From a bacterium (GTDB lineage: Bacteria; JAMOTN01), in NCBI GenBank assembly GCA_027062325.1, contig JAMOTN010000032.1, forward strand, positions 1 to 42,132: a DNA stretch of 42,132 nt. Reading direction: 5' to 3'. Within the stretch, counting starts at the first letter, position 1; each line of letters opens with the position of its first letter. Below are positions 1 to 42,132 of this stretch, one piece after another. The notes beneath the pieces are model-generated. The model did not search any database and had not been told where the DNA came from. It worked only from the letters and a program-made list of their open reading frames with translations. Made by a program: the position numbers and the translations under genes.

Positions 1-404
1 CCCAGTTTCCAGTGTTCTTCGATGCTTCATTTAGGGAGAATATGTTTGTTGAAGAATGGAGCGAGGAGATACGAGAAAAACTGGAAAAGTTGTTTATGAG
101 ATTTGAGGTTTATGATAGGTTTTCAAAATACCTTGAAAATCCTGATAGTAGGTTCTTACCTGAGAGGTTTTCGGGAGGTCAACTTCAAAGACTTGCTTTA
201 ATAAGGGCACTGCTTCTAGAGAGAGAGTTACTGTTGTTGGATGAGGCAACTGGAAATTTGGATTCAAAAACAGAAGAGATGGTTTTGAGCTATTTAAAAC
301 AAACTGGTAAAACAATCGTTTTTGTTACGCATAGGTTAAAGGCGTTGGAGGTATCTGATAGAATTTACAGGGTTGAAAAAGGATATGTTTTTGCAGAAAA
401 GTGA
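1..404 (+). CDS. ABC exporter, C-terminal part of the ATP-binding domain (5'-truncated by window edge)
   Basis: The reading frame is open from the window edge, so the start lies outside. Visible in order are a Q-loop (QFPVFF, bases 3-20) followed by SFREN, the ABC signature FSGGQLQRLALIRALL, Walker B LLLLDEATGNLD and the H-loop VTHR. The ending, with a DRIYRVEKGYV-like stretch, resembles nucleotide-binding domains at the C-terminus of type I ABC exporters (MsbA/CydC-like), which power transport across the inner membrane. The transported substrate cannot be told from this fragment. A hairpin terminator follows directly, so this is the last gene of its operon. Confidence 0.85.
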   Translation, partial: QFPVFFDASFRENMFVEEWSEEIREKLEKLFMRFEVYDRFSKYLENPDSRFLPERFSGGQLQRLALIRALLLERELLLLDEATGNLDSKTEEMVLSYLKQTGKTIVFVTHRLKALEVSDRIYRVEKGYVFAEK

Positions 405-450
405 AGGGCTGGCTTGAGTGAAAGGATACCCCAGCCAGCCCTGATTTTTC
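405..450. terminator. Rho-independent terminator, probably bidirectional
   Basis: A perfect 10-bp stem (AGGGCTGGCT at 405-414 with AGCCAGCCCT at 433-442) encloses an 18-base loop and is followed by TTTTT at 445-449. It starts right after the stop codon of the ABC gene. Read on the minus strand, the same stem is followed by a moderately T-rich stretch, so it can also stop transcription of the converging lipoprotein gene. Confidence 0.85.
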
Positions 451-478
451 AGAATTTTACTTAATGCTGTTGTGAACT

Positions 479-1933
479 TTACCAGGACAGTTTGATAGTT
501 TTCATCTTACCAAAGGCGTCCGCCGAGAAAAATTTGTTGTCTCCCAAGTAGTACAGTTTTGCAATGTCCTCTACTTTTCCAGAAGCTTCGGGAGTAAGTT
601 CACTGTTCTTAATAGTTGCAACAAGTAGTTTACCAAACATAATATTTACAATGACCTTGTTTGTTTCAAGTTCGTATATATCTGCAACTATGAGGTTTTG
701 AAGAGCATCTTTAAAATTCATTGGATCTAACTTCGTAATACTTCCAAATTTAAGATTACTATATGGAATAAATGCTAGGTTTCTATATTTTTTGTACTCT
801 TCTCCATGAAAACTCAGTAGCTGATCACTTTGCATTAAAGCTAGCTTTTCACTTTTTGGAAGAGGTGTAATTTTTCTCGCATAAGAGGCTAGCTCAATGA
901 CTGTCCATCCTTTTTTGTCGTCAACAATTAACCACCTTTTATAAAGATCAGTGTTGCCTACAGTTTTGCAATCATCGCTAAAATCTGAGGGAAGCGCAAT
1001 AGCTACAGAAATAGGAGCTTCGTAACCGTACTTTGGAATAAAGTTTTCTATCTTGGTTAACTTTAAAGTGTCCAAAGACATGAGATAAGTTGATTTTTCA
1101 TCGCTGTTGTAAAGAATTGCATATTTGTTTGTAGAAGTTAAAGGTGAAGTGTCTTTTGGAAGCTTAATTGCATTTTTGAATTTCAATTTTGAATCCAGAG
1201 CTATGGCGTATAGGCTTTCTTTGTCAAGTTTTTTTCCATCAATAATAGGGGCAGTTTGCCAGCTTGTTTCGACTAACAATACGATTGATGGAATACTTTT
1301 AATATCAGTGTTGACTACATTCGGAATGTATAAGTTGCGGATAGTTAGATCTGAGCTGAAATCCCTTGAGACACTTTGACTGGTTAGTAAATTATAAAAC
1401 TTGAGTTTTTGGGAGTATTGTACTGCTAGCCATGGTCCAAAGCTGGCACACGCTATATATTTTTCAAACTTTTGATCTTTCTGAATAATTACTGCGTCTG
1501 GAGTAAAAGCACCTATCAATTTGAAATTTAGGTTTTTATCAAATTTTTCGAGGGAGTTTGAAGCAAATGAGAAACTTTTCCATTTACCATAGACATTTGA
1601 TTCTTCGCGGAGATAATCGCTTGAAGAAAATAAATCTGTAGATACTTCGATTTTTGAAATATCCTGAACAGTTATCTTTTTCAAATTGAGCTTATCTAAA
1701 GTTTCACCAGAAAGTTGTTGACCAAGCTTTTTGAAGTCATTAATACTCATTCCGCTTTTTTTTAGAGCTTCTTGAGCTGCTTTATAGCGAGCTGAGGCTT
1801 CTTTGGTGATCTTTTCTTTTTGAGTAGTTTCTGTGTTAGAAGTTGAAGTTGGATTTGAAGGGTTTTGGGAAGCGCCGCATCCTGAAATTAAAAGTGTAGT
1901 TCCCAATAGTAGTAAAATAAAGTAACTTTTCAT
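479..1933 (-). CDS. Lipoprotein of unknown function (484 aa)
   Basis: The N-terminus is a lipoprotein signal peptide: a hydrophobic core, then lipobox LISGC with C19 as the predicted lipidated residue. A Ser/Thr/Asn-rich linker and a charged helix follow. The rest is rich in alternating hydrophobic strands and would suit a beta-rich (possibly propeller-like) fold, but no family is recognised. The start is supported by AAGGAGGG just upstream. It converges with the ABC gene and shares its terminator, and diverges from the M20 peptidase gene, so it is a single-gene unit. The product probably sits on the outer face of a membrane; its role is unknown. Confidence 0.8.
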   Translation of the reverse strand: MKSYFILLLLGTTLLISGCGASQNPSNPTSTSNTETTQKEKITKEASARYKAAQEALKKSGMSINDFKKLGQQLSGETLDKLNLKKITVQDISKIEVSTDLFSSSDYLREESNVYGKWKSFSFASNSLEKFDKNLNFKLIGAFTPDAVIIQKDQKFEKYIACASFGPWLAVQYSQKLKFYNLLTSQSVSRDFSSDLTIRNLYIPNVVNTDIKSIPSIVLLVETSWQTAPIIDGKKLDKESLYAIALDSKLKFKNAIKLPKDTSPLTSTNKYAILYNSDEKSTYLMSLDTLKLTKIENFIPKYGYEAPISVAIALPSDFSDDCKTVGNTDLYKRWLIVDDKKGWTVIELASYARKITPLPKSEKLALMQSDQLLSFHGEEYKKYRNLAFIPYSNLKFGSITKLDPMNFKDALQNLIVADIYELETNKVIVNIMFGKLLVATIKNSELTPEASGKVEDIAKLYYLGDNKFFSADAFGKMKTIKLSW

Positions 1934-1954
1934 AAGAATCCCTCCTTGAGATTA

Positions 1955-1983
1955 AAAATACTGACCTTTTCAAATTCTAACAA
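1955..1983 (-). promoter_or_regulatory. Candidate sigma-70 type promoter of the 479-1933 lipoprotein gene
   Basis: Read on the minus strand: TTGTTA (1983-1978), a 17-base spacer, then TATTTT (1960-1955). It lies about 20 bases before the ribosome site of the lipoprotein gene. The boxes are only moderate matches to consensus in an AT-rich region, so this is a tentative call. Confidence 0.4.
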
Positions 1984-2016
1984 AATTTTTGAACTAAATG
2001 TAGGTGATAAGTGTTG

Positions 2017-2022
2017 TATAAT
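2017..2022 (+). promoter_or_regulatory. Candidate -10 box for the peptidase operon
   Basis: A perfect TATAAT lies 37 bases before the peptidase start. The only good -35 candidate (TTGAAC, 1989-1994) is 22 bases away, too far for a standard sigma-70 promoter, so an activator or a chance match is possible. The position supports translation starting at 2059 rather than at the upstream GTG at 2011, which would precede this box. Confidence 0.35.
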
Positions 2023-2058
2023 CTTATAAACAAGGCACTTTCTAAGGAGGTGTTGAAC

Positions 2059-3147
2059 ATGGAGTTGAAAGAGTATTTGAGGCAGAGGTTGGAAGAGCTA
2101 GTCAAATTGAAGGCTGAAAGTTTGGAAGAGAGACCGGTTGCAGACTACATAATATCTTGGGCAAGGGAGAAAGGCTTTGAGGTTGTGGAGGATAACGCCG
2201 GCAAGATAGCAGGATCAAATGCTGGTAATGTAATAGTTAGAAGGCCACCACGTGGCAAAGATAAATGGGTTATGTTATGTGCGCACATGGACTCGGTGAA
2301 GCTTTCCGGTGATGTAGAATACGTATTTGAGGGAGATGTTATGAAATCTACGGGAAAAACTATACTTTCAGCAGATGATAGAGCAGGTATTGCTGCCATT
2401 ATGTACATCTTTGAGAATGCGGATAAGTTGGGGATAGATGTTGGACTTGAAGGTGTTTTTACCATAGCAGAAGAGATTGGATTGATTGGAGCAAAGAATT
2501 TAACGGAGAAGTTGAATTCAAAAGTTGGCTTTGTGTTGGATAGCGAAGCGGATCCTGGATCGATAGATGTAGTAGCTCCTTATCACGATAAGTTTGAAGC
2601 TGTGTTTAAGGGTAAAGCTTCTCATGCTGGTGTTGCTCCAGAAGAGGGAAAGAGCGCAATAGTTTCTGCTGCTAGGGCTATTGCTGCTGTTGAGTGGGGA
2701 AGAATTGATGAGGAGACAACTTGCAATGTGGGAACGATCAGTGGAGGAGAAGCAGACAACATAGTTGCTCCTTCATGTAAAGTTACTGGAGAAGCACGTA
2801 GTAGAGATGAGAAAAAGTTGATGGAACTTATGAATAGGATAGAGAATGCTTTTAAGTCTCAGGAATGTGAAGTTGAGTGGAGACACGAGAGAGAATACGA
2901 TGGATACAACCATTACGGTTGTGAATTGGAAAGTGTGTTTAAGGAGGCTGCACAGGCTGTGGGTGTTGAGTTTAAGTGGGTGCCTACTGGAGGAGGAAGT
3001 GATACGAATGTTTTCAATGCGCGTGGAGTGAAGACTTTCAATGTTGGTATAGCTATGAAAAAACCTCACACTAATGAGGAGTACATTGACTTATCTGAAC
3101 TTGCTAAAAGTACAGAATTTCTAATTGAGATATTGAAAAGAATTTAG
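2059..3147 (+). CDS. M20-family metallopeptidase, PepT-like
   Basis: A 362-residue zinc aminopeptidase of the M20 family, similar to tripeptide aminopeptidase PepT. The metal and catalytic residues are in the family's usual order: H76 (CAHMDS), D106 (ADDRAG), catalytic E138 and E139 (AEEIGLIGA), D161 (VLDSEADPG) and a late His in KPHTNEEYI. The middle part is the lid/dimerisation domain. The ATG at 2059 was chosen because AAGGAGG (2044-2050) sits 8 bases upstream. It has no signal peptide, so it acts in the cytoplasm, finishing peptide breakdown. It opens a long plus-strand run. The exact peptide preference cannot be read from sequence. Confidence 0.88.
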   Translation: MELKEYLRQRLEELVKLKAESLEERPVADYIISWAREKGFEVVEDNAGKIAGSNAGNVIVRRPPRGKDKWVMLCAHMDSVKLSGDVEYVFEGDVMKSTGKTILSADDRAGIAAIMYIFENADKLGIDVGLEGVFTIAEEIGLIGAKNLTEKLNSKVGFVLDSEADPGSIDVVAPYHDKFEAVFKGKASHAGVAPEEGKSAIVSAARAIAAVEWGRIDEETTCNVGTISGGEADNIVAPSCKVTGEARSRDEKKLMELMNRIENAFKSQECEVEWRHEREYDGYNHYGCELESVFKEAAQAVGVEFKWVPTGGGSDTNVFNARGVKTFNVGIAMKKPHTNEEYIDLSELAKSTEFLIEILKRI

Positions 3148-3175
3148 TGCTGTATTTCATTGGGAGGGAAGTGCT

Positions 3176-3751
3176 TTGAAAAGTTGGAAATTTTTAAGGA
3201 GAATGAAGATATATGAAGGAAAGATTAGTCGTTTTTTTCTAGATGAGTGGGAGGTTGATGGCAAGGTTTTATTGTTTGAGGTTTTGGAAGCAGGAGAGGC
3301 TGTGGCGGCTTTACCTGTGGATTGCTCAGGAAAGGTTTATCTGATAAAACACTATCGTCCAGTTGTAGGACGCTACTTGGTGGAGATTCCTGCAGGGCGT
3401 GTTGATGAGGGTGAGGAGTATGAGTTTGCGATTAAACGGGAGCTTGAAGAAGAGATAGGTTTTAGAACTAACTTTCTAAGGAAAATTCACTCTCTTTATC
3501 CTTCGGGAGGAATACTCAAAGAAAAGTTGCATGTGTTTTTGGCAATAGGAGAACGTGCTTTTGAAGTTAAGCATGAAGATGCTGAGGATATAGAGATACT
3601 AAAATTTGATTTAGAAGAGCTTGCAGAGAGGGAATTGACAGAGCTAGGGTTAGGAGAAGATAGTGTGGATGGTAAGACATTGTTGGTTTTGCTTTGGTTG
3701 AAGGTGAATTTTGGACAAATTAGAAGATTGTTGGATGAAAGTTGTAAATAG
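3176..3751 (+). CDS. NUDIX hydrolase, ADP-ribose pyrophosphatase type
   Basis: A 191-residue NUDIX protein with a perfect Nudix box, Gx5Ex7REUxEExGU, running from GRVDEG to EEEIGF. The preceding VEIPAGRVDEGE-like context is typical of ADP-ribose pyrophosphatases (NudF/YqiK type), which cleave ADP-ribose to AMP and ribose 5-phosphate using Mg2+ held by the box's Glu residues. The TTG start at 3176 has GGGAGGG 7 bases upstream; an in-frame ATG at 3203 has no comparable site. The gene follows the peptidase by 28 bases and is probably co-transcribed. Substrate choice within the family is inferred. Confidence 0.85.
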   Translation: MKSWKFLRRMKIYEGKISRFFLDEWEVDGKVLLFEVLEAGEAVAALPVDCSGKVYLIKHYRPVVGRYLVEIPAGRVDEGEEYEFAIKRELEEEIGFRTNFLRKIHSLYPSGGILKEKLHVFLAIGERAFEVKHEDAEDIEILKFDLEELAERELTELGLGEDSVDGKTLLVLLWLKVNFGQIRRLLDESCK

Positions 3752-3765
3752 AATGGGAGGATAAT

Positions 3766-4107
3766 ATGGAGCTCTATACGGCGTTTTGGTTGAGCTGGAT
3801 GCTTCTGGGATGTCTTGCAGTTGTTTTAATGGTGTTTTTGGTAAGGTATTTTAAGTGGAGAAGATTAGGTTACAGAGATGAAATGGTGGAGTTGTTTGCA
3901 ATACTAAAAGACAATTCTCAGGAAGCAATTACCATAAAAAAAGAGATATTTGCTAAAGTGGGGCTTAATCTAAAGGATGATGAGGTTAGGTATCCTGCAG
4001 TTGAGAAATACTTTGAGGAGTTGGGAAGGCGCTTGTTGCTGGAGCATTTAAGAACCGAAAGGAAAGATGAAGAAGTTGTTGTTCAGGAGGGAAAGGAAGG
4101 TGGGTAA
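3766..4107 (+). CDS. Small single-pass membrane protein of unknown function
   Basis: A 113-residue protein with one strongly hydrophobic segment at about residues 5-27, then a charged, helical, probably cytoplasmic tail of about 85 residues. No family is recognised. The ATG is preceded by GGGAGG. The end overlaps the start of the next membrane protein gene, which implies translational coupling. It heads a group of envelope genes (prepilin-like proteins, a secreted TPR protein), so a role in assembling an envelope structure is possible but is only an inference from position. Confidence 0.7.
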   Translation: MELYTAFWLSWMLLGCLAVVLMVFLVRYFKWRRLGYRDEMVELFAILKDNSQEAITIKKEIFAKVGLNLKDDEVRYPAVEKYFEELGRRLLLEHLRTERKDEEVVVQEGKEGG

Positions 4108-4666
4108 AGAGGATATATTTTATGTTCTTGTTGGATTTGTTGTTACGGTACTCATACTTATTTGGTTCAAGGGAGAGAAAGAGATTGATAGGATACAAAA
4201 GCAGTACACACGGACTCTTATGGAGATGGATAAAAATTCCAAAGATAAGGGTTATATGCATTCGTCTGTTGGAGTGCGCTCAAGGAGAATTGAAGCTTCT
4301 TCACTTAGGCAGGAGCAGAATTACTATTGGAATATGAATCTTTTGGAGAAAAGAATAAATTTTATTCAAAAAATTCAGAAGGCAAACAAGAAAAAAATGG
4401 GCTCTGCCACTTCTACTGGTGGCATAAATGATGTTAAGTTTGCTAATGAGTGGGAGAGGCTTTATTTTATGGGAAAAGTTGCGTTTTACAATGGGGATTT
4501 AAGAACAGCACGTTATTACTTTGAGAAGTTGGCTAAAGGGCCAGAGAATTGGCGGCAGAAGGCAGAACGAGAGCTAAAGTTTATTAAAAATTGGCCCAAG
4601 TGGAAGGGAAAATTCACAGTTGAGGAGATATACGGGGTGAAGAAAATTGGGAAGGAGAGTAAGTAG
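4100..4666 (+). CDS. Membrane-anchored protein with a TPR-like C-terminus
   Basis: A 188-residue protein with a transmembrane anchor at about residues 5-23, then a charged helical region. Near the C-terminus a segment (GKVAFYNGDLRTARYYFEKL) has the pattern of a TPR helix pair, a protein-binding motif. The GTG at 4100 was chosen over an upstream ATG (4067) because GGAGG at 4086-4090 is correctly spaced from it and because 4067 would overlap the previous gene more. Overlaps at both ends tie it to its neighbours. It could be a pilus or secretion assembly factor; no family is recognised. Confidence 0.7.
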   Translation: MGKEDIFYVLVGFVVTVLILIWFKGEKEIDRIQKQYTRTLMEMDKNSKDKGYMHSSVGVRSRRIEASSLRQEQNYYWNMNLLEKRINFIQKIQKANKKKMGSATSTGGINDVKFANEWERLYFMGKVAFYNGDLRTARYYFEKLAKGPENWRQKAERELKFIKNWPKWKGKFTVEEIYGVKKIGKESK

Positions 4667-5039
4667 TTTTAAAGGACAAAAGGCTTTTACTTTTTTGCAG
4701 GTTATGCTTGCAGTTGCAGTTGTTGGTGTTTTAGGATTGGGATACTTTTTGATTTACAGTTTAAACTTTAAGATGAGTGAGTGGATTGAGGCTAATACTT
4801 TAGCTTACATTGCTGCGGTTAATGTTTACAACTACTACTATCCCAGAGTTCCGAATGCTGGTGTTATAGATGATCCGAATATTCTGGGACGAAAGTTTGT
4901 AGTTAAGTACCGAGGAAAAGTTGAAATTAAAGTATCGCATATAAGTCAACGAATAGCACGCGTCAAGTTAATGGTTAAGTGGAAAGTTGGCAGAAAAAAT
5001 GCTCAAAAGACGCTAACCTATGCGGTTGCAACTATTTAA
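4647..5039 (+). CDS. Prepilin-like protein (type IV pilin/pseudopilin N-terminus)
   Basis: A short basic leader ends in GQKA, followed by FTFLQVML and a long hydrophobic helix, the hallmark of type III signal peptides cut by prepilin peptidase. Predicted cleavage is before the F of FTFLQ. The residue at mature position 5 is Gln, where most pilins have the Glu needed for subunit packing. Mature length is about 118 residues, small for a major pilin, and the globular part is unrecognised. The start is a TTG overlapping the previous gene by 20 bases; no other in-frame start precedes the signal. A second prepilin-like gene follows. Probably a minor pseudopilin. Confidence 0.75.
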   Translation: MGRRVSSFKGQKAFTFLQVMLAVAVVGVLGLGYFLIYSLNFKMSEWIEANTLAYIAAVNVYNYYYPRVPNAGVIDDPNILGRKFVVKYRGKVEIKVSHISQRIARVKLMVKWKVGRKNAQKTLTYAVATI

Positions 5040-5073
5040 AAGTATGTGCCATGGATTGTTAGAGGTGATTGGA

Positions 5074-5610
5074 TTGAGAAAAAACTTAAAGTCTTTTACA
5101 CTACTGGAAGTTTTGATAGCTGCTGCAATTGCAGCGTTCATGATAGCACTTGTATTGGGAATATGGAGAAGACAACTCCATCAAAGTGCGTTTTTGCAAG
5201 ATAGATCTGAGAAATTGGCTGAACTTGAGCGTTTTGTCAAAGATTTTGTTGGTGCGTTTTGGATGACACAGCCTCCTGTAGTTATAGATAAGAAGTTGTT
5301 TCTTGCAAATTCTGGGGAGGCGAAGGGTGGTTGGGCGGGGGCCACTCTTATTGTTACTACAGCCGAGATTCGGCTTCTTGGTGGGAGGGTGTTTGGAGAT
5401 AAAGAATTAAAAGCAGAGGATGTGAAAGTAGTGTTTAAGCAACCAACTTGTGAGATAGATTTTTATGTGAATGGGAAATTGAAGAGGAAGGTTAGGTACA
5501 AGAATTGGAATATTTTATTCGAAAGACACGGAAAATTTTTAAAAGTTAATCTCTATTCAAAAGATATGAGAGTTGAGTTTGACTATCGAATACCAATGTG
5601 GTTCAACTAA
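5074..5610 (+). CDS. Prepilin-like protein with canonical FTLLE motif
   Basis: A 178-residue protein with leader MRKNLKS, then FTLLEVLIAAAIAAF, a standard prepilin peptidase site and N-terminal helix including Glu at mature position 5. The TTG at 5074 was chosen because GAGGTGATT (5062-5070) is a near-perfect ribosome site at the right distance and gives a 7-residue leader; the longer frame from 5020 would overlap the previous gene. The C-terminal part is beta-rich, as in GspJ/GspI-like minor pseudopilins, but no subfamily can be fixed. Together with the 4647 gene it points to a pilus or type II-like fibre at the inner membrane. Confidence 0.8.
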   Translation: MRKNLKSFTLLEVLIAAAIAAFMIALVLGIWRRQLHQSAFLQDRSEKLAELERFVKDFVGAFWMTQPPVVIDKKLFLANSGEAKGGWAGATLIVTTAEIRLLGGRVFGDKELKAEDVKVVFKQPTCEIDFYVNGKLKRKVRYKNWNILFERHGKFLKVNLYSKDMRVEFDYRIPMWFN

Positions 5611-5622
5611 GGAGTGGGATCT

Positions 5623-8004
5623 GTGAGAAAGGTTGTGGTTCTTCTTGCATTTTTGGGAGTTGTGGTAGCTGCTAATTTCGAAGATTATCTCAACTTGATT
5701 GATAAATTGGTTAAAAGAGGAGATTACTTGGTTGCGGAGAGGCTGCTTTTACCGTTCAGTTCTGAAAATGATCCAAGAGTGCTTTATAAACTTGCAACTA
5801 TTTGGTTTTTAGAGGGGAAGTTTTCACAGGCAGAGTTAATGTTAGCTTCGCTTCCTAAAAAGGATGCAGAGATTTATCTTATGTTGTTTGAGATATACAC
5901 GTTTGAGAAAAACTATGTGAAAAGAAAGGAAATTTTGGAAAAAATGCCTAATTCTGCAGAAAAGTTATATTGTGAGGCTTATGTGGAGTATGAAAAAGGC
6001 AACTACGCGAGGGCAATTGAGCTTGCAAGGAGAGCTTTGGTGTGGGGAACAAGTGCTGGTGTAGCAGAAGGGGCTAGCGTAGAGGTTAAGGCGGGTAAGG
6101 TGATAAAAAATGAGCGGATGAAGAATATGGGCGATGCCTATAAAGTGAGTGGGAAGCTTTTGAGAAAGATTAGAAAGCTTATGGCTGCTGCGTATTACGA
6201 GCTTGGGGATTACGAATCTTATCGCAGTTTAATTGAACAGATGGCACGTGTTTACAAGTTCAAAGCAAATCCGTGGTTGGATGTGATGTTGTTTCCTGCT
6301 GATTGGAGGAAGTGGATGGCTGTTGGGGATAGGTTTTTGGAAAAAGGAGATGTTGTGAGGGCATTGTATGCTTACCGTATGGCTGCAAAGCTTACTAACA
6401 ACCCTGAGGTTTTGTTTGGTCTAGCCAATCTGAATTGGAGGTTGGGAAATAGAAGAAAGACTGTGATAATCCTAAGAAAACTTTTGAATAGATGGCCTGA
6501 TTGGGATAAGGCGATTGAGTTTGCAATAGAGGTGGCGGTATCCATTCCAGATGTTGGATGGTTGAAAGAGGTTGACACGTTTGCTAAAGAGGCAGGGAGC
6601 GACTTGAAATATTTGAGTACTGCTTTCTTGGATATTTTTTATGGAAAGTACGAGGACGCTGAGAAAGAACTTTCTAAGGCAAGGTTGAGTGCTCTCTACT
6701 ACTTTGCTAAGGGATTTCTTGCTTTTCAAAGAGGACTTTATCTGGAGGCATTGAATGCTTTTGATAAAGCTGGGAAAAAGGGAAAGTATTGGAAAGCACT
6801 TGTTTTGACTAGAAGCGGAAATGTGGAAGAGGCGTTGAAAATTTTGACTGAAAATGCTGATTTTACAGATATAATGTGGCGAGAAGCGTTTTTGCGAGTT
6901 GTTGAGAAGATGCCTCCTGAGATTGCAATGGAGTATGCCAAGGTGTTTGGTGGGGTAGTTGGAGGAGATGTAGGGGGAGCAGTAAAGGTTCTTGGAGAAG
7001 AGGAGGTAATTGGAGCTAGAGATATGCAGATATTATCTGATAGATCTGGGATAGGGGAAATTTTGGTGGGAGAGACTGTAGAGGTTGGAGAAGATAGTGA
7101 TAAATTTGCTGTATTTGGAGGTGTGGGTGCTGACAAAAAAAAGAGAGGAAAGAATAGGGGGAAGAAGAAAAACAGGAGTGGTAGTGGAAATAGTAGAGTA
7201 GGCAAAAAAGGAGCTGGGGAAAAAGGTGGAAGTGTTGTGGAGAGAAAGATGTATCGTGAGTTTTTGGATCAAATTGAAGATGTGGCAAAGAGAGGAAATG
7301 TTGAGGAGTTTGAAAAGCTGAAAGAATACTTGCCGTACAGTTTGAGAAAATTTGCTGAGTTTGTTTGGATGGTGGACAATCTTCCTTATGGAAAGGTGGA
7401 TATGAATCTTGCAAAGAGTGAAGGAGGAATAAGGGCAGTCGGAGAGAATGGGAAAGGGCAGGGAGATGGAATAAGAAGATATGAAGGTGAAAGGATGGAT
7501 GTTGGGGATGTAGAAGCGTTTATAAAGGAGAATGAGGTATATCTTGCTGGGATTGATAAGTACTGGTATTACAAAGCTCTCTATTACCTTAAGGTGTTTG
7601 CCACCGAAGAAGCAGAATTTAGCATCTTGGTTGCGGATAAATTGGGATTGGATGTTGGAGTTTTAGAAAAAGAGCTTCAAGGTTTGAGTAAAGTCAATGA
7701 TTACGTAGCTAAGGTTTACTCCGAAGAGTTAGATGGTGTGGCTTGTATTGGCATATTGAAAGAGCTTTATAGTTTGGAATTGGGAGAAAGAGAGGATGAT
7801 TACAGGCGTGTGATTGAAAGAATGGGAATTGCATTTCAAAGAGCAAAGAAGACTGCTTTGTTCAAACGTGATAGATTAGTAGTAAAAGCATTTAGGGCTC
7901 TCAAAAATGCTGATCTTGATGGTGCAAAGAGGTATTTTGAGGAGGCGAAAAAGTTATACGGTTTATTTAAAGGTGAGAAGAAAGTATTTGAAAATATAAA
8001 GTAG
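5623..8004 (+). CDS. Large exported TPR-repeat protein
   Basis: A 793-residue protein. The GTG at 5623 gives a clean signal peptide (MRKVVVLLAFLGVVVAA, cut before NFEDY), and AAGGAG at 5608-5613 fits it; the GTG at 5614 lies too close to that site. Tandem TPR-like helix pairs fill about residues 15-430 (for example around VRALYAYRMAAKLTNNPEVL). A Lys/Gly/Ser-rich linker at about residues 500-540, encoded partly by an A8 run at 7135-7142, separates a second helical, TPR-like part. TPR proteins act as assembly scaffolds, so this may support the neighbouring prepilin-like proteins in the periplasm. The exact role is unknown. Confidence 0.8.
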   Translation: MRKVVVLLAFLGVVVAANFEDYLNLIDKLVKRGDYLVAERLLLPFSSENDPRVLYKLATIWFLEGKFSQAELMLASLPKKDAEIYLMLFEIYTFEKNYVKRKEILEKMPNSAEKLYCEAYVEYEKGNYARAIELARRALVWGTSAGVAEGASVEVKAGKVIKNERMKNMGDAYKVSGKLLRKIRKLMAAAYYELGDYESYRSLIEQMARVYKFKANPWLDVMLFPADWRKWMAVGDRFLEKGDVVRALYAYRMAAKLTNNPEVLFGLANLNWRLGNRRKTVIILRKLLNRWPDWDKAIEFAIEVAVSIPDVGWLKEVDTFAKEAGSDLKYLSTAFLDIFYGKYEDAEKELSKARLSALYYFAKGFLAFQRGLYLEALNAFDKAGKKGKYWKALVLTRSGNVEEALKILTENADFTDIMWREAFLRVVEKMPPEIAMEYAKVFGGVVGGDVGGAVKVLGEEEVIGARDMQILSDRSGIGEILVGETVEVGEDSDKFAVFGGVGADKKKRGKNRGKKKNRSGSGNSRVGKKGAGEKGGSVVERKMYREFLDQIEDVAKRGNVEEFEKLKEYLPYSLRKFAEFVWMVDNLPYGKVDMNLAKSEGGIRAVGENGKGQGDGIRRYEGERMDVGDVEAFIKENEVYLAGIDKYWYYKALYYLKVFATEEAEFSILVADKLGLDVGVLEKELQGLSKVNDYVAKVYSEELDGVACIGILKELYSLELGEREDDYRRVIERMGIAFQRAKKTALFKRDRLVVKAFRALKNADLDGAKRYFEEAKKLYGLFKGEKKVFENIK

Positions 8005-8030
8005 TGGAATGGATATGGAGTGATAGTATT

Positions 8031-8717
8031 TTGACAAGGTTTTTTGTGAGGTGTAGAGTGCCTGGATGGGCTTTTTCAGATAAAGAGCTGGTATTGGAAG
8101 TGGATAAAGGAGAATTTGTATTACTTGTGGGTGAGAATGGAATTGGAAAGACAACATTTTTGCGTGCAGTTGCAGGTGTGAATGATGTATTTGGAGAAAT
8201 AGAATGTGTGGAGAGCAAAATTGATGTGGAGAAAGATAAAGGAGTTTTTTTAGGATTTGTATGGAATGAGGAGTTGTTTGATAGGAGATTGAGTGTTCAA
8301 GAAAATTTAGAGTTGTGTTTTGGTAGAGAGTGGGGAAAGGTGTTTGATGAGTGGAAGCAGAGAGTTGGATTTGATATAACGCCTAGTATGTTATTTGGAG
8401 GATTATCTAGGGGTGAGAGAATTTTACTTGAGCTGATTCGTGAATTAGAGATGATGAGAAGGGAGGGTATTGAACTGAAAAAAAGTGTTGGTGTTGAGGG
8501 TGGAGGAAAAAGTGTTGATTTTAAGAAGAAAGAATTGGTTTTGTTCGTTGATGAGGCTTTTGGAAATTTAAGTGAAGAGTGGTTGGATGAGGTATTGAAT
8601 GTTTTAAAAGAGAGGTATGTAGCGTTAGTGTTAGCCTCTCATAATAGAGCTAGATTTGAAAGTATTATGGACAGAGTGGTAGAGTTTGAGGAGTTGCTCT
8701 GTTATGCTAGCAATTAG
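8031..8717 (+). CDS. ABC transporter ATP-binding protein, stand-alone
   Basis: A 228-residue ABC ATPase with Walker A GENGIGKT (residues 34-41), signature GGLSRGE, Walker B LVLFVDEAF and H-loop SHNR. The short, single-domain layout recalls CcmA-like and other stand-alone subunits, but no permease is adjacent, so its partner is unknown. The TTG at 8031 was chosen because GGAG (8018-8021) is 9 bases upstream; a GTG at 8004 touches the previous stop codon and has a weaker site. The segment between signature and Walker B is unusually long (roughly 40 residues, Gly/Lys-rich). It is probably co-transcribed with the TPR gene. Confidence 0.8.
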   Translation: MTRFFVRCRVPGWAFSDKELVLEVDKGEFVLLVGENGIGKTTFLRAVAGVNDVFGEIECVESKIDVEKDKGVFLGFVWNEELFDRRLSVQENLELCFGREWGKVFDEWKQRVGFDITPSMLFGGLSRGERILLELIRELEMMRREGIELKKSVGVEGGGKSVDFKKKELVLFVDEAFGNLSEEWLDEVLNVLKERYVALVLASHNRARFESIMDRVVEFEELLCYASN

Positions 8718-8769
8718 GCTGTTAATTAATGACGATCTTGATGATTGGATTTAAGTAGGGGTGAACTTA

Positions 8770-9483
8770 ATGTTTTTAGATGTTGGATTTTCGCTGGAGA
8801 GAGGATTAGTGGGAGATAAGAATAGAGTTTTGCGAATAGAAGAGGTAGCTTATTGGAGAAAGTGTCAGTATTTTTGGAAGATGTGTGCAGAATTTTTTAC
8901 AGGAACTATGCCATGGCTTGAGGAAATTATAGCTTCTACTGAAACTGTAGTGCTTAGTGAAGAGAAGTTTCTCAGGAGGACTATGGCGATTACAGAGTTG
9001 CTTTATCGTCAGGGGGCTGATTTATGGAACGTTGCTACTTTTGGAAGAGTTGTGATGAGAAAGGGTGAAGCTTTTGGTAAGGATGCGTTGGCAATGTTTT
9101 TTGAAAAGAGTGGTTCTCTTTTACAAATATTGATTCCTGAGTTGTTTAATGAAGTTGAGAAGCAGCTGATAATAAACTTTGCTTATCACATTACGGGAGG
9201 GGTTGTATTTGAAGTTGTAGAAATAAAAGCAGAGGTTAATTCTGAAGTTTCTAGAAAAGGCATAGTAAAGGAAAATAAAGCGTCTTTCAGAGTTGTAAAT
9301 CGTCAGGAGATGATTTACCGTCCTGAGTTTGATGATGAGTTGGAGGACATTGTAAGAAGAATTGGCAAAGCTTTAAGTGGTAACTGGATATTTGAAAATG
9401 TTGGGGGAGTTAAAAGGTGTGCTGAATGTGTTCTCAAAAATTCATGTGATTGGGATTGGAGGAAAAGTGAGTTGTGGCGTTAG
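8770..9483 (+). CDS. Unknown protein with a Cas4/AddB-like cysteine arrangement
   Basis: A 237-residue soluble protein with C32 near the N-terminus (VAYWRKCQYFW) and a C-terminal C217-x2-C220-x5-C226 cluster. This C...CX2CX5C layout is the one used to bind a 4Fe-4S cluster in Cas4, AddB and related RecB-type nucleases, and the N-terminal context also resembles theirs. A possible (D/E)xK motif is EIKA at about residue 151, but the usual upstream GxxD-type motif is not clear, so nuclease activity is doubtful. The ATG at 8770 has AGGGGTG 6 bases before it. It lies between an ABC ATPase gene and trpS. A cluster-binding relic or a divergent nuclease are both possible. Confidence 0.6.
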   Translation: MFLDVGFSLERGLVGDKNRVLRIEEVAYWRKCQYFWKMCAEFFTGTMPWLEEIIASTETVVLSEEKFLRRTMAITELLYRQGADLWNVATFGRVVMRKGEAFGKDALAMFFEKSGSLLQILIPELFNEVEKQLIINFAYHITGGVVFEVVEIKAEVNSEVSRKGIVKENKASFRVVNRQEMIYRPEFDDELEDIVRRIGKALSGNWIFENVGGVKRCAECVLKNSCDWDWRKSELWR

Positions 9484-9523
9484 GGGTGTTTGAGTTTGCA
9501 GGAATTTTTGGGGAGGGATAGTT

Positions 9524-10486
9524 ATGAAAGTTGTGGTGAGTGGTATAAGGCCAACAGGACCGTTGCACATAGGGCATCTTATGGGGGTGCTTGATAATTG
9601 GAAAAAGCTTCAAGGGGAATATGAGTGTTTCTTTCTTTTGGCGGATTGGCATGTGTTGACTGATAGGTTGAATACCGCAGAAGTTCCACAAAATGAAATT
9701 TTGATAACTAAACAGATAATTGCTTCAGGGGTGGATCCTGAGAAAGTGGTGCTGTTCAGACAGGCAAAGGTGAAAGAACATGCTGAGCTGTTTTTGCTGT
9801 TTTCGATGGTTATAACGGTGCCATTTCTTGAGAGAAATCCTACTATAAAAGAAATGCTTGCAGAAAGGGATATACCTTTGTCATTTGGATTGATGGGGTA
9901 CCCTGTTTTACAGGCTGCGGATATTTTGCTTTACAAAGCGGAATATGTTCCTGTTGGTGTGGATCAGTTACCCCATCTTGAGTTGACTCGTGAAATAGCT
10001 AGGCGTTTTAATCGTGCTTTTGGAACGGATTTTCCAGAGCCGGAGCCACTTCTTTCAAAGACTCCAAAGCTTCTCGGAATAGATAATAGAAAGATGAGTA
10101 AGAGTTATGACAATGCAATATGGCTTAATGAAGATCCAGCTGATATAAGTGCCAAGATATCGCGCATGGTTACAGATCCGGCGCGTGTTAGAAAAAGTGA
10201 TCCAGGACATCCTGAGGTGTGTAATGTGTTTTCCTGGCATAAAGTATTTAATACAAATGAGGTTGCCTCTATTGAAGAGGATTGTCGTCAAGCAAAGATA
10301 GGTTGTGTTCAGTGTAAAAAGAGATTGGCTGAGGTGATAATTGAATTGACAGAGCCATTTAGAGAGATAGAAAGTAAAATTTCTGATTCCGATGTGGAAG
10401 AGATTTTGAGACGTGGGGAGGATATAGCGCGCCAAAGGGCTCGAGAAGTTATGGAGATGGTACGAAAGCTTGTAAAAATTGGCTAA
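9524..10486 (+). CDS. trpS: Tryptophanyl-tRNA synthetase with a predicted Fe-S site
   Basis: A 320-residue class I synthetase that charges tRNA-Trp with tryptophan. HIGH motif HIGH at residues 15-18 (PLHIGHLMG) and KMSKS at 190-194. Length matches compact bacterial TrpRS. Four cysteines, C233-x20-C254-x6-C261-x2-C264, closely match the C-x22-C-x6-C-x2-C site that binds a 4Fe-4S cluster near the anticodon-binding region in Thermotoga maritima TrpRS. The start has GGGGAGGG upstream. scpA follows 17 bases after the stop. No T-box or trp attenuator is visible upstream, so regulation is probably as part of the long transcript. Confidence 0.95.
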   Translation: MKVVVSGIRPTGPLHIGHLMGVLDNWKKLQGEYECFFLLADWHVLTDRLNTAEVPQNEILITKQIIASGVDPEKVVLFRQAKVKEHAELFLLFSMVITVPFLERNPTIKEMLAERDIPLSFGLMGYPVLQAADILLYKAEYVPVGVDQLPHLELTREIARRFNRAFGTDFPEPEPLLSKTPKLLGIDNRKMSKSYDNAIWLNEDPADISAKISRMVTDPARVRKSDPGHPEVCNVFSWHKVFNTNEVASIEEDCRQAKIGCVQCKKRLAEVIIELTEPFREIESKISDSDVEEILRRGEDIARQRAREVMEMVRKLVKIG

Positions 10487-10502
10487 GGCAGGAGATCTTT
10501 CG

Positions 10503-11120
10503 GTGAAATGGGATTTTTTGCCAGAAGATGTTGATGTTTTGTGGAAGACTTTGAAAAGCGGACGTGTGTCGCTTGAGGAGTTGCGTGTAGATGTTTTAAT
10601 GGATGGCTTGTTGAAGCTGACACAGGTGGGGGCTGTTGACTCTTTTCGCTTTACTGAAATAATGCTTTTGTTAGTGAAGCTCATTTTGCTTAAGTTGCGC
10701 CTTTATTTTCCAGATTTGTTTAGCGTTAGAGTTGAGAGAAAAGAGGTTGAGAAAGATTATAGGTTAACGTACTTGGCTCTACAACTTGCTCGTATTCATG
10801 GTGAAAAGTTTTATACTTCTATAAAAGTTAAAAGTAAGAAAGAAGTAGTTGTTTTAATGTCTGATTTGTTGAAACACATATTTTCTTTGAAAAAGGGGGA
10901 TGATGAGTTAGAGGAGATAGAATATGAATGGTTGGGATTTGAAAAGGCACTTGAGATTTTAATAGAGCTGATAAAAAGGAGCAGGAGTGTTAATATCAAA
11001 TTTGAAGATAAAAAGCAGGCTGTTGAACTGTTTGTGACTCTTTTAATGGCTATAAGGAGTGGCGAAGTTGGATTTGATAAGAGAACTGGAGAAGTTGTTG
11101 TTAGAAAAGGGCAGGGTTAG
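10503..11120 (+). CDS. scpA: Segregation and condensation protein A (divergent)
   Basis: A 205-residue ScpA, the kleisin that bridges the heads of SMC in bacterial condensin. Seen: an N-terminal segment WDFLPEDVDVLWKTL in place of the usual FxGPLDLLL, then helices aligning with the ScpA SMC-binding part (FTEIMLLLVKLILLKLRLYFP), an acidic middle, and a C-terminal winged-helix-like end FVTLLMAIRSGEVGF. The GTG at 10503 has AGGAG 8 bases upstream; a TTG at 10479 would overlap trpS. Identification is strengthened by the overlapping scpB gene. It is short and divergent for the family. Confidence 0.8.
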   Translation: MKWDFLPEDVDVLWKTLKSGRVSLEELRVDVLMDGLLKLTQVGAVDSFRFTEIMLLLVKLILLKLRLYFPDLFSVRVERKEVEKDYRLTYLALQLARIHGEKFYTSIKVKSKKEVVVLMSDLLKHIFSLKKGDDELEEIEYEWLGFEKALEILIELIKRSRSVNIKFEDKKQAVELFVTLLMAIRSGEVGFDKRTGEVVVRKGQG

Positions 11121-11625
11121 AATAGAATTGTTGCTTGATGAGTTGAAAAAGAAGTTTGGAGGAGAGTTAAAAGTTGAGGATGTAAAAAATGCTGCACAAA
11201 AGCTTGATGAGTTGTTTTTAAAAGAAGGACATCCTATACGTGTTCTTATTGGAAAAAGATATGTTGAATTGGTTGTGGAGGGAAGTGGTAAGCCTCAAAA
11301 ACTTCCTGCAAGTTGCTATGAGGTTTTAGCTGTACTTGCGATGTATGGGAATTTAACGCGCTCGGAGATTGAGAAAATAAGAGGTGTGACTAGTGCAAAG
11401 CCGATAGCGCGTTTATTGGAGCTTGGACTTATTGAAGTGAAAGGAAAGGTTGAAGGGATTACTAAGGATTACTACATTTATGGATTGAGTGATGAGTTTT
11501 TAAAAGAGATGGGTTTTTTGAATTGGAAGGAGTTTGAAGAGTTCAGGGGTGCGATTGATGATGAGTTGGGAAAAAGTTTGAGTGGTGATGAGGGAGTTGA
11601 TGGGTCGAAGGATGGTAAGGATTAG
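11068..11625 (+). CDS. scpB: Segregation and condensation protein B
   Basis: A 185-residue ScpB, the winged-helix partner of ScpA in the SMC condensin complex. The family core is clear: ASCYEVLAVLAMYGNLTRSEIEKIRGV, then LLELGLIEVKG, and the closing FLKEMGFLNWKEF. The TTG at 11068 was chosen because AAGGAG (11054-11059) lies 8 bases upstream; the GTG at 11059 is inside that site. The gene overlaps scpA by 53 bases, so the two are probably translated together. The tail is acidic and Gly/Ser-rich. It ends 4 bases from the converging RNase gene, with no terminator visible. Confidence 0.9.
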   Translation: MDLIRELEKLLLEKGRVRIELLLDELKKKFGGELKVEDVKNAAQKLDELFLKEGHPIRVLIGKRYVELVVEGSGKPQKLPASCYEVLAVLAMYGNLTRSEIEKIRGVTSAKPIARLLELGLIEVKGKVEGITKDYYIYGLSDEFLKEMGFLNWKEFEEFRGAIDDELGKSLSGDEGVDGSKDGKD

Positions 11626-11629
11626 GTGG

Positions 11630-12505
11630 TTAATAAATTTTGAAATTGGGTTTAACAAACCAGGGAAGTGAATGGTGACTTTTTCTCCATGTTGTAATCC
11701 ATCTTTTAGTTTGAGGGTTTGCTAGGTTACCGGAACCGGGGTTGATAATTTGGTTGTTGTCTTTTAAGCGAAAGTGCCTGTTTATTATATCCAGCTCAAT
11801 TTCTCGTAAATATTTAGCCACAACGCTGGCTGCCTTGACTTCTGCAAATTTTTCATCGGCTTTTTTTTCGATGAGGAGCTTTGAGTCTGGAATGGTGATA
11901 CGTTTTTTGTTGATTCCAAAGTCATCTATTACGAATATTCTAGAGGAATTTTTAGGAAGTAGCTTGCTCACATTTTTAATTAAATTGTACACTTCAAATG
12001 TCAGTATGGTGTTGTAATTACCTATGACGAGTTTAGCTGGTAGTATTCTGTTTGCTACTACGAGTTGGGAGTTATTTAGAATTGTGAAAAATTGTTTTCT
12101 CCAAAAATTTATGGAGCGCTTGCCGGATTTTGTGTTTGCAATTTCAGATGGAGAAAGCTTGCAGTTAACAATTGCAACTTGCCAGATACTTCCGAAGAGT
12201 TCGCCTTTTCCTGCTTCATCCACTCCTATTGTGAAGTTGTATTTCTGCTGTAATGGTTGATTAGGTTGAGCTTGTATTGATGGAAAGTTTAGTATGGAGT
12301 GAAACTTTTCCAATAGCTCTTGTGAGTTTGTTGTTATTGAAAAACTGCTGTCTTTTTTGTGATATATCACTACTGTTGCTCTATCTTTCTCGAAACGGGC
12401 AAATTCCCATACAGAGTTTACCGAAAGTTTAGAAAAGTTTTTGCTGATAAGAAATTGGATAATCTTTTCAATATCTTCTTTAGATAATTTTTTAATTGAT
12501 AACAT
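11630..12505 (-). CDS. rnhC: Ribonuclease HIII
   Basis: A 291-residue RNase H type 2 enzyme that cuts RNA in RNA/DNA hybrids. The N-terminal 85 residues form the extra substrate-binding domain of RNase HIII, absent from HII. The catalytic part has IGVDEAGKGE (D96, E97), VIDDFG (D194/D195) and KADEKFAEVKAASVVAK, giving the acidic active site. The C-terminus has the family's late Gly-rich and WRKSHHS segments. The ATG at 12505 was chosen because AAGGTGAT is well spaced from it; a GTG at 12514 lies inside that stretch. It is divergent from the 12571 gene with about 65 bases between the two starts. Confidence 0.85.
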   Translation of the reverse strand: MLSIKKLSKEDIEKIIQFLISKNFSKLSVNSVWEFARFEKDRATVVIYHKKDSSFSITTNSQELLEKFHSILNFPSIQAQPNQPLQQKYNFTIGVDEAGKGELFGSIWQVAIVNCKLSPSEIANTKSGKRSINFWRKQFFTILNNSQLVVANRILPAKLVIGNYNTILTFEVYNLIKNVSKLLPKNSSRIFVIDDFGINKKRITIPDSKLLIEKKADEKFAEVKAASVVAKYLREIELDIINRHFRLKDNNQIINPGSGNLANPQTKRWITTWRKSHHSLPWFVKPNFKIY

Positions 12506-12570
12506 ACCTATCACCTTGTTTGATAAAATAAAAAAAGTGAAGTTTTTGGGTGAGTTTGGAGGTGATACTT

Positions 12571-13683
12571 GTGAAAAATTTTAACAAAAATTTATTGGTT
12601 GTCGCTGGAGTTGTGCTTCTTATTCTTGGAGGGTTGATCTTTATTTTTAAGGGAGGTAAGAAAGGTTTGGAATTGGGAATAGAAAAAATTGCAGAGGTGC
12701 AGTTCAAAACTCCTTTTGTTTTGAAGGTCGGAGAAGATTATGTTTTTAAGGGAAAACTTTATATGCCTGATGTTTTAGATCCTGAGTATGCTGAGTACAA
12801 GGTTATAGATCTTGAGAATGGCAAAGTAAAAGCTTATAAGATAGAGGCTGATATTGATAACTCTATGGCTTTTATAAACTTTTCAAACTTTGGCGCGGTA
12901 GAATTTAATTTGGAACTTGATGATGCTACTCAAAGCACTTTTGTTCTTTGGAATGGTGATAAAAAGGAGTTTGGAGTTACCAGTTTTTCAGATAATATGG
13001 ATGCTAATAAGATTGACATGTTGGGAGCCACGGTTGTAAATGGAGTGGCATACTTTAGTATGCAGGATGGAGTTTGGGCAGTTGATCCTGAAGGAAATGT
13101 TAAGAAGTGGGAGTATGGTGGCTTGAGTATTTACAAGGAAAATGAAAAAGTGAGATATGTGATTGGTAATAAAACTGTTGCAGAGAAGAATTTTGGATTT
13201 GATATTGGTAATCTTTCCAAAGATTTTGGGGAAAGGCAGCAAGGTAGATTTTATTTTGGGAGAGTTAAGCCTCAAAAAGAGGAAAAATTTGAGTTTGTTT
13301 CCTATCGCGTTTTTAAAAGTAGTAAAGGATATACTGGCTATGCAGCAACTACTGGAGTTTACTTACTTAGCAGTGATGAGATTATAACGGGATATGGAAC
13401 TAAAGTCCTTGTGTTTTCAAGGGATGCTCTATTTTTGAAAGTTCTAGACTTTTCTTCAGTTTTTAGTAAAAAAATGAAAAAGTCCACAGGAGTTGTAAAG
13501 GTGTGGGATACAGTAGTAACTTCAGAAGTTGCCTACTCGGTAAAAGATTTAGCTGGAAGTGTAGTGAAATGTTCTTTGTTAAGCGCGAAGAAGGTGAAAG
13601 GTAAAGGTGAAGATAAATGTATTGCTATCCTTGGTTTGGTGACGGGGGATAAAAAGCTTGTGGTATTGAAAGTGGTGTTTTAG
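12571..13683 (+). CDS. Membrane-anchored protein of unknown function
   Basis: A 370-residue protein with a short basic N-terminus and one transmembrane helix at about residues 8-26 (NLLVVAGVVLLILGGLIFIF), then about 340 residues of beta-rich sequence outside the membrane. No family is recognised; spaced aromatic and Gly residues and repeated short strands would suit a beta-propeller. The GTG at 12571 has GGAGGTGAT at 12558-12566. It is the first of three unknown membrane or exported proteins in a row (12571-16677), probably one operon because gaps are 11 and 28 bases. Confidence 0.7.
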   Translation: MKNFNKNLLVVAGVVLLILGGLIFIFKGGKKGLELGIEKIAEVQFKTPFVLKVGEDYVFKGKLYMPDVLDPEYAEYKVIDLENGKVKAYKIEADIDNSMAFINFSNFGAVEFNLELDDATQSTFVLWNGDKKEFGVTSFSDNMDANKIDMLGATVVNGVAYFSMQDGVWAVDPEGNVKKWEYGGLSIYKENEKVRYVIGNKTVAEKNFGFDIGNLSKDFGERQQGRFYFGRVKPQKEEKFEFVSYRVFKSSKGYTGYAATTGVYLLSSDEIITGYGTKVLVFSRDALFLKVLDFSSVFSKKMKKSTGVVKVWDTVVTSEVAYSVKDLAGSVVKCSLLSAKKVKGKGEDKCIAILGLVTGDKKLVVLKVVF

Positions 13684-13694
13684 GGGGGCTGGTT

Positions 13695-14501
13695 ATGAAG
13701 TGGATTTTGCCAATACTAGTTGTATGTATGATTGCTTTTGCAGAGAGTGAATTTGATTTTAGTTTTGATGAGAGTTCGAATTCGAAGAGTGATTCAGCCC
13801 AAGTTAGAAAAGAGGTGGCTAATAAAAGCGATAGTCGGGTTACTAGTCAGCCTAATAACGTAAAAAAAATTAAAGTTGATAAAACTTCTATTGGTGTTTC
13901 TAAACTTAACTCTACTCCTAAGAAAAAAGAAAAATCTCAACTTGAGAAAGTTGATTTGCGGGATTTGATGTATGTGACTGCAATTAAGAGACTGTGCACC
14001 AAGCAGCCTGAGCTTTGTAAGGGTTGCAAAGAGTGTGAAAAAATTGTGAATCTTAAAATTAAAAGTTACGAGGATTACGTACAAAACGCTGAATTGATAA
14101 AAAAAGCTAAGGAGATTTACACGTCTTTGAAGGCAAGGAAGGAAAAAAAATTTGAAAATAACTATAGGTTTAAAAAACTGCTTAGTTTAGTTAAGAGGTT
14201 AAAGGAGGATGTCTTCAAACTTACTCAGACGCAGGTTTTGGGTATCCAAAATGAGTATGTTGATGGAGGTTATGAATACGTTATTAATAACTTGCCGCGT
14301 GCTGAAAGGATGGCAATAGATTTGGAACTTGTATATTACACGTTAGATTGCATGGAAAAGTGGCTTGTTAGAAAAAATATGGTTTTGGTATTGAAGTTAA
14401 ATAAGTGGTTGGAAGAGTATGTTAGTAATTTGCACAGTGAAGTTGTAAAAGGAGTTGTGAAAAGTTTTTTGGATGAAGTTAAGGGGTTGCTTGCTGAGTG
14501 A
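13695..14501 (+). CDS. Exported helical protein with a CX6CX2CX2C cluster
   Basis: A 268-residue protein with a signal peptide (MKWILPILVVCMIAFA, cut before ESEF). A Ser/Asn/Lys-rich linker (residues 20-85) leads to a helical domain. At the start of that domain are C101-x6-C108-x2-C111-x2-C114, a tight four-cysteine set that could bind a metal or form disulfides; it is not a CxxCH heme site. No family is recognised. GGGGGG lies before the start. It sits between two other unknown membrane or exported proteins and is probably co-translated with them. Confidence 0.7.
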   Translation: MKWILPILVVCMIAFAESEFDFSFDESSNSKSDSAQVRKEVANKSDSRVTSQPNNVKKIKVDKTSIGVSKLNSTPKKKEKSQLEKVDLRDLMYVTAIKRLCTKQPELCKGCKECEKIVNLKIKSYEDYVQNAELIKKAKEIYTSLKARKEKKFENNYRFKKLLSLVKRLKEDVFKLTQTQVLGIQNEYVDGGYEYVINNLPRAERMAIDLELVYYTLDCMEKWLVRKNMVLVLKLNKWLEEYVSNLHSEVVKGVVKSFLDEVKGLLAE

Positions 14502-14529
14502 TTGGTTAAGTAAGTGGGAGGGAATGAAT

Positions 14530-16677
14530 ATGAGAATATCAGTTTTGCTAATTTTAGTGGCTTTTTTAACTTTGGCTAATGGAGTTGCTGAGTTTGAAGA
14601 GAAGCTAATTGCAAAGTATCATTCGATGCTGGATAGCTTATTCAAAGGTATGCACTACGTAAAAACTATTCAGAAGGATTATTTTGGCCGCACTTATGAA
14701 AGTTGGGAATCGGTTGGCGAGCCTGATAGTGAACTTGTTAGACGAAAAATTGATGCTTTTGAAGCAAGTATTCCCGAGAATGTTGTTTACGAGTATTATC
14801 TTAATGATCCTACAAATATAACAAGAAGGACGTTTGAGTGCTTGCCTTTGGTAGTAGTTATATCCCGCCTTGCAGCAGATGATATGAGAGTGGATGTATT
14901 CGATCAGCTTTTGGCTGTGGTTGATTCTTTATATGAGGATCCGTCTGAGAAGGTGTGGAAAGCATGGGCTCCCTATGACTATTACAGGTACAAGGCAGCT
15001 CAAAAGGTGGGGTTATCCTGGGATAAAGGGAATATGAATTATGAGCAGGTGTTTTTAGTAATAGGTTTACCGGCTCTTGTGACCAATCTTCTTGCTATGG
15101 ATGAGGAAGGGTGGGAAGATGCAATTTACGATAAGGAGTTTAAGTTGCCCGTTAAAATAGGCTTTGAACTTTCGGCTTCAAAGGATTACTTCTTGCCTTC
15201 TGAGTTCAGAAAAAGGTTTCTTTACTACAATAAGCATTATCTGAGTATAGAAGGTATGTGGAGAGGTAGGAGAGCTCGATTAGAAAATTTTAGATTGCAG
15301 CTTAAACCTGTTGTGAAGAGGGCAATAGTTAAGGTGATGGCTCGGAAAGTTGAGGAAAAAGGGAAAGAAAATTTATTGGAGGTATGGGCTTACTGGAAGG
15401 ATAAAAGAGGGGAGGTTCATAATTTGTTGCGTGGACGTGTAAATAAAAAATTTTTCTATTCGAAATTTTTAAAACAGATAAAATTACTTGAGAAGCTTGC
15501 TAAGTCTCCGGATAGCTACATAAAAGTTACATATGATAAAGAAACAGGTCGTGTTAAATTGGATGTTGATCCGAACTTGAAATTATTTGTAAGGGAAATG
15601 ATGGGAAGTGGAGAGAAAAGAAGTCGTGTGACGTTTATACTCGATTGGCATCCACGTTTTATATGGGATGTTACTGCAAAGAAACTTAATGATAGGGGAG
15701 TCGAGTTAAGGTTGTGGTTTGATGATAGAATCAAGTATTTTGCGCGTGCTAGAGATGTGAAAAAGGCTGATAAGGTGATGAAGTGCTATGCAGCAACTTT
15801 CTCTCCTGTCAATGCAGTGTTTGAACGTTATGAACTGTGCTCTCAGTGGTTTGAAGACAGTGTTGATCAAGCAGTTGATGAGTTGATAGGAGCTTTTGTG
15901 GATATGCTTGAGGTAGATGAGAATACATCGGAAGGAGTTGAAAAAGCTTGGGAAAAGGTTGCAGATAAGATAAAAGATTCAAAACAGGCTAAAAAGATAA
16001 AACAAGCGTGTAGGCGTTATTTGAAGCGCTTGAAAGTAAAAAATCGCGTGTTTCTGATGAGAGTTAAATCTGTTCTGGTGTATCTGCTTGGAGAGCTAAA
16101 ATTGGTTGTTGCTGATGCAGCTGGAGATGCTGCGAAAGAAAAGGTTGAGGAGTTTCTGAATGCGATTAAAAATAGGACAAAGATTACTGAAAAGCTAGGG
16201 AAGGCTTTAAAAGGTGCTATGGACAAGGATAATGTTGAAAGGACTAATAATGCTTATTATAAGATTGAAAGAGCAGTTTTGAATGGAAGGACACCTAGTA
16301 TTGATTATTCAGAGGTTGGAAGAAGATTACGTGAGATATTGCAGAAATATGAAGAAGAAAATATTAAAGGGGATACTTTCGAGTGGTTTGATTTTGCTCA
16401 GTCGATTGGTAGTAGTATGGAGAGTGCACAGGAAGAGTTTGAAGATAATTTGGAAGAGGTGTTTCCGAGTAAGCAGTTGGCTGATGAGTTCATGGATGCT
16501 TTTGAAGAGACTCCTTATTACAAAGTGGTTGAGATGTGGGGATTGGTTGGGAAAATATTGGCTAAGGGGTTTGCACTGTTAAAGGTTTATCAGTCACTTC
16601 AGATGCTTAAAGATTATGCTCATTTACGTAGTATGATGATGGGTGAGATGTGGAGAATATTTGTGCGCGGAAAGTGA
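14530..16677 (+). CDS. Large exported helical protein of unknown function
   Basis: A 715-residue protein. The ATG at 14530 has GGGAGGG (14516-14522) 7 bases upstream and yields a clear signal peptide (MRISVLLILVAFLTLANGVA). A longer frame from 14473 would overlap the previous gene, and an ATG at 14524 is too close to the ribosome site. The mature protein is charged and mostly helical (Lys/Glu-rich), with few cysteines and no repeats or domain I can name. A weakly hydrophobic stretch lies near residues 670-690. Third in a trio of unknown membrane or exported proteins before der. Confidence 0.7.
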   Translation: MRISVLLILVAFLTLANGVAEFEEKLIAKYHSMLDSLFKGMHYVKTIQKDYFGRTYESWESVGEPDSELVRRKIDAFEASIPENVVYEYYLNDPTNITRRTFECLPLVVVISRLAADDMRVDVFDQLLAVVDSLYEDPSEKVWKAWAPYDYYRYKAAQKVGLSWDKGNMNYEQVFLVIGLPALVTNLLAMDEEGWEDAIYDKEFKLPVKIGFELSASKDYFLPSEFRKRFLYYNKHYLSIEGMWRGRRARLENFRLQLKPVVKRAIVKVMARKVEEKGKENLLEVWAYWKDKRGEVHNLLRGRVNKKFFYSKFLKQIKLLEKLAKSPDSYIKVTYDKETGRVKLDVDPNLKLFVREMMGSGEKRSRVTFILDWHPRFIWDVTAKKLNDRGVELRLWFDDRIKYFARARDVKKADKVMKCYAATFSPVNAVFERYELCSQWFEDSVDQAVDELIGAFVDMLEVDENTSEGVEKAWEKVADKIKDSKQAKKIKQACRRYLKRLKVKNRVFLMRVKSVLVYLLGELKLVVADAAGDAAKEKVEEFLNAIKNRTKITEKLGKALKGAMDKDNVERTNNAYYKIERAVLNGRTPSIDYSEVGRRLREILQKYEEENIKGDTFEWFDFAQSIGSSMESAQEEFEDNLEEVFPSKQLADEFMDAFEETPYYKVVEMWGLVGKILAKGFALLKVYQSLQMLKDYAHLRSMMMGEMWRIFVRGK

Positions 16678-16704
16678 TGGGGGTAGAAAGGTTGGTGGAA
16701 TAGT

Positions 16705-18018
16705 ATGAAGTTGCCTAGAGTTGCAATAGTTGGTAGGCCAAATGTTGGAAAGTCGACGTTATTCAACAGGATATTAGGGTGGCGTAAGTCAATAGTTACA
16801 GATATAGCTGGAACTACACGCGATAGAACACAGGATGTTGCAGAGTGGGATGGTGAAAACTTTTTATTGATAGATACTGGTGGTATAGTGCCAGATGCAG
16901 ACAGTGAACTTGAGGAATTGATTACCCATCAAGCTTTAATAGGGGTAGAAAATGCTGATCTTGTCTTGTTCGTGGTTGATGGGAGAGAAGGGGTCTTGCC
17001 TACGGATGAAGATATAAGGGATATACTCCTACGTTATTCGAAACCTTATGTAGTTGTTGTAAATAAGATGGAAGATAAGATAAAGGATGAGAATTTGGCT
17101 GAATTTTACATTTTAGGTGAGGATGTAATAGGAGTTAGTGCAGAGCATGGCCAAAACATTGGGACACTTCTTGATAGAGTGTTGGAATTGATTAAGAAGT
17201 GTGGTTTGAAGGGGAAGGAAGAGTTGGAAGAGGAGCTAAAAATTGCCATTGTGGGACGCGTCAATGTTGGAAAATCAACTTACTTGAATGCGGTTGTAGG
17301 TTACTCACGCTCTGTTGTATCTGAGGTTGCTGGAACCACCAGGGATGTGGTAGATGAGATAATAAAAACTCCATATGGAATAGTGCGCCTCCTTGATACA
17401 GCTGGGATCAGAAAGAAACCGAAAAGTAGCATTGAATTTTATGGAATAAGAAGAGCTCAGAAGGCGATTTACAGAGCAGATGTTGTACTTTTTATGCTGG
17501 ATGCAACAGAAGGGGTAGTTTCTCAGGACTTGAGGATAGCAGGACTGATTCAAGAGGCTGCAAAGCCTGCAGTTGCAGTTTTTAACAAGTGGGATTTGAC
17601 GGATAGAGATGATGCTACTGTGAATAAATTGAGAGATGAATTTCGTAGTAGATGCTATTTTCTATCCTATTTACCGCTATTTTTTGTTTCTGCAAAGGAT
17701 AGAGTGAGAGTATTTAAACCAATTGCTAAGGCTTTTGAAGTTTATGAAAAGGCAAAGCAACGTGTCCGAACTGCAGACTTTAATACGTTTTTGCAAGATA
17801 TAATGTTTGGCTTTCCAATGCCTTCTAAAGGGAAAAGGCGTTTGAAGGTATTGTATGGTACGCAAGTTGCCACGCTTCCACCGCGGTTTGTGATATTTGT
17901 TAATCATCTGGATCTTGTTCAGCAAAATCTTATTAACTATATTGAGCAAAGAATTCGTGAGGTGTGGGATTTTGAAGGAGTGCCTGTGTTGTTGAGTTTT
18001 AGACAAAGGAAAAGATAA
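16705..18018 (+). CDS. der: GTPase Der (EngA), ribosome assembly
   Basis: A 437-residue double GTPase needed for 50S subunit maturation. Domain 1: G1 GRPNVGKST, GTTRDR, G3 DTGG, G4 NKMED. Domain 2: G1 GRVNVGKST (Val where Pro is usual), GTTRDV, DTAG, NKWD. A C-terminal KH-like domain ends near FEGVPVLLSFRQRKR, the usual finish. In domain 1 the G4 motif is NKxE not NKxD; T. maritima Der also has Glu there as I recall, so this may be lineage-typical rather than a defect. The start is well placed behind the unknown exported trio. Confidence 0.95.
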   Translation: MKLPRVAIVGRPNVGKSTLFNRILGWRKSIVTDIAGTTRDRTQDVAEWDGENFLLIDTGGIVPDADSELEELITHQALIGVENADLVLFVVDGREGVLPTDEDIRDILLRYSKPYVVVVNKMEDKIKDENLAEFYILGEDVIGVSAEHGQNIGTLLDRVLELIKKCGLKGKEELEEELKIAIVGRVNVGKSTYLNAVVGYSRSVVSEVAGTTRDVVDEIIKTPYGIVRLLDTAGIRKKPKSSIEFYGIRRAQKAIYRADVVLFMLDATEGVVSQDLRIAGLIQEAAKPAVAVFNKWDLTDRDDATVNKLRDEFRSRCYFLSYLPLFFVSAKDRVRVFKPIAKAFEVYEKAKQRVRTADFNTFLQDIMFGFPMPSKGKRRLKVLYGTQVATLPPRFVIFVNHLDLVQQNLINYIEQRIREVWDFEGVPVLLSFRQRKR

Positions 18019-18056
18019 GGGGTAAGAAATTGAATATATACAAGGGGGGGAATTTT

Positions 18057-19319
18057 ATGGTAGATGTCAAAAGACAGTTTACGGAGCTTTTGAGTTATCA
18101 TGATGCCTATAAAAAGATGAAGGAGATTGTTAATAGCTGGAGAGAGAATGCTATAAGAGATATAAAATTGAGAAGGATTTTGGGTCTTGAAAGTGTGATT
18201 TCCATCTCTGAAGGTGTGGGTGGCTTTGTAGCAGAGGATGTGAAAGCCCCATTTGATTTTCCGGTTTTTAACGTCTCTGGAGTTGATGGATGGGCAGTTT
18301 CAGGAGAAGAAGAAGGAAAGTATCGTGTAGTTGGGGAGATAATGGCAGGGGATGTTGGAAAGGAGATTAAACTAAAAGCAGGAGAGGCATGTTGGGTTGC
18401 GACAGGAGCTAAAGTTCCTGCGGGGACTGTGCGTGTGGTTATGAAGGAACATGCAGAAGAAAGCGATGGATATGTTTGGGTGCCAGCTGGGAAAAGGGGT
18501 GATAATTTTGACAGGTGCGGAGATGACATACGGAATGGAGAGCTTCTTTTGAGGAGCTTTGATGTTGTTAGGACAAAGGATTTACCGATTCTTGCAAACT
18601 ATGGAATTTTGGAGTTGAGAATCTTTAGACTTCCTGTGGTAGCTTTTGTCACGGGAGATGAGCTTTTGGATCCGCGGCAAGCAGATGAGAAGATTTTGAA
18701 AATGGGAATGGTGGTTGATGTTCACAGTACGACTTTGAAGAGTTTAATAGAGAGAATGGGTTATTCAGCTGTAATTGAGCGTGTAAAAGATGTAAAGGAT
18801 GAGTTTAAAGAAAGAGTTTATGCAAAGTTATGTGAGGGATACAGGTTATTTGTTTCTACGGGAGCTGCAAGCGTTGGAAAGAAGGATTTAGTAGTGGAGG
18901 TTATAAGCGAGCTTGGATTTGAAAAGGTATTTCATGGAGTTAGGCAAAAGCCGGGTAAACCTACAGGTCTTTATTACAATGAACGAGAAAATGCAGTTTT
19001 TTTGGTGATTCCTGGAAAGCCTTTTTCAGCTACAATGGTTATGCACACATTTTTGGTTCCAATGCTCAAGATGATACGTGGTGAGGTTTTTAGATTTGAA
19101 AAAGCACGATTATCGGAAAGTGTTGAAGTTAAGGGAAAGAGAGCTGAATGGATCCCTGTTATAATTGAGGATGATGAGTATGAGGATATAGTTGTGAGAC
19201 CGCTTGCTTTGAAAAGTTCCCTGTTTTTGTCAAATTTGTTTTCTGATGGAGTGATATATGTGGAGAGTGGTGAAAGATTGTCTGCAGGGGAAAAAGTAAT
19301 ATTTGTAAAGTGGCTTTAA
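18057..19319 (+). CDS. moeA: Molybdopterin molybdenumtransferase MoeA-like protein
   Basis: A 420-residue MoeA-family protein, which inserts molybdenum (or tungsten) into molybdopterin. Seen: the N-terminal VSGVDGWAV segment, GDDIRNGE, VTGDEL at about residue 198, STGAASVGKKD at about 267, KPGKPTG and VIPGKPFSATM at about 319. The family usually has SGGVSVGxxD, so the Thr-Gly-Ala version is a divergent form. The ATG at 18057 was chosen because a G7 tract (18044-18050) forms its ribosome site; a TTG at 18030 lacks one. No other molybdenum cofactor genes or molybdoenzymes are in the window. Confidence 0.85.
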   Translation: MVDVKRQFTELLSYHDAYKKMKEIVNSWRENAIRDIKLRRILGLESVISISEGVGGFVAEDVKAPFDFPVFNVSGVDGWAVSGEEEGKYRVVGEIMAGDVGKEIKLKAGEACWVATGAKVPAGTVRVVMKEHAEESDGYVWVPAGKRGDNFDRCGDDIRNGELLLRSFDVVRTKDLPILANYGILELRIFRLPVVAFVTGDELLDPRQADEKILKMGMVVDVHSTTLKSLIERMGYSAVIERVKDVKDEFKERVYAKLCEGYRLFVSTGAASVGKKDLVVEVISELGFEKVFHGVRQKPGKPTGLYYNERENAVFLVIPGKPFSATMVMHTFLVPMLKMIRGEVFRFEKARLSESVEVKGKRAEWIPVIIEDDEYEDIVVRPLALKSSLFLSNLFSDGVIYVESGERLSAGEKVIFVKWL

Positions 19320-19365
19320 TCTGCGGTTTAAATTTACAGCGTTGCATATTTGGAAGGTGGAGTTT

Positions 19366-21018
19366 GTGAATGAATACTTTTTGAAAGCGGATGGAGAAAG
19401 TTGGGTTTTGTTGACTGAGAAGCTCCTACCTTATAGAAAATACAACTCGTTGTTAACAACTGATGCGGGTTATCCATGGGGAAGAGTTAACTGGATATAC
19501 TCGATGCGTTTTAAAGGTGGAGAGAAGAGAAAAATTTTGGTTCAATGTGGGAGAAGACGACTTTTAGGAGAGGGTTTTGAAATACGGCTTCATGAGAAAG
19601 CAGTTGAGATAGTGTTTACTGAAGATGTCGATGTGTTTTTTCAGTTTGCCTTTTTTACTTTTCATGAGCAGAATTTGCCTGGGAGCGATTTTAGGTGGCA
19701 GTGTTCTTACATAGATGGTGGCGTGGCGCGGGAAGGTGTTGGAAGGGTCAGATGGAAGTTTGAAGGGTTGAAGGCTAGTTTGTCAAACAACTGGTTAATT
19801 GTTGAATTTCCCGAAGAGAAGAGAAGAGGTTACGAATACATAAGTTGGCTTTGGGAGGCTCTTAGGCTAAAGGGAAGAGGAAGAGTTTTGTTTTGGGTGG
19901 AGGATGAGGGAGAAAAAGATTTGCAGGCTACGGTTTTGTCTGATGAGATATTTTCTAGTAATGAGGGACTGAGTCGTGGGGATATTGTTTATTCTTTTTT
20001 GACAGATGGATTGGTAAATGCAGGATATCCATGGTTTGAGGTATGGGGAAGAGATAGTGCAATTTTTGGGATGCAGATTCTGGAATCTGGTTTTGAAAGA
20101 GAAGCTTTGAAAATTTTGGAAGAGCTGATTAACAACTCATGGAAAGGATTAGTTTGGCATCGGTTTTCCTACAAAAGAGTTGCTTCTTATACTTTGTGTG
20201 CAGATGCTACTTTGTGGACAACTTTATTTGCTGAGAAATTATCGCGTGCGTTGGGAAATGAGAGTATAAAGGGATTTGTTGAGTTTTTTGAGGAAGTTTT
20301 CTCGGCCTATTGGGAAGGGTGGCACGATTGGAGGGCACAAGATATTTTTGAGTTAAAGGAAGTAGTGAGGGATAGAAAGAATAACTATACTTGGATGGAT
20401 ACTCCCTACGTTTACAGAGGGAAAAGTCCAATTGAGTTGAGTTTTTTATGGTTTGAATTTGTTAATTGGTTGAGGGAGTTGGATAAAATTGGTTATGTTA
20501 GGTCTTCTAAAGTTAGGGACAGGTTGAAATTATTATATGATGAAGAGCGCTGGCTGAAGATGCTTTGTGATTTGTATTTTGTGAATGAGAAGGGTTGGTT
20601 TGCAGATGGGATTGATTGGAATGGTGATCAGCTAAAAATTTTGCGTCCTAATCAGTTCATGCTACTTAAAATGGATAGAGTGTGCAGAGAGAAAGAATTT
20701 GAAAAAACTCTTCTTGGGAGCTATAAAAAGGTTAGGGATTTGTTAGTCAGGCCCTTTGGAGTGTTGACACTTGCCCCTAATGAAGAGAATTTTATTGCAG
20801 AGCCGGCTTATGCAGTATCAGAGTTTGATAAAGCTTATCATAATGGATGCGCATGGCCTTTTTTGGGTTGGTTTGTCAATGAAAAGGTGGATGAAGAATT
20901 TTTAAAGGAGCATCTTTCCAACAGTGGGGTTGGTTTTGTTTCTGAAGTTTTTACTCCGTCTGGTGAAGCTAGAGGTTGTCCTTTTCAAGCTTGGAGCGTG
21001 TGGACTTTAATTCAATAA
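19366..21018 (+). CDS. Glycogen-debranching-type amylo-alpha-1,6-glucosidase
   Basis: A protein of about 550 residues like the bacterial and archaeal amylo-alpha-1,6-glucosidases (GDE C-terminal family), which remove alpha-1,6 branch glucose from glycogen-type polymers. An N-terminal beta-rich domain is followed by a helical toroid with PWFEVWGRDSA (about residue 220), YTWMDTPY (about 343), AYHNGCAWPFLGW (about 491) and closing GCPFQAWSVWTL, all hallmark segments. The GTG at 19366 is favoured by AAGGTGG upstream; a TTG at 19342 would add 8 residues but has no clear site. It has no signal peptide, so it is cytoplasmic. No other glycogen genes lie nearby. Confidence 0.82.
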   Translation: MNEYFLKADGESWVLLTEKLLPYRKYNSLLTTDAGYPWGRVNWIYSMRFKGGEKRKILVQCGRRRLLGEGFEIRLHEKAVEIVFTEDVDVFFQFAFFTFHEQNLPGSDFRWQCSYIDGGVAREGVGRVRWKFEGLKASLSNNWLIVEFPEEKRRGYEYISWLWEALRLKGRGRVLFWVEDEGEKDLQATVLSDEIFSSNEGLSRGDIVYSFLTDGLVNAGYPWFEVWGRDSAIFGMQILESGFEREALKILEELINNSWKGLVWHRFSYKRVASYTLCADATLWTTLFAEKLSRALGNESIKGFVEFFEEVFSAYWEGWHDWRAQDIFELKEVVRDRKNNYTWMDTPYVYRGKSPIELSFLWFEFVNWLRELDKIGYVRSSKVRDRLKLLYDEERWLKMLCDLYFVNEKGWFADGIDWNGDQLKILRPNQFMLLKMDRVCREKEFEKTLLGSYKKVRDLLVRPFGVLTLAPNEENFIAEPAYAVSEFDKAYHNGCAWPFLGWFVNEKVDEEFLKEHLSNSGVGFVSEVFTPSGEARGCPFQAWSVWTLIQ

Positions 21019-21024
21019 TTTTTT

Positions 21025-21030
21025 TATAAT
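21025..21030 (+). promoter_or_regulatory. Candidate -10 box before the dehydrogenase cluster
   Basis: A perfect TATAAT in the 67-base gap before the five-gene redox cluster. The only -35 candidate (TGGACT, 21001-21006, 18-base spacer) is poor. The surrounding T-rich tract could also act as weak transcription stop for the preceding gene. Low certainty. Confidence 0.35.
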
Positions 21031-21085
21031 CAAGAATAATTGGGGAGAATGTAGTTTTCTTTTGCTTCAGCAGGAGGGAGGGGCT

Positions 21086-21400
21086 ATGGAGTTTGTAAGG
21101 AGAATTGTTGAACATCCAGTTTTGGAATACGAGAAGGGGAAAAAGATAAGATTTTTCTTTGAGGATAGGGAGATAGAAGCTTTTGAAGGGGAAACTATTG
21201 CAGCGGCTTTAGAAGCTGCAGGAGTGCGATGGTATAGGGAGACTGCAAAGTATGGGAGAAAAAGAGGAATATTTTGCGCTATAGGTAAGTGCTCGTCTTG
21301 TTTGGTGGTGGCAGATAACAGAGTGGTTAAAGCTTGTCAGACGTTGGTTAAAGAGGGAATGATTGTTAAGCGACTTAGGGGGAAACCACAGATTGCCTAA
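21086..21400 (+). CDS. Plant-type [2Fe-2S] subunit of an amino-acid dehydrogenase (HcnA/SoxA-N-like)
   Basis: A 104-residue ferredoxin-like protein with C-x4-C-x2-C-x11-C (CAIGKCSSC then a later KAC), the pattern of the small 2Fe-2S module in hydrogen cyanide synthase HcnA and in dye-linked proline dehydrogenases. It passes electrons between flavin subunits. The ATG at 21086 has a purine-rich GGAGGGAGGGG site; a TTG at 21062 is rejected. First of five consecutive redox genes, all on the plus strand with short gaps, which together form one multi-subunit enzyme. Confidence 0.85.
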   Translation: MEFVRRIVEHPVLEYEKGKKIRFFFEDREIEAFEGETIAAALEAAGVRWYRETAKYGRKRGIFCAIGKCSSCLVVADNRVVKACQTLVKEGMIVKRLRGKPQIA

Positions 21401-21444
21401 TTTGTTTAAATTTATGAGTTTATTGAATTTGGGGTGGTGAAAAA

Positions 21445-22539
21445 ATGGTTGAGGAGTACGACGTGGTAATAGTTGGTTCGGGGCCTGCGGGACTTGCAGC
21501 TGCGGAGGTTTTAGGTGGAGAGGTTTCCGTATGCGTATTGGATGAACAGCCGTATGCTGGAGGGCAGTTGATAAAGCAAACACACAAATTTTTTGGTTCA
21601 AAAGAGCATTTTGCTGGGTGGCGTGGAATAGATATAGCTGAATACTTAATTGGGGAAGTGAAGAGAAGAGGTGTTGAGTTGAAGCAGCAGCATAGAGTAT
21701 TGGGATACTATGCAGAAGAAGATCTGGTGGTGGCAGAAGATGAGAATGGTAAGTTACATGAAATAAGAGGTAAGAAGTACTTGTTTGCAACTGGAGCGAT
21801 GGAGAACATGTTTGTGTTTGAAAATAATGATTTACCGGGTATTTTTGGTGCAGGTGCTGCGCAGACTCTGATGAATATGTATGGAGTGAAGCCTGGAACA
21901 CGTGTTGTGATGCTTGGAGCAGGTAATATTGGTTTGATAGTGAGTTATCAGATGTTACAAGCTGGTATAGATGTTGCGATGATTTTAGATGCGTCGCCAA
22001 CTATTGGTGGATACCATGTTCATGCTGCAAAAGTTGTGAGAGCAGGAGTGCCAATAAGAACCCGGTATACTGTAAAGAGAGCGATAGGAGAAGATAAACT
22101 TGAGGCGGTAGAAATAGTCAAACTTGATGAAAATTGGTCTCCGATTGATGGAACAGAAGAGATAGTGGAGGCTGATCTCCTCTGTATATCCATAGGTTTG
22201 TCTCCTGTTATAGAGTTGTTTGCTCAGGCAGGATGCCGAATAGAGTATGTGCCATTTTTAGGCGGATATGTTCCCGTTCACAATAAATTTATGAAAACGA
22301 CTAATGAAAAGATTTTTGTGGCAGGTGATGCTTCGGGAATTGAAGAAGCAAGCACTGCTATGGTTGAAGGAAAGATTGCTGCTTTGGCTATGTTGGGTGA
22401 TTTAAAAAACGTGGATATTGAGGATAGAATTATGCATGAATTTGAAAGTCTTGCCAAGCTGAGAACAGGCTTTTTTGGAAGACGCCCCAAAGAGGGGAAG
22501 ATTCAGATGGAGAAGCTTGCTTCTAAGTATGGTTTGTAA
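21445..22539 (+). CDS. FAD/NAD(P)-type oxidoreductase subunit (proline dehydrogenase alpha / HcnB-like)
   Basis: A 364-residue flavoprotein with an N-terminal GSGPAGLAAAE dinucleotide fold for FAD, the conserved PYAGGQLIKQTHKFFGS stretch, GARY-like GAMENMF, a second dinucleotide site MLGAGNIGLIVSYQML, and a C-terminal VAGDASGIEEASTAM FAD motif. This is the alpha subunit type of dye-linked L-proline dehydrogenase, HcnB and nopaline/octopine oxidases. Those proteins often carry a C-terminal BFD-type 2Fe-2S domain; here it is missing and is instead encoded by a separate gene at 23092. It probably takes electrons from the beta-type FAD subunit encoded at 23403. Confidence 0.88.
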   Translation: MVEEYDVVIVGSGPAGLAAAEVLGGEVSVCVLDEQPYAGGQLIKQTHKFFGSKEHFAGWRGIDIAEYLIGEVKRRGVELKQQHRVLGYYAEEDLVVAEDENGKLHEIRGKKYLFATGAMENMFVFENNDLPGIFGAGAAQTLMNMYGVKPGTRVVMLGAGNIGLIVSYQMLQAGIDVAMILDASPTIGGYHVHAAKVVRAGVPIRTRYTVKRAIGEDKLEAVEIVKLDENWSPIDGTEEIVEADLLCISIGLSPVIELFAQAGCRIEYVPFLGGYVPVHNKFMKTTNEKIFVAGDASGIEEASTAMVEGKIAALAMLGDLKNVDIEDRIMHEFESLAKLRTGFFGRRPKEGKIQMEKLASKYGL

Positions 22540-22573
22540 TTGATTGGCAGGTTTGGTTTGGGGGGTGTGTTAG

Positions 22574-23056
22574 GTGAATACACCTTGGAGAAAAGATGGA
22601 ATATTAGATAATTCGGTTGTGTCTAAATTGCTGCCACCAGAGGAGCTGAGAAATTCGAAGGCGTATGCACTGTTGGAGTGTGTAGAAAATATTCCGTGTG
22701 ATCCATGTACTCGAGCTTGTCCTTTCAAAGCAATAACAATGGAACATATAACTGATTTGCCACAGATTAATTGGGATAGGTGTACAGGATGTGCCCTTTG
22801 CGTTATGGCTTGTCCGGGACTTGCAATATTCATAATTGATGAAACAACGGATCCTGCAAAAGTTACGGTGCCTTACGAGATGCTGCCACTTCCTGAGGTT
22901 GGAGAAGAGGTTAAGCTGTTATCTAGACGTGGGGAAGTAATTGGAAAGGGGAAGGTTTTAAAGCTTAAGGTTTCTAAGAATAAGACGTATGCGGTGACAG
23001 TTGAAGTGCCTCGAGAGAGGGTGCATGATGTGCGAGCGATAAGGTGTATTAAGTAG
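22574..23056 (+). CDS. 2x[4Fe-4S] ferredoxin-type subunit
   Basis: A 160-residue protein with two 4Fe-4S motifs: an IPCDPCTRACPF set preceded by further Cys, and CTGCALCVMACPG. After these comes a beta-rich C-terminal domain (residues about 100-160) with VEVPRERVHDVRAIR. This matches the ferredoxin-like delta-type subunit found beside dye-linked proline dehydrogenases and related clusters; it probably links the flavin subunits to an external electron acceptor. The GTG start at 22574 has a G-rich site upstream. Third of five redox genes. Confidence 0.85.
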   Translation: MNTPWRKDGILDNSVVSKLLPPEELRNSKAYALLECVENIPCDPCTRACPFKAITMEHITDLPQINWDRCTGCALCVMACPGLAIFIIDETTDPAKVTVPYEMLPLPEVGEEVKLLSRRGEVIGKGKVLKLKVSKNKTYAVTVEVPRERVHDVRAIRCIK

Positions 23057-23091
23057 TAAGTAAGGGAAGTGCTTGGGTGAGGTGATGATTT

Positions 23092-23364
23092 GTGAGGTTC
23101 GTCTGCCGATGTGAGGAAGTTACAGAAGAGGAGATAGTTAGGTTAGCAAAAGAGGGTTATTCTCTAGAAGAGATAAAGCGTATGACTCGCATGGGAATGG
23201 GATTGTGTCAGGGTAGAACGTGTTTGAGAATTGCGGCTCGAATTATTGCTGGGATTCAGGGAAAAGATTTGTCTGAAATAAAGTTGCCAACTTCAAGACA
23301 ACCAGTAGTTCCTGTTGAGTTAGGAAAACTGAATGAAGCTTTTGTGAAATCAAAAGATGAGTAG
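23092..23364 (+). CDS. BFD-type [2Fe-2S] domain protein
   Basis: A 90-residue protein with a CRC pair near the N-terminus and CQGRTC later: C-x-C ... C-x4-C, the signature of bacterioferritin-associated-ferredoxin (BFD) 2Fe-2S domains. In HcnB/proline dehydrogenase alpha subunits the same domain is usually fused at the C-terminus; here it is free. The GTG at 23092 follows GAGGTGATG. It lies 35 bases after the 4Fe-4S gene and 38 before the beta-type subunit gene, so it is almost surely part of the same enzyme. Confidence 0.85.
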   Translation: MRFVCRCEEVTEEEIVRLAKEGYSLEEIKRMTRMGMGLCQGRTCLRIAARIIAGIQGKDLSEIKLPTSRQPVVPVELGKLNEAFVKSKDE

Positions 23365-23402
23365 TTTGATTTGCCAAGCTCTTTTCGGGGAGGGACCAGG
23401 TT

Positions 23403-24557
23403 ATGAAAAACTACGATGTAGTGATAATAGGTGGGGGAGTGATAGGATGTTGCGTTGCATATAATCTTTCGAAAATGGGATTGAAAAATGTATTGGTTAT
23501 AGAGAAAGATTATTTATCGTCTGGGTCTACAGGAAGATGTGGTGGTGGAATTCGTCAGCAATGGGGTACTGAAGCAAACTGTCGCCTTGCTATGGAGAGT
23601 GTCAAAATTTTTGAGCAACTTGAAGAAGAACTTGGAGAAGATATTGAGTGGCATCAGGGGGGATATTTACTTCTTGCTTTTACTGAAGAGGAGGAAGAAC
23701 AGTTTAAGAAAAATGTTGCATTGCAGCAAAGAGTTGGTGTTCCAGTTAGACTTGTAACTTCCCAGGAAGCGAAGGAGATAGTGCCTGCTTTGAATGTTGA
23801 GGGAGTTAGGGTAGCTTCTTATTGTCCGACTGATGGGCATGCTAATCCTTCCAAGGTGACAATTGCGTACGCAAAGAATGCGAAGAAGAATGGGGTTGAT
23901 TTTCTCATAGGTAGAGAAGTTGTGGATGGAATTGTTGATGATGAGGGTGGAAATAAGGTAGTGCGTGGAGTTGTTTTGGATAATGGAGAAAAGATCTATG
24001 CGGATAAAGTTTTGAATGCAGCAGGAGCATTTTCAAGGGAAGTAGGGATGATGTTTGGTGTTGAAATTCCAACGACTTCTTATCGACATCAGATACTTGT
24101 TACAGAGCCGTTGGAGCGCTTTTTTGATCCTTTAATAATTTCCTTTTATCATCATGTTTATTTTAGACAGGAGAAAGCGGGAGGAGTTGTAATGGGATAT
24201 GGTGATCCCAAGGAGCTTCCCAGCACCAAGGTTAATTCAACTTTTGACTTTGCTAAGACCATGGCACACCAAATTTTAGATTTAATGCCTGTTTTAAGGG
24301 ATGTGAGAGTTGTAAGACAATGGGCAGGGTCTTACAACATGAGTCCAGATGCACAGCCTATTTTGGGTACAGTTGATGGTGTTGAAGGTTATTATCAAGC
24401 TGTTGGCTTTTCAGGGCACGGATTTATGTTGGCACCTGCAGTTGGTAGGGCTATGGCAGAAATGATGTTGGGTAAAGATACTTTTGTGGATGTGTCTTAT
24501 CTCTCGGTGAATAGATTCAAGGGTGGAGTTGATACTTCTGAGGTTGCGGTTGTGTAG
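23403..24557 (+). CDS. FAD-dependent amino-acid dehydrogenase, proline dehydrogenase beta-like
   Basis: A 384-residue DAO-family flavoprotein, the substrate-oxidising subunit. N-terminal GGGVIGCCVAYNLSK binds FAD; then come SGSTGRCGGGIRQQWG, SYRHQILVTEPL, RQWAGSYNMSPDAQPILG and VGFSGHGFMLAPAVGR. These segments closely match, as I recall it, the beta subunit of Pyrococcus dye-linked L-proline dehydrogenase (PDH1). L-proline is the best guess; sarcosine, hydroxyproline or opine substrates remain possible. The ATG has GGGGAGGG upstream. Last of the five redox genes; the VWA gene follows 41 bases on. Confidence 0.88.
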   Translation: MKNYDVVIIGGGVIGCCVAYNLSKMGLKNVLVIEKDYLSSGSTGRCGGGIRQQWGTEANCRLAMESVKIFEQLEEELGEDIEWHQGGYLLLAFTEEEEEQFKKNVALQQRVGVPVRLVTSQEAKEIVPALNVEGVRVASYCPTDGHANPSKVTIAYAKNAKKNGVDFLIGREVVDGIVDDEGGNKVVRGVVLDNGEKIYADKVLNAAGAFSREVGMMFGVEIPTTSYRHQILVTEPLERFFDPLIISFYHHVYFRQEKAGGVVMGYGDPKELPSTKVNSTFDFAKTMAHQILDLMPVLRDVRVVRQWAGSYNMSPDAQPILGTVDGVEGYYQAVGFSGHGFMLAPAVGRAMAEMMLGKDTFVDVSYLSVNRFKGGVDTSEVAVV

Positions 24558-24598
24558 TGAAATAATGGGAAAAATGTGTGTGCTTGGAGGTGGCTTTA

Positions 24599-25600
24599 AT
24601 GAAAATAAAGGGAGTTTTGTTTTTTCTTACTCTACTCATAAATACTGTTTTTGCAAAGGGATTAGTAGTTGATATAAAGAGCATCGATTCCTCACATTTT
24701 CCAGTTATTGTAGCTTACTTTACTGTTCAGGATGAAGGAGGAGCTTATATTAGAAATCTCCCAGAGAATGTATTTAGAGTATATGAAGATGGAGTCAGAG
24801 TGCCAAATCCAATAGTTGAGACTGCAAAACAAAGTATGAATATAGTTATGGTGCTGGATACCTCTGGAAGTATGAAGTACTATTTTGAAGACTGTCAAAA
24901 GGCAGCATATGCTCTTCTCAAAATATTCAATCCGTATGACAACATTGAAATTGTCTCTTTTGATGAAAAAGTAAAGGTTCTTCAAAAATTTACTACTGAC
25001 AGGTATAAACTTACCAAAGCTGTTCTATCTGTTAAACCTTGGGGTGGAACCATTCTTTACGATGCACTTAGCTTTGCAATAGAAGAAGTGGCTTCAAGGA
25101 GGGGAAAAGGAGCAGTTTTGGTTATTACAGATGGATACGATGAAACGAGGGATAATAAGCCACGCCTCAGTAAGGCTACTTTGAAAGAAGTTGTTGATAG
25201 AGCGAAGAGATTTAACGTTCCAGTGTTTGTTGTGGGAATTGGGCATGTTAATGAGGAGGTTTTAGAAACATTAGCTCAGGCGACCGGTGGTGAGTATTAT
25301 CATAATCCACATCCAATTGAGCTTGCTCAGCTTTACAGGGCAATGGGTGGAAATTGGGAGGCAGTGTATAAATTGACTTATGCCACGCCTTTTTACTTCC
25401 CAGATGGTTCGATAAGAAAAGTTGAAGTTGAGGCTATATACGGTAAAGTTTCAGGAATTGGCAAGGCGTTCTATGAAGCACCGGGGAAAAGTGGTGTGAA
25501 AGAAGTTGTAGAGCAACGCTGGTGGCAGTACTATCCTGTAGAGGGGGGAAAGGTATTGTTGAAGAATTACGGTAAATGGCGTGCTGTAAGAAATGATTAG
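24599..25600 (+). CDS. Exported von Willebrand factor A (VWA) domain protein
   Basis: A 333-residue protein with a signal peptide (MKIKGVLFFLTLLINTVFA). A short beta domain (FTVQDEGGAYIRNLPENVF) resembles the N-terminal part of VWFA-related proteins and is followed by a VWA domain with a complete MIDAS metal site: DTSGS at 87-91, T151 and D178 (VITDG). VWA domains bind protein partners through the bound metal. The ATG at 24599 was chosen because GGAGGTGG precedes it; a TTG at 24578 does not have a site. It is next to a TPR lipoprotein gene, a common pairing for envelope protein assemblies. Partner unknown. Confidence 0.85.
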   Translation: MKIKGVLFFLTLLINTVFAKGLVVDIKSIDSSHFPVIVAYFTVQDEGGAYIRNLPENVFRVYEDGVRVPNPIVETAKQSMNIVMVLDTSGSMKYYFEDCQKAAYALLKIFNPYDNIEIVSFDEKVKVLQKFTTDRYKLTKAVLSVKPWGGTILYDALSFAIEEVASRRGKGAVLVITDGYDETRDNKPRLSKATLKEVVDRAKRFNVPVFVVGIGHVNEEVLETLAQATGGEYYHNPHPIELAQLYRAMGGNWEAVYKLTYATPFYFPDGSIRKVEVEAIYGKVSGIGKAFYEAPGKSGVKEVVEQRWWQYYPVEGGKVLLKNYGKWRAVRND

Positions 25601-25618
25601 CGTGGGAGTGGTTTGAAA

Positions 25619-27289
25619 GTGAATTTTATGAAGTTAGGTGGCCGTTGGTTTAAGGGAATAACTTTTGTACTGCTAGTGCTACTGACTTTTACTCTTGTGG
25701 GCTGTAAGAAAAAGAAGAAGGTAATATCATTAAAACGTGTGTTTTATAAGGAAGAGGGAGGATTCGTGGTTAAGAGAGGGCGACTTTCAAAAGCTTGGAA
25801 ATTGAACAATGAAGGTGTCAAGTTTGCCAAGGAAAATAAATTGGATAAAGCGATGGGCAAGTTCATAGAAGCATACGCGGATAAGCAAAGTAGTGCCTTT
25901 TTGATAAATCAGGCAAATGTGTTGCGTTTGAAGGGGAAAGTGGATGATGCTTTAAAACTTTTGGCGCGTGCGGAGGCTCAATCAGATTATTCACTGTTTA
26001 AGAAATATGCTGAGGAATTGAGAAGGGTGCTGACAGCTAATACTGTTTCTACGGTTGAGGTTGAGTTGTTATCTAAGCCTCCTGAACCTCAACATGATGA
26101 GAGATTACATGCAGAGGTTGAGAAACTGTGGCAAGATGGTAAGATTGATGATGTTTTGTTGCTACTTGAGGGTTATGGAATAGATAGATTGGATGGGGAG
26201 TTGAAAGTGTTTTACGCTTACTACTCTTTTGGTAGGAGATCCAAGGCTCCAAATGACGATGTAAATGCTTTGTGGCGTCAAATTTCCAAGGACAAGATTG
26301 CATTTTTGTCTAGATACGATTGGGAGTGGGCAAAACTTGAATACTACGTTAATCTCTACTTCAAGGGAGAAATTGATGCGAATCAGTTTTTATCTGCTGT
26401 AGGAGACGATGCCCCGTTTAAGTTGTTCAGAAAGATACAGGTTTGTTTGAGAGAGGGGAGAAAGGAGGAAGCAAAGAGTTTTTATGAAATTTTGAAAAAA
26501 AATTTTCCTTCTTCTCAATATGTTTCTAAGTTAAAGGTGTTTTTAGAAGAGAGTGAGGAGAATGTGCTTGCAAAAGCTTACTCGATGATGAAGAAACATC
26601 CAGAAGAGGCGCTTGAAATGGTGAGGAGTTTAAAACCTGAGCCGCTCACATGGTCCGTTGTGATGGCAACCTGCGCAGTGAGAGTTGGGGATGTATATGA
26701 AGGATTGGCTAATTACTTGAGAGTTGCGTTGTTGGTTAAAGGAAAGTTGGGACAGGCAAAGATTATCAAGAAACTAAATATGCAAGCTGTGGGAACTGAG
26801 GGAGTTTACATAGATCAGATCAATAAATTGTTGGCTGGTGAGATGGATCATTTGGAATTTCCGGATGATTTACAAGGATTTATCATAGAGTATTTCAAAA
26901 GTAATAAGTGGTGGGAAGAGCTGATTAAGCTTTCGCATTATATGCCAATGGATGTTTGTACTCTTGGTGAAGCTTATTTGAGAGTTGGAAAGTGGGCGAA
27001 GGCTGCTCAAAATCTGAAAGATTGTCCGGATAAAAGAGCGGAGGCAGCTTTGTGTTATGAGAAGATAGGAAAGTTAGAGGAGGCTAAGAGGTTGTATGAG
27101 GAAGAATTTGAGAATGGCAATGTGGATGCGGGGTTGAAGTTGGTAGGGATATACGAAAAATTGAAAGATTTTGATAAGGAGCGTGCTTTAATAAGAAGGT
27201 TGCTTACGATGAATATAACTTCAGAGCAGAAAAAAGGTTTGAAGGCAAAGTTGCTGCAGTTGGAAGCGGATGATTTTGTGCTGTATTGA
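25619..27289 (+). CDS. TPR-repeat lipoprotein
   Basis: A protein of about 556 residues with a lipoprotein signal peptide ending in LVGC (C29 from the GTG at 25619). A poly-Lys stretch comes right after the Cys. The body is made of TPR-like helix pairs (around residues 58-75, 85-105, 455-520). Start choice is uncertain: TTG 25613 or GTG 25619, both near GGGAG at 25604-25608; GTG gives better spacing. An A8 run near base 26495 is in frame. It ends in a strong terminator and is probably a membrane-anchored partner of the preceding VWA protein. Function unknown. Confidence 0.78.
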   Translation: MNFMKLGGRWFKGITFVLLVLLTFTLVGCKKKKKVISLKRVFYKEEGGFVVKRGRLSKAWKLNNEGVKFAKENKLDKAMGKFIEAYADKQSSAFLINQANVLRLKGKVDDALKLLARAEAQSDYSLFKKYAEELRRVLTANTVSTVEVELLSKPPEPQHDERLHAEVEKLWQDGKIDDVLLLLEGYGIDRLDGELKVFYAYYSFGRRSKAPNDDVNALWRQISKDKIAFLSRYDWEWAKLEYYVNLYFKGEIDANQFLSAVGDDAPFKLFRKIQVCLREGRKEEAKSFYEILKKNFPSSQYVSKLKVFLEESEENVLAKAYSMMKKHPEEALEMVRSLKPEPLTWSVVMATCAVRVGDVYEGLANYLRVALLVKGKLGQAKIIKKLNMQAVGTEGVYIDQINKLLAGEMDHLEFPDDLQGFIIEYFKSNKWWEELIKLSHYMPMDVCTLGEAYLRVGKWAKAAQNLKDCPDKRAEAALCYEKIGKLEEAKRLYEEEFENGNVDAGLKLVGIYEKLKDFDKERALIRRLLTMNITSEQKKGLKAKLLQLEADDFVLY

Positions 27290-27334
27290 GGTTTTTAATT
27301 CAGAAAGAAACATGCTATAAAATATGGCCAGTAA

Positions 27335-27368
27335 GGGGGCTTTTTAAAGAGCCCCCGTTTGTGTTTTT
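27335..27368 (+). terminator. Strong rho-independent terminator
   Basis: GGGGGCT (27335-27341) pairs with AGCCCCC (27350-27356), and the stem can extend into the T/A-rich loop. A T-rich tail GTTTGTGTTTTT (27357-27368) follows. It closes the plus-strand run ending with the TPR lipoprotein. Read on the minus strand the stem lacks a T-tract, so it would be weaker there. Confidence 0.88.
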
Positions 27369-27397
27369 ACTGTGCATATTTGATTGTTGCTGCTAAA

Positions 27398-27410
27398 GAT
27401 CCTAAGGATC
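27398..27410 (-). terminator. Small palindrome at the end of the minus-strand operon (weak stop candidate)
   Basis: GATCC/GGATC arms around a 3-base loop overlap the stop codon of the 986-residue lipoprotein gene and, on the minus strand, are followed by TTTAG. The stem is short, so it is only a weak terminator candidate. Confidence 0.25.
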
Positions 27411-30369
27411 AGTAATTATCGAATGTTACAATGTTGAAATTAATCACTCCTGATTCTTCGATTGGAGTGGCTTGCAAAGTATTTGTGAGATTTGTTGGTG
27501 ACCAGTATAGGAGTACACTATCACGGGTTATTGTATATACTGGGAGGAATACTCCGGGACACATTAAATTATCACGAGCTTGCATTCCAACTTTGACCAC
27601 TAAGGATATTGCTTCTGTGGCTGTAGGGCTTCCGATATCTATTGAGGATGTAGCTGGAGTTACAGCGGTTTCATTATTGGTGGTTTGATCTATGTAATAG
27701 AAAAGTTTGACAGGGGGTGTTAGGGAGGATAAAATACCATCCTCAACTCCATCTGCTGCATCAAATATTTGAACTAGCTCTGGGATAGATATGATTAGGT
27801 AGCTTGGGTATGGGAATTTTCCAGAAGTAATTATTTGGAATACTGGAGCTCTGTCTGATCTGTATTTTATTACAGAACTTGTCCAGACAAAGTCTGAATA
27901 GGTAAGAGTTGTTCCCAGAGTTTCTGTTGATGAGTATAGAGACATTGAGAATGTATTGTTGTTTGCTGGATCAAATTCAATAACTTGAGACATGTGATTA
28001 TATCTTAGAGGTAAACCGGATACTTTTATCAAACATGCTTTTTGAAGTTTCGATAGATTAATTTCATCAACTATGCTAACGTTTATAGTTGCATATGTCA
28101 TTACGGCTATATTCAAGTCAAGTTTCCACTGCTGATAATGACCTATTTCTTTTGAAAAAATGGGGATAACTAGTTGAACTTTGTAAGGAGATACGGTGCC
28201 GCTAGATGAGCTTGCTGAGTAGAATGAAGCAGAAAATGTACTTTGGAGTGCGCCAGATTTAGGAAGTATTTCTAAGACGTCATCTGTATTTTTAACAATT
28301 TCTAAGGTAGAAGGAGAACTCGGTATAACCTCAAGTGAAACTTGAAGTGGCTGAGTGTTTTGATATACCGGTATTGTTCCGCCTGCTTCGGTAAATGGAT
28401 AGCCAATTATGAAGTAGGGATTGTAAAAATCGGGATCGTATAGGGCATAATGGACAATTATGGGCCAAGAATTTTCCTGAGTTGCTAAAATAAATATATC
28501 GTTTGCTTTTACTTCAAGAGTTGTATTATGATCAGTGTCCCATGCTTCTCTTACGGCTAGTTTAACAACTAGGTCGATTAAGTCAACTGATGAATTTATG
28601 GATAAGGCAGGTAGTGAGGTTGTTGTGTTGTCAATAGTTATAGATCCTGATGAGTTTTGTTTACCAGTTTCGTATAGAGGTATTTCGGAAGTGGTGAGGT
28701 TGTCTTCATCAATTATTGGAGGTATTTCTATAGAAGGGATGGCTTGATGAATGGCAAATGCTAAGTATTCTAGAGCTATAACCAAAGTATAGGAGCCTGA
28801 AAAGGATTCGACAGTGTTTATAGCAGAAGGTGGGAGTGAAAGAGTTGTACTTCCTAGCAGTGTACCGTTGGAGTCGTATACTTTTACGTAAGTGTTGGAA
28901 GCATCTATATCTATTACGCCTTCATCACTCGATAAAACAATATTTCCAAATAAGATCTTTCTTATTATAGGTGTTGCGCCTGTTTTAATATCAGGGGGTA
29001 GTTCGTTGCTTGTTAGAAGAGTTCCTATAGAAACCTCGGTACTTGATAGAAAATTCTGTAAAGCTCTGTACTCCATGTATATTTCAAATGTGACTCGTGC
29101 ATTGGCAAAATTTGCTTGAGCAAATGGAAGGGAAAACGATAGGTTGTAGGCTTCAGTCGTTGCCCAAAGTGCACTAAGTGTTAATGAAGGATCAGCTGAT
29201 ATTCCTGATATTGGGGAGAAAGCAGATACGACGTTGTTCATATCAAACGGAAAAATGTAGTAATTAAAATCCTGAATGGTTGATCCACCGTTTGGAGATA
29301 ATTCAAGTGTAGAGTATGGAACAATAGTTTTGACTAAAGGTGAATTAATTAATCCAAATCCTATAGGTGGTTCCATATAGGGGGAGAGGTAAGTTGCAAA
29401 GTGATTTTGAAAAGATATTTCAGGAATTTCGGTTGGAAGTTGAGGAGTGGTGGTTGTGACTAACCATTGTCTTATTACTTTAGTAACTGAAGTGGTTGAG
29501 GTTACAATATTTACAACCTCGACAGTTCCTAACTCATCCTCTATTTCATCATAAGTTTCTGATAGGGCATCAGTTACGTCTTCGAATGCTTCTGTTTCTA
29601 TTTCCGGAACAATTTCTTCACTTGGAAGCCCAGCTTCTGTAATTGCTTGTGAGATTAACTCTTTGAATTCTGTTGTAGAGTTTATTTCCGTTGTGGTAAG
29701 CTTTTCCATGATTTTTACAATAGCGTGTTCTGAACTTGCGAATGATTTTATCTTATCTTTTGCTTTATCACCTAAAAGGGCAGTTACAGTTTTGTCAACT
29801 TTATCTTGAATGGAGATTAATGAGCATATATCTGATAAACCAAACAGTTCATTTTCTATGCTGCCTTCTGTAGTGGAATTTATGATGTCCATATTTCTAT
29901 ACTTAGAAAGATTTCGAATGAATTTTACAGCGAATTTCCTTGCATATTTGTAGTTTTTTGTTCTTTCAAATTTTTGACTTGATAGGTGAGAGAATGGAGA
30001 TGAGATAGAGCGTATAATGCCTGGTTGGTTTGGATCTACTACTAGTTCCATAGTAGGACCAATTATGGTTCCATTAGTTGCAAGTTTTACAACTTCAAGG
30101 AGAAGATAACTTGTATTTGCTGGGAATGAAACGTCAAGAGATGTTATTGGTGCACCCCAAAAGTCATTTGTGGATATGAGCTGTTTTGAACCATCTTTAT
30201 CTACAGCGTAAGTGTAAACTCTAAAGTTTTGCCATACTTCATCTGCAGCTCCTATTACTAGTGTTTTCTTACCAGCTGATTGTTTTAAGAAGTCCATACA
30301 AGCAGTGAGGGTTATACTTAGTAAGGCGGCTAATAAAGCAGCGAGGAAAGGATAAGCTTTAGATTTCAT
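27409..30369 (-). CDS. Large lipoprotein (986 aa) of unknown function
   Basis: The signal peptide ends in lipobox LTAC (C24). The mature protein is very large, Ser/Thr/Asn/Ile-rich and poor in Cys, with many beta-strand patterns: typical of surface-exposed or secreted beta-rich proteins. An early helical part (residues 140-290) is charged. No named domain was seen. The ATG at 30369 has AGGAGGG upstream. Its composition (Thr/Ser high, Lys low in the second half) differs from the cytoplasmic proteins nearby. It is 18 bases downstream of the cyclase gene and is probably its co-transcribed partner or the output of that signalling set. Confidence 0.75.
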   Translation of the reverse strand: MKSKAYPFLAALLAALLSITLTACMDFLKQSAGKKTLVIGAADEVWQNFRVYTYAVDKDGSKQLISTNDFWGAPITSLDVSFPANTSYLLLEVVKLATNGTIIGPTMELVVDPNQPGIIRSISSPFSHLSSQKFERTKNYKYARKFAVKFIRNLSKYRNMDIINSTTEGSIENELFGLSDICSLISIQDKVDKTVTALLGDKAKDKIKSFASSEHAIVKIMEKLTTTEINSTTEFKELISQAITEAGLPSEEIVPEIETEAFEDVTDALSETYDEIEDELGTVEVVNIVTSTTSVTKVIRQWLVTTTTPQLPTEIPEISFQNHFATYLSPYMEPPIGFGLINSPLVKTIVPYSTLELSPNGGSTIQDFNYYIFPFDMNNVVSAFSPISGISADPSLTLSALWATTEAYNLSFSLPFAQANFANARVTFEIYMEYRALQNFLSSTEVSIGTLLTSNELPPDIKTGATPIIRKILFGNIVLSSDEGVIDIDASNTYVKVYDSNGTLLGSTTLSLPPSAINTVESFSGSYTLVIALEYLAFAIHQAIPSIEIPPIIDEDNLTTSEIPLYETGKQNSSGSITIDNTTTSLPALSINSSVDLIDLVVKLAVREAWDTDHNTTLEVKANDIFILATQENSWPIIVHYALYDPDFYNPYFIIGYPFTEAGGTIPVYQNTQPLQVSLEVIPSSPSTLEIVKNTDDVLEILPKSGALQSTFSASFYSASSSSGTVSPYKVQLVIPIFSKEIGHYQQWKLDLNIAVMTYATINVSIVDEINLSKLQKACLIKVSGLPLRYNHMSQVIEFDPANNNTFSMSLYSSTETLGTTLTYSDFVWTSSVIKYRSDRAPVFQIITSGKFPYPSYLIISIPELVQIFDAADGVEDGILSSLTPPVKLFYYIDQTTNNETAVTPATSSIDIGSPTATEAISLVVKVGMQARDNLMCPGVFLPVYTITRDSVLLYWSPTNLTNTLQATPIEESGVINFNIVTFDNY

Positions 30370-30387
30370 TATTATCCCTCCTAAAGA

Positions 30388-31926
30388 TCACTTGGTTCTG
30401 AATGTAAATACACCATCCCAATTTTCTTCAATACCATTTTTAATGAAAAATTCGCATCTTGATGCAAATACTTGTGAAGGTTTGTCTCCCTTTTCAGCAA
30501 GTTGTGAGAAAATTTTTAAAGCGTGATCAAATTTTTCATCCCAGTAGTATTTGAGGGCATCTTCGAATTTATTGATGATTTCCATATTTTCTTCGCTTTT
30601 TTCGAGAAGTTCGTATATCATTACAGGTAAAATTTTGCCTTTGACTCTGACTTTGTCAAGGAGGCGAAAAGTAAATTGACTTTCTTTTAACAGCTCTTCG
30701 TCTATTGCGGATACTGTAAATTCACTTATCACGTTTGTGGTTCCATATTGTTTGCAGAGTCCTTCTAAACGAGAAGCAAGATTTACTGTGTCTCCTATTA
30801 CTGTATAGTCAAATCTATTTTGAGAACCAATATTCCCCACAACTGCAACACCTGTATTTATGCCAATGCCGATTTTTACATGGGGGAGTGAATATTCATC
30901 CATAATATGATTAACTTCCTCAAGTTTTGAAAGCATCTCGAATGCTGATTTACATGCCCACCATGCGTGGTTATCGTAAGGAAGTGGAGCTCCGAATATA
31001 GCCATTATTGCATCACCAATGTATTTATCAAGAAAGCCTTGATTAGCCAAAATTATGCTAGTCATGGGTTCAAAGTATAGATTTAGAAACTTAACTAGCT
31101 GTGATGGATCAAGTGATTCTGATATGTTTGTAAAACTTCTTATATCTGAAAAAAGGATACTTACTTCTCTCTTCTCGCCTCCCAAAGACAACTTTTCCGG
31201 ATTTTTAACTACAATTTCCAGTAGTTCTTTTGAAATGTAGTTAGAGAAAGCTTCTCGTAGCATCTTTTCAGTAGCTGACATACTCAAGAAATCTGCGGTA
31301 ATAGTTGCAGTTATGTAGGCTAAAAAGGAAAAAGATTCATGGACAAAAATGTGATTGTGTTGCATTAAGAATATTGCAGAGGCTATTGGAGTTAGTGCAA
31401 AGAAAAATTTGAGCAACTTGCTGGTAAAAGCTGAAAATTCGAGGAAAACAGACAGTTTTGCTATACTCCATCCAAGAAATGCAAATATTATGACAAACAA
31501 AACGTCTATATAGGCATATTCTAAAAGCCAAGCTCTTCTGATAAGGTTTTCTGCCATAATCATGTGAGCGTAGACTCCGGGGGCTGATGGAGATGTGGGG
31601 AAGGCTCTTAAGTCTCCAATTCCCTTTTCAGTTGCACCTATAAATACAAGTTTCCCCTTTACTTCGTTAGTGCTTATTTGATCATTATACACCTTGATAG
31701 CGGATATTGAACGGAAATCTTTATCGAATGTCGGAATTACTACTCCTTGAAATGGATATGTAATACTTCTCTTGGGGTTTTTTATATCTGTGTATTTAAC
31801 TCCAACCAGTAAATTCGAGTCTGAAAGTTTGTGATTTGATTTTAGAATGAATATGGGGATTAGGTTTGTGGCGTATTTTTTGTAGAGATAAAGCTCTGCA
31901 GCTTTCCAGCCTAGGGATGGACTATG
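30388..31926 (-). CDS. CHASE2-adenylate cyclase, C-terminal part (cyclase domain) after the frameshift
   Basis: Continuation, in the -1 frame, of the CHASE2 gene at 31911-32630. From base 31926 the frame is open without a stop: the rest of the CHASE2 domain (PSLGWKAAELYLYKKYAT, then GKLVFIGATEKGIGDLRAFP...PGVYAHM), three membrane helices, and a class III nucleotide cyclase domain. The cyclase has both metal Asp residues (LFSDIRSFT and KYIGDAIMA), the Lys of DKYIGD, the Thr of DYTVIGDT for adenine choice, and Asn/Arg of NLASRLE, so it should make cAMP. The first in-frame start codon is GTG 31692, which lacks sense as a true start because it is inside CHASE2. A helical tail follows the cyclase domain. 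Confidence 0.8.
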   Translation of the reverse strand, partial: HSPSLGWKAAELYLYKKYATNLIPIFILKSNHKLSDSNLLVGVKYTDIKNPKRSITYPFQGVVIPTFDKDFRSISAIKVYNDQISTNEVKGKLVFIGATEKGIGDLRAFPTSPSAPGVYAHMIMAENLIRRAWLLEYAYIDVLFVIIFAFLGWSIAKLSVFLEFSAFTSKLLKFFFALTPIASAIFLMQHNHIFVHESFSFLAYITATITADFLSMSATEKMLREAFSNYISKELLEIVVKNPEKLSLGGEKREVSILFSDIRSFTNISESLDPSQLVKFLNLYFEPMTSIILANQGFLDKYIGDAIMAIFGAPLPYDNHAWWACKSAFEMLSKLEEVNHIMDEYSLPHVKIGIGINTGVAVVGNIGSQNRFDYTVIGDTVNLASRLEGLCKQYGTTNVISEFTVSAIDEELLKESQFTFRLLDKVRVKGKILPVMIYELLEKSEENMEIINKFEDALKYYWDEKFDHALKIFSQLAEKGDKPSQVFASRCEFFIKNGIEENWDGVFTFRTK

Positions 31927-32630
31927 GGGAAATAACCTCTCAGTATTCCATCTGGATCTGGCTTGGTAAATAGAGCACCATGAGGGACAGCTGAATCATC
32001 TTCGCAAAATGCTATTTCTGGTATTGTTACGTCTAGAGATTCTAAACGAGGTATTGAGTATACGTTGCAAGTATAAGCTGAAAATTTTTCCATTGTCCAC
32101 CTTTCTAGAAAAGGAATAGTGTTGACATCTGCTTCTAAAAAGTTTATCAACTCAGAGTCTTCAAGTACGCATAGATCGTCTTCTGATAAGCGATTAGATG
32201 AAGGTTGAGGCATAAGTCCTGTTACAAGCGCATAATTTGCGGATGCTAGACAGAAGGCTTTGTTAAGAGCAGCGTCGCTTTCTGGATTACTGGGTTCTGA
32301 AAAGGTTATGTCTAGTGCAATTACTGATGCTCCTTTTTTAAATAGGTTATCTATTATTTTTGCCATAATTTTTCTATCCCATGGCCACCTTCCAAGTTTG
32401 TTAATGCTGAGGGTATCAATTGCGACGAGTACGCAGTTCTTAGGGATAGGATGCGGAAATAAAAAATTTCTAAGGTTAAGCTTCATGTCATCAAACCTTA
32501 AGAGAGGAATTGTTTTTCTAAAAAAGTATGGCTGCTTAAGAGCTATCCAGGAAAAAACAATGATTATAACTGATAATGATAGCGCTTCTACTAGAATATT
32601 CTTCCAGTTCTTCGAAATTTTGAATATCAA
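31911..32630 (-). CDS. CHASE2-adenylate cyclase, N-terminal part (sensor), ends at an early stop
   Basis: A 239-residue open frame: a membrane helix at about 14-32, then the first part of a CHASE2 extracytoplasmic sensor (LVAIDTLSINKLGRWPWDR, VIALDITFSE, KPDPDGILRGYFP). The frame then leaves homology and stops after IVHP. The -1 frame picks up CHASE2 at exactly that point, so this gene and the 30388-31926 part were one. The TTG at 32630 has AAGGAGG 7 bases upstream. It is either a pseudogene or an assembly indel, or the two are joined by -1 slippage at TTTCCCC. CHASE2 proteins sense envelope signals and control the attached cyclase. Confidence 0.78.
   Translation of the reverse strand: MIFKISKNWKNILVEALSLSVIIIVFSWIALKQPYFFRKTIPLLRFDDMKLNLRNFLFPHPIPKNCVLVAIDTLSINKLGRWPWDRKIMAKIIDNLFKKGASVIALDITFSEPSNPESDAALNKAFCLASANYALVTGLMPQPSSNRLSEDDLCVLEDSELINFLEADVNTIPFLERWTMEKFSAYTCNVYSIPRLESLDVTIPEIAFCEDDSAVPHGALFTKPDPDGILRGYFPIVHP
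31926..31932 (-). other. T TTC CCC slippery heptamer at the frame change
   Basis: On the minus strand the bases read T TTC CCC in the phase of the N-terminal frame, the X XXY YYZ layout of -1 slippery sites. A -1 slip gives ...GYFP then HSPSLGW, rejoining CHASE2 homology with no residues lost. The site lies just before the stop codon at 31913-31911. Equally, one C may be missing from the assembly. Confidence 0.5.
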
Positions 32631-32664
32631 AGTAATGCCTCCTTGAAAGTAGATATTTTAGGCT

Positions 32665-33498
32665 TTATTTGGTGCAGCAGTTGCAGTCTAAAGTGTCGCG
32701 GAGGATTTGGTTGATGTCCAGTTTTAGGTTAATTACTTTGTCGTCAACAGATACTCCGACTTCTTCCAGATTGTCTGTAGCTTTTATGCTAATTCTCTTT
32801 GGAAGTTGCGGGAGTTTTGCAGTTTGAAGGACCTGCTTTGTTATTACCGATGTTGTGCGGGCAAGGGCTGCAGGATTTTGAATCATTTTACCAAGGGTTT
32901 GCTTAGGCAGTGATACCTTTAGAGTAACTGGAGGCTTTCCTCTTGATACAAATGCCATAGTGTTTGGGAAAATGTCGAAAGTTTTGTTGTTGATAAGGTC
33001 ACGGACTTCGACTCTTCCCTCTGCTAGAAATACTGAAGTTGCGGTTGGAGCAACGTCTAAAGCGAAAGTAGTGCCTTTTACTCCTATAACGCTTGTTGGA
33101 GTGCGGACATCAAACTTACCGCGGAATTTCATTTTTGAAATTTTGAAAGCTACAGAGCCACGTTGAACATTTAGGTTGTCGCCTTTTGTTTTTATACCAA
33201 GAAGCTTCATTCTTGAACGTGCTTCAAGTGTTACTTTGCTACCATCTGCTAGGAGGAGAACGGCTCTAGAGCGGCGCTTGGTTCTGATAAGATAACCTTT
33301 ATAGAGAAGGTCTCCAACTTTTGCTTTTATTGGGCGGATGCTGTTTGGTTTCATTATTTGAACTCTACCTTTCAGCGCTACTATTTTTGCAAGCCATCCA
33401 GAATTGACTTGAGGTTGTTTATTTTGATTTGAGACAGATAAGTTGATAGCGGTTATTAATAGAAGTGGTATTAATAACATACTCTTTATGTTTTTCAT
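32665..33498 (-). CDS. FecR-domain exported protein
   Basis: A 277-residue protein with a signal peptide (MKNIKSMLLIPLLLITAINLSVS). The FecR domain is clear: VALKGRVQIMKP, AKVGDLLYKGYLIRTKRRSRAVLLLADGSKVTLEARS, and the closing DVRTPTSVIGVKGTTFALDV. The C-terminus is helical and ends in a tight Cys cluster (DCNCCTK). The start has a G-rich ribosome site. FecR domains sit in the periplasm or envelope and take part in signal passing; here the gene lies between a TPR/barrel gene and a CHASE2-cyclase gene. Ligand unknown. Confidence 0.87.
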   Translation of the reverse strand: MKNIKSMLLIPLLLITAINLSVSNQNKQPQVNSGWLAKIVALKGRVQIMKPNSIRPIKAKVGDLLYKGYLIRTKRRSRAVLLLADGSKVTLEARSRMKLLGIKTKGDNLNVQRGSVAFKISKMKFRGKFDVRTPTSVIGVKGTTFALDVAPTATSVFLAEGRVEVRDLINNKTFDIFPNTMAFVSRGKPPVTLKVSLPKQTLGKMIQNPAALARTTSVITKQVLQTAKLPQLPKRISIKATDNLEEVGVSVDDKVINLKLDINQILRDTLDCNCCTK

Positions 33499-33533
33499 TT
33501 TGACTCCCCCCTATATAGAACTTGTGAATTTTG

Positions 33534-35093
33534 TCATTTTACGAGCCATTTGAAGTAAAGTGTGATGGTCCATCTGTCAAAATTGTAAGATTGGAGAGAA
33601 GATGATGAGTTTATGTATGCCATATTTACTCCAACCCAACTTTTTCTAAATTTGGATTCACGATTCAATATTATAGTGCTTGTGTTATCTTTTCGTTTTT
33701 TATACACGACGTCCGGGAGTAGCAGGTAATCCAATTGGGCTGAGTCGTAGTTGTAATGTGTCCATAGGATAAGTGCAAAAGTTCTGTTGTTAGAACCAAT
33801 TTTTGAAAGAGATCCCCAAATTTGTGTTGCTTTGTTATCCCAGAAATAACCTGTAGCGTTTTCTCTTATGTAATTAAAACCAAATTTTACAGAAGGACGT
33901 GGAATTTCTATGATGGTGCCAATGCTGTATTTTCTAGAGTCACGAATATTAGCTTCGTCTGTTGGATCATTTTCAAAGTTGTTTATCTCCATTAAAAATG
34001 GAAAGCTTAGTGTTATGTTGTGGAGAATGGGGAATTTAAGAGTTATTCCTGTGGAAAATTGGTTCATGTATGTGCTGTCTCCTAGCAATATGCGTTTTGT
34101 GCTAATGGGGAATTCGAAACTGTACGAATCTTTCAGAAATTTTATAAGTGTGGTGGATGTAATGTTGAGAATGTTGTACTCATTGAACTTACTATATATT
34201 GTTTTGTCTATTGAAAGTGAGTAGTTGCTGATTGCATTGCCTATGGGATGCCTTTTGAAGACTATCAAACTGGCTTTTTCACCCCACGAATCTTGAGATG
34301 TTGGAATGTTTGTTGCAGCGTCTGGAGTAGATGAAACATTTGTATCTTTGAAACCTCCAAGTTTTAGTATGGCTTGCCATCCTTTGGAGTTGATGTTGGT
34401 GAGAGTTTTTATCTCTGTTGAGGCTTTGTCAGCCCATTCGGTTACGGGATTTAATCTATAGGCTGCTTTGATCTTTTCAATAGCTTTCTTTCTGAAAAAG
34501 AGACGAGCCATTGCTTGGCCTTTTAAAAGTAGAGCTTTTTGTTTTGGTAAGAAAGGTCCGAATTTCTCAACTTTTACTCTACCAGCGTACTTCATTGCAT
34601 TAAGATACGCTGCTTTTTTTATGGCAATTTCAGCCAAAACTAAAAATTTTAAGCTTTTTAAAGGTTCTTTTAGATATTTGGGAAGAAGTTTTCTGCTTTT
34701 GTGAATTTGGAAGTTTGCAAGTGCAAGTTCTGCTTGTAGAATTTTACGAAGCTTTTTACTTTTGATTTTAGTAGTTACAGATTGAGCTCGTTCAAAATCT
34801 CCTATTTTAAAAAAAGCTTGTTCAAGATATGTAAGGAGTAGATCGTGTTGCTGTTGAGTTAGAGAAATGTTTTTAATAAGCCAAGGAATAACTGCTATAA
34901 TTTCATCAAAATCTTCGTCAAAAAATAGCTCATCTATTCGTTTAATAATTAAAGAACGATTTGAAAGGTTGGTTGGGTCGAAGTTTAAAATGTTTTTGAC
35001 GTCTTCTAATGATATTTGTGATTGGGAGAGTAAAGTGAAGGAGAGTAATGTGAAAAAAATAATAAAAAATAACTTCTTTGCTGTACTTGGCAT
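33534..35093 (-). CDS. Exported TPR protein with a probable outer-membrane beta-barrel
   Basis: A 519-residue protein with a signal peptide (MPSTAKKLFFIIFFTLLSFTLLS). The first 220 residues form TPR-like helix pairs (FFKIGDFERAQSVTTKIKS, AYLNAMKYAGRVKV). The last 280 have alternating strands rich in Tyr, Asn and Ser, and end in an aromatic strand (WTITLYFKWLVK), as expected of a barrel in the outer membrane. The ATG has AGGAGG upstream. It is the first gene of the minus-strand set FecR, CHASE2-cyclase and large lipoprotein, with gaps of 35, 34 and 18 bases. The barrel call is inferred from pattern only. Confidence 0.72.
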   Translation of the reverse strand: MPSTAKKLFFIIFFTLLSFTLLSQSQISLEDVKNILNFDPTNLSNRSLIIKRIDELFFDEDFDEIIAVIPWLIKNISLTQQQHDLLLTYLEQAFFKIGDFERAQSVTTKIKSKKLRKILQAELALANFQIHKSRKLLPKYLKEPLKSLKFLVLAEIAIKKAAYLNAMKYAGRVKVEKFGPFLPKQKALLLKGQAMARLFFRKKAIEKIKAAYRLNPVTEWADKASTEIKTLTNINSKGWQAILKLGGFKDTNVSSTPDAATNIPTSQDSWGEKASLIVFKRHPIGNAISNYSLSIDKTIYSKFNEYNILNITSTTLIKFLKDSYSFEFPISTKRILLGDSTYMNQFSTGITLKFPILHNITLSFPFLMEINNFENDPTDEANIRDSRKYSIGTIIEIPRPSVKFGFNYIRENATGYFWDNKATQIWGSLSKIGSNNRTFALILWTHYNYDSAQLDYLLLPDVVYKKRKDNTSTIILNRESKFRKSWVGVNMAYINSSSSLQSYNFDRWTITLYFKWLVK

Positions 35094-35158
35094 AAATACA
35101 ACCTCCTGGTAAATTTGATTGTTTGGGTTAATTTAATTAGCTATTATCCATTTAATGA

Positions 35159-35172
35159 TGAGTTTATACTCA
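35159..35172. promoter_or_regulatory. Short palindrome between two minus-strand genes (operator or chance)
   Basis: TGAGT and ACTCA arms flank TTAT in the 106-base gap upstream of the TPR/barrel gene, a place suited to a promoter or operator. On the minus strand the right arm overlaps a TTGAGT that could act as a -35 box, but spacing to a -10 candidate (GATAAT) is 19 bases. Short and unproven. Confidence 0.25.
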
Positions 35173-35199
35173 AATATTACTCTGAATTTTACGAATTTT

Positions 35200-36438
35200 T
35201 CAAGCTTTTTCTAAAGGATGACCTTTTATAAATGTTTTTGGGTTTGATAGTGGGTAGTTCATTATTAATAATTGTAGAACATTTTGGGAAGTTAATTTCC
35301 CGAGTTTTTCGAGAGTAGAGAGTTGAATTTCAAAGGGTCTTAAATCCACAAGTTGGAAGTTCGCTTTAAAATTTTCTTTTATGCGCCCTTCATTTAAACC
35401 TAGGAACTCAAAGGCTTTGTAAGTTGCGGATTTGAAAAGCTCTGTAATGGAAACTTCTAACTCTTCATTTGATTGTGAGATGAGCTTATTTACGTAAACT
35501 GCCTGTTGTAATGTGTGCCACATAGTTGGATTTGGACCACCTGCAATATCAGATCCTATAAATACAGTTGTAAAGTTTGAAGAGGTTTTGAAATTAAATA
35601 GACCACTTTTTAAAAACATGTTGGATGAGGGGCAGTGAACAATTTTAGATGAATATTTAGCCAGAGTTTCAAGAGCTTGCTTTGGTGTGTGAATACAATG
35701 TGCTAAGAGTGTATTTGGGGTTAGAAGACCTGTTTCTTCATATACCTTATAATATGGTTTACCATACATACTCTCGGTTGTTTTTATTTCATCAACATTT
35801 TCATCCATGTGTGTTTGAATTATGAGGTTATATTTTCTAGCTAAAAAAGCGGCCTTTTCCATAAGTTTTTCAGAACATGTTATTGCAAATCTGGGAGTGA
35901 TAACGTGCTGTCTTCCAAATTTTTCAGATAATTCAGCTGCCTCTTCGATCGCTTTATAAGTGTCTTCTAATAGGAAGTCAGGAGCATTTTGATCCATCAG
36001 TACTTTTCCGGCGAATAAAGAAAAATTTAAGTCTTTTGCAGCGTAAAAAGCTTCTTCCACGGCTGATTTATGAATGCTTACAAAGGTGACTGCTGCAGTT
36101 GTTCCAGTTTGTAAAAGTTTTGATAAGAGTGAACGTGCGGTTGTGTAAGCAATGGTTTTGTCTTCAAAAAGTTTTTCTGCCGGGAAGGTGTAAGTATTGA
36201 GCCAATTTAAAAGTGTTCCTGAACCTATACCTGTAAATTGCCACTGAGGAATGTGTAGGTGTAAATCAGCAAATGTAGGAAGAATTAGGTATTCGGACAT
36301 ATCTTGAGCAAGGTGTTCTTCGTCTATATCAACGGGTAAAAATTTTTCATCAAATTTAACAACCTTTTTTTCAAAGATTAGCTCTCCCTCATCGTTGAAA
36401 TCCAAAACCCATATTTTCCAAAGTTTTGTATCGGCCAT
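35200..36438 (-). CDS. guaD: Guanine deaminase
   Basis: A 412-residue zinc amidohydrolase that turns guanine into xanthine and ammonia. Metal site: H60 and H62 (FADLHLHIPQWQ), H210 (IQTHMDE), H247 (LAHCIH) and D297 (FIGSDIAGG). The hallmark of guanine deaminases, LLNWLNTYTFPAEKLF, is present at about residues 76-91, and so are GKVLMDQNAP and HCPSSNMFLKSGLF. The ATG at 36438 was chosen because GGAG lies 9 bases upstream; the ATG at 36447 is too close to it. It is divergent from rpsL; the 106-base gap downstream suggests a separate unit from the envelope set. Confidence 0.9.
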   Translation of the reverse strand: MADTKLWKIWVLDFNDEGELIFEKKVVKFDEKFLPVDIDEEHLAQDMSEYLILPTFADLHLHIPQWQFTGIGSGTLLNWLNTYTFPAEKLFEDKTIAYTTARSLLSKLLQTGTTAAVTFVSIHKSAVEEAFYAAKDLNFSLFAGKVLMDQNAPDFLLEDTYKAIEEAAELSEKFGRQHVITPRFAITCSEKLMEKAAFLARKYNLIIQTHMDENVDEIKTTESMYGKPYYKVYEETGLLTPNTLLAHCIHTPKQALETLAKYSSKIVHCPSSNMFLKSGLFNFKTSSNFTTVFIGSDIAGGPNPTMWHTLQQAVYVNKLISQSNEELEVSITELFKSATYKAFEFLGLNEGRIKENFKANFQLVDLRPFEIQLSTLEKLGKLTSQNVLQLLIMNYPLSNPKTFIKGHPLEKA

Positions 36439-36510
36439 ATACCTCATCTCCTGTTGTGAGACAATTGCTTAGCATTCTATAATATCAAATGATTAAGGCA
36501 GCTGGTTTAG

Positions 36511-36540
36511 TTGACAAGCTTATATTCTTATAGGTAATAT
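36511..36540 (+). promoter_or_regulatory. Sigma-70 type promoter of the ribosomal operon
   Basis: A perfect TTGACA (36511-36516), an 18-base spacer and TAATAT (36535-36540). It lies 85 bases before rpsL and is the best promoter in the window, as expected for a highly expressed str/S10 operon. Confidence 0.65.
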
Positions 36541-36558
36541 GAGAATTGTGGTAGTGGG

Positions 36559-36575
36559 ACACCCGTTTTCGGTGT
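36559..36575 (+). promoter_or_regulatory. Small leader hairpin upstream of rpsL
   Basis: ACACC (36559-36563) pairs with GGTGT (36571-36575) around a 7-base loop in the untranslated leader between promoter and rpsL. It could be a protein-binding or mRNA-stability element, as ribosomal operons are often autoregulated, but no known motif is matched. Confidence 0.3.
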
Positions 36576-36624
36576 GTAGAATCACAAAATCAATACAATT
36601 GATTAAGGAGGGTGAGTTTGCAAC

Positions 36625-36999
36625 ATGCCTACAATCAACCAGTTGATCAGAAAAGGAAGAGAACCTAAGCCATGGAAAACGAAAGCACCAGCACTTCAGG
36701 GAAATCCTCAAAAGAGGGGAGTTTGTACACGTGTTTTCACGACTACTCCTAAGAAGCCAAACTCAGCATTGCGTAAGGTTTGCCGTGTGCGTCTTACAAA
36801 CAAGATAGAGGTTACGGCTTACATTCCGGGAATTGGACACAACTTGCAAGAGCACTCTATTGTCCTTATAAGAGGAGGACGTGTTAAGGACTTGCCGGGT
36901 GTCCGTTACAAGGTTATACGTGGAGCGCTTGATGCAGCTGGCGTTGAGGGAAGAAGAAGAAGTAGAAGTAAGTACGGAACAAGAAGACCAAAAGAATAG
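36625..36999 (+). CDS. rpsL: Ribosomal protein S12
   Basis: A 124-residue S12 of the 30S decoding centre. Conserved [17 protein letters not shown] (with K43 and K44 intact) and [13 protein letters not shown] are present, so no streptomycin-resistance change is seen at these spots. Length is standard. The start is an ATG behind GGAGGGTG. First gene of the operon rpsL-rpsG-fusA-rpsJ-rplC-rplD-rplW-rplB. Confidence 0.98.
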
Positions 37000-37075
37000 G
37001 AATGGACTAATTAAACTGAAACGCACAAGTGGTACAGAGTAAAAGTATTAAGATAACTCAGGGGAGGGTGGAAAG

Positions 37076-37558
37076 ATGCCAAGAAAAAAAAGAGCATACA
37101 AGAGAATTCCAGTGGAACCAGATCCCAAGTATGGAAGGGAGTTAATTGGAAAGTTTATAAATCACCTCATGAAAAAGGGTAAAAAGACACTTGCTCAGAA
37201 GGTCTTTTACAGGGCACTTGATGCTATAAAGGAAAAGATGCCTGATAAAGATCCATTGGAAGTTTTTTACACAGCGCTTTCAAATTGCATGCCTGAACTT
37301 GAAACTCGTCCGCGTCGTGTGGGTGGAGCTACTTATCAGATTCCTATGGAAGTTCCTGAGGATCGTAAGAAGACATTGGCTATGCGTTGGATACTTGAGG
37401 CCGCTCGTGCTAGGAAGGGGAGACCAATGTTTAGGCGTTTGGCAGAAGAGCTTATTGATGCATACAACAATCAAGGAGCAGCAATAAAGAAAAAAGAAGA
37501 TACCCATAGAATGGCGGAGGCAAACAGAGCTTTTGCTCATTTTAGATGGGGTAGATAA
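37076..37558 (+). CDS. rpsG: Ribosomal protein S7
   Basis: A 160-residue S7, a primary 16S rRNA binder that starts assembly of the 30S head. Family segments: [35 protein letters not shown] and the C-terminal [20 protein letters not shown]. Length is usual. The ATG has GGGGAGGG upstream. In E. coli S7 represses this operon's translation; whether that holds here is unknown. Confidence 0.98.
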
Positions 37559-37604
37559 AAGGAGGTATTGCCTACTTGTTGAGAAAAAAAGGGGGGAAAA
37601 GTAG

Positions 37605-39689
37605 ATGAGGAGATTTCCTTTGGAGAAAGTTAGAAATATAGGACTTGCAGCTCACATAGATGCAGGTAAGACAACAACGACTGAGCGTATTCTTTACTAT
37701 ACAGGGCGTACTCATAGGATAGGAAATGTTGACGATGGAAATACGATAACCGACTTCATGGAGCAGGAAAGGGAAAGAGGAATTACCATTCAATCTGCAG
37801 CTGTTAGTTGTGATTGGAAAAATCATCGTATAAATATAATCGATACTCCGGGACACGTTGACTTTACTGCTGAGGTTGAACGTGCTCTTCGTGTTTTGGA
37901 TGGTGCTGTTATCATCTTCTGTGCGGTTGGTGGAGTTGAGCCTCAGTCTGAAACAGTTTGGCGTCAGGCTGAAAAGTATAATGTTCCACGTATAGCCTAT
38001 GTTAATAAAATGGATAGAATTGGAGCTAATTTCTACAACGTTTTGGATGAAATGAAGAAGAAACTTGGAGCTAATCCAGTTGCTATTGAGCTTCCAATAG
38101 GTGCAGAGGATTCTTTTATAGGGGTGATCCATCTGCTGGATCAGAAGGCTTATTATTACGATGTGGATCCCGATGGAAGGCAATTTAGAGAAGCGGCAAT
38201 AGATGAGCTTGATGATGAGTTGAAGAGTCTCTATGAGGAATGGCGTGAGAAGATGATTGAGCAAATAGTTGAGACTGATGAGGAGCTCATGGATAAGTAT
38301 CTTGGAGGAGAAGAGATAACGACTGAGGAACTTAGAAGGGCTTTGCGTGCAGCAACTATAAAGAGAGAGCTTGTACCGGTTCTTTGTGGAAGTTCTTTCA
38401 AGAATAAGGGTGTGCAAATGTTATTGGATGCTATTATAGAATTCTTGCCATCTCCTCTTGATATTCCTCCGGTTAAAGGTTGGAATCCTGATACGAATGA
38501 GGAGCTTATTCGCGAAACTGATCCAGAAGCTCCATTAGCAGCGCTTGCTTTCAAAATAATGGTTGATCCTTATGTTGGTAAGTTGACTTTCGTGCGTGTT
38601 TATTCTGGAGTTATAAAGTCGGGAAGTTATGTTTACAATGCTAATAAGAGACGTAAAGAGAGAGTGAGTCGTATTCTACGTATGTTTGCAGATAGGCGTG
38701 AGCAGCTTGAGGAAGTATCGGCTGGTGATGTTGTGGCGTTGGTTGGTTTGAAAGATACTAAAACGGGTGAGACTTTAAGTGATGAAAATCAACCTGTTGT
38801 TCTTGAATCTATGGACTTTCCAGAGCCTGTTATATCTATGGCAATTGAGCCAAAGAGCAAGAGTGATGAGGAGAAGATGAGTCAGGTTCTTCAAAAGTTG
38901 ATGGAAGAGGATCCGACCTTTAAGGTAAAGGTGGATCACGAAACAGGGCAGACGATTATTGCTGGAATGGGTGAGCTTCACCTTGAGATTATGGTTGATC
39001 GTATGAAAAGAGAGTTTGGACTTGAGGTAAATGTGGGTAAGCCTCAAGTTGCATATAGAGAGACCATTACCAAGCCTGTCAAGGTTGAAGGACGTTACAT
39101 CAGGCAATCTGGAGGTCGTGGTCAATACGGTCACGTTTGGATTGAGATGGAGCCGCTTGAGGATAAACATTTTGAGTTTGTAGATAAAATTGTTGGTGGG
39201 GTTATTCCTAAGGAGTATATTCCTTCTGTTGAGGCTGGAATTAGAGAGGCAATGGAAAATGGTGCTATATTTGGTTATCCTGCGACGGGTATAAAGGTCA
39301 CTTTGTTTGATGGTTCTTATCACGAGGTTGACTCTTCTGATATGGCGTTTAGAATTGCGGCTTCTATTGCCTTTAAAGAGGGTATGAAAAAAGGAGGTCC
39401 TGTGTTGCTTGAACCAATAATGAAAATCGAGATAGTTGTTCCTGAGGAATTTTTGGGAGACGTTATGGGTGATTTTAACTCCCGCCGTGGAAAGGTGGAA
39501 GGATTGGAAAAGAGAGCGGGAGCTCAAGTTATAAAGGGATATGTCCCGCTTGCGGAAATGTTTGGATATGCTACAAACTTGCGTTCTCTCACTCAGGGAC
39601 GCGGTACCTATACAATGGAATTCTCTCACTATGATGTGGTACCGCCTAATGTTATGGAAAAGTTGGGGATCAAGCCAAAAGGTGAATAA
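37605..39689 (+). CDS. fusA: Elongation factor G
   Basis: A 694-residue translocation GTPase. G1 [13 protein letters not shown]2 in [11 protein letters not shown]3 DTPGHVDF, G4 NKMD, then domains II-V in standard order, including the domain IV segment [15 protein letters not shown] and C-terminal [21 protein letters not shown]. It is the canonical length and intact. In most bacteria tuf would come next; here the S10 gene follows after about 50 bases. Confidence 0.98.
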
Positions 39690-39741
39690 TGGAGAATGAG
39701 TCACACTCAACATAAATGGAATGTTTAAGGAGGGGATTGAG

Positions 39742-40062
39742 GTGAAAATGAAAATAATCTTGAGAGCTTACGATCACAGAGTGCTCGATCAGTCCGCTAA
39801 GAGAATAGTTGAGATAGTGCATAACCTTAATAAGGATGGAAAAGCCAATCAGAAGTTGAAGGGGCCAGTTCCCCTCCCAACGAAAATAAGCAGGTGGACT
39901 GTGTTGAGATCTCCTCATGTTAACAAAGATTCTAGAGAACAATTTGAGATAAGAGAGCATAGAAGATTAATATACATTTTAGAACCAACCAAGGATTTTA
40001 TAGAAGAGATTAAAAAGTTGAGATTACCGGCTGGAGTGGCCATTGAGATTAAGATGGCGTAG
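39742..40062 (+). CDS. rpsJ: Ribosomal protein S10
   Basis: A 106-residue S10 (30S head protein; NusE in transcription antitermination). Conserved ILRAYDHRVLDQSAKRIVE, GPVPLPTK, RSPHVNKDSREQFEIREHRRLI and the closing LPAGVAIEIK. The GTG at 39742 was chosen because AAGGAGGGG (39727-39734) is 7 bases upstream; an ATG at 39748 is too far from it, and an ATG at 39721 precedes the ribosome site. Confidence 0.97.
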   Translation: MKMKIILRAYDHRVLDQSAKRIVEIVHNLNKDGKANQKLKGPVPLPTKISRWTVLRSPHVNKDSREQFEIREHRRLIYILEPTKDFIEEIKKLRLPAGVAIEIKMA

Positions 40063-40133
40063 AGTAAAGACCTATATTTGAAGGAGTGCTGATGGTAGCA
40101 AAGTCGGCAAAGTGTATTAGGGGGTGTTAAGAT

Positions 40134-40850
40134 ATGATAGGTTTGCTCGGGAAAAAGTTGGGAATGACAAGGGTGTTCGATGAGAAGGGAAATAGCATAC
40201 CTGTTACTGTTATACAAGTTGGTCCTTGTTGGGTTGTTCAAAAGAGAACACCTGATAAAGATGGATATGCGGCCCTTCAGCTTGGTTTTGAAGAAGTGAA
40301 GGAACGCTACAAGAAGGTGCGAAAAGATGGGAAGGTGGTTAGAAAACGCATACTTCCGAACAAGCCTATGGCAGGGCACTTTGAGAAAGCAGGTGTTCCT
40401 TATTTGAGGTACTTAAGAGAATTCAGATTGACCCCAGAAGAGGTTGAGAAGGTGGAAGTTGGACAGAAGTTGACAGTGGCAGAGGTTTTTTCTGATGTTA
40501 AGTATGTTGATGTAACCGGAACTACAAAGGGTAGAGGTTATCAGGGTGTAGTTAAAAGACACAGCTTTGCAGGAGGGCCAATGTCTCATGGTACGAAGTT
40601 TGAATACAGGCCGGGAGGAGTTGGAGCTTCTACCGATCCCGGGCGTTGGTTTAAAAATATGAAATTACCGGGTCATCATGGAAATGTTAGAAGAACTGTT
40701 CAGAATTTGGAGATAGTCAAAATAATTCCAGAACACAACCTATTGTTGGTTAGGGGAGGAGTTCCCGGTAGTATTGGTAGTTTGGTAATGGTAAAGTGGG
40801 CAGTTAAGAAGTATCAGGACAAAAAGTTTGAGCCAAAAGCAGCTGAATAA
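40134..40850 (+). CDS. rplC: Ribosomal protein L3
   Basis: A 238-residue L3 of the 50S subunit, reaching toward the peptidyl transferase centre. Starts MIGLLGKKLGMTRVFDEKG; central GRGYQGVVKRHSFAGGPMSHG and GRWFKNMKLPGHHGN loop are conserved. It is a little longer than the usual 205-220 residues, mainly through extra charged sequence in the first half. GGGGTG lies upstream. Confidence 0.97.
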   Translation: MIGLLGKKLGMTRVFDEKGNSIPVTVIQVGPCWVVQKRTPDKDGYAALQLGFEEVKERYKKVRKDGKVVRKRILPNKPMAGHFEKAGVPYLRYLREFRLTPEEVEKVEVGQKLTVAEVFSDVKYVDVTGTTKGRGYQGVVKRHSFAGGPMSHGTKFEYRPGGVGASTDPGRWFKNMKLPGHHGNVRRTVQNLEIVKIIPEHNLLLVRGGVPGSIGSLVMVKWAVKKYQDKKFEPKAAE

Positions 40851-40889
40851 GGTAGTGATAACAAGGTTTAGTCGTAAGGGGGGATTAAA

Positions 40890-41585
40890 ATGGCTGTAGA
40901 GATAGCTGTGTACGGCCTTGATGGACAAGAAAAAAAGAAGATAGAGTTGAATGAAAAAGTGTTCGGTTTCGATTATAAGCCAGCGCTTATTGCAGAAGTG
41001 GCTTTGTTGTTGCGTGAAAATCAGCGTTTGGGGACACGGAAAACTAAGACGCGTTCTGAGGTGCGTGGTGGCGGAAGGAAGCCTTGGCGGCAGAAAGGGA
41101 CGGGTCGTGCTCGTCAGGGATCTATAAGAGCGCCTCACTGGGTCGGTGGGGCTGTGGCTCATGGTCCCAAGGTTCAGGAATTTTACAACAATATTCCACG
41201 TCGTAAAAGGAATGGAGCTATTAGGAGCTTGCTTTCTTTTAGACTTGGAAATGGTGAAGTAAAGGTAATTGAAAAGGTTGAGTTTGAGAAGCCCTCTGTA
41301 AAAGAGATGAAGCAGGCTCTTGAGAAACTTCAGTTAGCTGGAGAGAAGATAGTAGTTTTCTATTCTGGAGAAGACAAAAACTTGAAAGAATCTTTGAAGA
41401 ATTTTGGCAACGTTAGGTTGGTAAGAGCAGAAAATATAAATGCTTATATAGCGATGTTGGGAAAAGTGTTGCTCTTTACAGAACCTGCAATAAAGCAGAT
41501 AGAAGATGCGTTATTAAGAGGTAGTGAGTTAAAAAGAGGGAAAAGACAGGTTCAGTTACTTAAGTTGAGGAGGAAGAGTGCTTAG
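40890..41585 (+). CDS. rplD: Ribosomal protein L4
   Basis: A 231-residue L4 (23S rRNA binder lining the exit tunnel). The tunnel loop is recognisable in the stretch RGGGRKPWRQKGTGRARQGS, followed by RAPHWVGGAVAHGP. The C-terminal Rossmann-like part is more divergent, and a basic tail follows. The start has GGGGG upstream. In E. coli L4 represses the S10 operon; no matching leader is seen here since the operon begins at rpsL. Confidence 0.97.
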   Translation: MAVEIAVYGLDGQEKKKIELNEKVFGFDYKPALIAEVALLLRENQRLGTRKTKTRSEVRGGGRKPWRQKGTGRARQGSIRAPHWVGGAVAHGPKVQEFYNNIPRRKRNGAIRSLLSFRLGNGEVKVIEKVEFEKPSVKEMKQALEKLQLAGEKIVVFYSGEDKNLKESLKNFGNVRLVRAENINAYIAMLGKVLLFTEPAIKQIEDALLRGSELKRGKRQVQLLKLRRKSA

Positions 41586-41618
41586 TAAGAAACAAAGAGG
41601 TCTTGGGAGGGATAGGCT

Positions 41619-41924
41619 ATGAGTTGGAATCCATACGACATAATAATAAGGCCCATAGTTACTGAGAAAGCTTTAACTCAGTTGAATGAAGGGAAAGGAA
41701 AAAAGTATGTTTTTGAAGTTAGGCTTGATGCCAAGAAACCTGAGATAAAGAGGGCTGTTGAGGAAATATTCGGGGTCAGGGTAGATAAGGTGAATACTAT
41801 AAATATGAAGTCAAAACCAAAAAGATTGGGAAGGTTTATGGGAAGAACAAAGCGTTGGAAAAAGGCTATAGTGACTTTAAAACCGGGTGAGGTAATAGAA
41901 AAGTTGGAAGTATTGAAGGGATAA
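41619..41924 (+). CDS. rplW: Ribosomal protein L23
   Basis: A 101-residue L23, which sits at the exit tunnel and docks signal recognition particle and trigger factor. Starts with PYDIIIRPIVTEKA; then KYVFEVRLDAKKPEIKRAVEEIFGVRVDKVNT and GRFMGRTKRWKKAIVTLKPG are typical. Length is normal. GGGAGGG lies upstream. It is followed after 65 bases by rplB. Confidence 0.97.
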   Translation: MSWNPYDIIIRPIVTEKALTQLNEGKGKKYVFEVRLDAKKPEIKRAVEEIFGVRVDKVNTINMKSKPKRLGRFMGRTKRWKKAIVTLKPGEVIEKLEVLKG

Positions 41925-41989
41925 TTTGATAAAATAGACTGCAATGAGTTTTAGAGGTCAAACAAGAAAGATAAGAGGGGTGAAAGAAT

Positions 41990-42132
41990 ATGGGGTTAAA
42001 AAGATTTAAGCCGGTAACACCTGGAAGAAGGCATATGGTCATACCAACCTATGAAGAGGTTACTAAGACTGAACCGGAGAAGAAATTAACAGAGCCTATC
42101 GTCAGAAGGGGTGGCCGCAATAATTTTGGTCA
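41990..42132 (+). CDS. rplB: Ribosomal protein L2, N-terminal fragment (cut by window edge)
   Basis: Only the first 47 codons are in the window: MGLKRFKPVTPGRRHMVIP, then TYEEVTK...EPIVRRGGRNNFG, the standard beginning of L2 (23S rRNA binder near the peptidyl transferase centre). The ATG at 41990 has GAGGGG upstream. It continues the S10-type gene order after L23. Confidence 0.95.
   Translation, partial: MGLKRFKPVTPGRRHMVIPTYEEVTKTEPEKKLTEPIVRRGGRNNFG

Follow-up and report, generated by a model that had tools for sequence, protein, structure and literature searches.

A CHASE2-adenylate cyclase gene with a frame break beside a slippery-like heptamer, very probably caused by a short deletion

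Described systems and the frames of the gene

CyaD1, CyaD2 and CyaK from Sinorhizobium meliloti consist of a CHASE2 domain followed by a transmembrane part and then by a class III cyclase domain, and sensing by way of NsrA, an outer-membrane barrel protein, has been described for CHASE2 cyclases (PMC13001267); likewise, an operon combining LysM/FecR with a CHASE2 kinase has been described (PMC5192318). Bacterial -1 programmed frameshifting, exemplified by dnaX and the IS3 family, occurs at an X XXY YYZ heptamer in phase, and U_UU.C_CC.A is listed among the motifs exceeding 0.10% in E. coli without stimulators (PMC4066793). To call programmed frameshifting, a site has to be conserved throughout a gene cluster, while singleton frame breaks are mostly put down to indel mutation or sequencing error (PMC3711429).

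The gene analyzed here lies on the minus strand of a window of 42,132 nt, which is the whole stretch of DNA examined. It has the same domain order as the S. meliloti cyclases, but differs from them in that its frame is broken inside CHASE2 and about seven codons are missing. In agreement with the original prediction, two minus-strand frames together make up one CHASE2-cyclase: in a Pfam profile search, PF05226 matches both halves (6.7e-20 and 7.2e-14) and PF00211 matches the second frame (5e-28), both families scoring above their own Pfam cut-offs. The zero frame (31,911–32,630, minus strand) comprises 239 codons, from a TTG start at 32,630, shortly preceded by AAGGAGG, a good Shine-Dalgarno sequence, to a TAG stop at 31,911. 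Its product contains an N-terminal hydrophobic segment and the first half of CHASE2 (positions 16–121 of the PF05226 profile) as far as GYFPIVH, with a C-terminal end that reads KPDPDGILRGYFPIVHP up to the stop. The -1 frame is free of stops from 31,995 to 30,388, and its continuation (30,388–31,929, minus strand; 513 aa counted from 31,929) contains, in this order, the second half of CHASE2 from PSLGW (profile positions 130–250), a transmembrane part, an intact class III adenylate cyclase domain and a TPR-like tail.

The cyclase domain in the second frame is similar to, and was aligned with, solved adenylate cyclases, and relatives align across the full length of the joined CHASE2-cyclase. 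The motifs FSDIRSFT, DKYIGDAIMAIFG and YTVIGDTVNLASRLEG, which we take to be the class III catalytic motifs on the roles of their residues in class III cyclases, are all present in the -1 frame, so the claim that the catalytic residues had been kept stands. A CHASE2 domain thus precedes a class III cyclase domain, as is expected in this family, but there is no single continuous frame with a complete CHASE2, the frame being broken and a hairpin segment missing. The gene is a broken member of the CHASE2-adenylate cyclases, not a working one.

Position of the junction within CHASE2

The heptamer TTTCCCC (31,926–31,932, minus strand) has the coordinates and the X XXY YYZ phase previously ascribed to it, as confirmed by the zero-frame codons TAT TTC CCC at 31,932–31,926. 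It had also been taken as the exact junction of the two frames, and this placement did not hold. Spacing was measured on 46 aligned CHASE2 domains of relatives, these being CHASE2 proteins from distant genomes, by counting the residues that separate the conserved Arg in DGxxR from the Pro in PSL. The spacing was 13 in 33 of the 46 relatives and 14–23 in the others, and was below 13 in none. Slippage by -1 at TTTCCCC would produce R-GYFPHS-PSL, as would one added C; the spacing of 6 in this product is 7 residues below the minimum of these 46 relatives. The zero frame itself reads R-GYFPIVH, with seven family-like residues of which the last three lie past the heptamer, and six further codons would bring the spacing to exactly 13; the PIVH that the zero frame reaches in this way is also found in one relative, as part of REYPIVHYY.

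With an HMM made from relatives, the best of 40 junction variants was IVH + 6X + PSL (155.5 bits), while the slip product ranked second to last (142.6 bits); IVH alone added a modest 3.5 bits. When slid over 210 residues, the 6X insert gained from +7 to +10 bits at the junction only, with at most +2.6 bits elsewhere, and the median gain was 9.9 bits when the same six residues were masked rather than deleted in the relatives. Because of these results, we place the missing DNA at about seven codons plus the frame; judging by homology, the break is at least three codons downstream of the heptamer. The HMM scan and the spacing in 46/46 relatives point to a deletion point at 31,911–31,923 (minus strand), where GTC CAT and CCA TCC overlap in GTCCATCCCTAG; the short version, as assembled, reads GTTATTTCCCCATAGTCCATCCCTAGG.

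An AlphaFold model of the CHASE2 domain from one relative (L004; 28 sequences; pLDDT 92, pTM 0.90) shows a beta-hairpin with strands at residues 185–188 and 191–195. Residues 188–193 of this relative, which make up the turn and the greater part of strand two, are those missing here. As modeled, a slip product would be without this portion of the conserved core hairpin.

Origin of the frame break

A CHASE2-adenylate cyclase couples an extracytoplasmic sensor anchored in the membrane to a class III cyclase, which makes the signal molecule cAMP. Very probably, a gene of this kind has recently lost some 22 bp inside CHASE2, just downstream of TTTCCCC. The length would be about 22 bp, or some close value that is also of the form 3n+1, as estimated from the spacing, and we infer that a single deletion event caused the frame break. 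The lost stretch would have lain between the zero-frame H and the -1-frame P; should the codons on each side of it be ancestral (CAT for H, CCA-T for P), CCAT would have stood at both ends in the parent, which would fit a slipped-strand deletion between short repeats. Besides shifting the frame, the loss would take away the hairpin turn together with most of its second strand, with translation then stopping at the TAG at 31,911 after half a CHASE2 domain and yielding no cyclase at useful levels. The product of the broken allele would probably be inactive. The event looks recent because the start of the gene, the remainder of its frame and the catalytic motifs are all intact, as are the closely spaced neighbors. 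Of the options considered originally, recent mutation is therefore supported, as a deletion of about 22 bp and not as a change at the heptamer.

The gene resembles singleton fs-genes (PMC3711429) in having one frame transition, homologs for each of its halves and no frameshift site known to be conserved, but with about 22 bp it has lost more than a one-base indel would account for; under that scheme it would be classed as a singleton frame break. On this reading it is an ordinary broken allele.

The original prediction also considered programmed -1 ribosomal frameshifting at T TTC CCC, by which slippage would yield the full CHASE2-cyclase and ribosomes that do not slip would release a cyclase-free sensor. 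The heptamer does stand in the correct phase within the 85-nt open overlap of the zero and -1 frames, and weak shifting at U_UU.C_CC.N heptamers is possible in E. coli (PMC4066793). However, the genes of the window (36.8 kb) contain 114 in-phase XXXYYYZ heptamers, which corresponds to 0.26 expected per 85 nt, so that the presence of one in the overlap is weak evidence, and TTTCCCC most likely lies beside the break by coincidence. There is a Shine-Dalgarno-like AGAGG 3 nt upstream of the heptamer, but the codons that spell it encode the conserved Arg and the Gly after it. No stimulatory RNA structure stood out downstream of the heptamer by folding without pseudoknots (z of -0.38, -0.45 and 0.61), so the proposed search for a downstream stem-loop gave no backing to frameshifting, and no known RNA elements were found. 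The listed CHASE2-cyclase relatives, all of them distant, are single-frame; an intact frame in relatives had been put forward as refuting evidence, and it was found at the level of distant relatives. Two scans of the genome collection did not retrieve a close relative that might carry the undeleted sequence, the collection having one genome for the phylum of the window. By the standard of PMC3711429, which asks for the site to recur throughout a gene cluster, the heptamer would not be called a programmed frameshift site.

What decides against slippage is the protein itself: its product would be 7 residues short relative to 46/46 relatives, with most of the core hairpin missing. The slippery heptamer in phase in the overlap is present, as in frameshift genes, but the product is not identical with the family protein, and for that reason the gene fails a programmed-frameshift test on its most important point. 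It differs from dnaX and the IS3 family in that no stimulatory structure stands out, the site is not known to be conserved and the slip product would miss residues conserved in the family. We therefore hold programmed frameshifting to be very unlikely, and even less credit is due to a combination in which the hairpin would be genuinely shortened in a phylum-level lineage and low -1 slippage at TTTCCCC would supply the cyclase at a fixed sensor:cyclase ratio. If true, programmed frameshifting here would be a new way of setting the sensor-to-cyclase ratio, but the protein evidence speaks against it. An in-phase slippery heptamer next to a frame break is easily met by chance, and residue spacing compared with relatives tells a real frameshift site from a deletion.

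The loss of a fifth C from the C4 run, by mutation or by assembly error, would be the smallest possible change giving two frames. Its parent product, however, would be the same as the slip product, with the same deficit of 7 residues below the minimum of 46/46 relatives, and a single-base change would leave the missing hairpin strand unexplained; a base lost at the heptamer, as had been suggested, is thus quite improbable. It is just conceivable that the lineage already had a shorter hairpin of its own and that one base was then gained or lost. Somewhat less improbable than the loss of a single C, though still unlikely, is that misassembly or strain mixing in a metagenome-like assembly produced the short deletion and that the living organism has an intact gene. 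The source assembly is fragmented (81 contigs, 84% complete) and the remainder of the gene is intact, but assemblies do not typically collapse by losing about 22 bp at a 4-bp repeat, no tandem repeat is present, and none of the other closely packed genes of the window shows an obvious second frame break.

Other readings were rejected. Internal re-initiation of the cyclase would depend on GTG 31,692, the first ATG, GTG or TTG in the -1 frame, which lacks a clear Shine-Dalgarno sequence and would begin translation inside CHASE2. No tandem repeat that could support phase variation was found. As for a recoded stop, TAG, TAA and TGA each end genes in the window, and the apparent internal TGA of a paralog on contig C26 of the same genome is simply the end of that gene.

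Neighborhood and other cyclase-like genes

The broken gene lies in an apparent operon (27,409–35,093, minus strand) with genes for a 519-aa protein, a FecR protein and a 986-aa lipoprotein. The FecR-domain gene (32,665–33,498, minus strand; PF04773, 1.1e-15) is intact, is located upstream with a gap of 34 nt and probably belongs to the same operon as the CHASE2-cyclase. Downstream, after 18 nt, there is an intact gene (27,409–30,369, minus strand) for a predicted large lipoprotein of 986 aa, with an LTAC lipobox-like signal and no Pfam match. The 519-aa protein (33,534–35,093, minus strand) has no Pfam match and resembles an outer-membrane type protein with repeats and a beta-rich part. FecR-like proteins also adjoin CHASE2 genes in three other loci (L049, L052 and L021). 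On the precedents of the LysM/FecR and CHASE2 kinase operon (PMC5192318) and of the NsrA-dependent cyclases (PMC13001267), the operon may be an envelope-sensing cAMP module.

The genome carrying the window (G000) is the sole genome of its phylum in the collection searched, so its proteins have no close relatives there. It contains three more class III cyclase-like genes (L028, L029 and L030, on contigs C16, C26 and C35), none with a frame break inside the matched cyclase domain; the loss of the CHASE2-cyclase need therefore not abolish cyclic nucleotide synthesis.
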